Below, piece after piece: positions 1 through 64,000 of a stretch of 64,000 nt of DNA (its first letter is position 1; the number at the start of each line of letters is the position of its first letter). Under the pieces are notes generated by a model. The model did not search any database. It had not been told where the DNA came from and was given only the letters and a program-made list of their open reading frames with translations. The stretch covers positions 62,001 to 126,000 of the forward strand of contig DYJA01000005.1 in the NCBI GenBank assembly GCA_020723345.1. Reading direction: 5' to 3'. The stretch is from Candidatus Aquidulcis sp. Lineage in GTDB: Bacteria; Chloroflexota; Anaerolineae; UBA4142. Position numbers and translations under genes: made by a program.

Positions 1-323
1 AGATAGCCGCTCGCGCCTGCCTGCAACGCGGCGAAGATGTACGGCTCGTCTTCGTACGCGGTGAGCATCAACACGCGCGTGTTTGGAAATTCTTTTTTCA
101 CGCGGCGCGCGGCGTCCAGTCCATTCATGCGCGGCATCTGAATATCGAGCACCGCGACTTCGGGCTGCTCGCGCGCGATGAGCGCGAGCGCTTGTTCGCC
201 GTCGTTCGCCTCCGCGACGACGCGAATCGCGGCGTCCTCCTCCAAGAACTCGCGGATCCCTTTGCGGACAACGGCGTGATCGTCGGCGAGAACGACACGG
301 ATGAGTGGCTCGGTATTTTTCAT
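1..323 (-). CDS. NarL-type response regulator receiver domain (partial, 3' end outside window)
   Basis: This is the N-terminal 107 residues of a response regulator; the ORF runs off the left edge, so it is absent from the ORF track. I translated it by hand from the ATG at 323, which follows an AAAGGTGAT-like ribosome site. The acidic pair is D14-D15 (VLADDH) and the phospho-acceptor is D60 in VLDIQMP; the switch-Thr region reads MLTAYED and the domain ends in GASGYL where the window stops. Family knowledge says such receivers usually carry a C-terminal LuxR-type HTH, which cannot be seen here. No partner kinase is visible. It lies downstream of two SHOCT genes, separated by a terminator-like hairpin. 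Confidence 0.85.
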   Translation of the reverse strand, partial: MKNTEPLIRVVLADDHAVVRKGIREFLEEDAAIRVVAEANDGEQALALIAREQPEVAVLDIQMPRMNGLDAARRVKKEFPNTRVLMLTAYEDEPYIFAALQAGASGY

Positions 324-366
324 CGGATCACCTTTGGCGCAAATCTTAACACACTCGTCAACGAAA

Positions 367-407
367 CGCAAACTCGCCGCGTTCGGACTGAACGCGGCGA
401 GTTTGCG
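367..407 (-). terminator. Strong hairpin after the SHOCT genes
   Basis: A perfect 18-bp stem (367-384 with 390-407, loop GGACT) lies between the SHOCT gene and the response regulator. On the minus strand it is followed by TTTCGTT, a short U-rich tail. It probably ends the SHOCT transcript, though the tail is weak. Confidence 0.55.
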
Positions 408-422
408 TGCAGCATATTCCAT

Positions 423-662
423 TTACGCGCCCAGATCGCGACGCGCTTGCTCGAATTGCTCTTTGGTGACTTCGCCCTTGGCATAGCGCGTCTGCAAAAT
501 CGCCAAGGGCGTTTGCCCTGGCGTTGGCGTTGCCGCCGCGCCCTGATTATTGCGCGCGGCGGTGGCGACCAGCCACACCGCGCCGCCGATGATCAAAACC
601 CAGAACGCGATCATCAGCAATCCGCCGAACGCCATACCACCGAAACCGAATCCGCCCATCAT
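423..662 (-). CDS. Small SHOCT-domain membrane protein A
   Basis: A 79-residue protein with a Gly/Met-rich N-terminus, one membrane segment (about residues 13-34, IAFWVLIIGGAVWLV) and a C-terminal SHOCT domain (about 52-78: LAILQTRYAKGEVTKEQFEQ). SHOCT is a short amphipathic module usually found at the C-terminus of small membrane proteins; its biochemical role is not settled. The start ATG at 662 sits only 1 base past the stop of the upstream paralogue, whose last codons supply a GGAGGTG ribosome site, so the two are probably translationally coupled. They share the SHOCT pattern and look like a tandem duplication. They lie next to a metal ATPase, which suggests but does not prove an envelope-stress role. 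Confidence 0.85.
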   Translation of the reverse strand: MMGGFGFGGMAFGGLLMIAFWVLIIGGAVWLVATAARNNQGAAATPTPGQTPLAILQTRYAKGEVTKEQFEQARRDLGA

Positions 663-663
663 T

Positions 664-1029
664 TTACACCTCCAAAACTTTTTTCATTTCGTCGAATTGC
701 TCTTTCGTGATTTCGCCGCGCGCGTACCGCGTTTTCAAGATCTCGATTGCCGAATCGGGACGCGTCGCGCTGGTTACGCCGCCCGCGTCGCGCGCGACCC
801 AGACGACGAGCAGCGCGATGCCGCCGAGGACGAGCGCCCAGGTGACGAGCGAGGCAATCGCGCCGATGGGATTGTAACTCCAGCCGCCCATCATTCCGCC
901 ATAGCCGCTCATCATTCCAGGTCCCATCATACCAAATCCGCCCAATCCCATCATTCCCACACCGCCGAGCAGCGCAACCGCCAGCACGACGATGAGGACG
1001 ATGCCGAGCACCCAATTTGTGTTTTTCAT
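664..1029 (-). CDS. Small SHOCT-domain membrane protein B
   Basis: The track ORF is longer (from 1194), but the natural start is the ATG at 1029, preceded by GGGAGGCGAAA, giving 121 residues (MKNTNWVLGIVLIVVL...). Visible parts are an N-terminal membrane segment (about 6-25), a Gly/Met-rich stretch with repeated GGM/MMG motifs (about 26-60), a second membrane segment (VTWALVLGGIALLVVWVA) and a C-terminal SHOCT helix pair ending EILKTRYARGEITKEQFDEM. It is the upstream half of a tandem pair with the 423-662 gene. A Gly/Met-rich loop can bind soft metals such as copper, which would fit the neighbouring ATPase, but this is inference. Confidence 0.85.
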   Translation of the reverse strand: MKNTNWVLGIVLIVVLAVALLGGVGMMGLGGFGMMGPGMMSGYGGMMGGWSYNPIGAIASLVTWALVLGGIALLVVWVARDAGGVTSATRPDSAIEILKTRYARGEITKEQFDEMKKVLEV

Positions 1030-1168
1030 TTTCGCCTCCCGCATTCTCGATTTCTGCGAACATTCTAACGCGTCGTTGTGAAGATTGAATGAAGATCGCG
1101 TGTCACTGTTTTGTGATTCAGTATAATCTGCATCGTCGCGTCGCGCCACCGCCATTGGACGCGATTGC

Positions 1169-1188
1169 GCCGCGCCATTTGGCGCGGC
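1169..1188 (-). terminator. GC-rich hairpin after the metal ATPase
   Basis: The stem GCCGCGCC/GGCGCGGC with loop ATTT lies directly after the ATPase stop codon. There is no U-tract on the minus strand, so it may be only a weak terminator or an RNA-stability hairpin. Confidence 0.35.
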
Positions 1189-1190
1189 GA

Positions 1191-3674
<2,484 letters not shown>

Positions 3675-3677
3675 GGT

Positions 3678-4328
3678 TCAAACCTCCGGCTTGCCGCCGC
3701 GATACAACGTGAGCGTTCCAAAAACGCTCATGAACTGCGCTGCGATTTGGACGTCACAAAAGCCCGCGCGACGAATCAGGTCGGGCAGCACTCCTTGGAT
3801 CAGATCAGCGGTTCTTTCCAATCGCCGCGTCACGCGCGAAATCATCCATGCCCACCTGTTATGCGGCTTGCCAAAATCGATGATCAGCAATTGCCCGCCC
3901 GGACGTAATACGCGATGCGCCTCCTTGAGCGCGCGCACTTTGTCCTCCGTCGTCAAGTGATGCATCATCAAACTCGACAGCACGCGGTCGAAGGAATTCT
4001 TCGCGTATGAAAGTCGCTGCGCCATGCCCCAATCGAATTCGATGTTGACTGCGCGCCGCGCCGCTTTGGCGCGCGCAATTGCCAGCGCGCGCTCGTCTCC
4101 GTCGACTCCGATCACTTGAACGTCGGGGTGCATCTCTTTGACGAGGATTGTCAGCGTCCCGGTGCCGCAGCCGAGATCGAGCACCAGCGACTCGGGCGCG
4201 AGGCGCGCCTGTTCGATCAAGCGGCGCTTGAATGAAACTTCGCGCATCACCCACCGTAAGAGTGGATCGTAGAGCGGAGTCAGGAAATTAAAGCGCAAGG
4301 CGGGAATGTATTGGGCATTGCGGCTCAT
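3678..4328 (-). CDS. Class I SAM-dependent methyltransferase (UbiE/type 11 family)
   Basis: A 216-residue methyltransferase. The SAM-binding motif I is VLDLGCGTGTLT (about 50-61), followed by the acidic residue at the end of strand 2 (VIGVDGDERAL), a motif-II-like region (FDRVLSSLMMHHL) and the RVLRPGGQLLIIDFG motif. The substrate cannot be read from sequence; arsenite, quinone and small-molecule methyltransferases share this fold. The start at 4328 has AGGGAGA upstream. Its stop lies 3 bases before the metal ATPase start and its last codons hold the ATPase ribosome site, so the two are probably one transcript. It lacks the conserved cysteines expected of ArsM, so arsenic methylation is not supported. 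Confidence 0.88.
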   Translation of the reverse strand: MSRNAQYIPALRFNFLTPLYDPLLRWVMREVSFKRRLIEQARLAPESLVLDLGCGTGTLTILVKEMHPDVQVIGVDGDERALAIARAKAARRAVNIEFDWGMAQRLSYAKNSFDRVLSSLMMHHLTTEDKVRALKEAHRVLRPGGQLLIIDFGKPHNRWAWMISRVTRRLERTADLIQGVLPDLIRRAGFCDVQIAAQFMSVFGTLTLYRGGKPEV

Positions 4329-4391
4329 TGTCGAATCTCCCTAGATGCCGATCTGTGATCTCATCCTACCAGATTTTTGCGCCGCGCGAAA

Positions 4392-4431
4392 CCGCCATTT
4401 GGCGGATGGGCAGGCGCGCCAAGTGGCGCGC
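4392..4431. repeat. Two adjacent short palindromes in the intergenic region
   Basis: CCGCCATTTGGCGG (4392-4405) and GCGCGCC-AAGT-GGCGCGC (4414-4431) lie between the thioredoxin terminator and the methyltransferase promoter region. They may be remnants of REP-like elements. Confidence 0.45.
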
Positions 4432-4473
4432 GCGACCCGCATCTGGAATTCGTTGATCGATCAAGCGCGGAGG

Positions 4474-4510
4474 ACAAAATCCCGCCGGTAAAAATAACCG
4501 ACGGGATTTC
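4474..4510 (-). terminator. Rho-independent terminator of the DUF4395/thioredoxin operon
   Basis: The stem AAATCCCG..CGG / CCG..CGGGATTT with an A/T-rich loop is followed on the minus strand by TTTTG, 13 bases after the thioredoxin stop codon. Confidence 0.7.
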
Positions 4511-4522
4511 ATGATTTGGGAT

Positions 4523-5011
4523 TCAAGTGCGGTGTGTCGCAAGTTTGTTTGCGGCTGCTTGATTTGGCGGTGTGCTCGGCACACTCAAGCCGGCAAATTC
4601 GCCCAATTGCCGACGGAGTTGCGCTGCCGACGCGACGCCGTTGTTGACGTGACGCGGCTGCCCGCGCGCGTCGATGACAAACGTCGTCGGCACGCTGAGG
4701 ACACCCCACTGATTTGCGAGGTCCATTCTTTCGGACGCGTCTATCTGGATGATCTGTAAACGGTCGCCAAACTGCGAGTGTAATTCTTCAAGCGCGGGGC
4801 GCTGGATGGTGCGACAAGGTGCGCAGTCGGGTGTCGTAAAGTACAAGATCGCTGGAGCGCCGACGCGAAAATCATCCAAACCCAGGTTGACTCGCTGACG
4901 ATTCGCGCGGCGCAGGATCATCAAGCGCAACGCGTTGAGCGCCAGGTACAACCCCACGCCCACTGTTATGATCAGAATCGCGATGCCGGAACGAATGAGC
5001 AGATCCATCAT
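4523..5011 (-). CDS. Membrane-anchored thioredoxin-like protein
   Basis: A 162-residue protein with one N-terminal membrane segment (about 8-28) followed by a thioredoxin fold. The active site is CAPC at C63/C66 (YFTTPDCAPC) and the cis-proline loop is SVPTTFVID. This arrangement points to a thiol-disulfide role at the membrane. The start ATG overlaps the DUF4395 stop (ATGATG), so the two are translationally coupled. DUF4395 proteins commonly sit beside thioredoxin-like proteins and also carry a Cys pair, so the pair may form a small electron-relay unit. Which side of the membrane the domain faces was not determined. The C-terminal tail after about residue 140 is low complexity. Confidence 0.88.
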   Translation of the reverse strand: MMDLLIRSGIAILIITVGVGLYLALNALRLMILRRANRQRVNLGLDDFRVGAPAILYFTTPDCAPCRTIQRPALEELHSQFGDRLQIIQIDASERMDLANQWGVLSVPTTFVIDARGQPRHVNNGVASAAQLRRQLGEFAGLSVPSTPPNQAAANKLATHRT

Positions 5012-5496
5012 CCCGCCTTGTGCGACGGACGCAGACCCGGAAATGTGCCGGCGGGCGGCTGCGCGTTAAAGCCGGGCGCGTGCAAACGACTGAGCCAATA
5101 GTACACAAAACAGCCCGCACAAAAACCGACGAACAGATTGAGCGCGGCAAGCGCGATGACGAGCCACGCCAAAGCCCAACCGACGACCGCGCTATTCAGC
5201 GCGAATGCCCCAGCCGCAATCGCCAGCACCGCGCCGCCCAGCCCTTGCGCGAACACATGCGGCTGCGGGTTGTCCACGAGCACCTCCGGCTTGACGAGTC
5301 CGCGCGGTTCGAGAAAACCGGTATAGATCAATCCAAAGCCGGGTTGACGCAACGCCGCCCCGCCGAGCAGCACCAAGCCAACCAGCGCCACTAACCACGG
5401 CGCGTTGACGATGAAGGCGAGGATCAGCACTGAAACGATCATCGCTTGATTGACGCGGATTGCAGAATGGTCGACCCGGGTCTGTAGTTCACTCAT
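5008..5496 (-). CDS. DUF4395 membrane protein
   Basis: A 162-residue protein of the DUF4395 family with four predicted membrane helices. The family pattern NPQPHVFAQGLGG is present mid-protein, and near the end FCAGCFVYYWL carries a CxxC cysteine pair. The track ORF starts at 5529 but the better start is the ATG at 5496, with AGGAGAGAT just upstream. The extra 11 residues of the longer ORF fall inside a terminator-like hairpin and are unlikely to be translated. It is coupled by a 4-base overlap to the membrane thioredoxin. The function is not established; the conserved Cys pair and the partner suggest membrane redox transfer. Confidence 0.87.
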   Translation of the reverse strand: MSELQTRVDHSAIRVNQAMIVSVLILAFIVNAPWLVALVGLVLLGGAALRQPGFGLIYTGFLEPRGLVKPEVLVDNPQPHVFAQGLGGAVLAIAAGAFALNSAVVGWALAWLVIALAALNLFVGFCAGCFVYYWLSRLHAPGFNAQPPAGTFPGLRPSHKAG

Positions 5497-5521
5497 CGTT
5501 ATCTCTCCTGAAGCAAAAGAA

Positions 5522-5553
5522 AAACTCATCGCCGCATTGCCAGCGATGAGTTT
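5522..5553 (-). terminator. Leader hairpin with U-tract upstream of DUF4395 (possible attenuator)
   Basis: The stem AAACTCATCGC (5522-5532) with GCGATGAGTTT (5543-5553) is followed on the minus strand by TTTTTCTTTTG and then directly by the DUF4395 ribosome site. It sits between the promoter at 5687 and the gene, so it would end transcription in the leader unless relieved. No known riboswitch class was recognised in the about 130-nt leader. Confidence 0.6.
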
Positions 5554-5686
5554 CTTGATTTTTGATCGAATCGGAAATCATCACCCCAATGCCAAGCGCG
5601 CGCGATGATTTTGCGCGCAGCAACAAAAGCCAACCGCCATCAGGATATCGCATCGTTCCGCAAGCATTCTGCACATTCTTCGCTTG

Positions 5687-5715
5687 ATTATACTATCGCT
5701 TTGCCCAATCGGGCA
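5687..5715 (-). promoter_or_regulatory. Promoter of DUF4395/thioredoxin operon with palindromic site
   Basis: A perfect TATAAT lies at 5687-5692 (minus strand). There is no good -35 box; instead a palindrome TGCCC-AATC-GGGCA (5702-5715) occupies its place, which could be an activator or repressor site. Confidence 0.5.
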
Positions 5716-5813
5716 TAAAGAACGCGTTAGACTTTGAGTTTAACGAACGATTTATTTTTTCGACTGGTCAAGCCTCTCCCGCGCCTGGTCGAGAATTCAT
5801 TCGGGGGGCGTTC

Positions 5814-7154
5814 TCAAATTTCCGCATGCCGAATTTGCGGCACCGCCCAGAATGCCAGCAGCGCGAGCAGAATCACGACCAGTCCCATCAACGCGACTGT
5901 CGTTGGCGCGCCTACAATGGACGACATGACGCCCGCCAAAAGCGCGCCGGCTGGCATCAAGCCCCGGTCCAAGAAATAGATGCTCAACACGCGCCCGCGC
6001 AACTCGTCCGGCACGAGTATCTGCAACATCGTCATCGAGAGACTCATAAAGCACATCTGGAAACATCCGACCCCGGCGAGAGCCAGCATCGCCGAGATCA
6101 GCGAATTTGTTTGCGAAAACGTAATGAGAAAAATCCCCAACAAGATTAGCGCGCCTAAAAGAAGCAATCCACGATGGCGCAATTGTTTGGCAAGCGACGC
6201 CAGCAAGAACGTCGCGCCAACCGCGCCGACGCCGGGCGCAGCCAGCAACATGCCAAGACCTTCGGGACCCACGCCCAGAACGTCCTTTTGAAAAACCGGC
6301 ATCAACGTGTTGTACGGCATCGCGAAAATCGTCGAAATCAAACTCACCAAGACCAAACTCAATATGAGTGAATTGGACGCGACATACTTTAATCCTACTT
6401 TGAGATCTCCGAGCGCGGAAGACTCGCGTACCGACGCGGGCGCCGCGTCGACGCGCATCATATAGATCATCGCGAGCACGCCGACATAGGTTGCGCCTTG
6501 CACGAAAAAATTTCCGCCGCCGCCGAACCACGCGATCAAAAGACCGCCCAGCGTCGGCGCAAACAATTTTGTCACATTGAAACCCATCGAATTGAGCGCG
6601 ACGGCGTTCATCAAGTCTTCTCTGGGAACGACGCTGGGCAGGAGCGCTTGCCGCACCGGCTGGTTGAACGACCAAGCGAGACCCGTGCTCAGCGTGAACA
6701 CGAACAGATGCCAAACCTCTGCGCGTTCTGTTACCACCAAGGCACCCATGATAAAAGCCGTGATCATCAGCAGCACTTGGGTGCTGAGCAATAGCCCACG
6801 CCGATCCATCCGGTCGGCGGCGACGCCTGCTGCTGGCGCGGACACGAGAAAGGGCAAAGTGCGGAGACCATTGAGCGCACCCAAGAGTACCGACGAACCG
6901 GTCATATCGTAGAGCAGCCAGCCGAGCGTGACTTGTTGGAGCCACTGCCCGGCGCTCATGAACACGGTGCCGACAAACAGATAGCGATAATCGCGATGGC
7001 GCAAGGAAGAAAAAGTCGCGCCGCCAATCCGAATGGCTCTGATGCGTCTCTGCGCGCGCCGACCAGGCGCCTCCGCGATGGCGACGGCGGGCTGAGTGAT
7101 CGTGTCAACGCAAACGGATTCGTCGGGTGTTGCTTGGGTTGTGATTTTTGTCAT
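5814..7154 (-). CDS. MFS transporter, MFS_3/enterobactin-exporter-like
   Basis: A 446-residue major facilitator with about 12 membrane helices after a 40-residue hydrophilic N-terminus. The segment LRHRDYRYLFVGTVFMSAGQWLQQV and the loop motif ADRMDRRGLLLSTQ (between helices 2 and 3) are typical of the MFS_3 branch, which holds exporters of siderophores and other small molecules; the actual substrate is unknown. The conserved FNQPVRQALLPSVVPREDL is also visible. The start at 7154 lacks a clear ribosome site nearby. It stands alone between the thioredoxin operon and the LacI gene, on the same strand as both. Confidence 0.9.
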   Translation of the reverse strand: MTKITTQATPDESVCVDTITQPAVAIAEAPGRRAQRRIRAIRIGGATFSSLRHRDYRYLFVGTVFMSAGQWLQQVTLGWLLYDMTGSSVLLGALNGLRTLPFLVSAPAAGVAADRMDRRGLLLSTQVLLMITAFIMGALVVTERAEVWHLFVFTLSTGLAWSFNQPVRQALLPSVVPREDLMNAVALNSMGFNVTKLFAPTLGGLLIAWFGGGGNFFVQGATYVGVLAMIYMMRVDAAPASVRESSALGDLKVGLKYVASNSLILSLVLVSLISTIFAMPYNTLMPVFQKDVLGVGPEGLGMLLAAPGVGAVGATFLLASLAKQLRHRGLLLLGALILLGIFLITFSQTNSLISAMLALAGVGCFQMCFMSLSMTMLQILVPDELRGRVLSIYFLDRGLMPAGALLAGVMSSIVGAPTTVALMGLVVILLALLAFWAVPQIRHAEI

Positions 7155-7259
7155 GCCGATCTATTCAGTCCATCCTTTGACGTGAAAAATCGGAGCGATT
7201 AAATCGTCGCGCGGAACCGGGCGCGTGATCCTGGCATTGTCGACGCGCAAAGCGCGCGC

Positions 7260-8288
7260 TCATTTGGCATGGCTCGTTGTCTCCGCGTCGCGAATTTTCG
7301 CGGAACAGCGTTTAATCAACGCGCCCGGAATCCAACGATGCACCGGCGCGAGGTCGGGGTCTTTGATCCGCGCGTCCAGCATCTCGAGCGTGGCTTCGAT
7401 CATTTGATCCACCGGTTGTTGAATCGTCGTGAGGCGATAGGCGGGCCACCCGGCGGCGGGAATGTCGTCAAAGCCGATGATCGAGAGCGCATCCGGAATC
7501 TTGATCGCCAGTTCGCGCGCGGCATCGAGCGCGCCCATCGCCATAATGTCGTTCGCGCAGAAAATCGCGTCGGGCGGATCGTTGCGCGCCAGTAATCGCT
7601 GCGCCGCCGCAAAACCGGATTCGTACGTGTACTCGCCCGGTTCGTACAGCCAATCCGGACAACCGCGCTCGCGCAATCGTTCGCCAAATCCTTTTTCGCG
7701 ATCCAGGTTCGTCGAAGTGTTTTTTCGTCCGGCGATGTAGGCGAGGCGCGTGTGACCGGCGTTCAAAAACAAATCGGCGACGAGGCGTCCCCCGGCGACA
7801 TTATCGCAACTGACCGCGCTCATCTCCGCGCCGGGCACGTAACGATTGAACAAGATCACCGGCGTTCCGCGGCGGGCGCATTCGTTCGTCATCTCGGAGG
7901 AAATGGTCGCGGAGGTGATGATGATCGCGTCGACTTGATATTGCAGCAACAGAGGCAGTGTGTCGTCCACGTCGCGATCGGGAGTGACGTTGAACAGCAG
8001 CGCGCGTCGACCGGTCGACTGCAAACGCTGGGTGAGTTTTTCCAGGACGGTCGGGTAGAACGGATTGGTCATGTCCGCCATGACAATGCCGACGATGTCG
8101 GTGCGCCGCGTGATCAGACTGCGCGCGAGCGCGTTCGGCGCGTACCCCAATTTGCGCGCCGCCGCCAGAACCTTGTCGCGCGTCTTCTGCCTCACCGCAT
8201 CGCTGTCGCTAAACACGCGCGACACGGTGGATTGCGACACTCTGGCGATGCGCGCCACATCATTTGAAGATGTTTTTTTTCGTAGCAT
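7260..8288 (-). CDS. LacI-family transcriptional repressor
   Basis: A 342-residue regulator. The N-terminal helix-turn-helix reads NDVARIARVSQSTVSRVFSD (about 8-27), followed by the hinge helix (KLGYAPNALARSLITRRTDIVGIV) and a periplasmic-binding-protein-like sensor domain with GFDDIPAAGWPAYRLTTIQQP near the end. The track ORF starts 33 codons earlier, but GGAGGG lies 6 bases before the ATG at 8288; the ATG at 8291 is only 2 bases from it. It is divergent from the hyi operon, and both promoters hold the same 14-bp palindrome right after the -10 box. It therefore very likely represses that operon and itself, with a sugar acid or related compound as inducer. Confidence 0.95.
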   Translation of the reverse strand: MLRKKTSSNDVARIARVSQSTVSRVFSDSDAVRQKTRDKVLAAARKLGYAPNALARSLITRRTDIVGIVMADMTNPFYPTVLEKLTQRLQSTGRRALLFNVTPDRDVDDTLPLLLQYQVDAIIITSATISSEMTNECARRGTPVILFNRYVPGAEMSAVSCDNVAGGRLVADLFLNAGHTRLAYIAGRKNTSTNLDREKGFGERLRERGCPDWLYEPGEYTYESGFAAAQRLLARNDPPDAIFCANDIMAMGALDAARELAIKIPDALSIIGFDDIPAAGWPAYRLTTIQQPVDQMIEATLEMLDARIKDPDLAPVHRWIPGALIKRCSAKIRDAETTSHAK

Positions 8289-8365
8289 CATTGCCCTCCA
8301 GTTGATCCGATAGACTGCCATGCGATTGCCGTTTCTCTCCCAAGAGCGTCTAAATCTAATCCTAA

Positions 8366-8381
8366 CTGAATACGTATTCAG
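8366..8381. promoter_or_regulatory. LacI-type operator 1 (CTGAATACGTATTCAG)
   Basis: A perfect 16-bp palindrome with the central CG typical of LacI-family operators. It lies just downstream of the -10 box of the regulator gene, where a bound repressor would block the start of transcription. Confidence 0.9.
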
Positions 8382-8385
8382 CAAC

Positions 8386-8415
8386 ATTATACTTTGGCTT
8401 TGCCTCTCTTGTCAA
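8386..8415 (-). promoter_or_regulatory. Promoter of the LacI-family gene
   Basis: On the minus strand TTGACA (8410-8415), an 18-bp spacer and TATAAT (8386-8391) form a consensus housekeeping promoter. Operator 1 follows at once. Confidence 0.88.
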
Positions 8416-8478
8416 AAAGGGATCAAAAGTATGAAAAGGCAATTGGGTTTTCGATCTTGGATTGCGTCTGCGCCATTT

Positions 8479-8507
8479 TTGACAACGTATTTGAGTTTCG
8501 CTATAAT
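8479..8507 (+). promoter_or_regulatory. Promoter of the hyi operon
   Basis: TTGACA (8479-8484), a 17-bp spacer and TATAAT (8502-8507) form a perfect consensus promoter. The start point would fall inside operator 2. Confidence 0.92.
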
Positions 8508-8513
8508 CGTTCG

Positions 8514-8527
8514 TGAATACGTATTCA
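8514..8527. promoter_or_regulatory. LacI-type operator 2 (TGAATACGTATTCA)
   Basis: The same 14-bp palindrome as operator 1, 148 bp away. Two sites at this spacing could allow looping by a tetrameric or paired repressor. Confidence 0.9.
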
Positions 8528-8636
8528 AGGACAATGCCTTTGGCAAAGGAGCATTCGAATGATACTCCACCGGCGCGTCGTCGAAGGGCTAGAGGCAATT
8601 CCGCTGCGCGTCATCGCGCTGGAATAGAATAAAAGT

Positions 8637-8701
8637 GTCCACGAAGGACACGAAGAACCGCGAAGATTTTTTCTTCGTGTCCCTTCGTGCGCTTCGTGGA
8701 C
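8637..8701. repeat. Period-9 inverted tandem repeat in the hyi leader
   Basis: Units of CACGAAGGA type on the left and CTTCGTGTC/CTTCGTGCG type on the right form a long imperfect hairpin (GTCCACGAAG ... CTTCGTGGAC) between the operator and the hyi ribosome site. It belongs to the same family as 10545-10605. Confidence 0.8.
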
Positions 8702-8727
8702 GAAAATATTTCTCGGGGGAGATGGTT

Positions 8728-9513
8728 ATGCCGAAACTTGCCGCGAATCTGACGATGCTGTACACCGACAGCCCGTTTCTGGATCGTTTCGCGCGCGCGC
8801 GCGCGTCGGGCTTTCGGTACGTCGAGTATCTTTTTCCGTACGAGCACGACATCAGCGCGCTGGCAGCCGCGTTGGAAAAGAACGGCTTGACCCAGGTGCT
8901 GTTCAACTTACCCGCGGGAAATTGGGGCGCGGGTGATCGCGGAATCGCCGTGTTCCCGGATCGCAGCGGCGAATTTCGTCAAGGTGTTGCGCGCGCGATT
9001 GAGGTTGCCAAGATTCTCAAAGTCAAACAGTTGAATTGTTTGGTCGGAAAACGCGATGAGAAGATTCCGCTTGCCGATCAACAACGTGTGATGATTGAAA
9101 ACTTGCGTTATGCCGCAAGCGAACTCGGCAAGCACGCTCTTTTGCTCCTGATCGAAATGCTCAATCCGTACGACGTGCCGAACTTTATGCTCGCGAGTCC
9201 ACGCGCCGCGTTCGCCGCGCAGGAGCAGGTCGCGTCGCCGAATCTCAAGGTGCAGTACGACGTGTACCACGCGCAGCGCACCGAAGGCGAACTCGCCGCG
9301 ACGTTCCAGAAAAATCTCGCGCGCATCGGACATGTGCAAATCGCCGATAACCCCGGTCGCCATCAACCGGGGACAGGCGAGATCAACTATCGCTTTCTGC
9401 TGAATCATTTTGATCGCGTCGGCTACGCGGGTTTCGTTGGATTGGAGTACATCCCAGAAGGAACGACGGAACAATCGCTCGCATGGGTCAAAGAGTACGG
9501 ATTGACAGTGTAG
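8728..9513 (+). CDS. hyi: Hydroxypyruvate isomerase (TIM-barrel)
   Basis: A 261-residue TIM-barrel protein of the sugar isomerase/AP endonuclease 2 superfamily. The start MPKLAANLTMLYTDSPFLDRF, FRYVEYLFPYE, the LLIEMLNPYDVPNF region and HVQIADNPGRHQPGTGEINY match the Hyi pattern; length is also typical (about 258). It should interconvert hydroxypyruvate and tartronate semialdehyde. GGGGGAG lies at the right distance for the ATG at 8728; the track's earlier starts fall in the repeat leader. It is the first gene of the LacI-controlled operon and is followed by a tartronate semialdehyde reductase, its usual metabolic partner. Confidence 0.9.
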   Translation: MPKLAANLTMLYTDSPFLDRFARARASGFRYVEYLFPYEHDISALAAALEKNGLTQVLFNLPAGNWGAGDRGIAVFPDRSGEFRQGVARAIEVAKILKVKQLNCLVGKRDEKIPLADQQRVMIENLRYAASELGKHALLLLIEMLNPYDVPNFMLASPRAAFAAQEQVASPNLKVQYDVYHAQRTEGELAATFQKNLARIGHVQIADNPGRHQPGTGEINYRFLLNHFDRVGYAGFVGLEYIPEGTTEQSLAWVKEYGLTV

Positions 9514-9528
9514 AATGAAAATGAAATT

Positions 9529-9600
9529 GGACACAGATTTACACAGATAAACACAGATTATTCTTTTCCGATCAGTGTGCATCAGTGTTAATCAGCATCC
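9529..9600. repeat. Period-10 inverted tandem repeat between hyi and garR
   Basis: Three units of ACACAGATTT/ACACAGATAA/ACACAGATTA type are followed by units of ATCAGTGTGC/ATCAGTGTTA type. The arms are imperfectly complementary. A related element sits in frame at 47265-47338. Confidence 0.8.
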
Positions 9601-9620
9601 TCTTCTCAAAGGAGAATACC

Positions 9621-10514
9621 ATGGAATGCATCGGATTCATCGGCTTGGGGATCATGGGCAAGCCCATGTCGCAACATTTGATCAAGGCGGGGTACGCGCT
9701 GACGGTTTTGGATCGCACGCCGGAGGTTCAGCAAGAAATCGTCGCGGCAGGCGCGCACGCCGGCACATCGCCTAAGCAAGTCGCGGAGCAAAGCGATGTC
9801 GTCGTCACGATGCTGCCCGATTCGCCGGATGTCTCAGAAGTTGTTTTGGGCAAGAACGGCGTGCTGGAAGGGTTGCGCCCCGGCAGTTTGTTCATCGACA
9901 TGAGCACGATCTTGCCATCGGTCGCGCGGCGCGTGACGGACGCCGTGCGCCAGAAAGGCGCGGATGGTTTGGACGCGCCGGTATCGGGTGGGCAGGTCGG
10001 CGCGCAGAATGCGACGCTTTCGATCATGGTCGGCGGTTCAGCTGCCGCGTTCGCGCGCGCCAAGCCGATCTTTGAAAAGATGGGCAAGAACATCGTCCAC
10101 GTCGGCGAAGCCGGCGCGGGACAGGTGACGAAAGCGGCGAACCAGGTCGTCGTCGCGGTCACGATTGCCGCGGTGAGCGAAGCGTTGTTGCTCGCGGCAA
10201 AAGCCGGAGTGGATCCCGCCAAAGTGCGCGAGGCGTTGCTTGGCGGATTCGCGCAGAGCCGGATTCTTGATCTGCATGGCAATCGCATGTTGCAGCGCAA
10301 TTTTCAACCTGGGTTCAAAATGAAATTGCATCGCAAAGATATGTCCATCGTGTTGCACACTGCGCGCGAGTTGGGCTTGGCGCTGCCGACGAGCGCGGGC
10401 GTCGCCGAGTTGATGAACGCGGCAATGGGAAATGGCGGCGCGGAGTTGGATCATTCCGCGCTGGTGATGATGTTGGAGAAACTGGGGAATTTTGAGATAC
10501 CGAAAGCGGGCTAA
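9621..10514 (+). CDS. garR: 2-hydroxy-3-oxopropionate (tartronate semialdehyde) reductase
   Basis: A 297-residue beta-hydroxyacid dehydrogenase. The Rossmann motif is GFIGLGIMGKPM near the N-terminus; the substrate-binding signature DAPVSGGQVGAQNATLSIMVGG and the catalytic-lysine segment GQVTKAANQVVVAV are clear. These enzymes reduce tartronate semialdehyde to glycerate with NAD(P)H. The ATG at 9621 follows AAAGGAGAATACC. It sits between hyi and an HpcH/HpaI aldolase that could supply tartronate semialdehyde, so the three genes form a coherent route from sugar acids to glycerate. Related 3-hydroxyisobutyrate dehydrogenases have the same fold, but the context favours this assignment. Confidence 0.92.
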   Translation: MECIGFIGLGIMGKPMSQHLIKAGYALTVLDRTPEVQQEIVAAGAHAGTSPKQVAEQSDVVVTMLPDSPDVSEVVLGKNGVLEGLRPGSLFIDMSTILPSVARRVTDAVRQKGADGLDAPVSGGQVGAQNATLSIMVGGSAAAFARAKPIFEKMGKNIVHVGEAGAGQVTKAANQVVVAVTIAAVSEALLLAAKAGVDPAKVREALLGGFAQSRILDLHGNRMLQRNFQPGFKMKLHRKDMSIVLHTARELGLALPTSAGVAELMNAAMGNGGAELDHSALVMMLEKLGNFEIPKAG

Positions 10515-10639
10515 TTCCAGCAGCGTGACAAAGATCGAATCAATCCACGAAGAGCACGAAGGGACACGAAAAGAAAACCTTCGTGAACCTTCGTGTCCTT
10601 CGTGGGCAAAAGAACTTGCGGGCAGTGTAACTGCTGGAA
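10515..10639. repeat. Period-9 inverted tandem repeat nested in an outer inverted repeat
   Basis: The core 10545-10605 has CACGAAGAG-type units facing CCTTCGTGA-type units. It lies inside a second perfect pair, TTCCAGCAG (10515-10523) and CTGCTGGAA (10631-10639), so the whole garR-aldolase spacer can fold as one structure. Confidence 0.75.
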
Positions 10640-10661
10640 AGTAATTCAAAAAAGGGATTCA

Positions 10662-11432
10662 ATGAAAACCAATCTCGCCAAACAAAAAATGTTGCGCGGT
10701 GAACCGGCGCTCGGCTATTCCGCGAAACTCGGTTCGCCGGTCGCCGCCGAGTTTCTGAGCCACTGCGGCGTTGACTTTGTGATGATCGACGGTCAGCACG
10801 GCTCGTGGGGCGCGGATTCGCTGATCCAAGGTTTGCAAGCGGTCTGCGCCGGACCGGCGATGCCGTTCGCGCGCGTCGCGTACAACAGTTTCACTCTGAT
10901 CGGACAAATGCTCGACGCGGGCGCGCTCGGCATTATTATTCCGATGGTGGACACCGTCGAGCAAGCGCAAGCCGTCGCGAAAGCGTGCCGCTATCCGCCG
11001 GTCGCGGAGCGTTCGTTCGGCTTTGGACGCGCGCTCGCGTACGGCAACGATTATACGGATCAGATCAACGACGAACTTTTCGTCGCGGTGCAGATCGAAA
11101 GCGCGCTCGCGGTGGAAAATGCCGAAGCGATCATGGCGGTGCCGGGCATCGACGGCTGCATGATCGGTCCGCAAGATTTGGCGTTGTCGCTCGGCTTCCA
11201 CCCGCGCGAAATTCCGAAACGCGACGAACACGCGCGCGCGTTGGAGCGCGTCGTGCAGGCGTGTCGTAACACCGGCAAGATTCCCGGCATCGATACCGGC
11301 GCGCCGGACTTGGCGGCGCAGCGCGTCCAACAAGGATTTCGTTATATCCCGATGGGCAGCGATGTGAGGTTCTTGAATGGCGCGGCAGTCGCCGGGTTGA
11401 ATCAGGTGAGGCAAGCCATCGCGCCAGGGTAA
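10662..11432 (+). CDS. HpcH/HpaI-family aldolase (2-keto-3-deoxy-sugar-acid type)
   Basis: A 256-residue TIM-barrel class II aldolase. Key motifs are VDFVMIDGQHGSWG (near residues 35-48), a metal and pyruvate site in AVQIESALAVENAEAI, and GCMIGPQDLALSLG. The family cleaves 2-keto-3-deoxy or 5-keto-4-deoxy sugar acids to pyruvate plus an aldehyde such as tartronate semialdehyde. With garR and hyi next door, a GarL-like role in glucarate, galactarate or uronate breakdown is the best guess; 4-hydroxy-2-oxoacid aldolases are an alternative. The start ATG at 10662 has AAAGGGATTC before it. Length agrees with the family (about 250-260). Confidence 0.9.
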   Translation: MKTNLAKQKMLRGEPALGYSAKLGSPVAAEFLSHCGVDFVMIDGQHGSWGADSLIQGLQAVCAGPAMPFARVAYNSFTLIGQMLDAGALGIIIPMVDTVEQAQAVAKACRYPPVAERSFGFGRALAYGNDYTDQINDELFVAVQIESALAVENAEAIMAVPGIDGCMIGPQDLALSLGFHPREIPKRDEHARALERVVQACRNTGKIPGIDTGAPDLAAQRVQQGFRYIPMGSDVRFLNGAAVAGLNQVRQAIAPG

Positions 11433-11470
11433 CTGCTTGGCGTTGGCAGAGTGACAGAAAAGGAGAGGCA

Positions 11471-12856
11471 ATGTCGAAAGCACTAAAGATCAGCGTGATC
11501 GGAGCGGGCAGCGCAACGTTTTCGCTCGGCTTGGTCAAAGACTTGTGCCTGACGAAAGGATTGGCGGGCAGTCACATATCCTTCATGGATATTGACGAAG
11601 AACGCTTGAACATGATCTACAAACTTGGCACGCGGTACGCGCAGCAGATCGGTGCCGCGCTGACGTTCGACAAGACGACCGACCGGCAAGCGTCGCTGCA
11701 AGGCGCGGATTTCGTCATCAACACCGCGTACGTCCTGGGTCACGTCGTCGAAGCCAAGATGCGCGATCGCGCCGCAGAAAAGTACGGCTATTACCACGTC
11801 GCCAATCACTTTGGGCGCTATCATCAATTTCGTTTGATGTTGGACGTGGCGCAAGACATGGAAAAAATTTGTCCCAATGCGTGGCTGATTCAATCCGGCA
11901 ATCCGGTCTTCGACGGTTGTACGTTGATGACGCGCGAAACCGGGATCAAAGTTTGCGGGTTGTGTCACGGGCATTATCATTATCGCGAGATCGCGCAAAC
12001 CATCGGCATCGATCCCGACCGCGTGACCTGGCAAGCGCCGGGACTCAATCACAATATCTGGCTGACGCATTTCATCTACGAAGACAAAAACGCCTATCCG
12101 TTGATCGACGAATGGATCGCGACGAAAGGCGAAGAATATTGGCGGACGCATCTCGCCGCACGCACGCACGACGCGCAAATGTCGCGCGGCGCGGCGCACC
12201 AGTATCACCTGTACGGCTTGTTCCCGATTGGCGATACGGTGCGCCATTGCGGTTGGTGGTACCACACCGACATTAAAACGAAAAAACACTGGTTCGGCGA
12301 GCCGTACGGCGGACCCGACACGCACATCGCGCGACCGGTACACGTGGCGAAGTTGGAGAAACGCATCGCGGAAATGACCGCGTGGGCGAATGATCCCAAA
12401 ACCGATCTGGTGAAAGCGGTCGGTACCGAAAAGACGCGCGAGCAGATCGTTCCGATCATGGACGGCTTGACGAACAACAACGAAGGGTACTTTCAAGTCA
12501 ACGTGCCGAATCACGGCGCACTGGAAGGCATCGGCGACGATGTCGTGGTCGAAGTGCCAGCCCTCGTCAATCAAAAAGGGATTCAGCCCGTCCACGTCGG
12601 CGCGCTGCCGCCCAAGATCATGTTCGAATGCATTTTGCCGCGCTGGTTGGAGATGGAACGCGAATTGTTGGCGTTCAAGACCGGCGACAAGTCGGTTCTA
12701 CTGTGGGACGAACTCAACCACGCGCAGACGCGTTCGTACGATCAGGCGTTGGCGATCCTGGAAGAAACGATGAACATGGACGAAGTGAAACAAGTCGAGG
12801 ACTGGGAAAAGATGACGCGCATCAGCGACTATTTCAAGTTTCCGGCGAAGTTGTAG
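11471..12856 (+). CDS. Glycoside hydrolase family 4, alpha-glucuronidase-like
   Basis: A 461-residue NAD- and divalent-metal-dependent glycosidase of family GH4. The dinucleotide motif is SVIGAGSATFSLGLVKDL at the N-terminus; the metal site is formed by the cysteine of GLCHGHYHY (near residue 157) and the histidine of GLNHNIW. GH4 subgroups are told apart by the residues after that cysteine, and the reading CHGH falls in the CHGx class reported for alpha-glucuronidases. This suits an operon of uronate and sugar-acid enzymes, but alpha-galactosidase or alpha-glucosidase activity remains possible. The ribosome site AAGGAGAGGC precedes the ATG at 11471. It is the last gene of the LacI-controlled operon. 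Confidence 0.9.
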   Translation: MSKALKISVIGAGSATFSLGLVKDLCLTKGLAGSHISFMDIDEERLNMIYKLGTRYAQQIGAALTFDKTTDRQASLQGADFVINTAYVLGHVVEAKMRDRAAEKYGYYHVANHFGRYHQFRLMLDVAQDMEKICPNAWLIQSGNPVFDGCTLMTRETGIKVCGLCHGHYHYREIAQTIGIDPDRVTWQAPGLNHNIWLTHFIYEDKNAYPLIDEWIATKGEEYWRTHLAARTHDAQMSRGAAHQYHLYGLFPIGDTVRHCGWWYHTDIKTKKHWFGEPYGGPDTHIARPVHVAKLEKRIAEMTAWANDPKTDLVKAVGTEKTREQIVPIMDGLTNNNEGYFQVNVPNHGALEGIGDDVVVEVPALVNQKGIQPVHVGALPPKIMFECILPRWLEMERELLAFKTGDKSVLLWDELNHAQTRSYDQALAILEETMNMDEVKQVEDWEKMTRISDYFKFPAKL

Positions 12857-12892
12857 GACAATTCTCCGCACAAACGAATTTAGTACGTCGCG

Positions 12893-12927
12893 GGCGCGCG
12901 CTTGTTCAAGCACGCGCCTGTATTTTT
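12893..12927 (+). terminator. Terminator of the hyi-GH4 operon
   Basis: The stem GGCGCGCGCTT / AAGCACGCGCC (one mismatch, loop GTTC) is followed by TGTATTTTT. Its U-tract overlaps the -35 region of the next promoter. Confidence 0.75.
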
Positions 12928-12954
12928 GCGGCGCGACGGCATTCCGGCTATAAT
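12926..12954 (+). promoter_or_regulatory. Promoter of first GT39 gene, leaderless arrangement
   Basis: TTGCGG (12926-12931), a 17-bp spacer and TATAAT (12949-12954). Only 7 bases separate the -10 box from the ATG at 12962, so the transcript would start at or next to the start codon. Confidence 0.65.
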
Positions 12955-12961
12955 CCGAGAC

Positions 12962-14872
12962 ATGAAGGTTCGCTGGAAAAACACCGCGCTCGGTCTGCTG
13001 ATTCTGCTCGCGCTCGCACTCCGGCTGTACCGCCTGGACGCGCAAGACATTTGGGGCGACGAGGGGTTCAGTATTTTCCTCAGTCAACAACCGCTCAATG
13101 TCGTCATTGCGGGCGCGTCCGACACGCATCCGCCGTTTTATCCTCTCTTGCTTTTTTTCTGGCTCCAACTCGGCGGCGCGAGCGCGTTTGCGACGCGCGC
13201 GCTCTCTGCGCTGATCGGCGCGCTTGCCGTTCCGCTCCTTTTCGTTTTCGCGCAGCGACTAGCGCCGCGCGCGCGTGTCGCGTGGTTTGCCGCGATCTTC
13301 GCGGCGATTTCGCCGCTGCTGATTTATTACAGCCAAGAGACGCGGATGTACGAATTGGTCGCGGTGCTGGCGTTGGCGTCTGCGTACTTTGCTGCGCGTT
13401 GCATTTCGACGCGCGATCACGCGCACGCTACGCCGCTGTACTTCATTACCACTTTGCTCGCGTTGTACACGCACTATTCCGCGTTTTTTGTTCTCGCCGC
13501 GCAAAACATTTTCGCGTTCGCGCGTCTGTACAAAAATCGCGCCGCGCTGCTGCGCTGGGGCGCAGTTCAAATCGCGTTGGCGATTGCGTACGTCCCCTGG
13601 CTCGCCGTTCAAACGTCGTTCTTACGCGGCAAGGCAAGCGCGCGCTTTGACGAGTGGGGCTGGTACGGGATCGAAATGATCTTCGGCAAAACGTTTCTCG
13701 CGTTCGGCGTGGGCTTGACCATCGACACGCCGCTCGCGCAAATCGCGGCAGGCGTGTTTCTGCTCGTCGCCGCGCTCGGCGCGATTGCAGTGACGCGTCC
13801 TGAGCGGAGCGAAGCGGAGTCGAAGGACGCGTGGCTCGCGCCGCTGTACTTTTTCACGCCGGTCGTCATCGCGTACGTCGTCAATCCGATCATGCCATTT
13901 TTCTTCGAACGCTACGTGCTGGTCGCGCTGCCGGGGTTCATCGTGTTGGTCGCGTTTGGTCTGGACGATCTGCTGCGGCGCAACCGGCGTTTTGCGATCG
14001 GCATCATCGGCATTTTGATTTTGTTCAACGCGTTCGCGCTTGAGGAGCATTATTTCAACGACGCGTACGCCAAGGGCAAGTACGGCAAAATGATGGCGTA
14101 CATTTCTGCGAACGCGCAACCCGGTGACGCGCTCGTTCTCAACAATCCGCTGCAAAAGCCGCTTTATCAGTACTACGCGCCGCGCAATCTGCCCGCGTTC
14201 TTCTTGCCCGACGGCGGCGCGTCGCTGGAAGACCCACCGATGCGCGCCCAAGTCGAAAGTGTCGCGCGGCAACACGCGCGCGTGTGGCTCGTCATGTTCG
14301 GCAATCCGGCGGAGTACGATCCGACCGGCTATTTGGAACGTTGGCTCGGCGCGCACGCGTTCAAGACGTACACGCGCGGTTTTGTGGACGCGGCGTTGAG
14401 TCTGTACGTGATGCCGAGCGCGCAGCCCGCCATCCGCCGCGATGTGCGCGCGACGCTCGGCGAGAGCATCCGGCTGATCGGCTATGCGCTCGACCGCGCG
14501 GAAATTGCGCCGGGGCAAGCGTTGCTACTGACGCTGCGTTGGCAAACCGCCGCGCCGATCAAGACGCCGTACAAAGTCTTCGCGCACGTCATCGGCGCGC
14601 CGAATCCCGCGACGCAATCACCGGTGTGGGCGCAGATGGACGGCGAACCAGCGGGCGGCTCGCGCGCGACGACGACGTGGCGCGTCGGCGAAACGATTGA
14701 TGATCGGTACGGCTTGCTCATCCCACCCGGCATCCCGCCTGGCGATTACCTGATCGAAATCGGAATGTACGATCCGGCGACGCTCGCGCGCGTCCCGGCG
14801 TTCGACGAAAACGGCAAGCGACTCGAAGATGATCGCGTGATCCTGGGTATGGTGCGCGTGGTAGTGCGATGA
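12962..14872 (+). CDS. GT39/ArnT-like integral membrane glycosyltransferase with C-terminal beta domain
   Basis: A 636-residue protein with about 11 membrane helices and the acidic loop typical of polyprenyl-phosphate-sugar transferases (IWGDEGFSIF, D33-E34) followed by DTHPPFY. Such GT-C enzymes move a sugar from a polyprenyl phosphate carrier to proteins, lipids or glycans on the outer face. The last about 140 residues form a soluble beta-rich domain with VFAHVIGAPNPATQSPVWAQ, shared with the gene at 18334. The ATG at 12962 lies 7 bases from a TATAAT box, so the message is probably leaderless and the longer track ORF is wrong. A period-5 repeat (RPERSEAESKDA) is inserted in frame between helices. 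It heads a seven-gene block reaching the HIT gene. Confidence 0.88.
   Translation: MKVRWKNTALGLLILLALALRLYRLDAQDIWGDEGFSIFLSQQPLNVVIAGASDTHPPFYPLLLFFWLQLGGASAFATRALSALIGALAVPLLFVFAQRLAPRARVAWFAAIFAAISPLLIYYSQETRMYELVAVLALASAYFAARCISTRDHAHATPLYFITTLLALYTHYSAFFVLAAQNIFAFARLYKNRAALLRWGAVQIALAIAYVPWLAVQTSFLRGKASARFDEWGWYGIEMIFGKTFLAFGVGLTIDTPLAQIAAGVFLLVAALGAIAVTRPERSEAESKDAWLAPLYFFTPVVIAYVVNPIMPFFFERYVLVALPGFIVLVAFGLDDLLRRNRRFAIGIIGILILFNAFALEEHYFNDAYAKGKYGKMMAYISANAQPGDALVLNNPLQKPLYQYYAPRNLPAFFLPDGGASLEDPPMRAQVESVARQHARVWLVMFGNPAEYDPTGYLERWLGAHAFKTYTRGFVDAALSLYVMPSAQPAIRRDVRATLGESIRLIGYALDRAEIAPGQALLLTLRWQTAAPIKTPYKVFAHVIGAPNPATQSPVWAQMDGEPAGGSRATTTWRVGETIDDRYGLLIPPGIPPGDYLIEIGMYDPATLARVPAFDENGKRLEDDRVILGMVRVVVR
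13795..13830 (+). repeat. Period-5 palindromic repeat in frame in GT39 gene
   Basis: GAGCG-GAGCG-AAGCG-GAGTC-GAAGG units bounded by GCGTCC and GGACGC. It encodes TRPERSEAESKDA in a loop between membrane helices. Confidence 0.8.
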
Positions 14873-14873
14873 G

Positions 14874-16667
14874 ATGAATCATCCTTCCATCAGCCATCTT
14901 CTCAAAAATCAAACGGTCGTTTGGCGCGTCACTCTCCTCGCCATCGGAATCGGCTTGACGGGGTACGTTTTGTTCAGGTTGCCCCAAATGCCGCTCAACG
15001 CAAATTACGCCGACCTATTCGCACTATGGTTGTTGGCAATTGGGGCGTATTTGGTCGCGGTCATGCCATCGGCGCGTCGAACGCATAGCAATTCTGCCGG
15101 GTGGCAGTCATCTTGGCGCGTGCGTGGATTGGTGATCGGATTGACGATGATCGCTTTTGTCTTGCGCGTTTGGGATCTTGGGACTGTGCCTTTTGCGCTT
15201 GCCGGAGATGAGGCATCGTTTGGATTGGAGGCGCGGCGCGTCATCGCAGGAACCCTCGGCTCGCCATTTGCCACCGGGTTTATGTCGCAGCCGACGTTGG
15301 GTTTTTTCTATAGTAGTCTGGGCGTACGCCTCTTCGGAGCAACCCAAGTTGGCGTGCGGGCGCCGTGGGCTTTGATCGGCATCCTCACGCTACCGGTTGT
15401 CTTTTGGACGGTGACGCGTCTGAAAGGCGTGTTCTTCGGTTTGTGTACCGCCGCCTTGCTCGCCGTTTATCATTTTCACATTCACTATTCGCGCGTCGGA
15501 CTAAACAATATCGCCGATCCACTTTTGGTCAGTCTGGCAGTATTCCTTTTTTACCGCGCGAAGGCGCGCCGCGACTCGCTCGATTGGGCTTTGCTGGGAG
15601 TGGTGTGTGGAATATCGTTGTACGGGTACCAAGGCGCGCGCTTGACGCCGGTTTTGATCGTGACATTGCTTCTTTACTACTTGGCGCACGACCGGGCGCG
15701 TTTCTGGCGCGACTATCGAAGGGGACTCGCCAGCGCGCTCGGGGCATTTTTGATCGTCGGCGCGCCGATTATGCAGTTCGCCTTCTTTTTCGCCGACGAA
15801 TACAACGCGCGTATCAATCAAATGGGGATCATCCAAAGCGGCTGGCTGGTCGAACAAGCGCGCCGATTCAACACTTCGATTTGGCACGTGCTGTTCGATC
15901 AGTTTCGCCGCGCCGCTCTGGCGTTCAATTTGTACTCCGACCAAACCGTCTGGTACGGTTTGCCGCAGCCGCTGCTCGATCCAATCTTCGGCGCGCTCTT
16001 TCTGCTGGGTTTGGGCTACGGGACAGTGAGCGCGCTCAAACCTCATGCGGATCGCCGGTTATTTCCGATGGTTGCGTGGTGGTGGAGCGCGATGATCCTC
16101 GGCGGCGTCTTGACCGAGAATGCGCCGTCGAGTATGCGCATGGTGACGCTGACGGTTCCCGTTTGTTTCTTCATCACACTGGCGATCTTCCAAATTTTGA
16201 AATTGGCAAAACACGCAATCGCCGATTTCCCAACCATCAAATTACTAATCGGCGCGCTGATTCTCTTTGGCGCGATCAACGTGAAAATCTATTGGTTCGA
16301 TTACACGCCGCTGCGTATCTACGGCAGCACGCGCGCCGAAGCCGCCACGATGCTGGCGCCCGCGTTGAATGAGTTCAAGTCGGATCACGATTTCTATTTC
16401 GTGGGCGCGCCGTTTATGTACTGGGGTTTTGCTACACTGCCCTTTCTCGTCCCGGACGCGCAAGCCATCGACATTCTTGATCCGATCACACCGTCTCTGC
16501 TCGCCGAGGTGAGTCGTTCTGATCGTGGAAGTGTGTTCATCGTTATACCGGAACGCAGTTACGAGTTGGGCTTGCTCAAGCAAGGTTTGCCGCGAGGTGA
16601 AACCCGCGAATTTCACACATCAACCGATGGTCACGTGATCGCGACTCTCTACATTGTGTCGCCATAA
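14874..16667 (+). CDS. GT39/PMT-like membrane glycosyltransferase
   Basis: A 597-residue multi-pass protein. Two N-terminal helices precede a short hydrophilic linker, then the GT-C core with the acidic loop FALAGDEASFGLEARR and the HIHYSRVGLNNIADP region, which is shared with the gene at 16676 (HIHWSRLGLNNIWDT). This marks both as close paralogues. No C-terminal beta domain of the VFAH type is seen; the tail is a compact alpha/beta segment of about 110 residues. The donor and acceptor are unknown; cell-surface glycan or S-layer glycosylation is the likely setting. It starts 1 base after the preceding stop codon (14872/14874), so it is almost certainly co-translated. Confidence 0.87.
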   Translation: MNHPSISHLLKNQTVVWRVTLLAIGIGLTGYVLFRLPQMPLNANYADLFALWLLAIGAYLVAVMPSARRTHSNSAGWQSSWRVRGLVIGLTMIAFVLRVWDLGTVPFALAGDEASFGLEARRVIAGTLGSPFATGFMSQPTLGFFYSSLGVRLFGATQVGVRAPWALIGILTLPVVFWTVTRLKGVFFGLCTAALLAVYHFHIHYSRVGLNNIADPLLVSLAVFLFYRAKARRDSLDWALLGVVCGISLYGYQGARLTPVLIVTLLLYYLAHDRARFWRDYRRGLASALGAFLIVGAPIMQFAFFFADEYNARINQMGIIQSGWLVEQARRFNTSIWHVLFDQFRRAALAFNLYSDQTVWYGLPQPLLDPIFGALFLLGLGYGTVSALKPHADRRLFPMVAWWWSAMILGGVLTENAPSSMRMVTLTVPVCFFITLAIFQILKLAKHAIADFPTIKLLIGALILFGAINVKIYWFDYTPLRIYGSTRAEAATMLAPALNEFKSDHDFYFVGAPFMYWGFATLPFLVPDAQAIDILDPITPSLLAEVSRSDRGSVFIVIPERSYELGLLKQGLPRGETREFHTSTDGHVIATLYIVSP

Positions 16668-16675
16668 CCAAAGTT

Positions 16676-18325
16676 ATGAACACAGAATCATCCCGCCCGC
16701 GCCGTGCGCGCATCAAAAATCGAACCGCATTCGAAATGCTGATCCTCCTGCTGGGATACCTCTGCATCGGGGGTGGATTGATGTGGTGGGCTTTTCTCAC
16801 TCACGGGGAACCGCCCTTAGTTGCACTGGCGGCGTTCGTCGTCGCCATTGTGATGCTTTTTGATGATCACAGAGACGAACGCGCCGGCGCAAGCGGCGCG
16901 ACTCGCACCATCCGGACGCGCGCGCGCGAACTCTGGCGGAATTATGTGACCGACGAAACCCAGGCGATGCGCGTCGTAATTGCGATGGCTTGCATCTTGA
17001 CCACGAGTTTGATCGGTTACGTGTACGCACGCGAAATCGTCGTTCGTGGCTGGCAACTGGGCGCGTGGTTCATCTGCGTGGTGACGATCATCATCGCGCT
17101 CATGCCGCCGGCGCGACCGTCGTTCCGGATCACGAAAGTGGAGATCGGCGCGCTGGGTCTGATGCTCGCGGCGCTGTTGTTGCGCGTTACCTTTTTGGAA
17201 CAAGTGCCGGGGGGTCTGCACGTCGACGAGATGGGCGCGGCAGATTTCGCGTTGCGACAGGTGTTTCCCAGTTCCGAGTTGACGGCGAATCCATTTCGCA
17301 CTGGTCCTGCTTCGCAACCCACACTTTTCTTCTACCTGCAGAGACTTGCGCTGGCGCTCGTTGGCAACTCGATCACCGGTGCCCGAATTACCAGCGCGCT
17401 GGCTGGCGCGTTGGCGATTTTGGCAACCTATGGCACAGTCGCAATCCTGCAAGATCGGCGGACGGCTTTGCTCGCCGCGGCGATCATGACAACCTACCAT
17501 TATCATATCCATTGGTCGCGCTTGGGCTTGAACAACATCTGGGATACCCTGTGGATCCCGCTGATGCTGCTCGCTTTTGCCTGGGGCTGGAAAAATCGTT
17601 GGAGCGGCGGCGCGGTTTTGGCAGGACTGGCGCTCGGATTATCGCAGTACTTTTATCACGGAAGCAAAGTCGGGGGCTTTCTGCTCGCCTTCCTGATTTG
17701 GTGGTTGTGGCGACAAGAACGCGATACCGATCGCCTTGTCGTTCAGGTTGGCAAACTCATGCTGACCGCCGTCTGCGTCGCCAGTCCGATCGTCATTTTC
17801 GCGCTCTTGGATCCCGTACCATACTTTGAGCGCGCGAGCGTCGTCTTCGCGTGGTCGCCGACGAATATCGAAATCGAAACGCGCGGCACATTCGATCTGG
17901 TCGGCTATGCGTGGCGCCAAGTGTGGAATTCGGTTGGCGCGTTTGTCGCGGTGCCCGACGTGACCGGATTTTACGGACCGGGTGTACCTTTCGTCATTGG
18001 GGTGGCGGCGATACTTTTCGTCACCGGCTTGCTGTGGGCGATCTTCAAACAGCATTGGGTACCCGCGCTATGGATTCTCCTAACCGTCGTGCTGGGTGGT
18101 ATTTTGGTGACCGGCGCGCCATCTTCTTCGCACTATGTTGCCTCGATCCCAGCAATCTGCTGGCTGATTGCGATACCGCTGAGCTGGCTCGCTGAGCGCG
18201 GTCACTCGCGCTTGGCGTTAGCGTTGTTGCTCGTTGTCATCGCGACTGACTTGGTGTTTTACTTTGGGTTCTATGTGCCCAGTCACCCGCGTGACCTGAT
18301 TATTCCTTTTCCCACCGGATTCTGA
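16676..18325 (+). CDS. GT39/PMT-like membrane glycosyltransferase
   Basis: A 549-residue multi-pass protein, paralogue of the preceding gene. It has an N-terminal hydrophobic pair, a basic cytoplasmic loop (TRTIRTRARELWRNY), then the GT-C core with GLHVDEMGAADFALRQVFP carrying the acidic loop residue pair and FFYLQRLAL. The HWSRLGLNNIWDTLW segment matches its neighbour. It ends soon after the last helix, so it lacks the C-terminal beta domain. Function follows family knowledge only: transfer of a sugar from a polyprenyl-phosphate donor at the membrane. No Shine-Dalgarno site is evident before the ATG at 16676, 8 bases after the previous stop. Confidence 0.86.
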   Translation: MNTESSRPRRARIKNRTAFEMLILLLGYLCIGGGLMWWAFLTHGEPPLVALAAFVVAIVMLFDDHRDERAGASGATRTIRTRARELWRNYVTDETQAMRVVIAMACILTTSLIGYVYAREIVVRGWQLGAWFICVVTIIIALMPPARPSFRITKVEIGALGLMLAALLLRVTFLEQVPGGLHVDEMGAADFALRQVFPSSELTANPFRTGPASQPTLFFYLQRLALALVGNSITGARITSALAGALAILATYGTVAILQDRRTALLAAAIMTTYHYHIHWSRLGLNNIWDTLWIPLMLLAFAWGWKNRWSGGAVLAGLALGLSQYFYHGSKVGGFLLAFLIWWLWRQERDTDRLVVQVGKLMLTAVCVASPIVIFALLDPVPYFERASVVFAWSPTNIEIETRGTFDLVGYAWRQVWNSVGAFVAVPDVTGFYGPGVPFVIGVAAILFVTGLLWAIFKQHWVPALWILLTVVLGGILVTGAPSSSHYVASIPAICWLIAIPLSWLAERGHSRLALALLLVVIATDLVFYFGFYVPSHPRDLIIPFPTGF

Positions 18326-18333
18326 GATTCGTG

Positions 18334-20409
18334 ATGCGCTTTGAAATAAGAAAACCCTGGCAAGAAATTCTCACTCTCGCCGCGATCCTTTTGCTCGCCG
18401 CGTTGCTGCGCGTCTACCAACTCGATCAACTGCCGCCGGGTTTGCACTACGACGAAGCGTTCAACGCGACGATGGCGCATCGCGTCCGCGTCGGCATCGA
18501 GCGCCCGATCTTTTTCACCGAAGACATGACCGAAGAGCCGATGGCAATCTACGTCGCCGCGCTGTCGTTCACGCTCTTCGGCGAGACGCCCTGGGCGCTG
18601 CGCCTCGTCTCCGCGCTCGCCGGCATCGCGACGATTGCCGCGCTGTACGCGCTCGCGCGCGCACTATTCTCTCCCTCCCCTGCGGAGCGGGTGACCCCCT
18701 CCCCTGTGAAACGGGGGAGGGCTGGGGTGGGGGTGAGTCTCCTCGCCGCGTTCGCGCTCGCAATTTTGTACTGGCACATCAACTTTAGCCGACTCGGCAT
18801 GGAGCCGATTTTCACGCCGTTGATGCTGACGCTCGCGCTCGCATTTCTGTGGCGCGCACTGGCAAGTGACGAGCGGCGAGTGGCGAGCGGTGCGAACAGC
18901 GCGTCCCGATCACGCATCACGCACACTTGCACCGCACGCAAGTGCAGGTGTCACGCATCACTTTTCGTTCTCTCCGGCGTCTTCCTCGCCGCGACGTTGT
19001 ACACGTACAAAGCCGCGCTTTTCACGCCGATTCTCTTCGCCGCGTTCATCGCGTTGGAAATTTTGCTCGACCGAGGATTCTGGGCGCAAAACGGACGCGG
19101 GCTGATCATTTTGGTCATCGCCGCAGTTTTGGTTTTTTCGCCGCTTGGGTTATACTTGGCAACGCACCCGGAGCAGTTTTTCGAGCGACCCGGCGCGGTT
19201 ACCGCGCTCGACGCGCCGACGCTCGTCGATAACGCGCTCAAGGTCGCGGGGATGTTTTTCTTGCGCGGCGACGACAACCCGCGCAGCAATTTGCCCGGTC
19301 GCCCCGCGCTCGATCCGTTTCTCGCGCTGGGTTTCATCGTCGGCGTGCTCGCGTGCCTCGCGCGGATTCGTCGCCGCGAGTCGCGCTTTTTGCTACTCTG
19401 GCTCGTCGTGATGATCTTGCCAAGCGTGCTGACTGATTTCGCGCCGCACTTTGGGCGCAGCATCGGCGTCACTCCGGCGATTGCGCTGATCGTCGCGTCC
19501 GGGTTCGCAACGATTATCGAAAAAGCGCGCGCCGCGCCACGCGCTTTACTGTTTGCTGTTTACTGTTTACTGTTCACCGGTTTCGCATTTAGCACGTTTT
19601 CGACCGCGCGCGATTACCTTGCGATCTGGGGCGCGCGCACCGGTTTGTTCGATTCGTTCGACGCGGGCTATCTCACGCTCGCGGAAAAATTGCGCGACCG
19701 CCCCGCGTCCGAAGTGATCTACCTATCGCCGGTCGACAAAGATTATTACACGATCCAATTCGGACTCGCGTGGCGCGACGCGCGCAGTTTCGACGGACGC
19801 CGCGTGCTCGTCGTGCCGCCGCCGGGCGTCGCGGCGACGTACGGCATCGTGACGCGCGACGATCCGCGCTCTGTCGCGCGACTGGGCAAAATCTTTCCTG
19901 CCGCGCGCGCGCTGGAAACAATCGGCGATTACACCGGCAAACCGTACGCGACGCTCGTCCGCGTCGAAGGCGCGGCGCGCGTGTCGCCGCAAAAAATCGT
20001 GAACGCGCGCCTGGGCGACGCCATCGAACTGATCGGGTACGACAGCGCGCGCGATGGGGACGCCATCGTCTTGACGGTGTACTGGAGTTGTCTCGCGGAA
20101 ACACGCGAAGATTACACCGTGTTCGCGCATTTGATCGGCGCGGTCAATCCGGCGACGCAATCGCCCGTGTGGGCGCAAGACGATACGCGTCCGGGGCGCG
20201 GCACCTTTCCGACATCGCGTTGGCAGAACGGCGAAGTGATTGTGGATGAATATCGTTTGCTGCTGCCATCGAATTTGTCGCGCGGCGAATATCAAATCGA
20301 AATCGGAATGTATAATTTAGCAACGGGCGCGCGCGTCCAGGTCGTTGACGCAAACGGCGCGCCGATGGAGAGTAATCGTGTCATTTTCGAGAGAATCGCG
20401 TTACCGTAA
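18334..20409 (+). CDS. GT39/PMT-like membrane glycosyltransferase with C-terminal beta domain
   Basis: A 691-residue multi-pass protein with PPGLHYDEAFNATMAHRVR as acidic loop and GETPWALRLVSALAG after it. The C-terminal beta-rich domain carries VFAHLIGAVNPATQSPVWAQ and PSNLSRGEYQIEIGMYN, nearly identical in pattern to the gene at 12962. Three repeat elements are inserted in frame: a CCCTCCCCT-type palindrome (18669-18740), a period-7 element (18862-18963), and an ACTGTTT heptad run (19548-19578) that codes part of a hydrophobic helix. I chose the ATG at 18334; the track ORF begins one codon earlier at GTG. It begins 8 bases after the upstream stop. Confidence 0.87.
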   Translation: MRFEIRKPWQEILTLAAILLLAALLRVYQLDQLPPGLHYDEAFNATMAHRVRVGIERPIFFTEDMTEEPMAIYVAALSFTLFGETPWALRLVSALAGIATIAALYALARALFSPSPAERVTPSPVKRGRAGVGVSLLAAFALAILYWHINFSRLGMEPIFTPLMLTLALAFLWRALASDERRVASGANSASRSRITHTCTARKCRCHASLFVLSGVFLAATLYTYKAALFTPILFAAFIALEILLDRGFWAQNGRGLIILVIAAVLVFSPLGLYLATHPEQFFERPGAVTALDAPTLVDNALKVAGMFFLRGDDNPRSNLPGRPALDPFLALGFIVGVLACLARIRRRESRFLLLWLVVMILPSVLTDFAPHFGRSIGVTPAIALIVASGFATIIEKARAAPRALLFAVYCLLFTGFAFSTFSTARDYLAIWGARTGLFDSFDAGYLTLAEKLRDRPASEVIYLSPVDKDYYTIQFGLAWRDARSFDGRRVLVVPPPGVAATYGIVTRDDPRSVARLGKIFPAARALETIGDYTGKPYATLVRVEGAARVSPQKIVNARLGDAIELIGYDSARDGDAIVLTVYWSCLAETREDYTVFAHLIGAVNPATQSPVWAQDDTRPGRGTFPTSRWQNGEVIVDEYRLLLPSNLSRGEYQIEIGMYNLATGARVQVVDANGAPMESNRVIFERIALP
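18669..18740 (+). repeat. CCCTCCCCT-type palindromic repeat in frame
   Basis: CTCCCTCCCCTGCGGAGCGG ... CCGTTTC-type arm ... GGGGGAGGGCTGGGGTGGGG. It encodes about 24 low-complexity residues (PSPAERVTPSPVKRGRAG) in a loop of the GT39 protein. Repeats of this look are common between genes in many bacteria. Confidence 0.75.
18862..18963 (+). repeat. Composite period-7 repeat in frame
   Basis: GAGCGGC/GAGTGGC/GAGCGGT heptads are followed by ATCACGC heptads and a small hairpin CACTTGCA..TGCAAGTG-like. The element encodes a Ser/Arg/Cys-rich stretch (DERRVASGANSASRSRITHT) between membrane helices. Confidence 0.7.
19548..19578 (+). repeat. ACTGTTT heptad run inside a membrane-helix coding segment
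   Basis: Four heptads (ACTGTTT, GCTGTTT, ACTGTTT, ACTGTTC) code for FAVYCLLFT-like hydrophobic residues. The unit is the same as in the large array at 60129-60233. Confidence 0.75.
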
Positions 20410-21013
20410 CGTCGTTTCCACCGGCGACTATTCCGGCGCGCCACGCGGCGTGCCGCCCATGCTGATCGTTGGCTGTCTCGCGCTCGTGCTGATCGCGTGT
20501 TGCGGCATGTCGGGCTTGTTCAGCGGACTCGTCTGGGGCGCAGGCGGTGTGGACAAAGTGACCAGGGGCGCGAGTTTACCTTTCGGTCAGCCCTCCGCGA
20601 CGCCAACGCTAGACAAGAACGCGCCCGTACCGCTCCGCCGCGCCGGCGCGATGGACAACGGTTTGGAATTGACGGTGATCAATGTGCAACGTCCGCTCAA
20701 AGTTCAGGGGGGCGCGCCGCTGCCCGCCGATCAACAATTCATTTTGGTGACGGTGCAAATCACGAACACGAAGAAGACCGGCGCTGCCATCGCCGTCTCG
20801 CCCACGGCTTTTCAAGCCAAAGGCGACGGCGGCTTGGCGTATGAAACAAATCCCAAGACGGTAACGATTCCGAATTTGTTGACCGACGTGGGCATTGCGC
20901 CGGGCAAAAAGATTGAAGCCGAATTGATCTATCAAATCGCGACCGACGATTCCGGCTTGCGCTTGCTCTGGAAAATCGGCAATCAAACGCGCACGTTCGC
21001 TTTGGAAAAGTGA
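20378..21013 (+). CDS. DUF4352-like secreted/membrane-anchored protein
   Basis: A 211-residue protein. I chose the GTG at 20378 because GGAGAG lies 6 bases upstream; it overlaps the end of the preceding gene by 32 bases. One membrane segment (about MLIVGCLALVLIACCGMSGLF) is followed by a linker rich in Pro/Thr and then an immunoglobulin-like beta domain with FILVTVQITNTKKTG, the hallmark of DUF4352/telomeric-repeat-factor-like extracellular domains. It is probably displayed outside the membrane, where such domains mediate binding; no enzymatic motif is seen. Co-transcription with the glycosyltransferases suggests a role at the cell surface. Confidence 0.75.
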   Translation: MSFSRESRYRNVVSTGDYSGAPRGVPPMLIVGCLALVLIACCGMSGLFSGLVWGAGGVDKVTRGASLPFGQPSATPTLDKNAPVPLRRAGAMDNGLELTVINVQRPLKVQGGAPLPADQQFILVTVQITNTKKTGAAIAVSPTAFQAKGDGGLAYETNPKTVTIPNLLTDVGIAPGKKIEAELIYQIATDDSGLRLLWKIGNQTRTFALEK

Positions 21014-21021
21014 TCGCACAC

Positions 21022-21055
21022 AGACCCGGAGGGTTTCGAAAAACCCTTCGGGTCT
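21022..21055 (+). terminator. Hairpin between DUF4352 and YfhO genes
   Basis: A 15-bp stem (AGACCCGGAGGGTTT / AAACCCTTCGGGTCT, one G-U pair, loop CGAA) with a weak tail TTGGAT. Its arms resemble those of the terminator at 35475-35509, so it may be a mobile hairpin as well as a partial terminator. Confidence 0.5.
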
Positions 21056-21068
21056 TGGATAATCTTCG

Positions 21069-23519
21069 ATGATCCTACTTCTCGCCGCGATCGTCTGGCT
21101 CTGCGCGTTCGGCATCGCGTTGGCGCGGCGTCGCGCAAATGACGCGTGGCGCGATGTGCTCGCCATCGGCGTCCTCGGCGCGGCGACGGCGGGTTTCTTT
21201 TGGCGATTGCTCGCCGGGCAAGTGTGGCAACCGGCAGGCGGCGGCGACCTCGCGCAGTTTTTGTACCCGACATACACGTTCGCCGCCGAGTGGTGGCGGC
21301 GCGGCGTGATGCCGCTGTGGAATCCATACCTCTTTGCCGGTGCGCCCTTCGTCGGCGACATCCAGTCCGGTATTTCTTATCCGCTCAACCTCCTCACGTT
21401 TTTGCTTTCCTCTCCGCTCACTTTCCGCGACATGGAATATCTTTCCATCCTGCATTTTTTCATCGCAGGTGCGGGAATGTACGCGTTTTTGCGGTTTGGG
21501 CGTTGGAGAGTTCAAAACTCAAAATTCGAAATTCAAAATTCGATGGCTACCGAATTTAGAACGTCGAATTTTGAATTGCGAATTTCGATTCCCGCCGCGC
21601 TCGCCGGCGCGCTTGCGTTTGAATTCTCCGATTTGTTCATCACCCATTTTGGCAATTTGAACTTGATCGCCGTCGTGTCGTGGCTGCCGCTGATCCTGTT
21701 GTTCTACCGCCGCGCGGTGACAGATCGCCGCGCCGGATTCGCGGCGATTGCCGGAGTTTTGCTCGCCGTCGCGTTTTTCGCCGGACACATTCAGTCGTTT
21801 CTGTTTATCGTTGTCACTCTCATATTATTCGCAGGGTATCATCTGTTCAAGGCAGAAGGCAGAAGGATCAAGGATGAAACAAAACGATCTTCATCCTTCA
21901 TTCTTCATCCTTCATCCTTGCTTATCCTCCTCGCGCTCGTCGCCTTCGGACTCTCCGCTCCCGCGCTCCTGCCCAGCATCGAATTCGCGCAACATACCGA
22001 ACGCGCTGCGTTTCCATACGAGCAAGCCGCGCAGTATTCGTTTCCACCCGCGCAGTTGATTGGGCTGTTCGTGCCGGGCTTTTTCGGACGCGGACCGCAG
22101 AACGCGTGGGGACCTTGGGAACGCGTCGAAGTCGGCTATCTCGGCGTGTTCCCGCTGCTGCTCGCGCTCCTCGCGCTGATCCTGCGCCGCGATGCGCCGA
22201 CGCGCTTGTTCGGCGCGCTCGCGCTGATCGGACTCGCGCTCGCGCTCGGCGGGTACGCGATTTTGCACGGTTGGCTGTACCAATTCGTCCCCGGCTTTGG
22301 GCAATTGCGCGCGCCGGCGCGTTTTATCGTGCTGATGGATTTCGCGCTCGCCGCGCTCGCCGCGTTCGGATTCGACGCGCTGCTGCACGCGTTGCCGCGC
22401 GCGAGCGAAATCGCGTTCAAGCGCATCGTCCGCGCCGCGCCGTGGGCGTTCTTGCTAATCGCGCTGCCCGCCGGAGCCGTCGCGTACGCGATTCTGATTC
22501 TGGGGCAGGGGCAAGACGCGGTCTTGTTCGCGCGCATCGCGAACGCGACGAATGCGCTCGCGTTTTTCATTCTGCTGTTCGCGCTCTCGGTCGCGCTGAT
22601 CGTCGCGCGCGCAACGCGCTATTTTCGACCGCGCGCGTGGACAGTCCTCGCGCTCGCGCTGATTTTCTTCGATCTGTTTTCGCTCGGCGCGTACGTGGAC
22701 GCAAGCACCGACGATCCGTCGCGTGTGTTCGAGCACCCGGACGCGGTTGCTTTTTTCAAAAGCGACGGCAGTTTCTTCCGCGTCGATCCGCGCGAGACCG
22801 GCGTCGACAACGTCTGGACGCCGGACACTTCGATCCTGTACGGCATCTTTGACGTGAACGGCGACAATCCGCTCGTCCTCGCCGATTTCGAGCGATACTG
22901 GCAATCGCTCGGCAGCCGGTCGTCGCGTCTGTACGATCTGCTCAACGCGAAATACCTGATCGCGCGCAAAGGCGCGCCGGTGGATCGCGACAAATTCAAA
23001 CTCGCGTACCAAGACGCGGCGTTCAACGTGTACGAAAACACGCGCGTTCTGCCGCGCGCGTTCGTCGTCACCGACGCGCGCGTGGTCGCAAATCACGCCG
23101 CCGCGCTGGACGCGGTACGCGCGCCGGAGTTTGATCCCGCGCAAGTTGTCATACTAGAGACCGCCGACCGCCGACTGCCGACCGCAGAACCTTCGACTCC
23201 GCTTCGCTCCGCTCAGGATGCGGCGGTCAAAATCGTGGGCTATGGACCGAATGAGATTCTGCTGGACGTGAACGCGACGGGCGCGGGCGTCCTAGTTTTG
23301 AGTGAAGTGTTTTATCCGGGGTGGCGCGCGTGGGTAAGTGATCGCGAAGTTGAAGTACTGCGCGCGAATTATTTGTTCCGCGCGGTGGAAATTTCGGCGG
23401 GCGCGCAGCGCGTGCGTTTGCTGTACGATCCGTTATCGTTCAAGATTGGCGCGGGGTTGTTCGCAGCGACGACGCTGGCGTTAATCGGCTGGCTCGTTTG
23501 GAGAGCGAGGAAAAGATGA
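21069..23519 (+). CDS. YfhO-family multi-pass membrane protein
   Basis: An 816-residue protein with about 12-14 membrane helices and a C-terminal soluble domain. The N-terminal loop WNPYLFAGAPFVGDIQSGISYPLN, the FGQLRAPARFIVLMDFALAALAAFG segment and the end LSEVFYPGWRAWVSDREVEVLRANYLFRAV are classic for YfhO (GT-C-like; Bacillus YfhO is tied to lipoteichoic acid glycosylation). Three repeat elements are in frame: an AAATTCG-type heptad (after RFGRWR), an AAGGATG/ATCCTTC heptad element, and a GACCGCC heptad plus period-5 element in the soluble domain. The stop overlaps the ATG of the HIT gene. A paralogue lies at 40618-43011. Confidence 0.9.
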   Translation: MILLLAAIVWLCAFGIALARRRANDAWRDVLAIGVLGAATAGFFWRLLAGQVWQPAGGGDLAQFLYPTYTFAAEWWRRGVMPLWNPYLFAGAPFVGDIQSGISYPLNLLTFLLSSPLTFRDMEYLSILHFFIAGAGMYAFLRFGRWRVQNSKFEIQNSMATEFRTSNFELRISIPAALAGALAFEFSDLFITHFGNLNLIAVVSWLPLILLFYRRAVTDRRAGFAAIAGVLLAVAFFAGHIQSFLFIVVTLILFAGYHLFKAEGRRIKDETKRSSSFILHPSSLLILLALVAFGLSAPALLPSIEFAQHTERAAFPYEQAAQYSFPPAQLIGLFVPGFFGRGPQNAWGPWERVEVGYLGVFPLLLALLALILRRDAPTRLFGALALIGLALALGGYAILHGWLYQFVPGFGQLRAPARFIVLMDFALAALAAFGFDALLHALPRASEIAFKRIVRAAPWAFLLIALPAGAVAYAILILGQGQDAVLFARIANATNALAFFILLFALSVALIVARATRYFRPRAWTVLALALIFFDLFSLGAYVDASTDDPSRVFEHPDAVAFFKSDGSFFRVDPRETGVDNVWTPDTSILYGIFDVNGDNPLVLADFERYWQSLGSRSSRLYDLLNAKYLIARKGAPVDRDKFKLAYQDAAFNVYENTRVLPRAFVVTDARVVANHAAALDAVRAPEFDPAQVVILETADRRLPTAEPSTPLRSAQDAAVKIVGYGPNEILLDVNATGAGVLVLSEVFYPGWRAWVSDREVEVLRANYLFRAVEISAGAQRVRLLYDPLSFKIGAGLFAATTLALIGWLVWRARKR
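21509..21587 (+). repeat. AAATTCG-type period-7 inverted repeat in frame in YfhO gene
   Basis: Heptads of AACTCAA/AATTCGA/AATTCAA type face CGAATTT/GAATTTTG-type units. It encodes VQNSKFEIQNSMATEFRTSN and about six further residues. The same unit type is part of 46796-46915. Confidence 0.8.
21848..21923 (+). repeat. AAGGATG / ATCCTTC period-7 inverted repeat in frame in YfhO gene
   Basis: Left heptads AAGGCAG, AAGGCAG, AAGGATC, AAGGATG face right heptads ATCCTTC, ATTCTTC, ATCCTTC, ATCCTTG. It encodes KAEGRRIKDETKRSSSFILH, a polar loop between helices. Confidence 0.8.
23159..23228 (+). repeat. GACCGCC heptads plus period-5 unit in frame
   Basis: GACCGCC-GACCGCC-GACTGCC-GACCGCA is followed by CTTCG-ACTCC-GCTTC-GCTCC-GCTCA, and the whole is closed by GACCGCCG and CGGCGGTC. 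It encodes TADRRLPTAEPSTPLRSAQD in the soluble domain of the YfhO protein. Confidence 0.75.
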
Positions 23520-24019
23520 CTCTGGGTGAAGTGTTGAATCTGGTGCGCGCGTCGTGGCGTTGGATGCCGCGCGAAGAATGGGACGCGCGCGTTCGCGGCG
23601 AAAAATGTTCGATGTGCGAACAGGTGGGACTCGCGGAAAACCGTTACAGTTTTCTGGTCGCGCACCTCGAAACGTCGAATCTACGCTTGGCGAAAAATCA
23701 GTACGCGCGCGGCTACTGCACGCTGATCTTTCGCGAGCACGCGACCGAATTGCACGATCTGTCACCGGAGAAACAAGCCGCGCAGATGCGCGATCTGGCG
23801 CGCGCGGGCGCAGCCATCGCGCGCGTGTTCAAACCAGACAAGATGAATTACCAACTGCTGGGAAATCTTGTGCCGCACATCCATTGGCACATCGTCCCGC
23901 GCTACTGGGGCGATCCTGCGCCGGGCAGACCGCTCGATCCCGGCAACGGTATGCGATGGCTCAAGCCGGAAGAATATCAGCGGATCATCGCAGAGTTGCG
24001 CGCAGCGATTGAACCGTAA
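23516..24019 (+). CDS. HIT-family (histidine triad) hydrolase
   Basis: A 167-residue HIT protein. The triad is HIHWHIVPR (H121, H123, H125) preceded by LLGNLVPHIH, and an N-terminal CSMC pair (C31, C34) may bind zinc. HIT proteins hydrolyse or transfer nucleoside monophosphates, for example from dinucleoside polyphosphates; the exact substrate cannot be told. The start is the ATG at 23516, overlapping the YfhO stop (ATGA), with GCGAGGAAAAG before it; the track's earlier start is a TTG. It is the last gene of the long plus-strand block and ends at a bidirectional terminator. Confidence 0.92.
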   Translation: MTLGEVLNLVRASWRWMPREEWDARVRGEKCSMCEQVGLAENRYSFLVAHLETSNLRLAKNQYARGYCTLIFREHATELHDLSPEKQAAQMRDLARAGAAIARVFKPDKMNYQLLGNLVPHIHWHIVPRYWGDPAPGRPLDPGNGMRWLKPEEYQRIIAELRAAIEP

Positions 24020-24024
24020 TAACC

Positions 24025-24062
24025 AGAGACCAGGTTTCCCCAAAGGGAGAAACCTGGTCTCT
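24025..24062. terminator. Bidirectional terminator between HIT and TlpA-like genes
   Basis: A perfect 14-bp stem, AGAGACCAGGTTTC / GAAACCTGGTCTCT. The same ACCAGGTTT/AAACCTGGT core is reused in the terminator at 53421-53451. Confidence 0.75.
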
Positions 24063-24073
24063 TCATCGCAACT

Positions 24074-24607
24074 TTATTTCGCCAGCAATTCTTCCAACTT
24101 TTGAATGAACTGCCGCTCCGTCATGTACGCGCTGTTGGGCGCGATCGGACCGAGCGCGTTGCCATAGATGTTGCCATCTTTGCCGATGAAAAAAGTCTCC
24201 GGCACGCCCCTGGCGCGAAAACGCTGATAGATTTCGCTGCCGATGTCGGGACCGTTAAAGTACGTAATGCCGAATTCTTTGAGGTACGCCTTGGCTGCCG
24301 TTTCGCTGTCCACGTAGTTCACACCGATGAACACCGCGCCGCGGTCCTTGTACTGCCGCCACGTTTTTTCGAGGAACGGCGCTTCGTCGCGGCAGGGTAC
24401 GCACCACGACGCCCAAATATTGACGACGACAACCTTGCCGCGCAACTGCGACAGTTTGAGCGTTTGTCCTTCAAACGACGTGATCGAAAAATCCGGCGCG
24501 GGACCTGACGACAATTGAACTTCGCCGCGCGCGCGCAAACCGAACGCGAACAGAAGCAACAGCCCGATGATGAGAACGAAAACGAGTACTTGAATCCAAC
24601 GCGGCAC
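24074..24607 (-). CDS. TlpA/ResA/DsbE-type thioredoxin, membrane anchored
   Basis: A 177-residue protein: N-terminal membrane anchor (about 7-24), then an AhpC/TSA-Redoxin fold with PAPDFSITSFEGQTLKLSQL and the active site WASWCVPC (C69, C72), and the cis-Pro segment GVPETFFIGKDG. Such proteins (CcmG/DsbE, ResA) reduce apocytochrome c cysteines or other exported thiols. The start is a GTG at 24607, 2 bases after the CcmH stop and 8 bases from the GGAG in that gene's last codons; the long track ORF upstream is not coding. Coupling to CcmH supports a cytochrome c maturation role. Confidence 0.9.
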   Translation of the reverse strand: MPRWIQVLVFVLIIGLLLLFAFGLRARGEVQLSSGPAPDFSITSFEGQTLKLSQLRGKVVVVNIWASWCVPCRDEAPFLEKTWRQYKDRGAVFIGVNYVDSETAAKAYLKEFGITYFNGPDIGSEIYQRFRARGVPETFFIGKDGNIYGNALGPIAPNSAYMTERQFIQKLEELLAK

Positions 24608-24609
24608 AG

Positions 24610-25131
24610 TTACAACTCCTTCATTTCTTTCTTGATGCGCTCGGCGTACTCTTGTGGAATCTCCGGCACATCCGTGGGCGCCGCGCCGGGCGCGCGCCGA
24701 ACTAACCATGTCCGCACCGAGAGCCACGCGATCACCACGCCCAGCAAGATGCCAATCACCGGCAAGATGTACGCCAGCCAGTTGAATCCTTCCGCCGGAG
24801 GCGCGCCCAGCACCTGGGGACCGAACCGCGCGACAAAGTACTCGCGAATTTGCTGTTCGTTCTTGCCCTCTTGCAGCATTCGTTTGATGTCGTTGCGCCA
24901 ATCGATGCACGCCTGCGTACTGCAAATATCGAGCGGTGTATTCGGACACACCGGACAGTACAACGTCTTGGCGATCCGATTCACCTCATCGTCAATGGTC
25001 GGCGTCTGCGCGCGCGCTGGTGTTGCGCTGAGCACTGTGATCGCCACCAACGCGATGATTGCCGCCAATCCTATTTTCGATCCTTCGCTTCGCTCAGGAC
25101 GATGTTTATGATTTTCGATTTTCGATCTCAT
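24610..25131 (-). CDS. ccmH: CcmH-family cytochrome c biogenesis protein
   Basis: A 173-residue protein with a signal anchor (about 21-41), the CcmH motif LYCPVCPNTPLDIC (C59, C62) with STQACIDWR after it, a helical domain (IKRMLQEGKNEQQIREYFVARFG), and a second membrane helix near the end (LAYILPVIGILLGVVIAWL). CcmH keeps apocytochrome c haem-binding cysteines reduced. The ATG at 25131 follows AAAGGA. Unusually, its first 20 residues (MRSKIENHKHRPERSEGSKI) are coded by dispersed repeat sequence, so the original N-terminus may have been replaced. The other ccm genes are not in this window. Confidence 0.9.
   Translation of the reverse strand: MRSKIENHKHRPERSEGSKIGLAAIIALVAITVLSATPARAQTPTIDDEVNRIAKTLYCPVCPNTPLDICSTQACIDWRNDIKRMLQEGKNEQQIREYFVARFGPQVLGAPPAEGFNWLAYILPVIGILLGVVIAWLSVRTWLVRRAPGAAPTDVPEIPQEYAERIKKEMKEL
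25074..25131 (-). repeat. Repeat forming the N-terminal coding end of ccmH
   Basis: GATCG-AAAATCG-AAAATCAT units and the period-5 unit CCTGAGCGAAGCGAAGG make up the first codons of ccmH. The same combination forms the N-terminus of the YfhO gene starting at 43011. Confidence 0.75.
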
Positions 25132-25199
25132 TCCTTTCACCTTCAAATTCTGATTGCGCGCATCCGGCGATCGCACTGTAGCACACTCGCACGATTGCG

Positions 25200-26462
25200 C
25201 TATCGCACTCCATCCGCCGCCCACGGCACGTACGTCTCCCAGCGCCGCACTAGGTACGGTTTGTATTCCGCGAACACTTGCGCCTGCGCTTGGATCACTT
25301 GTTCCACCGCATCCAATTTGGCGTTCGTCTCGCGCAGAATCGTCGCGATCCGTTTGTAGTACAGCGGCAGGAGCGCGGCGGCGACCTTGTCCGGATCGTT
25401 TTCGCCTTTGTTGTACACTACCGCGAAATCGAACACGACTTGCGCCCACAATTCCGGCGAGAAATGTTTTGCGCCGCGCGGCTTGTTGAACAACTCGATC
25501 ACGGCTTCGTAATTGGCGGGCGCCAGAATGTTGCGCCAAAAGCGCCGATAGCGCCGCGTGCCGGATTGAAACGCGTCGCTGAGCATTTCAATCGTAATCG
25601 CGCCGGTCAAACGCTGATCCTTCTGCGCGATCTCGCCGCCGCACGTCGGCACACTGCGGATCGGACGCGCCTCGAACCAACGACGACGATAAATTTCCAG
25701 CATCCGAAACAGCGTCCCCACCGATTGCACGAAACCTGGGTCGAACGCGACAGCGGCTTCGCGCTTGTTTTCGATCTTGGGCGTGAGCGCCACCTGGCAC
25801 ATCCGAATATTTTCGATGATCGCGACGGTCGTGATCCAAATGTCGATGCCGTGCCGAGCGACGTCCGTCTCCCACACGTCGCGGTCGTGCAGTTTTCCCG
25901 CGAGTTCGCCTGAGATCGCGAAATCGCCTGCCATCGGCTGACGCACGTCCACGTTGTAGAGCAAGCGCGTCAGCGGGTACGCCAGAATATCGTTGACCGC
26001 GCCTTCGACGAGCGGACGCGCGTACGCCGGAATCGCGTAATCATGTTCGCGACTCAAAATCGGCTGCGCGAGACGTTGAACCCACTCCGGCGTGAGACTT
26101 TCCAAATCGGCTTCCAACAGGATACACACTTGCGCGCCGACGACGCGCGCGATTTCGAAAATCGCGCGCACCGCGCTGCCCTTGCCCTGGATGCCTTGAT
26201 ACGTCGTGACGATCCGACGCATTGACGGTGGCAGCACGCGCGTCGACGCGATCTGCACCGTCTCGTCGGACGATCCGCCGTCCACGACGGCGATCACGGA
26301 ACGCAAAAGCGGAAAGTGCATCTGCGCGCCTTTCGCCGCTATGTCCATCACGTACCCAATCGTCGCGGCATTCTTGTAACTGGGAATTCCAATCAATACA
26401 TCGGCGACGCCGAGCTCCGCGAGACGCCGTTGTCCGTTCGCTCGCAGCGCGGTCTCCATCAT
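25200..26462 (-). CDS. GT2/GT81-like glycosyltransferase (glucosyl-3-phosphoglycerate-synthase-like)
   Basis: A 420-residue soluble nucleotide-sugar glycosyltransferase. The N-terminal half shows VLIGIPSYKNAATIGYV, AVVDGGSSDETV and CILLEADLESLTPEWVQRLAQPIL, the last matching the DADL...P..V..L pattern of GpgS but with Glu in place of the first Asp. The QPMAGDFAISGELAGKL and HGIDIWITTVAI segments also match that group. GpgS makes glucosylglycerate precursors (compatible solutes or polymethylated glucan primers); this divergent member may use another acceptor. The start ATG at 26462 has AGGAGTT at good distance. It lies 16 bases after the solute-binding lipoprotein gene. Confidence 0.8.
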   Translation of the reverse strand: MMETALRANGQRRLAELGVADVLIGIPSYKNAATIGYVMDIAAKGAQMHFPLLRSVIAVVDGGSSDETVQIASTRVLPPSMRRIVTTYQGIQGKGSAVRAIFEIARVVGAQVCILLEADLESLTPEWVQRLAQPILSREHDYAIPAYARPLVEGAVNDILAYPLTRLLYNVDVRQPMAGDFAISGELAGKLHDRDVWETDVARHGIDIWITTVAIIENIRMCQVALTPKIENKREAAVAFDPGFVQSVGTLFRMLEIYRRRWFEARPIRSVPTCGGEIAQKDQRLTGAITIEMLSDAFQSGTRRYRRFWRNILAPANYEAVIELFNKPRGAKHFSPELWAQVVFDFAVVYNKGENDPDKVAAALLPLYYKRIATILRETNAKLDAVEQVIQAQAQVFAEYKPYLVRRWETYVPWAADGVR

Positions 26463-26478
26463 GATCAACTCCTGCGCG

Positions 26479-27816
26479 TTACTTGGCTGCCGCGATGATA
26501 CTGCGCGCGGCTTCTTCGGGTGTGCTGTTGCCTTTCCAAACGACGGCGATCGCGTTCCGCCACGCCTGCGCGATTTTCGCATCGCGCGGCGCGGCCGGCG
26601 ACCAATACGCCGCGCGTTCTAACGTGTCGCGCAAAAATAGCGCGTACTCGGGCGGATCCACCGCGAGGATCATCGCGGTGCGCGTCGCGGGCAAACGCTT
26701 TGCCGCGCGCAACCACGGCGCGAGCCGCTCGCCCTGAACGAGCCACTGCATAAATCGCGTCGCCGCGGCTTGACGCTGCGGATCATTCGTGATCAGCGCG
26801 AATGCCCAGCCACTCGCAACTGTCGCGGTTTTGCCGTCACGCGTCGGCACGGCGGCGAAACCCGCGTTCGGCATTTTTTCGCGTTCGGCGAGATAGCGCG
26901 ACGCCGAAACTTGCGCGAGCGCGACTTGCCCGGCGGCGAAGGGGGGCCAATCTTCTTCGACGCTTTTTAGATTGATCGCGGTCTCCGGCAGCAAATTCAG
27001 ATCGCGCGCGCGTTTGAAAAAACTCAAAGTTTGCGCGATCCCATTCGCGTCGGTTGGCGGCGGCAAGAATCCATCGCTCGACGGCGCGAGCGCGAGATAT
27101 TGCAAGACGTACGCGTCGTCGCCGCCGAGCGGCAACAGCAAAGTCGTCTTTTGCTTGATGCACTCGTCCCAGGTTGCCGGGGCTTTTTTGATCGTCGTCT
27201 TGTTGAAAACCAGATGCTGCGCGTCGGCGGCAAACGGCAGCGCGATCCACTGATTTTGGTAATGCGCGGCGCGAAACGCGAATGGAAAGAAATCGTTTTT
27301 TAGATCGTTTGGCAGCCACACGTCGAGCGGCTGCAAAATCCCGGCTTCGGCGGCAAGCGGCATTTCGGCAATATCGAGCGTGACGAAATCGGGCAACTGC
27401 GCCGGGACGGCTGCGCTCGTCGTCAACAAGAAATCGAGCAAGCCGCCTTTGCCGTACGCTTTTTTCAGAACGACGTCAAAGTGAATGTTCGGATTCGCGG
27501 CGGTGAACGCGTCGAATTGATTTTTCAAAACGCGTCCGGCGGGTGTCGCGCCGGGCGCGAGGTCTTCGGTCGTCCAGAGCGTCAACGTGAGCGCGCTCGT
27601 CGTCGCAATCGGCGTGCGGGTGGGAACGGTACGTGTTGGAGTCGCCGTGACCGGCACGGCGGATGTCGGCGCACTCTGTGTGATCGCCGGCGTCGGCAAC
27701 ATCGGCGTCGGCGACGCGGGCGCAGTTCCGGCGCACGCGATCAGAAACACGCCGAGGAGTGAAATGCTCCCGCGCGCGATCGATCGCAAAAATTTCGACA
27801 CAGACATTCGCGGCAT
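26479..27816 (-). CDS. ABC-transporter solute-binding lipoprotein (family 1, sugar-type)
   Basis: A 445-residue exported lipoprotein. The signal peptide ends in the lipobox LIAC (about residues 26-29), followed by a Pro/Thr-rich spacer of about 50 residues and a family-1 binding domain (LTLWTTEDLAPGATP, WIALPFAADAQHLVFNKTTI, VASGWAFALITNDPQRQAAATRFMQWL). It should capture an extracellular sugar or related solute; no permease or ATPase genes are beside it. The track start at 27822 is a TTG; the ATG at 27816 is the likely start, with a TATAAT only 15 bases upstream, hence a very short or no leader. The GpgS-like gene is the next one in the transcript. Confidence 0.9.
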   Translation of the reverse strand: MPRMSVSKFLRSIARGSISLLGVFLIACAGTAPASPTPMLPTPAITQSAPTSAVPVTATPTRTVPTRTPIATTSALTLTLWTTEDLAPGATPAGRVLKNQFDAFTAANPNIHFDVVLKKAYGKGGLLDFLLTTSAAVPAQLPDFVTLDIAEMPLAAEAGILQPLDVWLPNDLKNDFFPFAFRAAHYQNQWIALPFAADAQHLVFNKTTIKKAPATWDECIKQKTTLLLPLGGDDAYVLQYLALAPSSDGFLPPPTDANGIAQTLSFFKRARDLNLLPETAINLKSVEEDWPPFAAGQVALAQVSASRYLAEREKMPNAGFAAVPTRDGKTATVASGWAFALITNDPQRQAAATRFMQWLVQGERLAPWLRAAKRLPATRTAMILAVDPPEYALFLRDTLERAAYWSPAAPRDAKIAQAWRNAIAVVWKGNSTPEEAARSIIAAAK

Positions 27817-27831
27817 CTTCAACCCGATCCT

Positions 27832-27837
27832 ATTATA
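27832..27837 (-). promoter_or_regulatory. -10 box of the solute-binding protein gene
   Basis: A perfect TATAAT on the minus strand, 15 bases from the ATG and 9 from an in-frame TTG, implying a leaderless or nearly leaderless message. Confidence 0.6.
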
Positions 27838-27854
27838 TCACAAGCCGTATGGAT

Positions 27855-27882
27855 TTGCATTTTTTTACCTTTTGCGTAGAAT
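27855..27882 (+). promoter_or_regulatory. Promoter of apt
   Basis: TTGCAT (27855-27860), a 16-bp spacer and TAGAAT (27877-27882), divergent from the preceding promoter. Confidence 0.6.
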
Positions 27883-27895
27883 TTGACACGGGTAG

Positions 27896-27959
27896 GGGCG
27901 AAGCATTTTTCGCATCCTGGGAAGTGCAGCCAAGTCAGAGGACGAAAAATGCTTCGCCC
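27896..27959. repeat. GGGCGAAGCATTTTTCG inverted repeat in the apt leader
   Basis: Perfect 17-bp arms GGGCGAAGCATTTTTCG and CGAAAAATGCTTCGCCC flank a 30-base loop. It lies between the apt promoter and ribosome site. A second copy with extended arms is at 63558-63605. Confidence 0.85.
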
Positions 27960-27984
27960 TTACATCACGACAGGAGGTCCCCTC

Positions 27985-28506
27985 ATGGAACTGGCTCAGC
28001 TCGTCCGCAGCATCCCCGATTTTCCGGTCAAAGGTATTTTGTTCCGCGACATTACGACACTGATCCGCGACGGCGAAGCGCTGCAAGAAGTAATCGACAC
28101 ACTCGTCGAACGCTACATTGACAGCGACGTCGAAGTGGTCGCGGCGGTCGAAGCGCGCGGCTGGATTTTCGGCGCGCCGCTGGCGTACGAATTGGGCGCG
28201 GGCTTTGTGCCGATTCGCAAGCCGAGCAAACTTCCGGCGGAGACGATCAAGGTTTCGTACTCGTTGGAGTACGGGACGAATACGTTGGAGATCCACAAAG
28301 ACGCGATCACGCCGGGGACCAAAGTGCTGCTCGTGGACGATCTGCTGGCAACCGGCGGTTCCGCGAAAGCCGCGACGCAACTGATCGAGAAACTGGGTGG
28401 CAAAGTCGTGGCAGTCGCCTTCCTGATCGAACTCGTCGACTTGCGCGGTCGGGACCTGCTCAAGGGCTACGACGTGTACTCGATGATTCCGTTTGAAGGC
28501 GCGTAA
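27985..28506 (+). CDS. apt: Adenine phosphoribosyltransferase
   Basis: A 173-residue type I phosphoribosyltransferase, the usual length for Apt. It converts adenine plus PRPP to AMP and pyrophosphate in purine salvage. The start region MELAQLVRSIPDFPVKGILFRDIT, the AAVEARGWIFGAPLA loop and the PRPP-binding motif VLLVDDLLATGGSAKAA are all standard. The ATG at 27985 follows a strong AGGAGG; the longer track ORF begins inside the repeat leader. It is a single-gene unit between its own promoter and a strong terminator. Confidence 0.97.
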   Translation: MELAQLVRSIPDFPVKGILFRDITTLIRDGEALQEVIDTLVERYIDSDVEVVAAVEARGWIFGAPLAYELGAGFVPIRKPSKLPAETIKVSYSLEYGTNTLEIHKDAITPGTKVLLVDDLLATGGSAKAATQLIEKLGGKVVAVAFLIELVDLRGRDLLKGYDVYSMIPFEGA

Positions 28507-28520
28507 AAAATTATGCTGGC

Positions 28521-28558
28521 GTGGGGGCGTTCAATCGAACGTCCCCACTTTATTTTTT
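28521..28558 (+). terminator. Rho-independent terminator of apt
   Basis: A 12-bp stem, GTGGGGGCGTTC / GAACGTCCCCAC, loop AATC, followed by TTTATTTTTT. Confidence 0.9.
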
Positions 28559-28628
28559 GCGCGACCGCGCATATAATCCAAACACGACAACCACTCAACC
28601 TGGCGAAGATTCGACAGAGGGACAAACC

Positions 28629-30167
28629 ATGCCAAATCTACTCCTGACCAACGGCAAAATCTACACGCTGAACCCCGCGCGCCCACGCGCGAACGCGATG
28701 GCGTTTGCAACCGGGCGCGTCGTCGCGTTTGACGACGCCGCGCGCGCGGCGCGAACGGCGCGCACCGAAACGATTGACTTGCGCGGGCGGGCGGTGATCC
28801 CCGGCTTGGTCGATCATCACATCCATTTCACGAGTTACGCGATGGGCATCGCGCGCGTCCAACTCGACGGCGCGCGTTCGCTCGAAGAAGCCGTCACGCG
28901 CGTTGCGACGCGCGTCCAGACCGCGCAACCCGGCGAGTGGATTTTCGGACGCGGCTGGAATCAGCTCGATTGGACGATCCCGGAATTTCCAACGAAGACA
29001 CCACTCGACGCGATTGCGCCCAACAATCCGGTCGTCCTGGACCGCAAAGATGGACACTCGACCTGGATCAACAGCGCGGCGCTGCGCGCGATCAACCTTA
29101 CGCGCGACACGCCCGATCCGGCAGGCGGCAAGATCGAACGCGACGCGCGCGGCGAGCCGACCGGCTTGCTGCGCGAAAACGCGATGGATTTGCTGGAAGG
29201 CAAACGCGGTTTCAACGCGGCAAGCATTTCCGACGACGTGCTGCTAAACGCGATTCGCGCCGCGCACCAACTCGGCGTCACCGGCATCCACAACGTCGAA
29301 GGCGCGGTCTCGCTGCGCGCGTTCCAGAGTTTGCGCGCGCAAGACAAACTAACGCTGCGCGTGATGCACACCGTTCCTGCGGAAAACTTGGAGCGCGCAC
29401 TCGACATCGGTTTGCGCGGCGGTTTCGGCGACGAATTTCTGCGGATCGGCGGTGTGAAAATGTTCGCCGACGGATCGCTCGGCTCGCAAACCGCGTGGAT
29501 GCTCGAACCGTTCGCCGGTCATCCGGACAATTGCGGAATTCCCACAACGCCGGTCGAAGAAATCGAACGGCTCGCGCGGCTCGCGGCAAACGCGGGGATG
29601 ATGGTTTGTACGCACGCCATCGGCGACCGCGCAAATCGCGAGGTGCTGAACGTGTACGAGAAATTGCGCCGCGAAGGTCTCACCGCGCCGCTTCGCATCG
29701 AACACGCGCAGCATTTGAACTCCGCCGACCTGCCGCGTTTTGCCGCGCTCAACGTCATCGCCTCGATGCAGCCGATTCACGCGACGAGCGATTGCATGAT
29801 GGCGGACGCGCTGCTCGGCGCGCGCGCGCGGTACGGATACGCGTTCAAGAGTTTGCTGAATACCGGCGCGCGGCTCGCGTTCGGCAGCGACTGCCCGGTC
29901 GAAACGCTCGATCCCTGGGTCGGCATCCACGCGGCGGTCACACGCGAACGCGCCAACGGCGAACCGCGCGGCGGCTGGTATCCCGCAGAGAAATTGTCAG
30001 TCGAGGAAACCGTGCGCGCGTACATTGGCGCGCCGTTGCGCGAAAATGAAATCGGCGACGCGCTCGTCTTGTCGCAAGATGTGTTCGAGATTCCACCGCG
30101 CGAGATTTTGCAGACGCGCGTCGAGCAGACGATTGTCGCAGGGCAAGTTGTGTACACCAACGCCTAA
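28629..30167 (+). CDS. Amidohydrolase family 3 (YtcJ-like) metal-dependent hydrolase
   Basis: A 512-residue amidohydrolase. The N-terminal composite beta domain (LLLTNGKIYTLNPARPRANA) leads to the metal motif VIPGLVDHHIHF (about 56-67), followed by WIFGRGWNQLDW, VVLDRKDGHSTWINSAAL, the CTHAIGDRANREVLN histidine and FGSDCPVETLDP. This is the pattern of YtcJ/AepA-type enzymes that cleave N-acyl or amide bonds; the substrate is not predictable. The ATG at 28629 follows GAGGGA, and a TATAAT at 28572-28577 just after the apt terminator is the probable promoter. It stands alone. Confidence 0.9.
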   Translation: MPNLLLTNGKIYTLNPARPRANAMAFATGRVVAFDDAARAARTARTETIDLRGRAVIPGLVDHHIHFTSYAMGIARVQLDGARSLEEAVTRVATRVQTAQPGEWIFGRGWNQLDWTIPEFPTKTPLDAIAPNNPVVLDRKDGHSTWINSAALRAINLTRDTPDPAGGKIERDARGEPTGLLRENAMDLLEGKRGFNAASISDDVLLNAIRAAHQLGVTGIHNVEGAVSLRAFQSLRAQDKLTLRVMHTVPAENLERALDIGLRGGFGDEFLRIGGVKMFADGSLGSQTAWMLEPFAGHPDNCGIPTTPVEEIERLARLAANAGMMVCTHAIGDRANREVLNVYEKLRREGLTAPLRIEHAQHLNSADLPRFAALNVIASMQPIHATSDCMMADALLGARARYGYAFKSLLNTGARLAFGSDCPVETLDPWVGIHAAVTRERANGEPRGGWYPAEKLSVEETVRAYIGAPLRENEIGDALVLSQDVFEIPPREILQTRVEQTIVAGQVVYTNA

Positions 30168-30176
30168 AGAAAATAG

Positions 30177-30280
30177 GACGCGGACAAACGCGGAAACTTG
30201 TTCGTAGTACGACTATAGTCGTCCAACCGGAGCAAAAGCGACTAAGTCGCTACTACGAACCACCACGTTCATCCGCGTCC
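30177..30280. repeat. Nested palindromes between amidohydrolase and M67 genes
   Basis: The outer pair GGACGCGGA / TCCGCGTCC encloses GTTCGTAGTA / TACTACGAAC, which encloses the small hairpins CGACTATAGTCG and GCGACTAAGTCGC. The 133-base spacer holds little else besides the ribosome site of the next gene. Confidence 0.8.
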
Positions 30281-30300
30281 AATACGATGAAAACGTAGAG

Positions 30301-30846
30301 ATGATTCTCACAGCGAAACAAATCCAACAACTAGTCGGGTTTGCGCGCCGCGACGCGCCAGACGAAACGTGCGGCATCATCGGCGGCAAAGCAAATCGCG
30401 CGCGGAAAATATATCCGCTGAAAAATACGCACGCGACGCCGCGTGTGAATTATTACGCCGACCCATTGGAATTGCTCAACGCGTTTCAGGACATTGAAGC
30501 GCACGGCTGGGAACATCTCGCGATTTACCATTCGCATTGCGCGACGGAGGCGTACCCGTCGGAAACCGACATCGCACGCGCGTACTATCCCGACGCGATC
30601 TATTCGCTCATTTCGTTGATGGATCCAGAGTACGCCGTCGTGCGCGGTTTTCGGATCGTGGAAGGCAAGGTTACCGAAATCACTTTGGAGGTGCAAGATG
30701 ATGAAACATCGCGAACGCATCGCCGCCGCGTTGCGCGGCGAACTCGTGGATCGCGTGCCGGTCGCGCTGTGGCGGCACTTTCCCGGCGACGACCTGCACG
30801 CGGAAAAATTCGCCGCGCGCGTCGTCGAGTTTCAAAAAAAGTTTGA
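30301..30846 (+). CDS. JAMM/MPN+ (M67-type) metallopeptidase
   Basis: A 181-codon ORF whose first about 132 residues form an M67 peptidase domain. Zinc and catalytic residues are visible: E22 (DETCG), H77 and H79 (YHSHC), S87 and D90 (YPSETD). HSHP is usual; here Cys replaces Pro. Bacterial relatives cut after the C-terminal Gly-Gly of ubiquitin-like sulfur carriers such as CysO or MoaD. The Arg-rich last about 50 residues are read from the DNA that also codes the start of the UroD protein, so they look like accidental read-through after loss of a stop codon. A start ATG at 30301 follows AGAG. Confidence 0.82.
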   Translation: MILTAKQIQQLVGFARRDAPDETCGIIGGKANRARKIYPLKNTHATPRVNYYADPLELLNAFQDIEAHGWEHLAIYHSHCATEAYPSETDIARAYYPDAIYSLISLMDPEYAVVRGFRIVEGKVTEITLEVQDDETSRTHRRRVARRTRGSRAGRAVAALSRRRPARGKIRRARRRVSKKV

Positions 30847-31735
30847 TTTTGATTTCGTCAAAGTCACGCCCGCGTCCAGTTATCCCGCCGAAATGTACGG
30901 CGCGACGTTCAGCGTCCCCGCACCCGGTTCGCAACGCGCGCGCGAAGGAACGCGCGAAAAAGCCGCGCTGCCCGTACAAGCGGTGAGCGACTGGGACAAG
31001 ATCACGCCGCTCGACGCTGCCAACCCCGTCTTCGTCCGCGAGTTTACCGCGATTAAACTCATTCGCCAGCAACTCGGCGCGGACGTTCACATTTTGCAGA
31101 CGATCTTTTCGCCGCTCAACTGCGCGTACAATCTCGCGCTCGAACGCGTCTTCGACGATTTGCGCGTGCATCCCGACGTGGTACACCGCGCGCTGCGCGC
31201 GCTGACCGAAACGACCGCGCGGTTTGCGGTGGCAAGTTTGCGCGCGGGCGCGGATGCGATTTTCTTTGCGACGCAAATGGCAACGCCGCAGCGCGTCAAC
31301 CGCGACGAATTTCGCGCGTTCGGCGCGCAGTACGATTTGCAATTGCTCGAAGCGATTCGCGCGGCAAAGCCGGATTTCGTCTTTTGCCACGTGCACGGCT
31401 TGGACATTTACTTCGACGCGCTGATGAATTATCCGGTGGACGTGCTCAATTGGCACGACCGTCTCACCGCGCCATCGCTGAAAGAGGCGCGCGAGATTCT
31501 GCGCGCTGAGCGGACGCTGAGCGAGCGGAGCGAGTCGAAGCGCGCGCAAACACTCGCGGGCGGGATCGACGAGTGGAACGTGCTGGCGAAGAAATCGCGC
31601 GAGGACGTGCTCGCGCAGGCGCGCGACGCGGTCGCGCAAGCCGGGGAGCGCGGTTTCATTCTCGCCGCCGGATGCGTGATCCCGGTCGACACGCCGGAGG
31701 AGAATATTCGCGCGGTGGTGGAGGCGGTGCGGTAG
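30698..31735 (+). CDS. Uroporphyrinogen decarboxylase-family protein
   Basis: A 345-residue URO-D-fold protein. It starts MMKHRERIAAALRGELVDRVPVALW, an opening typical of the broader URO-D superfamily, and lacks the RQAGRY substrate motif of true HemE. It more probably resembles the corrinoid or methyltransferase-like branch (MtaA/CmuA type). The FVFCHVHGLDIYFDALM and PVDVLNWHDR segments near the C-terminus fit the barrel. GGAGGTG precedes the ATG at 30698, inside the M67 gene's 3' part. A period-5 repeat (RTLSERSESKRAQ) is inserted in frame near residue 275. Confidence 0.87.
   Translation: MMKHRERIAAALRGELVDRVPVALWRHFPGDDLHAEKFAARVVEFQKKFDFDFVKVTPASSYPAEMYGATFSVPAPGSQRAREGTREKAALPVQAVSDWDKITPLDAANPVFVREFTAIKLIRQQLGADVHILQTIFSPLNCAYNLALERVFDDLRVHPDVVHRALRALTETTARFAVASLRAGADAIFFATQMATPQRVNRDEFRAFGAQYDLQLLEAIRAAKPDFVFCHVHGLDIYFDALMNYPVDVLNWHDRLTAPSLKEAREILRAERTLSERSESKRAQTLAGGIDEWNVLAKKSREDVLAQARDAVAQAGERGFILAAGCVIPVDTPEENIRAVVEAVR
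31501..31546 (+). repeat. Period-5 repeat in frame in the UroD-family gene
   Basis: GCGCGCTGAGCGGACG...GAGCGGAGCGAGTCGAAGCGCGC with GCGCGC arms. It encodes AERTLSERSESKRAQ. Confidence 0.75.
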
Positions 31736-31744
31736 AAACCTGCC

Positions 31745-31862
31745 GCCGAATGGAATTCGGCGTCTGACACAGGTGGAAATCCGATAAATCGGATTGGCGG
31801 CACGCGCGCAACACGTTTCAACGTGTTTCCACCTTTATGTGCCGTCGTTTTGAAACGACGGC
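31745..31862. repeat. Cluster of four short hairpins after the UroD gene (CGTCT-AGGTG family, copy 1)
   Basis: GCCGAATGGAATTCGGC, AATCCGATAAATCGGATT, AACACGTTTCAACGTGTT and GCCGTCGTTTTGAAACGACGGC, with an enclosing pair AGGTGGAAA / TTTCCACCT. The linker GCGTCTGACACAGGTGGAAA after the first hairpin is conserved in two other clusters (41467 and 51698, the latter reversed). Confidence 0.85.
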
Positions 31863-31954
31863 GGCTTTTGACGATTCCGCCAAGTTCGCTTATACTGCGG
31901 GTGGTTTCGGGGTACAATATTGCCCCGACCATCAGCAAGCCGTACTTGGTTCGT

Positions 31955-32011
31955 GCGGCGGAGAATGAAAACGGCAGCCGCGCGTGGGGTTGCCGTTTGC
32001 TATTTTGAAAG
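31955..32011. repeat. Left direct repeat flanking the toxin-antitoxin cassette
   Basis: GAATGAAAACGGCAGCCGCGCG...GGTTGCCGTTTGCTATTTTGAAAG, a hairpin with U-rich tail that also resembles a terminator. A diverged copy in the same direction lies at 32620-32686. Confidence 0.7.
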
Positions 32012-32021
32012 GGGAACCACA

Positions 32022-32276
32022 ATGGAAGCCGCGTTGACTGCGATAGAATTGACAGGAACGGTTGATGAGCGTCGCCAGTTGCAACTGGACGAGTTGCTCC
32101 CGATCCCTGGACCCAAGCGCGTGCGGGTTATCGTTCTCTATTCGCCGGTTGACGAATGGAGCGAAACGGAGTGGCTGCATGCAGCAGCGCGCAATCCCGC
32201 CTTTGATTTTCTAAAGGATCCAGAAGAGGACATCTACTCGTTGGCGGACGGGAAACCGCTCAATGCTGAAGCATAA
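32022..32276 (+). CDS. Putative antitoxin of a MazF-type pair
   Basis: An 84-residue protein, MEAALTAIELTGTVDERRQLQLDELLPI..., with an N-terminal beta strand pattern as in AbrB/DUF2281-like antitoxins and an acidic C-terminus (FLKDPEEDIYSLADG) of the sort that wraps a MazF-type toxin. The ATG at 32022 follows AAAGGGGAACCAC. It overlaps the toxin gene by 14 bases, the classic toxin-antitoxin arrangement. Family assignment of the antitoxin itself rests mostly on context; its sequence is not strongly diagnostic. Confidence 0.75.
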   Translation: MEAALTAIELTGTVDERRQLQLDELLPIPGPKRVRVIVLYSPVDEWSETEWLHAAARNPAFDFLKDPEEDIYSLADGKPLNAEA

Positions 32277-32607
32277 AGTCGTACTTGTTCCGTTTCCCTT
32301 CGACGATCTTTCCACAAACAAGGTTCGTCCGGCGGTTTGTCTCACCGATGCCATCGGACCGCACAATCACATCATTCTGGCGTTTATCACGAGCCGCGTT
32401 CCAGACAGTTCGTTGGACACCGATTTGGTGATTGACTCGGCGCACGCGGATTTTGACGCAACGGGATTGCGCGTTTCGTCCACACTCCAGTTGCATCGTT
32501 CGATAACCGCCACGCAAACGCTCTTGCGGCGCGAACTTGGCGCATTGTCGCCCGCATTGCAAGAACAAGTCAACAGCCGACTCCGCAAATTGTTCGATTT
32601 GAAATAG
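32263..32607 (+). CDS. PemK/MazF-type mRNA-interferase toxin
   Basis: A 114-residue protein with the PemK/MazF fold: KHKVVLVPFPFDDLSTNKVRPAVCLTD at the start, ILAFITSRVPDSS, and ...GLRVSSTLQLHRSITATQTLLRRELG in the middle. Such toxins cut mRNA at short specific sites when the antitoxin is lost. The start codon lies inside the antitoxin gene, so translation is coupled. The pair sits between two diverged direct repeats, a possible sign of a mobile cassette. The usual length of the family is about 110 residues, so it appears intact. Confidence 0.9.
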   Translation: MLKHKVVLVPFPFDDLSTNKVRPAVCLTDAIGPHNHIILAFITSRVPDSSLDTDLVIDSAHADFDATGLRVSSTLQLHRSITATQTLLRRELGALSPALQEQVNSRLRKLFDLK

Positions 32608-32619
32608 CGCGCAACTCGC

Positions 32620-32686
32620 GCGGCGGCGCGAATGAAAAACAGCAGCCGCGCGTGCGGTTGCCGGTTGTTTTTTGGCATGCGAAAGA
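32620..32686. repeat. Right direct repeat flanking the toxin-antitoxin cassette
   Basis: GAATGAAAAACAGCAGCCGC...GGTTGCCGGTTGTTTTTTGG, homologous to 31955-32011. The hairpin plus U-tract can serve as the toxin terminator. Confidence 0.7.
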
Positions 32687-32778
32687 GCGCGACGCGCACA
32701 GTCTTTAACGCGCAGACTTGGCAGTCGAAGGAAAAACGCTATTGAGACACAATATCCTGTCTCTATCCGGAGGTGCAT

Positions 32779-33336
32779 ATGGCAGAAATTCTCATCTGGA
32801 CTCTTTTGATCTTGGTTCTGATAGCCTCGGTAGCCTCGCTACTACTTTTATTATTTTTGTTTCCCCTCGAACTACGCAAGCGAGTGGATGAGTGGCGACC
32901 ATTGGGCAAAGTGATTGAGGCACTACCCTCGTCGCAAGAACAACCAGCAAAAGGTGCGGCTAGCAAGTTGCCTAGTAAGGGAGTCGCCATTCTTATTGAA
33001 CAAGTTATCACTTTCTCGCTATGGATACTACTCACGGCAATGGGGATTGTGCTTGTCCTTTGGGGCGGGGGGATGTGCCTTCAGTCATCAGACCGTTGCA
33101 ATCCGTTGCCTATTGTAGCAGGCGCGATCTCCAGTGTCATTCCTGCAACCCTGTTCCTTGGTTTTAAATTACTATCAGACAAACTAACTTCTATCGAAGA
33201 GACATCGAACAAAGCCACTGCCCTCACGGAGACATTAGAGTGTCTGGCTTCAAAGACAGACATCGCGGAGATATCAGACAAAGTAACTGCTATGGCAGAA
33301 ACACTCGAGCAGTTGGCTGCTAAGACAGATAAGTAG
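32779..33336 (+). CDS. Membrane protein of unknown function with C-terminal coiled coil
   Basis: A 185-residue protein with three hydrophobic segments (about 3-26, 72-95 and 107-130) and a C-terminal heptad-like region (LSDKLTSIEETSNKATALTETLECL...) made of two repeats of the type KTD..EISDKVTAMAETLEQLA. I recognise no family. The start ATG at 32779 has a good GGAGGTGCAT. Its base composition is clearly richer in A/T and poorer in CGCG than the neighbours, which hints at horizontal gain. It lies between the toxin-antitoxin cassette and the two-component genes. The about 180 bases after it show only the next promoter. Confidence 0.6.
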   Translation: MAEILIWTLLILVLIASVASLLLLLFLFPLELRKRVDEWRPLGKVIEALPSSQEQPAKGAASKLPSKGVAILIEQVITFSLWILLTAMGIVLVLWGGGMCLQSSDRCNPLPIVAGAISSVIPATLFLGFKLLSDKLTSIEETSNKATALTETLECLASKTDIAEISDKVTAMAETLEQLAAKTDK

Positions 33337-33479
33337 TGGCGGCTACTATCCCCTTTCTCGAGCCAATCCCACGTACAGAGTCAGGGGATTATCGCTCCTG
33401 TACAACGGTTCAGTCTTACTCATTTCAACCGAACAACTGCAACAGCAGATGCCTTCCCCTGCCATTTTCTTTGCTCCAT

Positions 33480-33508
33480 TTGAACTTTTCTCCAATCAGT
33501 GGCATAAT
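33480..33508 (+). promoter_or_regulatory. Promoter of the histidine kinase gene
   Basis: TTGAAC (33480-33485), a 17-bp spacer and CATAAT (33503-33508). The ATG at 33518 is 9 bases past the -10 box, so the message has almost no leader. Confidence 0.6.
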
Positions 33509-33517
33509 CGTTCCGCG

Positions 33518-34819
33518 ATGGAAAATTCTGCCCGCTCCCCACAAACCCTACTTCCGGGACTGCTGCTGATTCTGCGCCAAGCCGCGTGGCTGCGCGGCGC
33601 GCTCATCGCGCTTGGCGTCGTCCTCTACGTCGCGCTCTATCCCGGACTTGGCGCGCTGCCGCCTTTGCTCGCGATTGGCGCGGAACGCGCAGCATTCATC
33701 GCGCTCGTCAGTTGGAACGTCCTACGGAAAAAACTGGGCGCGCGCTTTTTGCCACTCGCGCTCGGCTGGCTGTTCTTGACGCCGGTTCTCGAAATCGCGT
33801 TCGCGTTTCTTGCGCGCGACGAAACGCTGCGCGTGATCGGCATGCAAGCCGACGTATTGGGGATCAGCAGTCCGTTGATCTGGCTCGTCGTGCCGGTCGT
33901 GCTCGCCGCGTGGCAGTACGGTCGGCGCGGGTTGTTCAGCGCGCTCGGCATTCTCGTCGTCGAGCACGTCGCGCTCGGAATCGCGTTGTGGTCGGGCGTG
34001 CCATTCGGCGTCAGTTTTGCGCTCAGCGCGGCGGGACGGATCGCGATGCTTGCGATTCTCGGCTACGTCGTGATGCTTTTGGTCGAAACGCAACAACGCG
34101 AACATCGCGCGCTCGAAGACGCGAACCGACAACTCGCGCACCGCGCCGCCACCGCCGAACAACTTGCCGAAAGCCGCGAGCGCAATCGGATGGCGCGCGA
34201 ACTGCACGACATTCTCGCGCACTCGCTGTCCGCGCTCGGCATCCAACTCCAGATGATCGCCAAGTTGATTGACCACAACCTCGACGAAGCGAAAACGGAA
34301 TTACGCGAAGCGCAGACCATCGCGCGCAACAGCGCGAACGAAGTGCGCCGCGCGATCCAGCAGTTGCGCGCGACGCCGCTCGCCGACCTGGGACTCGCGG
34401 AAGCGCTGCGCGAACTATGCCGCGCGCAAGCCGAACGCACCGGCGCGCAATTCGATTACCAGATCGCCGACATTGCCGCGCTCGACGCGCTGACCGAGCA
34501 AACAGTGTACCGCATCGCGCACGAAGCGCTCGCGAATATCGAGCGGCACGCGGCGGCGACGCGCGTGGAAGTGAGATTAGAGACTTGCCCTGAGTCCTTC
34601 GGCTTTGCTCAGGATAAACTCCATCGAAGGGTTGGAGATTCGCGCGTCTTGCGACTAACGATTTGCGATAACGGCGTGGGATTTGATCCACGCGCGATTC
34701 AGCAGGGACATTTTGGATTGATCGGGATGACGGAACGCGCGCGCGATGTGGGCGGACAGTTGCGCGTGGAGAGTGAAGCGGGCAAGGGAACGCAAGTCAT
34801 TTTGGAGATTGCAATATGA
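33518..34819 (+). CDS. NarL-type sensor histidine kinase (HisKA_3)
   Basis: A 433-residue kinase. Six or so membrane helices fill residues 15-190, then a coiled linker (VETQQREHRALEDANRQLAHRAAT), the HisKA_3 dimerisation motif RELHDILAHSLSALG with phospho-accepting H230, and an ATPase domain with DNGVGFDP and GHFGLIGMTERA. It lacks an extracellular sensor domain, as in LiaS/DesK-like kinases that sense membrane or envelope stress. A repeat (PESFGFAQDKLHRR) is inserted in frame within the ATPase domain. The ATG at 33518 was chosen over the longer track ORF because it lies just after the promoter. It overlaps the response regulator by 4 bases. Confidence 0.92.
   Translation: MENSARSPQTLLPGLLLILRQAAWLRGALIALGVVLYVALYPGLGALPPLLAIGAERAAFIALVSWNVLRKKLGARFLPLALGWLFLTPVLEIAFAFLARDETLRVIGMQADVLGISSPLIWLVVPVVLAAWQYGRRGLFSALGILVVEHVALGIALWSGVPFGVSFALSAAGRIAMLAILGYVVMLLVETQQREHRALEDANRQLAHRAATAEQLAESRERNRMARELHDILAHSLSALGIQLQMIAKLIDHNLDEAKTELREAQTIARNSANEVRRAIQQLRATPLADLGLAEALRELCRAQAERTGAQFDYQIADIAALDALTEQTVYRIAHEALANIERHAAATRVEVRLETCPESFGFAQDKLHRRVGDSRVLRLTICDNGVGFDPRAIQQGHFGLIGMTERARDVGGQLRVESEAGKGTQVILEIAI
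34586..34634 (+). repeat. CCCTGAG..CTTCGG..CTCAGGAT repeat in frame in the kinase ATPase domain
   Basis: An imperfect palindrome of the CTGAG/CTCAG family related to the period-5 repeats. It encodes CPESFGFAQDKLHRRVG between conserved ATPase boxes. Confidence 0.7.
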
Positions 34820-35475
34820 TCCGCCTCCTCATTGTCGACGATCAAGACATCGTGCGCCAGGGTTTGAGCGTGATCCTCAAACACGAACCGGAGATCGAGG
34901 TGATCGGCGCTGCCGCGAACGGACGCGACGCGATTGACTTGACCGCGCGGCTCAAGCCCGACGTCGTGTTGATGGATTTGCAGATGCCGGTACTGAATGG
35001 CATCCAGGCGACGCGCGCGATCATCGAAAAATTTCCGCAGACGCGCGTCGTCGTCCTCACGACGTACGCGAGCGACGATTGGGTGTTCGACGCGCTGCGC
35101 GCGGGCGCGTGCGGCTATCTGCTCAAAGACAGCGACAGCGCGGAAATCGCGCGCGCGGTGCGCGGCGCGGTCGGCGGCGAAACGTGGATCGATCCAGCCG
35201 TCGCCGGGCGCGTCCTCGCGGAATTCAATCGGCTCGCGGCGAGCCAACCCGTCGCGCCCGATCTCCCGCCCATCGAGCCGCTGACCGAACGCGAACTCGC
35301 GGTGCTGCAACATCTCGCGAACGGCAAAACGAATCGCGAAATCGCGGAGACGCTATTTCTGTCCGAAGGCACGGTGAAAAATTACGTCAGCACAATCTTG
35401 AGCAAGTTGCAAGCGAATGATCGCACCCACGCCGCGATTCTCGCGCTGAAACGCGGACTGGCGAAGTTGGAATGA
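34816..35475 (+). CDS. NarL/FixJ response regulator
   Basis: A 219-residue two-domain regulator. The receiver has D8-D9, phospho-acceptor D54 (VLMDLQMP), Thr in VVLTTYAS and Lys in LLKDSD; the C-terminal LuxR-type helix-turn-helix reads LTERELAVLQHLANGKTNREIAETLFLSEGTVKNYVS. It is the cognate partner of the kinase upstream, with an ATGA overlap. Targets cannot be read; LiaR/DesR-like regulators often act on membrane-stress genes. It ends in a hairpin terminator that also includes the end of the opposing gene. Confidence 0.96.
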   Translation: MIRLLIVDDQDIVRQGLSVILKHEPEIEVIGAAANGRDAIDLTARLKPDVVLMDLQMPVLNGIQATRAIIEKFPQTRVVVLTTYASDDWVFDALRAGACGYLLKDSDSAEIARAVRGAVGGETWIDPAVAGRVLAEFNRLAASQPVAPDLPPIEPLTERELAVLQHLANGKTNREIAETLFLSEGTVKNYVSTILSKLQANDRTHAAILALKRGLAKLE

Positions 35476-35509
35476 AAACCCGGAAGGTTTCAAAAACCTT
35501 CCGGGTTTT
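35475..35509. terminator. Bidirectional terminator overlapping an opposing stop codon
   Basis: A 16-bp stem AAAACCCGGAAGGTTT / AAACCTTCCGGGTTTT with loop CAA and T-runs on both sides. It contains the stop codon of the O-antigen-ligase-like gene, whose last residues KNPEGF are coded by the hairpin. Confidence 0.85.
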
Positions 35510-36920
35510 TCAATCGCACCGCGACCATTCCCAATCCCATGTACAACCAAAACAAAACCGCCGAGTGTGGAAATTTGAGATTGAAAAAATAGTGATCGGT
35601 CAAGCCGCCGATCAGCGCGCCGAGCACCGCGCCCGCGACGCCGAGCAGGATCGGCGCGAGAAACGCGTCGCGCGAAATTCCTGCCCGCCATCCTTGGAAC
35701 GCGTGGTAGAAAAATAATCCGAGCGTGATGAGAAACACGCTGACTCCGATCAGCCCCATCTCTTCCGCCATCAGCAAGTACACATTCGAGACACCCAGGT
35801 ACGTGTCAACGTCCGGCGAACCGCCAAAGCCGACGCCGAAAAACGGATAGCGCGAAATCAAAATCAGCGCGTCCTTGTATTCGCCGACGCGCATCTGAGT
35901 CGCGCGATCGCTGATCGTAAACGCGTCGAGCAAATGTCCGACGTACTCTTGCGTGAACGGCAGAAGCATAAAAACCGCCGCGCCGAGAATCAACAGCGCG
36001 ATGATCGGACGATAGCGCACGGTCGAGATCACCGCAAGCGCGAGGACGAGTCCAAGCAACGCGCCGCGCGAGAATGTCAGGATCATGCACGCGCCCATCG
36101 TCAGCGCCATCACGACAATCAACTTGCGCGGGAGCAACGGCTTGTCCGCGAACAACTGCGGCACGGTGAGAGCGGTGACGAGAATCATCAAGCCGCCCAG
36201 CACGTTCGGATCAACGGAGGTCGAAACCGCGCGCATCGGGTTTGCCGGATCGTCTTCGATGAAGCGGAGGACACGATCGCCGGTCGGATACTTGAAGACG
36301 CGCAGCGCGGAAAGAAGCGTGATCGTCCAATCGCGCGGAATGAAATACAAAATGATGCCGATTGCCGCCGAGATAAAGCCCGCGATCATCAGCGCGAGGA
36401 CGAACTGCCGCAGCGCGTCGCGCGTCCGCACGACGTTGACGATGACGAAGAAGAACGAAATCGCGGCGAGCACTTCGGCAAACTGACGCAAGACCTGGGT
36501 CGTCGCGGGCGCGTACGCCAAGCCCGCGATGAACGAAAAGCATGCGAGGACGAAGAACGCGAACACCGGCAAACCGAGCGGCGTCGCGACAAAACCGCCT
36601 TCGCCTTGTCGCGTCGTCACGCGCGCAAACCACATCGCGATCACCGCGATCAGCGCGAGATCGAGAAACGTCGGATTGAAGCCCAGGTTGATCGGCAGCG
36701 CGCCGAACGGCAGCAACACCGCGACTGCGATCACCGCGTACAATCCGAAATCAATATTCGACATCACGACGGCGGCGGCGATAACGCCGACTATCGCGGC
36801 GAACGGTACGAGCGGATGCACGAACGCGATGGACGCGGCACCGGCAATCGCGAGCGCGGCAGCGAGCGCGAGTAAAGATAACAAGGAGCGGTGGCGAGAT
36901 TCAATTAGTGGGAATTGCAT
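35490..36920 (-). CDS. O-antigen ligase/polymerase-like membrane protein (Wzy_C)
   Basis: A 476-residue protein with about 12 membrane helices and a large periplasmic loop near the C-terminus containing RVGEYKDALILISRYPFFGVGFGGSPDVDTYLGVSNVYLLMAEEMG, the Wzy_C/WaaL pattern. It probably joins or polymerises surface polysaccharide units. The start ATG at 36920 has AGGTAG upstream and a TATAAT at 36947-36952. The last codons come from the terminator hairpin shared with the opposing response regulator, so its natural C-terminus may have been extended or replaced by that element. It fits with the many glycosyltransferases in the window. Confidence 0.9.
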   Translation of the reverse strand: MQFPLIESRHRSLLSLLALAAALAIAGAASIAFVHPLVPFAAIVGVIAAAVVMSNIDFGLYAVIAVAVLLPFGALPINLGFNPTFLDLALIAVIAMWFARVTTRQGEGGFVATPLGLPVFAFFVLACFSFIAGLAYAPATTQVLRQFAEVLAAISFFFVIVNVVRTRDALRQFVLALMIAGFISAAIGIILYFIPRDWTITLLSALRVFKYPTGDRVLRFIEDDPANPMRAVSTSVDPNVLGGLMILVTALTVPQLFADKPLLPRKLIVVMALTMGACMILTFSRGALLGLVLALAVISTVRYRPIIALLILGAAVFMLLPFTQEYVGHLLDAFTISDRATQMRVGEYKDALILISRYPFFGVGFGGSPDVDTYLGVSNVYLLMAEEMGLIGVSVFLITLGLFFYHAFQGWRAGISRDAFLAPILLGVAGAVLGALIGGLTDHYFFNLKFPHSAVLFWLYMGLGMVAVRLKNPEGF

Positions 36921-36946
36921 GTTCTACCTGCATCTGTGTTGAGAAC

Positions 36947-36952
36947 ATTATA
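36947..36952 (-). promoter_or_regulatory. -10 box of the O-antigen-ligase-like gene
   Basis: TATAAT on the minus strand, 27 bases upstream of the ATG. No convincing -35 box was seen. Confidence 0.5.
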
Positions 36953-36974
36953 CCACGCAGGGTGGACACCCCAC

Positions 36975-37004
36975 TTGACAGTAACTACCATAATAAGGTA
37001 TATT
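36975..37004 (+). promoter_or_regulatory. Promoter of the tandem methyltransferase gene
   Basis: TTGACA (36975-36980), an 18-bp spacer and TATATT (36999-37004), close to consensus. Confidence 0.6.
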
Positions 37005-37043
37005 CTCCGGGAAATCAGAGCGCTTGGGATTGGGGGGCAACGA

Positions 37044-39704
37044 ATGAGTCAAAAATTCAAGAACATCTACTTTGCCGATTACCCCGGCGATTCTCCACAG
37101 AAAAAGAACCTGACTGTGGCATTCGGAGACAAGGATGAAAAACTCTATCAAACGATCAGGACTTTGTCCAGCCACGAACTCCGTGAAATGATAGGCTGCT
37201 CAACTTTTAGCGCTCTTCGCCAATCAGCGGAACAAGAAGGTTTGGCAACGAACACATATTGTCTACGTTTGTTGCGCCAGAAAGTGACGCCGCGGCGAGA
37301 AGAAAAGTTTGCCATTGATCCAATTCAAGCTACTTTCAAGGGCGGACAAGCGGAGCCGCTTCACGCCTGGTATCCCTTGCTTGAGGGATATTCGCCGCGT
37401 TTCGTGGAACAGGTCTTGGGCGAATTCGCGCCGCAAGCGACTCGGATTCTGGATCCATTTGCCGGCACAGGCACAACTCCCCTCACAGTTGCGCGATTAG
37501 GCAAAGCAGGATTCTACTGCGAAATCAATCCCCTGCTCCAGTTCCTAGCCGAGGTCAAAGCAGACGCGCTGGGAATGAATGAGACGACGCGAAACCGGAT
37601 GAGCAATTCTCTTCTTACGCTCGCTGGCGAATTGGAAACGTTATTAGAAAACGCCCTTCCCGATTCGCGCTTGGCGCAAGCATACACAGATAGTTTCTCT
37701 GACAGCCGCTTTTTTGACAACAAGACATTCGATCAAGTGTTGCGGATGCGTTCAGCGATTGACCGGTTGTCGCGCACCGAGCCAATCATCGCGCGGTTTC
37801 TCACTGTCGCCGTGCTGGCTAGTCTAATTCCTGCATCGCGGCTGATCCGCCGCGGCGATGTTCGCTTCAAGACAGCAGTTGAGGCAGAACGGTGCCGCGT
37901 CAAGTTTCTCGCGGCAGCGCAAAATCAACTCACGCGCATCGCTTTAGATCTTAAGGCGCTGACACCGTTTGTGAATCGCCCGATGCTCGTGTGCGAAGAT
38001 GCGCGCGCGCTGGTGAGTTTACCCCCGTTGAATATCGAGGCGGTAATTACCAGTCCGCCTTATCTAAATGGCACGAATTATTTTCGCAACACCAAAATCG
38101 AATTGTGGTTTCTACGATGTCTCAATTCATCCACTGATCTCACCGCGTTCAGGCGCAAAGCCGTGACCGCCGGAATAAATGACGTTACCGTTGACAAACC
38201 GAGTGATGAGATTGATCCTTCCGTGCGGAAGGTAATCGAACGCTTGGAAGAGTCTGCCTATGACCCGCGCATACCCAAAATGGTGGCAAGCTTCTTTATG
38301 GACATGCGCTCTGTCTTTAGCGCGGTCAGAAAACATTTGATCAATGATGCAACTATCCTAATTGATATTGGCGATTCATCCTATGGCAATGTGCATGTTC
38401 CAACTGACATTCTGTTGGAAAACGTTTTGGCATCCCTAGATTTCACCCTGCAGCGAAAGATCATCTTGCGTCGGCGCATGTCGCGCAGTGGATTCCCCTT
38501 GAATCAAGTGCTGCTGGCTTTCGAATTATCCAAACCATCGCGACGGGCTTTGCGCGAAGCACAAGCGGCGCCCCTCGCTTCATCATGGAACGCGGCTTGG
38601 ACGAAGTTCAAATCCGACTTGCCGCACCAACGTGGCGCATTTGCCAAACGCAATTGGGGTCATCCGCTCCATTCGCTATGTTCGTATCAAGGCAAAATGA
38701 AACCTTCGCTTGCGTCGCACCTTGTCCGAACATTTTTGCCAAGCGGAGGTACTCTGCTCGACCCATTCGCTGGGGTTGGCACGATTCCGTTCGAGGTGGC
38801 GTTGCAGGGCGGAAAGGCAATCGCGTTTGAAATCAGTCCGCCCGCCTTGCAAATCAGTTCCGCCAAACTTGGTCGCCCCAACGCGAATGATTGCGCTGCG
38901 CTACTCGACACACTGAACATTTTCATCCGAGATCAGAATGTGACCGAGACCGAAATTGAGAAAGCGAAAGCCATCCACTTCAATGGAGCATTACCCGATT
39001 ATTTTGAATTCAAAACGTTTCACCAAATCTTGTTGGCGCGACGATATTTCCTCGATCATCCGCCGCACACGCCGTCAGAATCGCTTGTGCTGGCGTCGCT
39101 CTTGCACATTCTGCACGGGAATCGTCCGTACGCCTTGAGCCGGCGTTCGCATCCCATCACGCCATTTGCTCCAACGGGGACAGTCGAACATCGCGCGCTG
39201 ATCCCGCGCTTGCGTGACAAGATCAATCGAAGTTTGATGGTCGCCTGTCCCAGCGAATTCGTCCAAGGCGACGTGTACTTTCAAGACGCAACCGGATGGT
39301 GGCCCCACCCTGTTGACCAACTGGATGCGATCATCACTTCGCCGCCATTTTTCAACAGCACCCGGTTTTACTTGGCAAATTGGATGCGCCTTTGGTTTTG
39401 TGGCTGGGAAGCGCAGGATTTTCGCACCCAACCACTCGCGTTCGTGGATGAACGCCAGAAGAACAGTTTTGAGATTTACGCGCCTATTTTCCGCCAAGCG
39501 CGCGAGCGCCTCAAATCCAGCGGCGTGGTTGTGTTTCATTTGGGCAAAAGCCGCAAGTGTGACATGGCTCAAGCCCTCGCGCAAATTGCTTCGCGTTGGT
39601 TTCGCGTGATTGATATTTTCGCAGAGAACGTCAGCCACTGCGAGTCACATGGCATTCGTGACAAGGGGACGGTAGAAGAGCACCAATACCTCATCTTGCA
39701 GTGA
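37044..39704 (+). CDS. Large protein with two DNA-methyltransferase motif sets
   Basis: An 886-residue protein. Four motifs alternate: DPFAGTGTTPL (about 152-162), TSPPYLNGTNYF (about 340), DPFAGVGTIPFEVAL (about 573) and TSPPFFNSTRFY (about 770). FAGxG is the SAM-binding motif and (T/S)PP(Y/F) the catalytic motif of amino-methyltransferases, so it looks like two fused N4-cytosine or N6-adenine DNA methyltransferase modules, or one permuted module plus extra halves. The ATG at 37044 follows GGGGGG. The gene is richer in A/T than its neighbours and lacks in-frame repeats. It is convergent, with a 1-base gap, to an HNH nuclease gene, suggesting a restriction-modification unit. Confidence 0.85.
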   Translation: MSQKFKNIYFADYPGDSPQKKNLTVAFGDKDEKLYQTIRTLSSHELREMIGCSTFSALRQSAEQEGLATNTYCLRLLRQKVTPRREEKFAIDPIQATFKGGQAEPLHAWYPLLEGYSPRFVEQVLGEFAPQATRILDPFAGTGTTPLTVARLGKAGFYCEINPLLQFLAEVKADALGMNETTRNRMSNSLLTLAGELETLLENALPDSRLAQAYTDSFSDSRFFDNKTFDQVLRMRSAIDRLSRTEPIIARFLTVAVLASLIPASRLIRRGDVRFKTAVEAERCRVKFLAAAQNQLTRIALDLKALTPFVNRPMLVCEDARALVSLPPLNIEAVITSPPYLNGTNYFRNTKIELWFLRCLNSSTDLTAFRRKAVTAGINDVTVDKPSDEIDPSVRKVIERLEESAYDPRIPKMVASFFMDMRSVFSAVRKHLINDATILIDIGDSSYGNVHVPTDILLENVLASLDFTLQRKIILRRRMSRSGFPLNQVLLAFELSKPSRRALREAQAAPLASSWNAAWTKFKSDLPHQRGAFAKRNWGHPLHSLCSYQGKMKPSLASHLVRTFLPSGGTLLDPFAGVGTIPFEVALQGGKAIAFEISPPALQISSAKLGRPNANDCAALLDTLNIFIRDQNVTETEIEKAKAIHFNGALPDYFEFKTFHQILLARRYFLDHPPHTPSESLVLASLLHILHGNRPYALSRRSHPITPFAPTGTVEHRALIPRLRDKINRSLMVACPSEFVQGDVYFQDATGWWPHPVDQLDAIITSPPFFNSTRFYLANWMRLWFCGWEAQDFRTQPLAFVDERQKNSFEIYAPIFRQARERLKSSGVVVFHLGKSRKCDMAQALAQIASRWFRVIDIFAENVSHCESHGIRDKGTVEEHQYLILQ

Positions 39705-39705
39705 T

Positions 39706-40605
39706 TCACGTCTTAAGAAAATCTGGCACAATCCTCGCCAGTGCGAAAATATCTTTGCCCTCCATCTCCAAAATTAACTCGCGCACCTTCGTGATGTCCT
39801 CTGGATAGGCGATCCACTGCTCAATAAATTGATCCACATTTGCAACGATCCGCGTAACGGCTATCGGGTTCAAGCGCGGCGCCCCATCGAGCAAATCGTA
39901 CTCGATGCTGGTCAATCGCGCCAACCGTTTTAGTTGCGCCGGTTTGTAAAACTCGGACGGCCATTTGTCATGTTTGGCGTTGTTGCAGTCGGCACAGAGC
40001 AACGTCGCTCGCGCGGTTGTGAGGGGCCAAAGATACTTGGCAGGCAAGGTATGATCGATTCCGTATCCTTTTGCGCTGCGCGCTTTGTATACCAGTGGTT
40101 TGCCACAATTAAAGCATTGGCGCTCAAAACGTTCAAAGATAGCGCGGCTGTCTATCTTGCCTTCTTCGCCGGAGAGCAAGTGATAGAGCTGACGTCTTTG
40201 CGATGCTTCGCGATGCTGGTCGCTGGTTCGTTTGGGGTTCAGGTCGGGATTGATTCGTGTGTTCTTGCAAACCCGACATTCGAGTTGCCGCCCCGAACGA
40301 AATGATCGGCCTGTCGGTTTGTGTTTGTGAAAGTTCTCCAGCGGTTGTAACCATTCGCAGACGCGGCAATACTTCCAGCGGCTTGCTCGTTCAATAATTG
40401 CGGGTGGATTCTCAAAGCCACACCGAGGGCACTTGGCACCGGCAAGATGTCCCTGTGCTTGCTCTGTCTTCAGCCAATCTTCTGAAACCTTCATCAATTG
40501 ATCGCATCCGGGCCTGTAACATTCAAAGACGCGCCAGACTTCACTTGCATTAACAACCCCAGTGCCCCGGATGTTTGTGACATTACGTGCGACTCGTCGC
40601 GCCAT
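39706..40605 (-). CDS. HNH endonuclease with N-terminal zinc ribbons
   Basis: A 299-residue protein. Two Cys-rich units come first (CYRPGCDQL ... CPRC, then CRVCEWL ... CRVC), consistent with zinc ribbons that could read DNA. They are followed by an HNH nuclease core: CFNCGKPL, YGIDHTLPAKYL and LLCADCNNAKHDK, which also binds zinc. The C-terminal helical part has no recognised motif. The start at 40605 follows GAGGAG. It is tail-to-tail with the tandem methyltransferase gene, so it may be the restriction partner that cuts DNA lacking the methyltransferase mark. It also lies 12 bases after the YfhO gene on the same strand, so it may be co-transcribed with that block. Confidence 0.85.
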   Translation of the reverse strand: MARRVARNVTNIRGTGVVNASEVWRVFECYRPGCDQLMKVSEDWLKTEQAQGHLAGAKCPRCGFENPPAIIERASRWKYCRVCEWLQPLENFHKHKPTGRSFRSGRQLECRVCKNTRINPDLNPKRTSDQHREASQRRQLYHLLSGEEGKIDSRAIFERFERQCFNCGKPLVYKARSAKGYGIDHTLPAKYLWPLTTARATLLCADCNNAKHDKWPSEFYKPAQLKRLARLTSIEYDLLDGAPRLNPIAVTRIVANVDQFIEQWIAYPEDITKVRELILEMEGKDIFALARIVPDFLKT

Positions 40606-40617
40606 TTACTTTGCTCC

Positions 40618-43011
40618 TCAATGCAATTTTGCTGATCGATCGAATAATAACGTTGCTATGATTACAAGAAGTGTCACCACCGTGATCGCAATCCCCACCT
40701 TCACCGACCACGGATCGAAAATGAATTCTACCTGTTTCGTCCCGGCGCGCACCGGCACCGCGCTCAACGCGACGTTCGCGCGCAGAATCGGCGCAGGCGT
40801 GCCATCAACGACCGCGCGCCAGCCGGGGTAATAGTAATTTTCACTCAGGACGAGCAAGCCATCGGCGGGCGCGTTGACGACGACGCGCGCGTGTTCTGGC
40901 GTGATGCGCTGGAAATCGGCGGCGTGCGCGCTGCGACTTGTTTCGCGACGAATCGGCGGCGCGGGCAGCACGACCGGCGACGCATCGGCGATGTACGCAA
41001 GGTACCACGGATCGAACGCGTCGGATGAAATTGCCGCGAGCACTTGATCATCGTTCGCGTTGTGAATCGCGTACGGCACGAACCACGCGCGCGGCATCGC
41101 ATCGTTCAAACGCAAGAGGCGCGTGTCGCCGTCGTTTGTGACGAGTTCGGCGTTTTGAAAACCGGGACGCCCGGTAATCGCATAGCGCACGTTCAGCAGC
41201 GACCATAATTTTTCTTCGGGCAAATTGTCGCGCAGAACATCGTAGCGCGCGATGCGAAGCGGACTGATGCCGCCGATCTCTTCCAGGTTGTACGCGACGC
41301 CGAAATGCCCCGGCATTTTGCCTTCGTCCACGACGCGGAACACGCCGCGATCACCCTGGATTGCCTGAATGATCGGCGTGACCGGATAGCGCGGTTTCGG
41401 TTCGGCATTATACGCTTGCGAATTGATGCTAAACAAATCGAAGACAATGAGAACAATCGCTAGTCCGCCGAATAAATTCGGCGTCTGAAGCAGGTGAAAA
41501 TCGGCTAAAGCCGATTGCGCGCCAGCCCGATTCATCGGGCTTGCATCTATTGAGGCGGACGATTGATCGTCCGCTAGCCGGATTCGCCACGCGACCAACA
41601 CGCTTGCCAGCACAAACAGCAACGTCATCAATCCGGCGCGCGTGCCAAGAAAGGCGACTTGCCCGGATTGTTTCAGCGTACCGGAAATGTAGAGCGTGCA
41701 AACAAACATCAAACTGATCGTCACACCGGCGGGAAGCAACGCCCATACGCGGCGCGCGCGTTTCACGTCGCTCGACGCGCGCATCAAATCGCGGAAACCA
41801 TAACCCGCGAGGATCGCGAGCGCAAAACTGATGACGAGCGCGAGTCGTTCCTGTCCGCGAAAGAGCGCAAAGCCGGGAACGAAAAGATAGAACAGGGCGT
41901 ACGCAAAAACGTAAAAGCCGAACGCGACCAGCAGCGAACCGAGCGCGAGCATTGCCCAGAAAATTTTTTCGCGCGAATGATTGACCCACAACGCAAAGAT
42001 CGCCAGCCACAGCGGCAAGATGCCGACGTACAACGGCGATTGAAACGCGCTGACAAAGCCGGGCAGAATCATTTGCAACGGATCGAGCGTCGGAAAACCG
42101 CGCGCGGCTTCCGCCCAACTGATCGCGGCGCGCGTCGAAATCATCTGGTATTCGAGCGTCGGCAGCCATTGCGCGGCGGAGATTCCCAGTGCGATGAAAA
42201 TCGTCAGCGCAAAACGTGATGCGTGATGCGTGTTCCGTGATGCGTGTTCCGTGTTCCGTTCTTGCCACACTCGCCACACAAAATAAATCGCGCACGCGTA
42301 CGCGACGAACATAAACGTCTGCGGATGTCCCGCGAGCGCGGCGATGCCGAGTGTGACGCCAGCGGCGATAAAATCAATTGGGACGCGGCTGAACGCGGCT
42401 GAACGCGGATTTTCTTTTCCATCCGCGCTTGTCCGCGCTAGTCCGCGTTCTACGAATAACAACGCGAGCGGCAGCCAGGTCGCGGTCTCCAATATCGCGA
42501 GTTGTTGCGGCGGATACGACGTGAGGTATCCGCCGAATGTAAACGTCAACGCGCTGGCAAGCGCGGCGAGGCGCGAACCGAGCAATCGCTTGGCAAACAA
42601 GTACGTGAACGCGCCCGCCAGAATGAAATGGACAAGCGCTTCGATTTCGAGATCGAGCAGCGCAAAATTCGCGCCGCGCAGCGCGACGACGATCAGCGTC
42701 CAGATCAAACCGACCGGGTAAAAGATCGCGCTCTGCACATCGGCAAGAAACGGATGACCGCCATTGAAATTGTCCGACCAGAGCGGCAAGCGTCCTTCCG
42801 CGAACGCGCGCGCCTCGTACATTCGAAACGCCCAGAACTGATCGGTGAAATCGCCGGGGGGAAAAACCGCGCGGTCTTCCAGGCGCGGCGTGATGATGCG
42901 CCAGAAGAAGAGGAGGACGAGCGCGGTGAGGAGCACAAACGGGAGAAGATTTATGATTTTCGACCCTTCGACTTTGCTCAGGGCAGGTTTAGGATTTATG
43001 ATTTGGCTCAT
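40618..43011 (-). CDS. YfhO-family multi-pass membrane protein (second copy)
   Basis: A 797-residue paralogue of the gene at 21069: PLWSDNFNGGHPFLADVQSAIFYPVG, FRGQERLALVISFALAILAGYGF and LSENYYYPGWRAVVDGTPAPILRAN are the YfhO landmarks. The start is the ATG at 43011, overlapping the stop of the GT39 gene upstream (ATGA); the first 60 codons of the track ORF are a shadow of that gene. Four repeat elements are in frame: the N-terminus itself (SQIINPKPALSKVEGSKIIN), an ACGCGGCTGA period-10 element, a GTGATGC heptad element, and the hairpin cluster at 41467-41574. About 90 residues are thus repeat-coded, all in loops or termini. Confidence 0.9.
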   Translation of the reverse strand: MSQIINPKPALSKVEGSKIINLLPFVLLTALVLLFFWRIITPRLEDRAVFPPGDFTDQFWAFRMYEARAFAEGRLPLWSDNFNGGHPFLADVQSAIFYPVGLIWTLIVVALRGANFALLDLEIEALVHFILAGAFTYLFAKRLLGSRLAALASALTFTFGGYLTSYPPQQLAILETATWLPLALLFVERGLARTSADGKENPRSAAFSRVPIDFIAAGVTLGIAALAGHPQTFMFVAYACAIYFVWRVWQERNTEHASRNTHHASRFALTIFIALGISAAQWLPTLEYQMISTRAAISWAEAARGFPTLDPLQMILPGFVSAFQSPLYVGILPLWLAIFALWVNHSREKIFWAMLALGSLLVAFGFYVFAYALFYLFVPGFALFRGQERLALVISFALAILAGYGFRDLMRASSDVKRARRVWALLPAGVTISLMFVCTLYISGTLKQSGQVAFLGTRAGLMTLLFVLASVLVAWRIRLADDQSSASIDASPMNRAGAQSALADFHLLQTPNLFGGLAIVLIVFDLFSINSQAYNAEPKPRYPVTPIIQAIQGDRGVFRVVDEGKMPGHFGVAYNLEEIGGISPLRIARYDVLRDNLPEEKLWSLLNVRYAITGRPGFQNAELVTNDGDTRLLRLNDAMPRAWFVPYAIHNANDDQVLAAISSDAFDPWYLAYIADASPVVLPAPPIRRETSRSAHAADFQRITPEHARVVVNAPADGLLVLSENYYYPGWRAVVDGTPAPILRANVALSAVPVRAGTKQVEFIFDPWSVKVGIAITVVTLLVIIATLLFDRSAKLH
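41467..41574 (-). repeat. Hairpin cluster in frame in YfhO gene (CGTCT-AGGTG family, copy 2)
   Basis: GCCGAATAAATTCGGC, AATCGGCTAAAGCCGATT, GCCCGATTCATCGGGC and GCGGACGATTGATCGTCCGC. The linker GCGTCTGAAGCAGGTGAAAA matches copy 1. It encodes LADDQSSASIDASPMNRAGA and the residues after it, between a membrane helix and the soluble domain. Confidence 0.85.
42215..42261 (-). repeat. GTGATGC / GTGTTCC heptad run in frame
   Basis: CGTGATG-CGTGATG-CGTGTTC-CGTGATG-CGTGTTC-CGTGTTC. It encodes NTEHASRNTHHASRF in the YfhO protein; the unit is related to 46830-46875 (NTQHVSRNTQHATR in the GT39 protein). Confidence 0.8.
42381..42453 (-). repeat. ACGCGGCTGA / GTCCGCGCTA period-10 inverted repeat in frame
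   Basis: Three ACGCGGCTGA-type units face three GTCCGCGCTT-type units. It encodes VERGLARTSADGKENPRSAA and a few further residues in the YfhO protein. Confidence 0.8.
42948..43008 (-). repeat. Repeat forming the N-terminal coding end of the second YfhO gene
   Basis: AAATCAT/AAATCCT/AAACCTG heptads, the CTGAG..GTCGAAGG unit and GGTCGAAAATCAT. The peptide PALSKVEGSKI parallels RPERSEGSKI at the start of ccmH. Confidence 0.75.
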
Positions 43012-45029
43012 GGCGCGATAGTGATTTGCGTCAACACAATTTGGTCGTTGGGCAAACGCGTGCCGGTTGCGTCGAAAACGGGAACGCGCGCGCGCGTGGT
43101 CGGATCGTACATGCCGACGCGAATCGTGTACGTACCGGCATCGTCGATTTGAATCTCGTGTACGTCGACGACTCGTTCGCCGGGCTGCCACGCCGTCGTC
43201 GGATGGAACGCGAACGCGGGCGCGCCATCGTGCTGCGCGACGACGCGGTTATCCGCCGCGACGACGTGCGCGAAGACAGTAAAGTCCTTTGCGGCTGGTT
43301 TGTCCGCGCGCCAGTATAACACAAGATGCAAGTTCCGCGCACCCTCGACGCGATAGCCCACCAGCGTCGCGTTACCGACGCGCGCGTCGACCGGGATCAT
43401 TTTCGATTCAAATTCGCGCGGCGTCAAGTACAACTGCAAACGAAAAATGTCAATCGGCGTTTCGGAAATGCGTTCGTCGTTCCGCGCCAAAAATTTTTCG
43501 ACGAATTGTCCGTCGTCCCACCAACCGGGTGACGCGGGAATGAACCAGATGCGCCGATAATCGCTATTCAGTTGGCGCAAAATTTTTTCGTCGGCGGGCG
43601 TTCCCCAATAATCTTTCGGCACCGTCAGCACCGGCAAATCGCCGCGATAATAGATCGCCGCCATTTCAGCAAAATTCTGGACGACGAAATCGTCGGGCTC
43701 GCGTCGGTCTTTGATGTACTGCATCAGCGCGCGCCAATTGGGCGACTTGGCGTACGCCGGATCGAAATAATAGTTGCCGAGCGCGTAGAGCGATGTGAGC
43801 AAGAAGAACAAACCCACAAACCCCAATAGCGAATTGCGAATTAGCAATCTCGCCTTCTGAATACTGAATACCGCATACTGAATTTGCCTCAGTCCAATCG
43901 CCAACGCCAAATAGTACGCCGGCGCGATGCCGTTCAAGTAGCGTTCGAGAAACAGCGGGCGACCAATCGAAACGATGAACTGCGCGAGCGTTGGAATCGC
44001 GATCCAGAGAAACAAAAACGCGGCAAGCGCGCGATTTTGTCGCGCGAGCAAAATCAGAATCGCGACGAGCGCGAGCGCGAGCGGCAACCACACTATCGCT
44101 TTGAAATCATCCGGCACTGTGTCGCTCAGCATAAAACTCGCCAACGTCCGGCTGAACACGTCGAGCAACGAAACGCCGCTCTCCGCGCTCGCTTCGCCGT
44201 ACGTCGTGATGCGATTCGTGCCGAACAAGACCCAGGGCGCGTACAGCAAACCAATCACGATTTGCGCGCCGATCCAACGCGCCAGCGTCCGCCATCGCCG
44301 CGCGGAGAGCGCAAACGCAAAAACAAAAATATTTTCGGCGACGAGGATGAAGGTATCGTAGTAGTGGGTGTAGAGACTGGCGAGAGTGGTGAGAACGTAC
44401 AATGATAAATTAAAAATGACAAACCCTGGCACCGCCCGCCAGGGCAGGTGTGACAAACCCCGTTTTCCAATCTCTAATCTCCAATCTCCAATCTCCAACC
44501 GCCACCACCGCCACAAAAAAATCAGCGCGAGCAAACTGAGCGCGGGCCACATCGTGTAATTGCGGACGTCTTGCGAATGCCAAATCTGGTACGGATTGAT
44601 CGCGATCAGCGCGGCGGCAATCCATGCGACTATGTCATTGCGAGCGGAGCGAAGCAATCCCCAATGCGGCGGAGGAGCTTGCTTCGTCGCGTCGCTCCTC
44701 ACAGTGACAACACGCGTCAACCGATACAACAACGGCACGCACAAGACGCCGAAGAACGCGGAGAAATAGCGCGTCGCAAACTCGCTCGCGCCCGCGACGG
44801 CGATCCAGACGCGCAGCGCGAGGTACGGCAGCGGCGGATTCGGTTCAATCGTGCTGATCCCTTTCCACAATCCTTCCCAGGTACGCTGCACGAAAATCAC
44901 CGTGAACGCTTCGTCGCCGCGCAGCGAGATGAAATCCAAGCGATACACGCGCAGAATGAACGCGACCAACGTGATCGCCAAAACCGCAACCCAGGTTCGA
45001 TTGATTACGCGCCCTCTTTCATCTCTCAT
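43008..45029 (-). CDS. GT39/PMT-like membrane glycosyltransferase with C-terminal beta domain
   Basis: A 673-residue multi-pass protein. The acidic loop is LRGDEAFTVIFVQRTW, followed by IEPNPPLPYLALRVW, then about 11 helices and a C-terminal beta domain (VFAHVVAADNRVVAQHDGAP, YTIRVGMYDPTTRARVPVFD) like that at 12962 and 18334. Three repeats are in frame: SDATKQAPPPHWGLLRSARN, RLEIGDWRLEIGKRGLSHLP and RQIQYAVFSIQKARLLIRNS. The first codons (MRDERG) also come from an ATCTTTC heptad run. It starts 10 bases after the methyltransferase stop and overlaps the YfhO start. Substrates are unknown; a surface glycan role is inferred. Confidence 0.87.
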   Translation of the reverse strand: MRDERGRVINRTWVAVLAITLVAFILRVYRLDFISLRGDEAFTVIFVQRTWEGLWKGISTIEPNPPLPYLALRVWIAVAGASEFATRYFSAFFGVLCVPLLYRLTRVVTVRSDATKQAPPPHWGLLRSARNDIVAWIAAALIAINPYQIWHSQDVRNYTMWPALSLLALIFLWRWWRLEIGDWRLEIGKRGLSHLPWRAVPGFVIFNLSLYVLTTLASLYTHYYDTFILVAENIFVFAFALSARRWRTLARWIGAQIVIGLLYAPWVLFGTNRITTYGEASAESGVSLLDVFSRTLASFMLSDTVPDDFKAIVWLPLALALVAILILLARQNRALAAFLFLWIAIPTLAQFIVSIGRPLFLERYLNGIAPAYYLALAIGLRQIQYAVFSIQKARLLIRNSLLGFVGLFFLLTSLYALGNYYFDPAYAKSPNWRALMQYIKDRREPDDFVVQNFAEMAAIYYRGDLPVLTVPKDYWGTPADEKILRQLNSDYRRIWFIPASPGWWDDGQFVEKFLARNDERISETPIDIFRLQLYLTPREFESKMIPVDARVGNATLVGYRVEGARNLHLVLYWRADKPAAKDFTVFAHVVAADNRVVAQHDGAPAFAFHPTTAWQPGERVVDVHEIQIDDAGTYTIRVGMYDPTTRARVPVFDATGTRLPNDQIVLTQITIAP
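43829..43884 (-). repeat. AATACTG period-7 repeat in frame in GT39 gene
   Basis: TAGCGAATTGCGAATTAGC and CTGAATA-CTGAATA-CCGCATA-CTGAAT-type heptads. It encodes QIQYAVFSIQKARLLIRNSL at a helix boundary; the same unit occurs at 57982-58044. Confidence 0.75.
44402..44500 (-). repeat. CCAATCT heptads plus CCTGGC..GCCAGGG palindrome in frame
   Basis: CCAATCT-CTAATCT-CCAATCT-CCAATCT heptads next to an ACCCTGGC/GCCAGGG-type palindrome. It encodes RLEIGDWRLEIGKRGLSHLP and the following residues up to FVIFNLSL. The heptad matches 2065-2148. Confidence 0.8.
44634..44708 (-). repeat. GTCATTGCGAG..GAAGCAATC type repeat in frame
   Basis: The palindromic GTCATTGCGAGCGGAGCGAAGCAATC ... CTCACAGTGAC element, a type found between genes in many Chloroflexota and other bacteria. 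Here it is in frame and encodes DATKQAPPPHWGLLRSARND. Another copy is at 52765-52846. Confidence 0.8.
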
Positions 45030-45042
45030 CTTTCATCTGTCA
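45014..45042 (-). repeat. ATCTTTC heptad run at the GT39 start codon
   Basis: TTTCATC-TCTCATC-TTTCATC-TGTCAGC. It spans the gap between the methyltransferase stop and the GT39 start and supplies the first codons. Confidence 0.65.
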
Positions 45043-45789
45043 GCGTTTCCGCGCCAGCGCGAGCAGGGACACTCCGAATGGCGCATCTGCACGCGCGACC
45101 AGCCGCATTTCCGCGACGTACAACGCGCCCAAGATCGCATTGACGACGCGCGGCAGCGGCGTGAGATCAGAACGAATCGTTTTGCCTTCGCCGAACACGC
45201 GCCGCAACAGACGGTCTGCCGCGATTGCCGGGAACATCAGCGCGTTCGCGTGCGTCAGTCGTTCGACGGTCATCCCCGCGCGCGTAATCTCCGCGCGCAG
45301 ATCGCGCGCGGAGTAGCGCCGCTGATGCCCGACCGCGACATCGTGCATGCTCCACAACCATTGATACGCGGGCAGCTGAACGATCAGCCGTCCGCCGGGT
45401 TTCAGCACGCGCGCAATTTCGGCGAATGTCGTCTGGTCGTCGGCAATGTTGCAAATCACTTCAAATGAAATCGCAAGATCGAACGAGTCACTCGGAAAAG
45501 GCAATTCGTTTAGCGACGCGATAAACGCGCGTTTGATCCCGCGCACGCGGCAAAAATCAATCGCCTGATCGGAAATGTCAACGCCGATTGCCGCGCCGTA
45601 CTGTTGCAGCAGTTCCAAGTTCGCGCCCGTGCCGCACCCACCATCGAGCATCAGCGCGTCGCGCGGCGCGTAACGATCCAGCCATGCCTTGATCAATGTC
45701 CGCACGCCGCGGTACCACCAATACCGATCCTCCAGTTCGAACATCACCCGGTACTCTGCCGGGTACATCAACATGTCCTCGCGTTTCAC
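45040..45789 (-). CDS. Class I SAM-dependent methyltransferase
   Basis: A 249-residue methyltransferase. It opens with an aromatic segment (YRVMFELEDRYWWYRGVRTLI) often seen in methyltransferases of glycan gene clusters, then SAM motif I MLDGGCGTGANLELL, AIGVDISDQAI, the post-motif FDLAISFEVICNIAD and ARVLKPGGRLIVQLPAYQWLWSMHD. The start is a GTG at 45789 after GAGGCA; an ATG at 45774 with GAGGAC is an alternative. It lies 6 bases after one GT39 gene and 10 before another, so it probably modifies the same glycan or lipid carrier. No known substrate motif was recognised. Confidence 0.88.
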   Translation of the reverse strand: MKREDMLMYPAEYRVMFELEDRYWWYRGVRTLIKAWLDRYAPRDALMLDGGCGTGANLELLQQYGAAIGVDISDQAIDFCRVRGIKRAFIASLNELPFPSDSFDLAISFEVICNIADDQTTFAEIARVLKPGGRLIVQLPAYQWLWSMHDVAVGHQRRYSARDLRAEITRAGMTVERLTHANALMFPAIAADRLLRRVFGEGKTIRSDLTPLPRVVNAILGALYVAEMRLVARADAPFGVSLLALARKR

Positions 45790-45795
45790 TCTGCC

Positions 45796-47829
45796 TCAAT
45801 CGATGTGAATTCCGCCGAGCGTTACAATTTCCCCAAGCGGGTTACCGGTCGCCGCGTGATACGGCACGACTTGCCAACGATATTTGCCCGGTCGCGTGCT
45901 CGGCGCGATCAACACAGCGCGCGTATCTACGATGATCTTTTTTGCTTCCCAGGTCGAGCTGCCGGAACGATTACCCAACGGAATCGCATCCCATTGTCCG
46001 ACGCGCGCACCGGTTTGATCCACCAAACGCAACGATATGGCGTAATCTTCGCCGACCAGCTCGTCGATCTGCCAATACAATTTAACAATCACGCGCGCAC
46101 CCGGCGCGACGGACGTCGGTGCGGCGTACCCGCGCAATCGCAAATGTCCGTCGAACGCAACGTCGCGCGGATGCGCGATGTCGGGCGCGCGCGCAACCGG
46201 CAACGCGCGCGCGAACAGTGAGAGCGCGATTTCGGTGCTCGTTCCGGGAAATTGCGCCTGATCGAGCAGAACGCCTTCCTGGTTCAGCAATTTTTCGATG
46301 CGCGCGTCCGGATCGTCGAACGGCACATGCAGCGCGAGATACCAGACGCGCGCGTTGTTGCGATACGCGTCGCGCACCACCGCACGATCGGCGTCGGGCG
46401 ATGGTTTGCCGTCGGCGCGCAAGATCGGCAGCGTCGTCATCGGCACACGATCGTCCGCGTAGTAGCGATACAGTTCCTCGGTGTGCGGCGAATTGAGAAT
46501 GAGAAAATCGCCGGGCTGCGCGCGCTCGCGCAGCGATTCCGCCCACGCGCGATGATCGTCCTTGCCGAACCGCGGATCGAAAAACCAATTATTCAGGGAC
46601 AAGATCGCGCCGACCACGCACACACCCAGCGCGGCAAGCGCGAACGGTCGCCGCCAACGCGCGAGCGCGGCAAGCCCCGCCGCGACGCCGAGATAAAACG
46701 CCGGGCTGATCGCGATGAGATAGCGTGAGTTTTGATAGAGTGGGCGAACGAGTGAAATGACGAGGACACCGAGAATCGGAAGGAAGATGTATGCCAAATT
46801 CAAAATTCGAAATTCGCAATTCGCAATGCGTGTTGCGTGTTGCGTGTTGCGTGATACATGCTGCGTGTTGAGTGGATCTGAATTTTGAATTTTGATTTTC
46901 AAATTAGGAATTAAGGTGCCAAGCACGAACAACACAAGCATCACTGCATCGAACCACATCGCTTGTGCCCAATCGAGTGTGATGCCGACGCTGAACGAGT
47001 TGAGCAAATCGCGCAGCATCACGTCGAGCGGGACGAAATAGGGTCCCGTGTTCGCGTTGCCTGCCACGCTCGTCGATACTTGTGGAATTAGAAAGATCAC
47101 GGACGCGAACGGGAGCGCGGGCAGAAAAACAAACCAGCGCGCGCGCGGCATTTGCCAGACGAGAACCAAAATCAGAAGCGCGTGGAACGGAAAAAGGAAA
47201 AGCGCGAAATAATGTGTGTACAGCGTGGCGATTGCAGAAAGACAATAAATAAAAAACCCAAAATAGGATACTGATGAACGCTGATGAACACTGATCAAAT
47301 TTTCTTTATCTGTGTTAATCTGTGTTAATCTGTGTCCTGTATCAAACGCGCGCGTGAGCGCGTAGACCGCGAGCGTACTCCAGAACAACACGAGGGCGTA
47401 CGGGCGCGCTTCTTGCGCGTACCAGATGTAGAATGGGGAGAGCGCACCCAGCGATGCAGCAATCAACGCCGCCGGGCTACCGAGCCAGCGGCGCGCGAGC
47501 GCGTACAGCAACGGAATCGTCGCGACGTTGGCGAGGACGGAGAAAAAGCGGAGCGCGAACTCACTCGTGCCGAACGCGCGGACGAGAAAATGGAGCATGA
47601 GAAAATAACACTGCGGCACGGTATCCGTCGTGACGATGTTTTGGATCAGAATCGTGTTCGCCAGCACTGTGCCCAGATCGCGCGTGGCGCGGTAGACGCT
47701 GAGACTTTCGTCCCACCAGATCGCCTGCGCGTCCAGGCGGTACACGCGCAGCGCGAACGCGAGCAGAATGATCAGCAAGAGCGCGGCGCGTTCGAGAGTT
47801 GGCGGGGAAAATGATCGCACGGATTTCAT
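45796..47829 (-). CDS. GT39/PMT-like membrane glycosyltransferase
   Basis: A 677-residue multi-pass protein. The acidic loop is IWWDESLSVYRATRDLGT, followed by DTVPQCYFLMLHFLVRAFG, helices, and a soluble C-terminal part with a beta domain (LRLRGYAAPTSVAPGARVIVKLYWQ) that is more diverged than in the paralogues. Two repeats are in frame: DTGHRLTQINTDKENLISVH (period 10) and KIKIQNSDPLNTQHVSRNTQ with following residues (nested heptads), each in a loop between helices. The start is the ATG at 47829, 9 bases from a TATAAT, so nearly leaderless; the 25 extra codons of the track ORF are upstream of the promoter. It heads the minus-strand glycan block. Confidence 0.87.
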   Translation of the reverse strand: MKSVRSFSPPTLERAALLLIILLAFALRVYRLDAQAIWWDESLSVYRATRDLGTVLANTILIQNIVTTDTVPQCYFLMLHFLVRAFGTSEFALRFFSVLANVATIPLLYALARRWLGSPAALIAASLGALSPFYIWYAQEARPYALVLFWSTLAVYALTRAFDTGHRLTQINTDKENLISVHQRSSVSYFGFFIYCLSAIATLYTHYFALFLFPFHALLILVLVWQMPRARWFVFLPALPFASVIFLIPQVSTSVAGNANTGPYFVPLDVMLRDLLNSFSVGITLDWAQAMWFDAVMLVLFVLGTLIPNLKIKIQNSDPLNTQHVSRNTQHATRIANCEFRILNLAYIFLPILGVLVISLVRPLYQNSRYLIAISPAFYLGVAAGLAALARWRRPFALAALGVCVVGAILSLNNWFFDPRFGKDDHRAWAESLRERAQPGDFLILNSPHTEELYRYYADDRVPMTTLPILRADGKPSPDADRAVVRDAYRNNARVWYLALHVPFDDPDARIEKLLNQEGVLLDQAQFPGTSTEIALSLFARALPVARAPDIAHPRDVAFDGHLRLRGYAAPTSVAPGARVIVKLYWQIDELVGEDYAISLRLVDQTGARVGQWDAIPLGNRSGSSTWEAKKIIVDTRAVLIAPSTRPGKYRWQVVPYHAATGNPLGEIVTLGGIHID
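46796..46915 (-). repeat. Nested AAATTCG and TGCGTGT heptad repeats in frame
   Basis: AAATTCG-type heptads flank a TGCGTGT-TGCGTGT-TGCGTGT core, with GAATTTTGAATTTTGATTTT-type units at the other side: one repeat inserted into another. It encodes about 38 residues in a GT39 loop. Confidence 0.8.
47265..47338 (-). repeat. CTGATGAACA / ATCTGTGTTA period-10 inverted repeat in frame
   Basis: CTGATGAACG-CTGATGAACA-CTGATCAAAT faces ATCTGTGTTA-ATCTGTGTTA-ATCTGTGT, bounded by AGGAT and TCCT. It encodes TGHRLTQINTDKENLISVHQ and a few further residues. Related to 9529-9600. Confidence 0.85.
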
Positions 47830-47838
47830 CGCGCGGGC

Positions 47839-47866
47839 ATTATACCGCGAGTGGAAAGGAATACAA
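47839..47866 (-). promoter_or_regulatory. Promoter of the GT39 gene at 47829, near-leaderless
   Basis: TTGTAT, a 16-bp spacer and TATAAT (47839-47844) on the minus strand, 9 bases from the ATG. Confidence 0.6.
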
Positions 47867-47909
47867 AGTAGACACGTAGACAAGAAAACAAATAGGCATT
47901 GCAATTTGT

Positions 47910-48899
47910 CTACTTGTTAACCTGGATACTGGTAACCGGCTTGGGCTGCTTCTCCAACACCGGCAACATTTTCAAGAATGGTTCTTTCGCGCGCGCGGCG
48001 ATGAACTTGACCGTCAGACTGCGCGTCTGCCGGTGCTCAAACCCGGCGGATTCGAGCGCGGCGGCGACGCCGCTTTCGTAATCGCGCACGCTGCAATAAA
48101 TCGGATGATGCGGCGCTGCCCACAGCAACGATAGCGCGCCGCGCAGCAATTCGTCGGCGTGCTCGCGCGCTTGGGGGTGCAAACCAAAGCGGAGCCAATA
48201 CGCCGCACGTCCGCGCCGGATGCGCGCCGCGCCGGCAAGTTCGCCGTCGATTTCCAAAATGTAGCCCGCGCCGCGCGACTGATCCCACCAATCGCCCATC
48301 TTGCCGCCCTGACCTTCCGGCGACAACATGCCTTCGGCGAGTTGCACGGGGCGCGGGGTGAGTTCGGTGTAGAGCCGCAGCAAATTCCAACCATCGCGCG
48401 CGCGCTGACGACGCAGCAAATCCGTCTTCGTTAGTCCGGGAAGCCAATCGTCCAAACAAAAAATATCTTCGCGCGCGTACGCATTGAAACCGGCTTGGCG
48501 AAAAACTTCCTCCATCCCGTTGCCCGGCGGAATTTGCGCGAACACGCGTTGACCGCCGCGCGCGCCGATTTCTTTCGCGCACTCGGCGAGCAGGCGATAC
48601 CAAATCGAAACCGCGTCGTCGTGCGCGTCGAGCGCGGGCGCGAGATAAGAAATGTCGGCTTCGGGACGACCGCGGCGCGCGCGCGCCTGCAAAAAACCGA
48701 CCGCGCGGACGCGGCGCGTCGCGGATGGGTACAACACAATCGTCTCCGCGCCAACGGCGCTGATCGGCAAATGTCCCGCCAGCGCGGCTTGCAAAGGCGT
48801 GTGGGGCCACAACACCGCGCGCTCTAGATCCAACTGCACGCCGCGCGTTTGCAATTGCTGAATCGCGATCAAGTCGTCCAAACCAAGCCAGTGTGACAT
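47910..48899 (-). CDS. GNAT/FemAB-like acyltransferase superfamily protein
   Basis: A 329-residue protein without membrane segments. Its C-terminal half (RGAGYILEIDGELAGAARIRRGRAAYWLRFGLHP...ADELLRGALSLLWAAPHHPIYCSVRDYESGVAAALESAGFE) follows the GNAT pattern of beta strands, an acetyl-CoA loop region and a final strand-helix pair; the N-terminal half may be a degenerate second GNAT copy (GFLQARARRGRPEADISYLAP). No substrate can be named. The start ATG at 48899 has GGGACAG some 9 bases upstream. It is separated by a promoter from the GT39 gene downstream and by a large palindrome from rel upstream. Confidence 0.7.
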   Translation of the reverse strand: MSHWLGLDDLIAIQQLQTRGVQLDLERAVLWPHTPLQAALAGHLPISAVGAETIVLYPSATRRVRAVGFLQARARRGRPEADISYLAPALDAHDDAVSIWYRLLAECAKEIGARGGQRVFAQIPPGNGMEEVFRQAGFNAYAREDIFCLDDWLPGLTKTDLLRRQRARDGWNLLRLYTELTPRPVQLAEGMLSPEGQGGKMGDWWDQSRGAGYILEIDGELAGAARIRRGRAAYWLRFGLHPQAREHADELLRGALSLLWAAPHHPIYCSVRDYESGVAAALESAGFEHRQTRSLTVKFIAARAKEPFLKMLPVLEKQPKPVTSIQVNK

Positions 48900-48989
48900 T
48901 TTTTCTGTCCCGCGGCAATTATTTTACCGCAAGAGAGGGGAATTGACAAGAGCATGAAAATGAAATCCAGGGATTTGTCAATGTCGCGG

Positions 48990-49074
48990 CTTGTCATTTC
49001 GAGGAGGCGGTTTTTGCCGACGAGAAATCTCGTTTTCAGCGGCGGAGATTTCTCGCTCCGCTCGAAATGACAAG
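48990..49074. repeat. CTTGTCATTTCGAG palindromic repeat
   Basis: The outer arms CTTGTCATTTCGAG and CTCGAAATGACAAG enclose GAGAAATCTCGTTTTCAGC..GGAGATTTCTC. It lies in a 255-base intergenic stretch that also holds the promoter of the gene at 49156. Confidence 0.85.
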
Positions 49075-49126
49075 GGGCGCTTGACTTTGACCAAGCCCTA
49101 AACAGAACCATAATTCTAACTCGTGG

Positions 49127-49132
49127 TATAAT
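49127..49132 (+). promoter_or_regulatory. -10 box for the small membrane protein gene
   Basis: TATAAT, 23 bases before the ATG at 49156. No clear -35 box was found. Confidence 0.45.
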
Positions 49133-49155
49133 CACAATATCATGGAGAAACACGA

Positions 49156-49389
49156 ATGACCCAAAAGCCGGAACGACAATTCAATTCCCGCACTTATCGC
49201 GGTCAGGTCGAACGCGAATTGATCGCGGGCGCGATCCTGATCACGCTGATCGTCGGCGGAGGTTTAATCGCGCTGATCTGGGGACGCGACGCGTTTTTCA
49301 CCGCGCTCGCGTTTTTTGTCGGCGCGCTGTTGCTGGCGGGACTGGTGTGGGGATTTCTCAAGGTGCTTGAGATCATTTCGCGCGACTAA
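49156..49389 (+). CDS. Small two-helix membrane protein of unknown function
   Basis: A 77-residue protein with a basic, polar N-terminus (MTQKPERQFNSRTYRGQVERE) and two membrane helices (about 22-42 and 47-70). I recognise no family. A GGAG lies 10 bases before the ATG at 49156 and a TATAAT at 49127, so it looks like a real gene in spite of its size. Its stop overlaps the stop region of rel on the opposite strand by 4 bases. Codon use matches the neighbours. A role in membrane organisation is possible but unsupported. Confidence 0.65.
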   Translation: MTQKPERQFNSRTYRGQVERELIAGAILITLIVGGGLIALIWGRDAFFTALAFFVGALLLAGLVWGFLKVLEIISRD

Positions 49390-51536
49390 CTCGTCACGCG
49401 CCGCGCTTCGACGACGTTCGGCAGACGATCAATTTTGTTGAGGATGCGCGTCAGTTGATCCGCGCTCGAAATTTCCAGCGTCGCCGTGATGATCGCGATG
49501 TGATCGCTGCGTCCAGTCACCGCGCTGGCGGTGCTCATATTGACGTGTTCCGCCGAAACGATGCCGGAAATATCGTGAATCAGTCCGGCGCGGTCGAACG
49601 CGCGAACCTGGACGAGAACCGGGTACGCGCGCTCGTCGGTCTTTTCCCAATCAATCGCGATCAGCCGCTCGCTTTCCACATCCTCGGTGACGATGTTCCG
49701 GCAATCGCGGCGATGGATCGTGATGCCGCGCCCGCGCGTGATGTAGCCGATCACCGGATCGCCGGGCAACGGATTGCAACAATGCGCGACGTGTTGCAAA
49801 AGATTGTCCACGCCTTTGACGGTCAGCGTCACCTCGGGCGCTTTGGGCATGATCGGCGCAGGCGGTGGCATCTCAGGCGCGGGCGGCGCTTTCTCGCGTT
49901 CGGCGTCGAGCAGGCGGACGCTAATCGTCTGAAGACTCAGGTCTTCGTGACCGATGGCTTCCAGAAAATCGTCGACATTTTTGAACTCGAAGAGTTTCGC
50001 GAGTTCTTCGAAATTCCCCTGATCGAGACCGAGCCGATGTAATTCCTTTTCGAGGATGACGCGCCCTTCGGTAATCGCTTCGGCGCGCGCTTGATGTTTG
50101 AAATACTGGCGAATTTTTCCGCGCGCGCGCACCGTGCGGACGAGTCCGAGTCCGGGGTTTAGCCAATCGCGGCTCGGTCCACCTTTTTTCGTCGTCAGAA
50201 TTTCGATGCGGTCGCCGGTCTTGAGTCGATAATCGAGCGGAACGATTTTGCCGTTGACCTTTGCGCCGCGACAGCGATTGCCGATTTCGGTGTGAACGTG
50301 GTACGCGAAATCGATCGGCGTCGCGCCCGCCGCCATTTCGATAATATCGCCTTTCGGCGTGAAAACGTAGACTTGATCCTGAAAGATGTCAGTCTTGAGC
50401 GAATCGACAAAGACGCGCGCGTCGGCGATGTCTTGCTGCCATTCGATCAGTTGGCGCATCCAATTGATTTTGTTTTCGAACGCCGGATCGACGCGCGCGC
50501 CCGGCTCTTTGTAACGCCAGTGCGCGGCGATCCCGAATTCCGCGATGTGGTGCATTTCCGGCGTGCGAATCTGCACTTCAATCGGTTTGCCGCGCGGACC
50601 AATGACGGCGGTGTGCAGCGATTGATACATATTCTCTTTCGGCTTGGCGATGTAGTCGTCGAATTCGCCGGGAATCGGCGTCCACAAACTATGAATGACG
50701 CCGAGGACGACGTAGCAATCGCGCACGCTGGCGACGATGATGCGAATCGCGCGGATGTCGTAAATCTGATCGAAATCCCTGCCCTTGCGGATCATCTTGT
50801 TGTAGATGCTGTAGATGTGCTTGGGACGCCCACCGATTTCGAGCGGGAATATTTTTTCTTCTGCGAGCCGGTCGCGCAGCAACTTGATCGTCTCGGCGAT
50901 GTACGTTTGTTGATCGGCTTGGTCTTCGAGCAGGAGGTTTTCGATTTCTTTGTGCTTGTCAGGTTCGAGGTATTTGAGCGAGAGGTCTTCGAGTTCGCGG
51001 CGGATGTTATACATACCGAGGCGGTTAGCGAGCGGGGCGAAAATTTCCATCGTCTCGCGCGCGATGCGCCGCTGTTTGTCCGGGCGCAGCGCGAAAAGCG
51101 TCTGCATGTTGTGCAAGCGGTCGGCGAGTTTGATCAAAACGACGCGCGCGTCTTCCGCCATCGCCATAAACATTTTGCGCAACGATTCGGCGTGCGTTTG
51201 CTCCAGCCCCAGGCGCAAGCCGGACAATTTGGTGACGCCGTCGACAAGTTTCGCAACTTGTTCGCCGAATTCTTTGTGGAGCGTTTCGAGCGGCACAGTC
51301 GTGTCTTCCGGCACGTCGTGTAAAAGCGCGGCGATGATCGTGTCTTCGTCGAGGTAGAGATCGGTGAGCGTGTGCGCGACCCGGAGGGAATGCGTGATGT
51401 ACGGTTCGCCCGTCGAACGCGTTTGCGGCGCGTGCGCGGCGTTCGCCAGTTCGTACGCGCGGCGGACGCGGTCGAGATTCGCTTCGGGATTATATGATTT
51501 TATTTTGTCGAGCAGCGTCTGAATGTCCATCGTCAT
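49386..51536 (-). CDS. rel: Bifunctional (p)ppGpp synthetase/hydrolase (Rel/SpoT)
   Basis: A 716-residue long RSH enzyme. In order: an HD hydrolase domain (THSLRVAHTLTDL, ALLHDVPEDT, LIKLADRLHNMQTL), the synthetase domain (GRPKHIYSIYNKM, FDQIYDIRAIRII, KPKENMYQSLHT, EVQIRTPEMHHIAEFGIAAHWRYK), a TGS domain (VYVFTPKGDIIEMAAGATPIDFAYHVH), a helical and zinc-finger-like part (HVAHCCNPLPGDPVIGYITRG) and a C-terminal ACT domain. Both catalytic domains look intact, so it should make and degrade the alarmone of the stringent response. The start may be 51536 or the ATG at 51530, which is better spaced from GAGTGG. It is a single gene. Confidence 0.97.
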   Translation of the reverse strand: MTMDIQTLLDKIKSYNPEANLDRVRRAYELANAAHAPQTRSTGEPYITHSLRVAHTLTDLYLDEDTIIAALLHDVPEDTTVPLETLHKEFGEQVAKLVDGVTKLSGLRLGLEQTHAESLRKMFMAMAEDARVVLIKLADRLHNMQTLFALRPDKQRRIARETMEIFAPLANRLGMYNIRRELEDLSLKYLEPDKHKEIENLLLEDQADQQTYIAETIKLLRDRLAEEKIFPLEIGGRPKHIYSIYNKMIRKGRDFDQIYDIRAIRIIVASVRDCYVVLGVIHSLWTPIPGEFDDYIAKPKENMYQSLHTAVIGPRGKPIEVQIRTPEMHHIAEFGIAAHWRYKEPGARVDPAFENKINWMRQLIEWQQDIADARVFVDSLKTDIFQDQVYVFTPKGDIIEMAAGATPIDFAYHVHTEIGNRCRGAKVNGKIVPLDYRLKTGDRIEILTTKKGGPSRDWLNPGLGLVRTVRARGKIRQYFKHQARAEAITEGRVILEKELHRLGLDQGNFEELAKLFEFKNVDDFLEAIGHEDLSLQTISVRLLDAEREKAPPAPEMPPPAPIMPKAPEVTLTVKGVDNLLQHVAHCCNPLPGDPVIGYITRGRGITIHRRDCRNIVTEDVESERLIAIDWEKTDERAYPVLVQVRAFDRAGLIHDISGIVSAEHVNMSTASAVTGRSDHIAIITATLEISSADQLTRILNKIDRLPNVVEARRVTS

Positions 51537-51588
51537 CCACTCGGTTTCATGTCATTGTACTCAAAAAAGCGGTGGTTTGCAAATGTTT

Positions 51589-51698
51589 CCGTCGTTTCAA
51601 AACGACGGCTCAAAAGATGGAAACTCGATAAAGTCGAGTTGGCGTCAATCGGTTTTCAACCGATTTTCACCTCACTGAGACGCCGATTTCTAATCGGC
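51589..51698. repeat. Hairpin cluster upstream of rel (CGTCT-AGGTG family, copy 3, reversed)
   Basis: CCGTCGTTTCAAAACGACGG, AACTCGATAAAGTCGAGTT, AATCGGTTTTCAACCGATT and GCCGATTTCTAATCGGC. Read on the minus strand, the last hairpin is followed by GCGTCTCAGTGAGGTGAAAA, the linker of copies 1 and 2. The rest of the 260-base gap holds the lipoprotein promoter. Confidence 0.85.
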
Positions 51699-51735
51699 GG
51701 CGGTCGCACCACAAAACGTGACGCACACTCGGAAC

Positions 51736-51764
51736 TTGTCGGTTCAAACGAACGTCGTTAAAAT
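51736..51764 (+). promoter_or_regulatory. Promoter of the lipoprotein gene
   Basis: TTGTCG (51736-51741), a 17-bp spacer and TAAAAT (51759-51764). Confidence 0.55.
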
Positions 51765-51797
51765 AGAGAAGGTGAGAAAAGGAACGAGGGGGTTGAT

Positions 51798-52322
51798 ATG
51801 AAAATGCGAATCGGAATATTCTTTTTGTTTGCGGTATTGACCGTCGACTGTTCACGCGTTGCCGTACCGCTGCTCGTCAATCCAACTGCGACGCCCTTGC
51901 CGACCCAGGTTCCGCTGCCGACGCGCGTTACAGTTGTCGCCCCGACGCCAACGCTCAATCTCATTCCACCCGGCGATTCGAGCGAAGCGGCGACGATGCT
52001 CAAAGATTTTATCGCGGCGGTCGCCAGAGGCGATGTGAACGGCGCGCTGACGTACTGGAACACGAGTCAATCGTCCGCGTACGCGGCGAACGTACGCGCG
52101 ATGGTGCAGGAATGGGCGGACAAAAGGCGGCAGTTGGTGCTTGGGGAAATCACGTACATGGGGCGTGACGCGACCGGCAAATCCGTGCCGATGCTGTTAA
52201 CGGACCCGCGCGTGGAGCAAGCCGTTGCCAAAGTGCAAATTGATGGACTCGAATATCAGTTTTACCTGAGCCAACTCAAGGGAGGATGGTTCATCGAGGG
52301 CGTAAATACGTTTGGGAAGTAA
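51798..52322 (+). CDS. Putative lipoprotein of unknown function
   Basis: A 174-residue exported protein. The signal peptide MKMRIGIFFLFAVLTVDC ends in a lipobox-like LTVDC, followed by a Pro/Thr-rich spacer (about 25-60) and a compact alpha/beta domain (SSEAATMLKDFIAAVARGDVNGALTYW ... YQFYLSQLKGGWFIEGVNTFG). The domain recalls NTF2-like or DUF4878 folds, in which a helix pair precedes a curved sheet, but I cannot assign it firmly. GAGGGGGTTGAT precedes the ATG at 51798. It probably sits on the outside of the membrane; no partner is obvious. Confidence 0.75.
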   Translation: MKMRIGIFFLFAVLTVDCSRVAVPLLVNPTATPLPTQVPLPTRVTVVAPTPTLNLIPPGDSSEAATMLKDFIAAVARGDVNGALTYWNTSQSSAYAANVRAMVQEWADKRRQLVLGEITYMGRDATGKSVPMLLTDPRVEQAVAKVQIDGLEYQFYLSQLKGGWFIEGVNTFGK

Positions 52323-52405
52323 AATCTATTTCCATTTTTAATGCCATTCTTGTTTGGCGTGCGGACGCCACGCCGACAATCCAGAATAGGAGGCGCGCCT
52401 AACAA

Positions 52406-52428
52406 CACCCATGCGTTTGGCATGGGTG
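52406..52428. repeat. CACCCATGC hairpin
   Basis: The 9-bp stem CACCCATGC / GCATGGGTG, loop GTTTG. It lies where the DUF5615 remnant breaks off and may also serve as a terminator for the lipoprotein gene. Confidence 0.5.
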
Positions 52429-52540
52429 CTGAACTCGCGATGGCGAATCCGCGCAAGGTCATAGCCAATTTGACGAAACGGAATGCGCCAATTCAGAAGA
52501 ACTTGCGCTGGTCAGCGAGAATGTTCTCGTCCAGAATATT
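52429..52540 (-). pseudogene. Frameshifted DUF5615-type toxin remnant
   Basis: Hand translation of the minus strand gives NILDENILADQRKFF then a stop, and, after a 5-base shift, WRIPFRQIGYDLARIRHREF. Joined together this matches the N-terminal pattern of DUF5615 (Mut7-C/PIN-like) toxins: LDEN, DQR, W, RQIG. The gene is broken by the frameshift and truncated at the hairpin near 52406-52428. It follows the DUF433 ORF, the usual antitoxin partner, so the pair is a dead toxin-antitoxin module. Confidence 0.65.
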
Positions 52541-52848
52541 CGTGCGGGAATGCGCTCCACCGCAAATTCGTTCGCATGATTCACAAACGCTTCGCTCGAT
52601 AGTTTGACTGCTTCGACAAGCGCGTCTTTGGTAATGCTATTGTGACATCGTTCGATTATAGTTTCCCAGTCTAGTCCACGTGCGATCATTGACAAAACTT
52701 GCCACACGAGGATGCGCGTGCCACGAAAAGTTGGCTTGCCGCGACCGATTGCTGAAACGGATGCGGTGCTGAGCGAAGCCGAAGCGAGCAATCCCCGAGC
52801 GACTTGGATTGCTTCGGACAATAACCGTCCTCGCAATGATAATGCCAA
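52459..52848 (-). CDS. DUF433 antitoxin-like ORF, damaged at both ends
   Basis: A 129-codon ORF of which residues about 35-96 form a DUF433 domain (GRGKPTFRGTRILVWQVLSM, GLDWETIIERCHNSITKDAL), the helix-turn-helix-like antitoxin family often paired with DUF5615 toxins. Residues 1-33 are coded by a CATTGCGAGG..GAAGCAATCC repeat, so the native start has been lost or replaced, and the last about 30 residues read through the start of the toxin remnant in the wrong frame. No ribosome site precedes the apparent ATG. It is probably a decaying gene; an internal start cannot be excluded. Confidence 0.55.
   Translation of the reverse strand: MALSLRGRLLSEAIQVARGLLASASLSTASVSAIGRGKPTFRGTRILVWQVLSMIARGLDWETIIERCHNSITKDALVEAVKLSSEAFVNHANEFAVERIPARIFWTRTFSLTSASSSELAHSVSSNWL
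52765..52846 (-). repeat. CATTGCGAGG..GAAGCAATCC repeat at the 5' end of the DUF433 ORF
   Basis: TCATTGCGAGGACGG...CCGAAGCAATCC...GGATTGCTCGCTTCGGCTTCGCTCAGC on the minus strand. Same family as the in-frame element at 44634-44708. Confidence 0.75.
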
Positions 52849-52861
52849 AGCCCCAATCAGT

Positions 52862-52889
52862 TTGACAGATTCGCGCGATTCGGTAAAAT
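52862..52889 (+). promoter_or_regulatory. Promoter of the HNH gene at 52906
   Basis: TTGACA (52862-52867), a 16-bp spacer and TAAAAT (52884-52889), then AGGAGTCGGA before the ATG. Confidence 0.65.
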
Positions 52890-52905
52890 AGACCCAGGAG
52901 TCGGA

Positions 52906-53415
52906 ATGGAGACTGCATCACGCGCCGTCTTGGTTCTCAACGCCACCTACGAGCCGCTGAACATCGTTTCCGTCCAACGCGCCATCGTCCTCCTCCTCAA
53001 AGAAAAAGCGGAAGTTGTCGAAGCGGCGCAAACTAAATTGCGGGCTGAGTGTTATTCCATCAGTCTGCCACTGGTCATTCGCCTAGTCGCCTTTGTGCCG
53101 GTGCCGCGGCATTTGCCTTTGCCGTTGACGCGCCGAACGGTGATCGCGCGCGATTTGTACACCTGCCAGTACTGCGGCGGACAACCGAACAAGCATGAAC
53201 TGACCGTCGACCACGTCATTCCGCGTTCGCGCGGTGGCGCGACGACGTGGGAAAACGCCGTCGCGGCGTGTTCGGCGTGCAATCATCGCAAAGGCGACCG
53301 CACACCCGATGAAGCCAAGATGAAGTTACTTGCCAAACCTGCGCGCCCGCGCTTTGTCGCGATTGTGTTGATGGGCGAGGTACGCGGACATTCGACGTGG
53401 CAGAAATATCTCTAG
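52906..53415 (+). CDS. HNH endonuclease family protein
   Basis: A 169-residue protein of the common bacterial family that begins VLVLNATYEPLNIVSVQRAIVLLLKEKAEVVE. The HNH core is TCQYCGGQPNKHELTVDHVIPRSRGGATTWENAVAACSACNHRKGDRTP, with two CxxC zinc knuckles and the DHV-P and N-H catalytic residues. Members are widespread single genes in Actinobacteria, Cyanobacteria and Chloroflexota; their cellular role is not defined and they are not typical restriction enzymes. The ATG at 52906 follows AGGAGTCGGA behind a good promoter. A bidirectional terminator follows. Base composition matches the host, so it is likely a resident gene. Confidence 0.92.
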   Translation: METASRAVLVLNATYEPLNIVSVQRAIVLLLKEKAEVVEAAQTKLRAECYSISLPLVIRLVAFVPVPRHLPLPLTRRTVIARDLYTCQYCGGQPNKHELTVDHVIPRSRGGATTWENAVAACSACNHRKGDRTPDEAKMKLLAKPARPRFVAIVLMGEVRGHSTWQKYL

Positions 53416-53420
53416 AACGA

Positions 53421-53451
53421 AAAACCAGGTTTCAGTGAGAAACCTGGTTTT
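53421..53451. terminator. Bidirectional terminator between HNH and TIR-like genes
   Basis: The stem AAAACCAGGTTT / AAACCTGGTTTT with loop CAGTGAG and T/A runs on both sides. It has the same core as 24025-24062. Confidence 0.85.
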
Positions 53452-53456
53452 TTATT

Positions 53457-54608
53457 CTATCTTCCAATCGTCGGCGCGGGTGCGATCCCCGGCAGCGGTG
53501 TGGGCGTTGCGGTGCGGGTTGCCGCCGGACGCGTTGGCGTGTACTCCAGCGGCAGTTGCGTCTGGGTTGTGTTCGACCAGTAAAACATCAGCGCGAAAAA
53601 TAGCAGGACCGCCGCGAACGCCATGCCGACACTGCGAACATTGAACGTGACGCGCGGCAACGCGAACGCCGGCGTCTGCGTTTGCACCGGCGGCGCCATC
53701 ATTCCAACCAAGCCCATACTGGTCAACGTGCGCTGACCGAAGCCGGTAACGGTCAGAACATCATCGCGCTGAATCATCATTTGACTCCGCAAGAGCGGCA
53801 CCAACACGCTCTGCAACAGCGTCTCGGCAAGTCCGACTTGGTGCGCCAATGCTTTGACGGTGATCGTGCCGGTATAATTTGTATACGCCAAAACGAACAT
53901 CGCCGCCGAATCCGCCAACACGTCGATCTCGTCGCGATGATCGCGGTACAGTTCGAGCAGATTGTAGCGAAATGGTTGGACTTCGCCGCCTGCCGTGCGC
54001 GGGACGCCCACCCCGTCGCCGCCCAGTCGCCAGCCGTGCTCTTTTTTGTTCGCGCAGTATTTGACCAACTGCATCACGTTGACTTTTTCGACGATCTTGA
54101 TCGTCAAATTGTCCTGCACGACATCGTCTGGAAAGTTGAACGACGCGACGTTGTTGTAACAAACCGTCAAATCATCCAACGCGCGACGATACAACCGCTC
54201 GTCCGGCGCGGCGGCGTCGATGAACAAGAGCATTTTGGAACCGACGACGCGAAACTCGGCAAAGTGCTGCACCGCGCCTACCGTGTCGTACGACGACTGC
54301 AGCACGATGATCAGATCGGCGGTTTCGCTCTGCAAAAACTCGACGCCCTTTTTGGTGATCGCCGCCAGGGGCACACCCAATTGCTCGCTGAAAAAGACGG
54401 TGTGACCCATCCGCCGCAGATTGTCGCGAATCTGCTGCCGCTTGTTGGACCACAAACGCGTCCGCTGACGCGGTCCCCACAGCATAATCACGAGCGGCGT
54501 TTGTTGGACTGTCCGCTGAAACGCGTCAAAGCGCGGTTTGAAGAATTGCGCGTAAAACTCACTCGTGCGTGAATGGGAAAACGCTTTGGATAGGATCATG
54601 TCATTCAA
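53457..54608 (-). CDS. TIR/NDT-like protein with winged-helix-like middle and C-terminal membrane anchor
   Basis: A 383-residue protein of unusual layout. Residues about 35-150 look like a Rossmann-type TIR or nucleoside-deoxyribosyltransferase-like domain (PLVIMLWGPRQ, IRDNLRRMGHTVFFSEQLGV, VEFLQSETADLIIVLQSSYDTVGAVQHF, VVGSKMLLFID). A middle part (about 210-300) resembles a winged helix (VKALAHQVGLAETLLQSVLVPLLRSQMM). One membrane helix (MAFAAVLLFFALMFYW) comes near the C-terminus, followed by a Pro/Thr-rich tail outside. TIR-type domains often hydrolyse NAD in immune systems, but no catalytic residue was proven here. The promoter TTGTCT-17-TATAAT is at 54652-54680. Family unknown to me. 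Confidence 0.6.
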   Translation of the reverse strand: MNDMILSKAFSHSRTSEFYAQFFKPRFDAFQRTVQQTPLVIMLWGPRQRTRLWSNKRQQIRDNLRRMGHTVFFSEQLGVPLAAITKKGVEFLQSETADLIIVLQSSYDTVGAVQHFAEFRVVGSKMLLFIDAAAPDERLYRRALDDLTVCYNNVASFNFPDDVVQDNLTIKIVEKVNVMQLVKYCANKKEHGWRLGGDGVGVPRTAGGEVQPFRYNLLELYRDHRDEIDVLADSAAMFVLAYTNYTGTITVKALAHQVGLAETLLQSVLVPLLRSQMMIQRDDVLTVTGFGQRTLTSMGLVGMMAPPVQTQTPAFALPRVTFNVRSVGMAFAAVLLFFALMFYWSNTTQTQLPLEYTPTRPAATRTATPTPLPGIAPAPTIGR

Positions 54609-54651
54609 CTCTGAACGAAGAACGGAGAAGTTTTTTCCTGCTCACCTGCCC

Positions 54652-54680
54652 ATTATATCTCGAATCGCGAGGAAAGACAA
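54652..54680 (-). promoter_or_regulatory. Promoter of the TIR/NDT-like gene
   Basis: TTGTCT (54675-54680), a 17-bp spacer and TATAAT (54652-54657) on the minus strand, about 40 bases upstream of the start. Confidence 0.6.
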
Positions 54681-54703
54681 TAGCACAAAAAAACGATTTT
54701 CGC

Positions 54704-55483
54704 CTATTCTTTCTGCAGAGTCGGACTTGCCACTGCCACCGCGTCCGCCGGGGTCAACTCGCCTGCCGCGGGACCCTCGACCCATGACGCGCCGTCCGCC
54801 GCAAACTCCTTTTTCCACACCGGCAGCACCGCCTTGATCCGCTCAATCGCGTAACGCGATGCCACATACGCTTCCCCGCGATGCGGCGCGGCAACCGCGA
54901 TCATCAAACTCGCCTCGCCGATTCGCAGTCTCCCCGTCCGATGTCCGATGGCGACACGCGCGTCCGCCCAACGTTCGCGGATTTCGGCGATGATGCCGCG
55001 CAGCGATTGCTCCGCCATTTCCGCGTACGCTTCGTACTCCAAGTATTTGACCGCCTTGCCGCGCGCGTTATCCCGCACGACGCCGCTGAACGTGACAATC
55101 GCGCCTGCGCCCGGAAACTCGACGCGCCGGACAAACGCGCCGAGATCGAGCGGTTGGCGCGTAATGAGCGCGTCTTTAGCCACAGCGGACGCAGGGGACC
55201 CAGAGGTTTTTTTCTTTCGCGCCGCTTTCGCGTCCTTTCGCGTCGCGCCACCACTCACCGGCGGCAAGAACCCAACTACGTCTCCATCGTGCAAAAGGTG
55301 ATCCGCGCTGACGAGTTTCTGATTCACCGCGAACGCCGCGCGAATATTTCCGGCGCGCGAGTTGCGCGCGGCGTACTCTTGCCACAATTGCCCAACCGTT
55401 GTATTTTCCGCGATCTCTTTCTCTTCGGCTTTCACGCCGGTCACTTCACGAAAGATCGCAAAGAATTTTACGTGAACGCGCAT
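54704..55483 (-). CDS. MoaD-MoaE fusion (molybdopterin synthase, both subunits)
   Basis: A 259-residue fusion. Residues 1-79 are MoaD-like (VKFFAIFREVTG ... GDVVGFLPPVSGG) and include the Gly78-Gly79 that must become a free thiocarboxylated C-terminus. Residues about 80-104 are a linker coded by repeat-like DNA, and about 105-250 are MoaE (GAIVTFSGVVRD, LEYEAYAEMAEQ, IGHRTGRLRIGEASLMIAV, VLPVWKKE). MoaE binds precursor Z and receives sulfur from MoaD in molybdenum cofactor synthesis. As in mycobacterial MoaX, cleavage after Gly-Gly would be required. AGAGG precedes the ATG at 55483. No other moa gene is nearby. Confidence 0.93.
   Translation of the reverse strand: MRVHVKFFAIFREVTGVKAEEKEIAENTTVGQLWQEYAARNSRAGNIRAAFAVNQKLVSADHLLHDGDVVGFLPPVSGGATRKDAKAARKKKTSGSPASAVAKDALITRQPLDLGAFVRRVEFPGAGAIVTFSGVVRDNARGKAVKYLEYEAYAEMAEQSLRGIIAEIRERWADARVAIGHRTGRLRIGEASLMIAVAAPHRGEAYVASRYAIERIKAVLPVWKKEFAADGASWVEGPAAGELTPADAVAVASPTLQKE
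55180..55250 (-). repeat. Repeat-like linker between MoaD and MoaE coding parts
   Basis: CTTTCGCGTC-CTTTCGCGTC units (period 10) next to CGCTTTCGCG and a GGGGACCCAGAGG part, immediately after the MoaD Gly-Gly codons. It encodes the Ala/Lys/Arg-rich linker RKDAKAARKKKTSGSPASAV. Confidence 0.6.
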
Positions 55484-55581
55484 TCAAACCTCTGGGCAAA
55501 AATGTGACGCGTAGCAAGTGACAAGGGAAGGAAAACATGAAACTCCCCTTGTCGCCTGTCACTTGTCACTTTCAGAGCTCA

Positions 55582-57834
55582 CTATCGTCGCGAACGATAA
55601 CCGCCGCGTTCACCGCGATCATCATCGCGACGCGGGCGCCGGTCACGATCACCGCCGCCGCGATGAAAGCCGCCGCGTCCGCCGCGATCACCGCCGCGGT
55701 CGCCGCCACCGCCGCGTCCGCCGCGATCTTTTTCGAGCGCCTGCTCGACCGTCCAGCCCTCCAACACGGCTTGGCGCGACAGTCGAATTTTGCCGGCTTC
55801 GTCCACGTTCGTCACCATCACCATGATTTCGTCGCCGAGTTTCACCACATCGCGCACGTTCTTGACCGGGAAATCCGCAAGTTGCGAAACGTGAACCATG
55901 CCGTCCACGCCCGGCGCAAGTTCGACAAACACACCGTAATCTTCGACGCGGACGACTTTGCCGGTGTAGATGTTGCCGGGCTTGGGCACTTCGGTCATGC
56001 CGCGAATCCGATCCAGCGCCATGATCGTGCCTTCGCGCGTCGACGACGCGACGAAAACCGTGCCGTCTTCTTCGATGTCGATCTTGACGCCGAATTCTTC
56101 TTGCAATTTGCGAACGTTCTTGCCACCGGGACCGATCAGCGCGCCGATCTTTTCCGGATCGATCTTGGTCACGGTGATGCGCGGCGCGTACTGCGAAATG
56201 TCGGTGCGCGGCTCGGCAATCGTGTCGAGCATTTTGCCGAGAATGTAAAGGCGCGCCTCTTTCGCCTGCAACATCGCCTGGTGCAACAGATCTGGCGCGA
56301 TGCCTTGCAATTTCAAATCGAGTTGCAGCGCGGTGATGCCGGTCGCGCTCCCCGCGACTTTGAAATCCATGTCGCCGAGAAAATCTTCCATCCCGATAAT
56401 GTCGGTGAGAACCGCGTGCTTGTCACCTTCGGTGATGAGGCCCATCGCGACTCCGGCGACCGGCGCTTTGATCGGCACGCCCGCGTCCATCAGCGCGAGC
56501 GTCGAGCCGCACACACTCGCCATCGAAGTCGAGCCGTTCGACGACATCACTTCGGAGACGAGGCGGATCGTGTACGGAAATTCGCTCGAATCGGGAATCA
56601 CTTCGGCGAGCGCGCGTTCGGCGAGCGCGCCATGTCCGATCTCGCGGCGTCCGGGTCCGCGCGACGAGCGCGCTTCGCCGACGGAGTACGGCGGGAAATT
56701 GTAGTGGTGCATATAGCGCTTTTCGTCTTCCGTCGAAAGCGAGTCAATCGTCTGCGATTCGCTGGGCATCCCAAGCGTCGCAATCGTGAGCACCTGCGTT
56801 TCGCCGCGCGTGAACAAGCCGGAGCCGTGCGCGCGCGGGAGCAGACCGGTTTCGCAAGTGATCGGGCGAATCGTCGAGTAATCGCGTCCGTCGGCGCGGC
56901 GACCTTCGTTGAGGATCATCGCGCGCAGATCGCTTTTGACTTGATACTCGAACGCTTCCGCGACATCGGTCGGCTGGAATTGCTCTTTGAACGCGGCGAG
57001 CATTTCTTCTTTCAACGCGTCGAGCGCGTCGTTGCGTTCCGATTTCGCGCCGCTGACGCGAATCGTCTCGGTGACGCGGTTGCCCAGTTTTCCGGCGACG
57101 GCGTTTTTGAGTTCGTCGCTCAAAACGTGCAGCGGATATTCTTTTTTCGCTTTGCCGATTTCGGCGCGCATTTTTTCTTGCAGTTCGATCACGGCTTGCA
57201 TGGCGGCGTGACCCTTTTCCAGCGCGTCGAGCATTTGCTCTTCGCTGATCTCTTGCGCGCCCGCCTCGACCATGATGACCGCGCCTTTCGTTCCGGCGAG
57301 CCGCAGATCGAGTTTGGAACTATCCATTTGCGTAGAAGTCGGATTGAAGACAAGTTGTCCGTCGATCATGCCGACGCGCGCTGCGCCGATGGGACCGTTG
57401 AACGGAATGTCGCTGATCGTGAGCGCGGTGGACGCGCCGATGATCGATAGGATGTCGATGTAGTGTTCTTGATCGGCGGAAAGCGCGGTGACGACGATGT
57501 TGACGTCGTTGCGGAAACCTTTGGGGAACAAGGGACGCAGGGGACGGTCGGTCAGACGGCAAAGCAAAATCGCTTGTTCGCCGGGGCGACCTTCGCGTTT
57601 GAAAAAGCCGCCGGGAATTTTACCTGCCGCGTAGAGCCGCTCTTCGTAATCTACCGTGAGCGGGAAAAAATCCGCGCCTTCGCGCGGTTGCGGCGCGGCG
57701 GTCGCGGTCGCGAGGATTACGGTGTCGCCGTGACGAACGGTGACCGCGCCGTTTGCCTGTCCGGCGAGTTTGCCGGTTTCAACTGTGAGCGTACCGTCGC
57801 CGAACGGAATCGAAAAAGTGTGAGTGTCGTTCAT
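55582..57834 (-). CDS. pnp: Polynucleotide phosphorylase
   Basis: A 750-residue PNPase: two RNase PH-like domains ([28 protein letters not shown] at the start; [18 protein letters not shown] and [13 protein letters not shown] in the second), a KH domain ([17 protein letters not shown]) and an S1 domain ([30 protein letters not shown]), then an Arg/Gly/Asp-rich tail (about 700-750, RGG-like) that should bind RNA. It degrades RNA 3' to 5' by phosphorolysis. The start ATG at 57834 follows TCGGAGG. Its leader holds two tandem-repeat elements, and CCTCCGA upstream can pair with the ribosome site. rpsO lies just upstream, the conserved order. Confidence 0.98.
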
Positions 57835-57840
57835 TTTGAA

Positions 57841-57954
57841 CCTCCGAATGTAGTCGGATAGTCATGTAGTCGAGTGGTCGGATAGTCAAATCGCGCGGCA
57901 TGTTGATTCGACTATGCGACTATTTGACTAGATGACTAATTTGCCCATCGGAGG
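57841..57954 (-). repeat. Period-8 inverted tandem repeat in the pnp leader
   Basis: Five 8-nt units (TAGTCGGA, TAGTCATG, TAGTCGAG, TGGTCGGA, TAGTCAAA) at 57851-57890 face units of CGACTATG/CGACTATT/TGACTAGA/TGACTAAT at 57903-57941. The pair CCTCCGA (57841-57847) and TCGGAGG (57948-57954) closes it, and on the minus strand the closing strand is the pnp ribosome site. Confidence 0.85.
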
Positions 57955-57958
57955 TCAG

Positions 57959-58045
57959 GGACTGGAGACTGAGTTCCAATAATCAGTATTCAGTTTTCAG
58001 TGTTCAGTCTCAACCTTCTGGATACTGAATACTGGAAACTGAAAC
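57959..58045 (-). repeat. Period-7 TTCAGTT / AATACTG inverted repeat in the pnp leader
   Basis: ATCAGTA-TTCAGTT-TTCAGTG-TTCAGTC heptads face GATACTG-AATACTG-GAAACTG heptads. It lies between the rpsO terminator and the period-8 element. Confidence 0.8.
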
Positions 58046-58100
58046 GCACTCTCCAATTCCCGCCCTCGACGATGGGTCAGTCGTTTTGAATTGTTAATAC

Positions 58101-58144
58101 AAACAAACGAGTAGATGGGTTTGCCGCGCACCACATCTACTCGT
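58101..58144 (-). terminator. rpsO terminator
   Basis: The 11-bp stem ACGAGTAGATG / CATCTACTCGT is followed on the minus strand by TTTGTTTGT, 11 bases after the rpsO stop codon. It may be leaky, letting transcription continue into pnp. Confidence 0.75.
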
Positions 58145-58154
58145 CCTTGGTTGG

Positions 58155-58424
58155 CTATTTCCGCAACCCGAGCTTGTTGACGATCTCTTTGTACCGGCTG
58201 GCATCTTTTTTGCTGAGATATTTGAGATGCCGCCGTCGTTCTCCCACCATCTTCAACAATCCGCGTCGCGAATGATTATCCTGCTTGTGCCCTTTGAGAT
58301 GTTCGACGAGTTGATTGATCCGATTGGTGAGAAGGGCAATCTGCACTTCGGGCGAACCGGTATCGGTGGCGTGAGTATGATATTGCGCCATGATCGCGGT
58401 TTTCTCTGCCTTCTTTAACGCCAT
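58155..58424 (-). CDS. rpsO: Ribosomal protein S15
   Basis: An 89-residue protein, exactly the usual S15 length. [48 protein letters not shown] and [12 protein letters not shown] are the family signatures. S15 binds 16S rRNA early in 30S subunit assembly and in some bacteria represses its own translation. GGGAG precedes the ATG at 58424, and a near-consensus promoter lies at 58468-58496. It is followed by a terminator and then pnp, the arrangement conserved in most bacteria. Confidence 0.99.
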
Positions 58425-58467
58425 GCGTTACTCCCTTCCAGTCTGTGGCAATCTTTAAGGTGGGCGC

Positions 58468-58496
58468 ATTATAGCACAGATGAACGGTTATGGCAA
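58468..58496 (-). promoter_or_regulatory. Promoter of rpsO
   Basis: TTGCCA (58491-58496), a 17-bp spacer and TATAAT (58468-58473) on the minus strand. Confidence 0.85.
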
Positions 58497-58610
58497 ATTG
58501 ACGCGGCGCAAGGGTGGCGCAAAGGCGCCCGCGCCAAAAGCAGTCATCGTTTTGTCACAACGCCGACACGCGGTCTCTGTGATCTTTATTTCACTACGTA
58601 CGGGCATGCA

Positions 58611-59360
58611 TCAAGAATTTGATCTTTGCAAGACCAAGTCAATTTCGAGGCGAATATTATCATCGACGCTCAACACGACCGGCACACGCGGGATCGTGAG
58701 ATCAAAGTACTCGAACTTGAACGATGTGCTGGCTTGGCACGTCCCCTGATCGCTTTGCCGGTTGCACGTGACGTCCCAAGTAACTGGCTTGGTCACATTC
58801 CGAATCGTCAGGTCGCCGATCAACTTGAAGGTCACCTGACCGGACGCCGGCGCAGTCGTCGGAAGACCGGGGGCTTGCGTCGGCACAAACGTCGCGTACC
58901 GATATTGATCCGTTTGCAAGACGTTGCGGCGCAGGAAATTATCGCGTTGCGCGCGGTCGCTCTGGAGCGCGCTCAGATCGACGACGAACTTGCTCTCCCC
59001 CGCAACGATCGTTCCATCCATTTTCCCGACGATGGTTCCGGTGATCTCTTTCGTCTGCCCAATCGCGTCATTCGGCAGATTCACGCCGACCAATTGTTCG
59101 CGGACGCGATAGCGCGCTTCGCTCTTCTCCGGGACTATGACGAGACGAACCACTGTGCTTGAAGTATTTGCGCCGGTCGCGGGGACTAGTGCGGCAGTCG
59201 GCGCAGTAGTTGGCGCAGGAGCAGCCGCGGTTGGCGCGGTGGTTGGGGCTGGGACAACGGGCGTTGGCGGTATCACCGGCGCTGGAGTGGACGCGCATCC
59301 GGCTGCGAACAGAATGATCGCCGCAAACATCGCGGCATGGCGAAACAAGTGGGTAGACAC
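58611..59360 (-). CDS. YceI-family lipoprotein
   Basis: A 249-residue exported lipoprotein. The signal peptide ends FAAGC (lipobox), then a Pro/Ala/Thr-rich spacer of about 40 residues with repeated PAPTTAPTAA, then a YceI lipocalin-like beta barrel (SEARYRVREQL, GTIVGKMDGTI, RDNFLRRNVLQTDQYRYATF, GDLTIRNVTKPVTWDV). YceI proteins bind polyisoprenoid lipids in the envelope. The RDxFLxxxxFxxxxYPxxxF-type signature is present in slightly altered form. The start is a GTG at 59360 after GGAGGAA. A single gene with no clear partner. Confidence 0.9.
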   Translation of the reverse strand: MSTHLFRHAAMFAAIILFAAGCASTPAPVIPPTPVVPAPTTAPTAAAPAPTTAPTAALVPATGANTSSTVVRLVIVPEKSEARYRVREQLVGVNLPNDAIGQTKEITGTIVGKMDGTIVAGESKFVVDLSALQSDRAQRDNFLRRNVLQTDQYRYATFVPTQAPGLPTTAPASGQVTFKLIGDLTIRNVTKPVTWDVTCNRQSDQGTCQASTSFKFEYFDLTIPRVPVVLSVDDNIRLEIDLVLQRSNS

Positions 59361-59484
59361 TTTCTTCCTCCTTCATCAGATTTCATGTCGCAATCTTCAC
59401 GACAATTGTGTTCATCCTAGAGAGACGACCTAAGTCGCGCCTTAACGTTTGATGAGGAGATTCTCACATTCCGCGCAAAACAAA

Positions 59485-59513
59485 AAGAACCCGCGAACCT
59501 GGGTCGAGTTCTT
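59485..59513 (-). terminator. Possible terminator of the gene at 59584
   Basis: A short stem AAGAAC / GTTCTT with a GC-rich imperfect interior, followed on the minus strand by TTTTTGTTTT. Confidence 0.4.
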
Positions 59514-59583
59514 ACGAAAGTTTAGCGCGCTTGACAAGCCGCGCACAAGCGTTTTCATTTTTTCGCGGCAAATTCAGATCGAC

Positions 59584-60045
59584 TCAACGCCCGGTGGACA
59601 GGATGTAAATCACCTCCGCTGTGATGCGCTCGCCATTCTTTGTTCCCCACACCATAACCTGGTTTCCAATTTTGACGTCGGTCAGACTAGCGTCTTGGAT
59701 TTGGATTTGAGTTTGTCCACCGCCCGGCGCGCCCGGACTTGATGATGAAACACTTTTATAGTACTTGGTCTCCGCCGTCACCGCGACATCCGATTGATTA
59801 CTCGCGCTGGATGCGCCCTGTCCACCGGCACGCGCGCGCGTCAGCGTGATGATGTTACCTTGGATCTGTTGCACCGCGCCGGACCCTGCCGCCGGTTCTC
59901 TGGGCAATTGCGTTGGGAGTTGGTTCGCAAACTGCGAGCGCGCACCGCGCTGATTCTGATCCGCCAACATTCGCCCGCCGACAAACGCAGAACCCATCAA
60001 CAGAATTTGCAACGCGATAATTCCAATGAGGATTGGACGCTTCAT
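59584..60045 (-). CDS. Exported or membrane-anchored small protein, DUF5666-like
   Basis: A 153-residue protein with an N-terminal hydrophobic helix (about 5-25, uncleaved anchor or signal), a Gln/Pro/Ala-rich spacer and a compact beta domain (AVQQIQGNIITLTRARAGG, VAVTAETKYYKSVSSSS, DVKIGNQVMVWGTKNGERITAEVIYIL). The pattern of a small barrel with a final GxxxxGxxxAxxI strand is like DUF5666/OB-type periplasmic domains seen near export systems. No catalytic motif is present. GGGGTGAT precedes the ATG at 60045. The large heptad array separates it from the ABC permease upstream, and it may be the last gene of that transcript. Confidence 0.7.
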   Translation of the reverse strand: MKRPILIGIIALQILLMGSAFVGGRMLADQNQRGARSQFANQLPTQLPREPAAGSGAVQQIQGNIITLTRARAGGQGASSASNQSDVAVTAETKYYKSVSSSSPGAPGGGQTQIQIQDASLTDVKIGNQVMVWGTKNGERITAEVIYILSTGR

Positions 60046-60061
60046 CTATCACCCCGGAAAT

Positions 60062-60233
60062 CAGTCAACAGTCAACAGTCAACAGTCAACAGTATTCAGT
60101 TTTCAGTATTCGGTCGCGAATTGCCGCCACTGTTGACTGTTCACCGTTCACCGTTTACTGTTCACTGTTCACCGTTCACTGTTCACTGTTCACTGTTCAC
60201 TGTTCACCGTTCACTGTTCACTGTTCACTGTTC
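60062..60233. repeat. Large ACTGTTC heptad array in inverted orientation
   Basis: Seven left heptads (CAGTCAA four times, then CAGTATT, CAGTTTT, CAGTATT) and fifteen right heptads (mostly ACTGTTC, with ACCGTTC, ACTGTTG and ACCGTTT variants) flank an 18-base spacer. The right arm runs into the stop codon of the ABC permease gene. It is the longest and most regular element in the window. Confidence 0.95.
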
Positions 60234-61449
60234 ACTCGTACCTCAACGCTTCCATCGGATCGAGGCGCGACGCGCGGATCGCCGGATAAATTCCGAAAAC
60301 AGTACCCACGATCAGCGCGACGCCGAACGCCTGCGGAATACTTTGCCAAGTCAGCACCGCCGCCAAGTCGGGACGATAGCGCGTCAAAATCGGAATGACG
60401 AGAATACCGACCGCGACGCCGATGAATCCGCCGCTCAAACTCAGCGCGACTGCTTCGATCAAGAATTGCTGCACGATGTCCCACTGCCGCGCGCCGATTG
60501 CCAACCGCACGCCGATCTCGCGCGTTCGTTCTGTCACCGAAACGAGCATCACGTTCATAATGCCGATGCCGCCGACCGCCAGCGATACAATCGCCATGCC
60601 GATCAGCAGCAGCGCGAATGTCTGCGCTGATTCCGACTGCGCTTGCGTGACCGAACTCAAACTGAAAACCTCGACATCATCTTGCGCGTCTTCCGGTGTG
60701 TCGTGCGCCTGGCGAAAATACTTTTTGATCGCTTCGGTCGCCGTGGCAATCTGTTTTTCGTCTTTCACGCGCACGCGCACCGAGACGGAACGATCTTTGC
60801 CAAACAGATCGTTGATCGCCGTCGCAATCGGCAAGATGACTTGGTTGTTCGGATCGACGCGCGGATCGGTCACGTCGATTTCTTTGATGAGACCGATCAC
60901 TTCAAAGCGCACGCGATTGATCCGCAATTCTTGCCCGATGGGATCTTCGTCCGGGAATAATTGCTTGGCGACGGTTTGCCCGATCACCACCACGCGCGTC
61001 TTGTCCTCCACGTCAATCTCGGTGAAAAAGTCGCCTTGCGCGACGTAACCTGGGTTTTGCGTCGCGATCCAATCCGCCGCGACACCCAGGATCGTCGTAC
61101 TCTCCAGCGTTTCGCGTCCGCGCACAACAGTGCCCGAACTGCTCAAACTCGCTTGCACCGAAACGATTTGCGGCAAATCTTTTAGCCCGACGGCTTCATC
61201 GTACGTGATCGCTTTGCTCGTGACACCTTGATTGCCAAAACCGAATTGCCGACGCTGGCTGATCGTCATTTCGTTCGATCCCAAACCGCGAAAACGACTT
61301 TGGACCGCTTCCTGCGCGCCAGTGCCGAGCGCGACCATCACGATCACCGACGCGACGCCGATGATGATGCCGAGCGCGGTCAGAAAAGATCGCAACGTAT
61401 TGTGCGCGAGACTTTCCAACGCGGTTTGGATACTATCGAAGAGACGCAT
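60232..61449 (-). CDS. ABC transporter permease, MacB/FtsX type
   Basis: A 405-residue permease with one N-terminal helix (SFLTALGIIIGVASVIVMVALGTG), a large periplasmic MacB_PCD domain (about 50-245) and a C-terminal FtsX core of three helices (MNVMLVSVTERTREIGVRLAIGARQWDIVQQFLIEA ... YPAIRASRLDPMEALRYE). Together with the ATPase and the fusion protein it forms a MacAB-like system that drives export or mechanotransmission at the periplasmic side rather than classical transport. It starts 5 bases after the ATPase stop. Its stop codon lies within the last heptad of the adjoining array. Confidence 0.94.
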   Translation of the reverse strand: MRLFDSIQTALESLAHNTLRSFLTALGIIIGVASVIVMVALGTGAQEAVQSRFRGLGSNEMTISQRRQFGFGNQGVTSKAITYDEAVGLKDLPQIVSVQASLSSSGTVVRGRETLESTTILGVAADWIATQNPGYVAQGDFFTEIDVEDKTRVVVIGQTVAKQLFPDEDPIGQELRINRVRFEVIGLIKEIDVTDPRVDPNNQVILPIATAINDLFGKDRSVSVRVRVKDEKQIATATEAIKKYFRQAHDTPEDAQDDVEVFSLSSVTQAQSESAQTFALLLIGMAIVSLAVGGIGIMNVMLVSVTERTREIGVRLAIGARQWDIVQQFLIEAVALSLSGGFIGVAVGILVIPILTRYRPDLAAVLTWQSIPQAFGVALIVGTVFGIYPAIRASRLDPMEALRYE

Positions 61450-61454
61450 TTTTA

Positions 61455-62129
61455 CTATTCCAAAACTCCATCGCGAATGTACAGGATCCGATTGGCGTGC
61501 CGATGCGCGATTTCCGGATCGTGCGTGACGATGATCACAGTTCGCCCTTCAGCGTGCAATTCGTCGAGCAACGCCATCACCGACGCGCCGTTCGCGCTGT
61601 CCAGGTTGCCGGTCGGCTCGTCGGCGAGGATGAGCGGCGGATCGTTCATCAGCGCGCGCGCAATCGCGACGCGCTGCGCTTCGCCGCCTGATAGTTCCGT
61701 CGGACGATGCCCCATGCGTTCCGCTAGCCCCACGCGTTCGAGGAGTTGCTGCGCGCGTTCGCGTCGCGCGTGGCGCGCCTGTTGGCTGTACAACGATGGC
61801 AGTTCGACATTTCGCAGCGCGCTGAGCGTCGGCAGCAACTGAAACGATTGAAAGACGAAACCGATGTAACGATTGCGGACTTGCGCCAACTCGCGTTCGC
61901 TCAATCGCGTAATGTCGCGTCCGGCGAGCCAGCATTGTCCGCCGGTCAGTCGCACCAGACAGCCGAGCGTGTACAACAAAGTGGACTTGCCGGAGCCGGA
62001 GGGTCCCATGATCGCGACAAATTCGCCTTGTTGGATCGAGAACGTGGCGCGGCGGAGCGCGAACATCTGGCGACCGCCTTTGGTGTACGCTTTGCTCAAT
62101 TCGTTGGCTTGAATAATCGCTTCGCTCAC
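61455..62129 (-). CDS. ABC transporter ATP-binding protein, MacB/LolD type
   Basis: A 224-residue ATPase subunit of usual length. Walker A GPSGSGKSTLL, Q-loop QSFQLLPTLSALRNVELP, signature LSGGEAQRVAIARAL, Walker B ILADEPTGNLD and H-loop IVTHDPE are all intact. It powers the permease encoded next in the operon. The start overlaps the stop of the membrane fusion protein gene by 4 bases (ATGA). Export substrates of MacAB-like systems include peptides, glycolipids and antibiotics; nothing here points to one. Confidence 0.96.
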   Translation of the reverse strand: MSEAIIQANELSKAYTKGGRQMFALRRATFSIQQGEFVAIMGPSGSGKSTLLYTLGCLVRLTGGQCWLAGRDITRLSERELAQVRNRYIGFVFQSFQLLPTLSALRNVELPSLYSQQARHARRERAQQLLERVGLAERMGHRPTELSGGEAQRVAIARALMNDPPLILADEPTGNLDSANGASVMALLDELHAEGRTVIIVTHDPEIAHRHANRILYIRDGVLE

Positions 62130-63517
62130 TGCGCCGACACCACGCGATCCCCCTCCTGCAAACCGGAGAGAATCTCGACATTCAGATCACCCACGATGCC
62201 GATGGCAACGCTGCGCGTGATCGTCCGCCCATCTTGCAAAACCTGGAGCGAAATCGTCGCGTTCGCGCGCGCGCGGATCGAACGGCGCGGCAACGTCAAC
62301 ACGTTTTTGCGTTCGGCGACGATAATGTCCGCATCGGCAGTCATTCCGGGCAGCAAGCCCGGCGGCGGTTGATCGATGGCGACGTACAAAGTATAGTTCA
62401 CCGCGCCCGAAGTACTCGCCTTGGTCGGCACAAGATAATTCACCTTGCCGGTAAAAGTTTCGCCCGGACGCGCGTCAAAAGTGATCGCGGCAGATTGCCC
62501 CGGCTGAACCTGGATCACATCGGCTTGCCCGATTGTCGCTTCGACTTCCAACTTGGTCATGTCCGCGATCGTGATGAACGCCGCGTTCTCCGAAACGATA
62601 TCGCCGGTCTGCGCGGTAACCGCGAGCACCTTGCCGTCGAACGGCGCGACCAAAACCGCGCCCGCCAAATCCACCTGGGCTTCTTTCAACGCCAATTGCG
62701 CGGACTGCAAATTGGCTTCGGCGGATTTTAGATCCGCCGTGGTCGCGCCCGCCTTCAAATCCGCGAGATTGGCTTGGGCTTTGCGAAGCGTTTCTTGCGC
62801 GCTGGCGATTTGTTGATTCGCCTGGCTCAGCGACAGCGCGGCTTGCGTGCGCGCGGTTTCGAGTCGTTCCTTCGCGGTGATCAAGTTATTGTACTCAATG
62901 TCCAACCGATCTTTGTCGATCTTCCCTTGTTCATACTTCTTCAACATCTCGCCATAGTTCACTTCGTACCAATTCGCTTCGTACTCGCGCTCGCGAACAG
63001 TTTTCGAGACCGTATCGCTTTTTTGCGCGACCGCCAGATTGTACTGCGCGTTCTGCACCGCGACTTGCGCGTCGCGAACGGCGGCGTTGGCAGACGCCAG
63101 ATCAGAACTCGTCGCGCCTTGCTTGAGTTTATCGAACGCGGCTTGCTTGGCATCCAAGTTCGCCTGCGCTTGCGCGACCGCGAGCTTCAACGGTTCCGTA
63201 TCGAGACGCGCCAGCGTTTGTCCTTTGGTAATCGTATCGCCCGCGCGAATCGTAACTTCCATCAGTTTGCCGCTCGCGGTAAAGCCCATTTTTTGTTGAC
63301 GCGAAACCACGACGGAGCCCGGCACCGTCAGCACTTGGCGCACATCGCCGCGCGTGACGGTCACAGTGCGCGTTTGAGTGCTCGGCGTTGGCGATGCGGC
63401 AGCCAAAGGCAAATTGATGCTGGGGGACCAATCCACACTCACGTAACCGAGCCAGCCAGAAAGAATGATCAGTACGAGGGATCCGAAAATCGCGGCAGGA
63501 ATAGCCAAACGTTTCAT
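62126..63517 (-). CDS. MacA/HlyD-type periplasmic membrane fusion protein
   Basis: A 463-residue protein with an N-terminal membrane anchor (about 6-28), a first barrel half (TVTVTRGDVRQVLTVPGSVVV), a split lipoyl domain (GDTITKGQTLARLDTEPLKLAVAQAQANLDA), a long alpha-helical hairpin of about 150 residues rich in Ala and Gln, and the return (VLVAPFDGKVLAVTAQTGDIVSENAAFITI) with beta-barrel and membrane-proximal parts. It links the permease to outer layers. I prefer the ATG at 63517, 7 bases from AGGAG; the track start one codon earlier is GTG. It is the first gene of the operon. Confidence 0.94.
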   Translation of the reverse strand: MKRLAIPAAIFGSLVLIILSGWLGYVSVDWSPSINLPLAAASPTPSTQTRTVTVTRGDVRQVLTVPGSVVVSRQQKMGFTASGKLMEVTIRAGDTITKGQTLARLDTEPLKLAVAQAQANLDAKQAAFDKLKQGATSSDLASANAAVRDAQVAVQNAQYNLAVAQKSDTVSKTVREREYEANWYEVNYGEMLKKYEQGKIDKDRLDIEYNNLITAKERLETARTQAALSLSQANQQIASAQETLRKAQANLADLKAGATTADLKSAEANLQSAQLALKEAQVDLAGAVLVAPFDGKVLAVTAQTGDIVSENAAFITIADMTKLEVEATIGQADVIQVQPGQSAAITFDARPGETFTGKVNYLVPTKASTSGAVNYTLYVAIDQPPPGLLPGMTADADIIVAERKNVLTLPRRSIRARANATISLQVLQDGRTITRSVAIGIVGDLNVEILSGLQEGDRVVSAQ

Positions 63518-63557
63518 CACAACGCTCCTTGTTGTGATCTATCGAATCGCGGTGTAA

Positions 63558-63605
63558 GGGCGAAGCATTTTTCCGATTGCGCGCAATCGGAAAAATGCTT
63601 CGCCC
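63558..63605. repeat. Perfect 48-bp palindrome GGGCGAAGCATTTTTCC...
   Basis: A perfect 24+24 palindrome, GGGCGAAGCATTTTTCCGAT-TGCG and its complement. It lies between the fusion protein start and the end of the next gene upstream. The first 15 bases match the arms of 27896-27959. Confidence 0.95.
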
Positions 63606-64000
63606 CTACTCGCGGAGCAGATAAATGTACACCGGACGCGCGTACTGTCCGAACAACTGCATCGTCATTGTCAAATCGTATTGTTGATTTAGCGCGCGGC
63701 GCAGCGCGTTCGTGCTTGCCAAATCCTGCGAATCGAGCAAACCGAAATCGCGTTCGGTCAGCACGATCACCCTGGCTTGTTTTTGCCTCACCGCGTCCGC
63801 GAGCATCGCCGCGTTGACGACGCGCAGTCGCTGCGCGGTTGGCGCGTCCATCAACTGGGCTGAAAATTGCGCCAGGGTCAAGCCGGACAATGTGGAACGC
63901 CGCGCGTTCACGACCGCGCTCAACGCTTCGAGCGCGATCACCTTGTCGGTCGGCTGCGAATGGCGCGCGATGTACGCGGCGACCTCGTCCACTTCGGCGA
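63606..64000 (-). CDS. C-terminal end of a membrane glycosyltransferase-like protein (partial)
   Basis: An ORF open at the right edge with 130 residues visible; the track start is an internal GTG. The segment (EVDEVAAYIARHSQPTDKVIALEALSAVVNARRSTLSG ... VIVLTERDFGLLDSQDLASTNALRRALNQQYDLTMTMQLFGQYARPVYIYLLRE) is a soluble alpha/beta tail of the type found after the last membrane helix of GT39/ArnT-like or DUF2029-like glycosyltransferases. That makes it probably another member of this group, but the diagnostic acidic loop is outside the window. It ends directly at a perfect 48-bp palindrome, whose base at 63606 borders the stop codon. Confidence 0.6.
   Translation of the reverse strand, partial: AEVDEVAAYIARHSQPTDKVIALEALSAVVNARRSTLSGLTLAQFSAQLMDAPTAQRLRVVNAAMLADAVRQKQARVIVLTERDFGLLDSQDLASTNALRRALNQQYDLTMTMQLFGQYARPVYIYLLRE

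Follow-up and report, generated by a model that had tools for sequence, protein, structure and literature searches.

The window, the whole 64,000-nucleotide stretch of Candidatus Aquidulcis sp. DNA that was analyzed, carries two intact, convergent open reading frames whose stop codons are separated by 1 base: M, a fused double DNA methyltransferase (M1-M2) of 886 amino acids, and R, a short-form HNH nuclease of 299. A sequence-only reading of this DNA had described an 886-residue chain in which two FAGxG and two (T/S)PP(Y/F) motifs alternate, and DPFAGTG, TSPPY, DPFAGVG, and TSPPF do lie along M in that order. The ORF coordinates likewise agree with its 299-residue HNH protein ending 1 base away on the opposite strand, and cysteine pairs outside the HNH agree, by sequence, with the two extra zinc ribbons it had placed there. 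An alternative, longer TTG start for M exists at 36915, but the ATG was taken as the start because close homologues begin at the same MSQ(K/R)F. The features are as follows.

36846 to 40690, no strand: segment missing from the collinear locus of genome G265 (L055), from blastn of the window against L055, where the flanks are 0.8 kb apart
36975 to 37004, forward: promoter-like site TTGACA-18-TATATT upstream of M (11/12, consensus scan)
37044 to 39704, forward: M, fused double DNA methyltransferase M1-M2, 886 aa from the ATG
37044 to 37319, forward: N-terminal extension of M1 (residues 1-92), without a Pfam match; shared by the Chloroflexota clade and L026
37320 to 38522, forward: M1 domain (residues 93-493), 39% identical to the Psychrobacter plasmid M1 over residues 86-493
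37452 to 37472, forward: M1 motif I DPFAGTG (residues 137-143), predicted AdoMet binding
38049 to 38063, forward: M1 motif IV TSPPY (residues 336-340), predicted catalytic; TSPPY(L/V)NGTNY in 31/31 family members
38598 to 39701, forward: M2 domain (residues 519-886), 47% identical to the Psychrobacter plasmid M2 and homologous to M1
38760 to 38780, forward: M2 motif I DPFAGVG (residues 573-579)
39336 to 39350, forward: M2 motif IV TSPPF (residues 765-769), predicted catalytic; TSPPF..S in 31/31 family members
39706 to 40605, reverse: R, HNH nuclease, short form, 299 aa, convergent with M
39946 to 40128, reverse: HNH core with its own zinc ribbon (residues 160-220; DHT, CN..K); DHT in 32/32 relatives, pLDDT mostly >85
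40267 to 40368, reverse: candidate zinc ribbon 2 (C80/C83 with C110/C113), containing QLECRxCK, conserved in the family alignment
40420 to 40521, reverse: candidate zinc ribbon 1 (C29/C34 with C59/C62); C29, C59, and C62 are invariant in alignment A1

M matches the Pfam family N6_N4_Mtase (E=3.3e-17), and its first half matches the PADLOC model MTase_II (1.5e-63), with weaker matches for the second half. The halves are 25% identical over ~300 residues (E=4e-14); being homologous yet diverged, they point to an ancient duplication that is invisible to a DNA repeat search. The earlier statement that no in-frame repeats occur is thus correct for the DNA but not for the protein. All 31 sequences compared retain an intact motif IV in each half, and 29 of them an intact motif I by a strict pattern; both halves have the order of motif I, variable region, and motif IV that defines alpha-class amino-methyltransferases. 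Enzymes of this class read their target between motifs I and IV. That region is the least conserved part of M1 (27% mean identity vs 44-48% on the flanking parts), whereas in M2 a part of it matches the catalytic core in conservation. The sequences recognized across the family would accordingly appear to vary but may share a part. The ~90-residue N-terminal extension of M1 is common to the Chloroflexota copies (window 37044-37319; G059/L054) and gammaproteobacterial L026. Controller genes are not found alongside it, and it could itself bind DNA in autoregulation.

R contains six cysteine pairs, forming three potential Cys4 ribbons, of which 164/167 with 204/207 lies inside the HNH; the two extra ribbons rest on sequence, the structure model being of low quality beyond the HNH half. 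Pfam HNH scores below its cut-off on R (15.4 vs 21.4 bits), but R has the DH...N...K core in a zinc-ribbon frame that is characteristic of the HNH (beta-beta-alpha metal) superfamily, and the DHT...N..K core is retained across the nuclease family. The best solved matches to the R structure model are Cas9 HNH domains, with which the HNH core aligns. There is no dedicated model for R in Pfam, NCBIfam, or PADLOC; routine annotation will therefore label the pair as a methyltransferase next to a hypothetical protein.

The search covered 298 genomes from the same class: two, G131 and G103, have an intact R, the R of G030 has a stop codon as well as ambiguous bases, and a fused M is the convergent neighbor of R in all three. 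Genome G059 has M (53%) without R; this, and the failure of the PADLOC restriction-enzyme models to recognize R, count against a restriction-modification (R-M) reading. Genome G171, where only nuclease fragments and no methyltransferase were found, favors that reading, as R is fragmented where M is missing. A scan of species genomes with a nuclease alignment yielded 28 loci: L019 and L020 repeat G131 and G030, L046 is cut by a contig end, and the other 25 (L021-L045) are complete and new. M1 and M2 adjoin R in 25/25 of the latter, and also at three further Chloroflexota loci and on a Psychrobacter plasmid, all found with nuclease seeds. The 25 belong to Pseudomonadota, Actinomycetota, Cyanobacteriota, Verrucomicrobiota, Planctomycetota, and Bacillota, with one labeled Euryarchaeota, although single placements are unsure because several are metagenome-assembled genomes (MAGs). 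To offset the bias of seeding with R, viral contigs were scanned with a methyltransferase alignment, and R lay convergent beside M in 10/10 loci; the fused-methyltransferase alignment found these contigs, whereas the nuclease alignment found nothing there. Of 199 Moraxellaceae genomes, three have R, and the same three have M. The window M1-M2 sequence (P0001) as a single query had no match in genome or viral contigs, DNA comparison revealed no homologue in E. coli, and GenBank phage records contained no match to M or to long R, short R being weakly matched.

In total, the pair occurs at 40 loci (the window, L013-L016, L021-L045, and L066-L075), in none of which was either half of M lost alone. 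R and M are convergent throughout, except in L038 (divergent), L040 (same strand), and L041 (interleaved). The R and M trees have 8 of 23 splits in common, and with short nucleases excluded the Mantel correlation is 0.32, a value reached in 4 of 5000 permutations; r falls to 0.03 when short nucleases are included because they form a distant branch. The Chloroflexota copies have dN values of 0.12-0.29 with dS at or beyond saturation, a pattern such as would arise under purifying selection. The sequence-only reading had called the pair a candidate R-M unit and named conserved co-occurrence of the two families as a check; that co-occurrence is borne out, since the partner adjoins in every complete locus in both directions of search. 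We therefore judge the cassette to be a real and mobile example of a known general kind, DNA self-defense by R-M, as the pair recurs in many unrelated bacteria, one archaeal genome, and viral contigs.

The architecture of the family is variable. About half of the loci encode M1 and M2 as a single chain, the others as two neighboring genes, and at least seven changes between the fused and split states are needed on a tree of 30 sequences. Most nucleases are ~430-520 residues long and have a beta-sandwich at the N-terminus, most of which is modeled at pLDDT >90; a fold search with the long nuclease returned, for its parts, only generic beta-sandwiches and Cas9. The short R, which has no such domain, characterizes the clade of the window and is also found in L072/L073. 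The sequence-only reading had not foreseen the split-M form, which usually comes with a longer nuclease and often with a controller gene, or the copies on viral contigs. Two long HNH nuclease genes lie in tandem beside one M1/M2 pair in L027 (3534-6645) and L030 (3685-6843), and the near-identical system of L032 has one long nuclease only within the stretch covered. L041 (1874-6576), from the MAG labeled Euryarchaeota, interleaves a short HNH, M2, a long HNH, and M1, and thus has two nucleases per methyltransferase pair. We suggest tentatively, and regard as rather doubtful, that all of these constitute one unnamed R-M family, spread over at least six bacterial phyla, a Euryarchaeota-labeled MAG, viral contigs, and a lineage with recoded TGA; its duplicated methyltransferases would be constant and its nuclease exchanged: a short HNH, a long beta-sandwich-HNH, or two nucleases that might cut one strand each.

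A C-type helix-turn-helix (HTH) gene immediately precedes R in nine loci, and L044 has an N-terminal HTH on M1. The window locus has no HTH controller gene before R and no HTH on M1, and is not classed as C-protein-controlled; R there lies 12 bases after the upstream YfhO-like gene. M may be expressed before R.

That the cassette was acquired, as the sequence-only reading had proposed, is supported by the empty site in G265, a genome of the same genus, and by low GC3. The values for M and R (0.574 and 0.563) are the lowest of the 31 long ORFs in the window, which also upholds the earlier observation that their composition is unlike that of their neighbors. At the position of the cassette, between a Wzy_C gene and the YfhO-like gene, G265 has a DUF5615 (PIN-like) gene (L055 1603-1953; E=9e-25), and this spot may therefore be a preferred one for small addiction-type cassettes. 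Elsewhere in the window (31920-32607) is a PemK/MazF-like toxin gene (E=3e-10), and the small upstream ORF that overlaps it could be an antitoxin. The distribution of the cassette is patchy (3/199 Moraxellaceae genomes and 4-5/298 genomes of the class), and relatives were found on a 6.5-kb plasmid and on viral contigs. Genes adjoining the cassette on these contigs, read by eye, are portal-like in L067 (9027-10436) and L074 (9131-10546) and serine recombinase-like in L072 (8657-10354), which suggests that temperate phages or integrative elements carry it. L075 (IMGVR_UViG_3300031994_005358, 4959-8932) is a viral contig of 27% GC in which M1, M2, and a convergent R are intact only if TGA is sense. 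Its R model scores 362 bits with TGA read as Gly (code 25) vs 300 as Trp, and this higher score suggests a Gracilibacteria/Absconditabacteria-type host.

As in Type II R-M systems, the methyltransferase and nuclease are separate but consistently linked genes, and the catalytic motifs of both are intact. We consider it highly probable that the locus is a horizontally acquired Type II cassette, in which M1 and M2, fused and anciently duplicated, would each modify one of the two strands of an asymmetric site, as the sequence-only reading had thought possible, the mark probably being N4-methylcytosine, and so protect both strands of host DNA. The convergent HNH protein would cut at or near the unmethylated sequence, its zinc ribbons holding the fold and perhaps helping in DNA binding. 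The system is probably IIS-like: an asymmetric site is favored because the two methyltransferase halves are diverged and always retained together, whereas a palindrome needs only one methyltransferase. Likewise, m4C is likely a better guess than m6A, because M1 has a studied relative in M.DraR1, which belongs to the alpha class, makes m4C, and has its motifs in the same order. The SPP(Y/F) motif fits m4C and would also allow m6A. The same system with N6-adenine methylated by one or both halves has a modest chance of being correct, in that the N6_N4_Mtase family spans both products and the fused pair MhoVII makes 6mA (PMC12898733); what argues against it is that SPP(Y/F) combined with the alpha order is the arrangement of M.DraR1 (PMC6712171).

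Catalytic motifs that are intact in both halves, neither of which was lost alone in 40 loci, make it quite unlikely that the site is palindromic, perhaps interrupted, with the halves methylating two bases or one half being mainly structural, and with R acting as a symmetric oligomer. A precedent for such an arrangement is BslI, an unusual palindromic enzyme that is a zinc-containing heterotetramer with Zn(Cys)4 motifs (PMC4081073). HNH genes are often mobile, and the one orphan M copy in G059 could be taken to mean that M is a solitary or regulatory methyltransferase that happens to lie beside an unrelated homing or mobile endonuclease. This is very improbable, given that every complete locus, from either search direction, has R and M side by side, that C-type regulators precede R, and that the trees are partly congruent; a homing-endonuclease reading of R was rejected on the same grounds. 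Scarcely credible, and likewise rejected, is a modification-dependent, Type IV-like R modeled on SRA-HNH enzymes, since the long relatives do couple HNH to an extra N-terminal beta-rich domain, but that domain has no SRA-like match and is missing from the window R, and a nuclease of this kind tied to two methyltransferases would be expected to attack its own host.

The R-M family to which the cassette belongs is well supported but uncharacterized, and its homologues may figure in REBASE among putative systems. Should the site prove asymmetric and the marks m4C, M would serve as a single-chain tool for placing m4C on both strands, and R would be a new HNH restriction enzyme rich in zinc. Because M has switched repeatedly between the fused and split states, and R between short, long, and double forms, the family is a usable case for studying the exchange of R-M parts.

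The closest comparison is with the Psychrobacter plasmid pA39BP3 (NZ_MN657077), which has convergent orthologues of M1 (39%), M2 (47%), and the HNH half of R (32%). Unlike the window cassette, the plasmid encodes M1 and M2 in two genes; its R, of 471 aa, has an additional domain at the N-terminus and is preceded by an HTH gene. Two proteins of its R-M locus are annotated merely as hypothetical, and our literature search found no paper on this plasmid. BslI is a possible relative, a lead taken from a review. The Alw26I/Eco31I/Esp3I model TIGR02986 is absent among the window R matches, and the best relative (Psychrobacter) scores 15.6 vs a cut-off of 443.85 bits; by that cut-off R is not a member of the family, and its resemblance to Eco31I is distant. 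Because no family member above cut-off was found in 400 Chloroflexota and 199 Moraxellaceae genomes, the comparison sequence was taken from E. coli EC958. The EC958 locus, like ours, has two methyltransferases convergent with an HNH nuclease, a Type IIS enzyme of Eco31I type whose core aligns with that of R at an hhalign probability of 91%. However, its M1 is not alignable to the window M1, and methyltransferases of the Eco31I family are m6A and m5C (PMC4659465).

M.DraR1 (DR_C0020) of Deinococcus radiodurans is homologous to the M1 half (370 residues, 22%, 4e-10), and its gene is likewise convergent with that of its nuclease. It is an alpha-class m4C enzyme with the FxGxG...SPPY order seen in M1 (PMC6712171), but has a single domain, recognizes the palindrome CCGCGG, and is partnered by an Eco29kI-like nuclease (PMC10855626). 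By published description, two methyltransferases per chain, one for each strand of a non-palindromic site, is the plan of FokI (PMC4081073) and MhoVII (PMC12898733). These differ from our system in that MhoVII makes 6mA with YhdJ- and D12-type domains (PMC12898733) and the FokI nuclease is PD-D/EXK (PMC4081073). The window M has two intact methyltransferase domains that are always retained together, and may follow the FokI-like plan.
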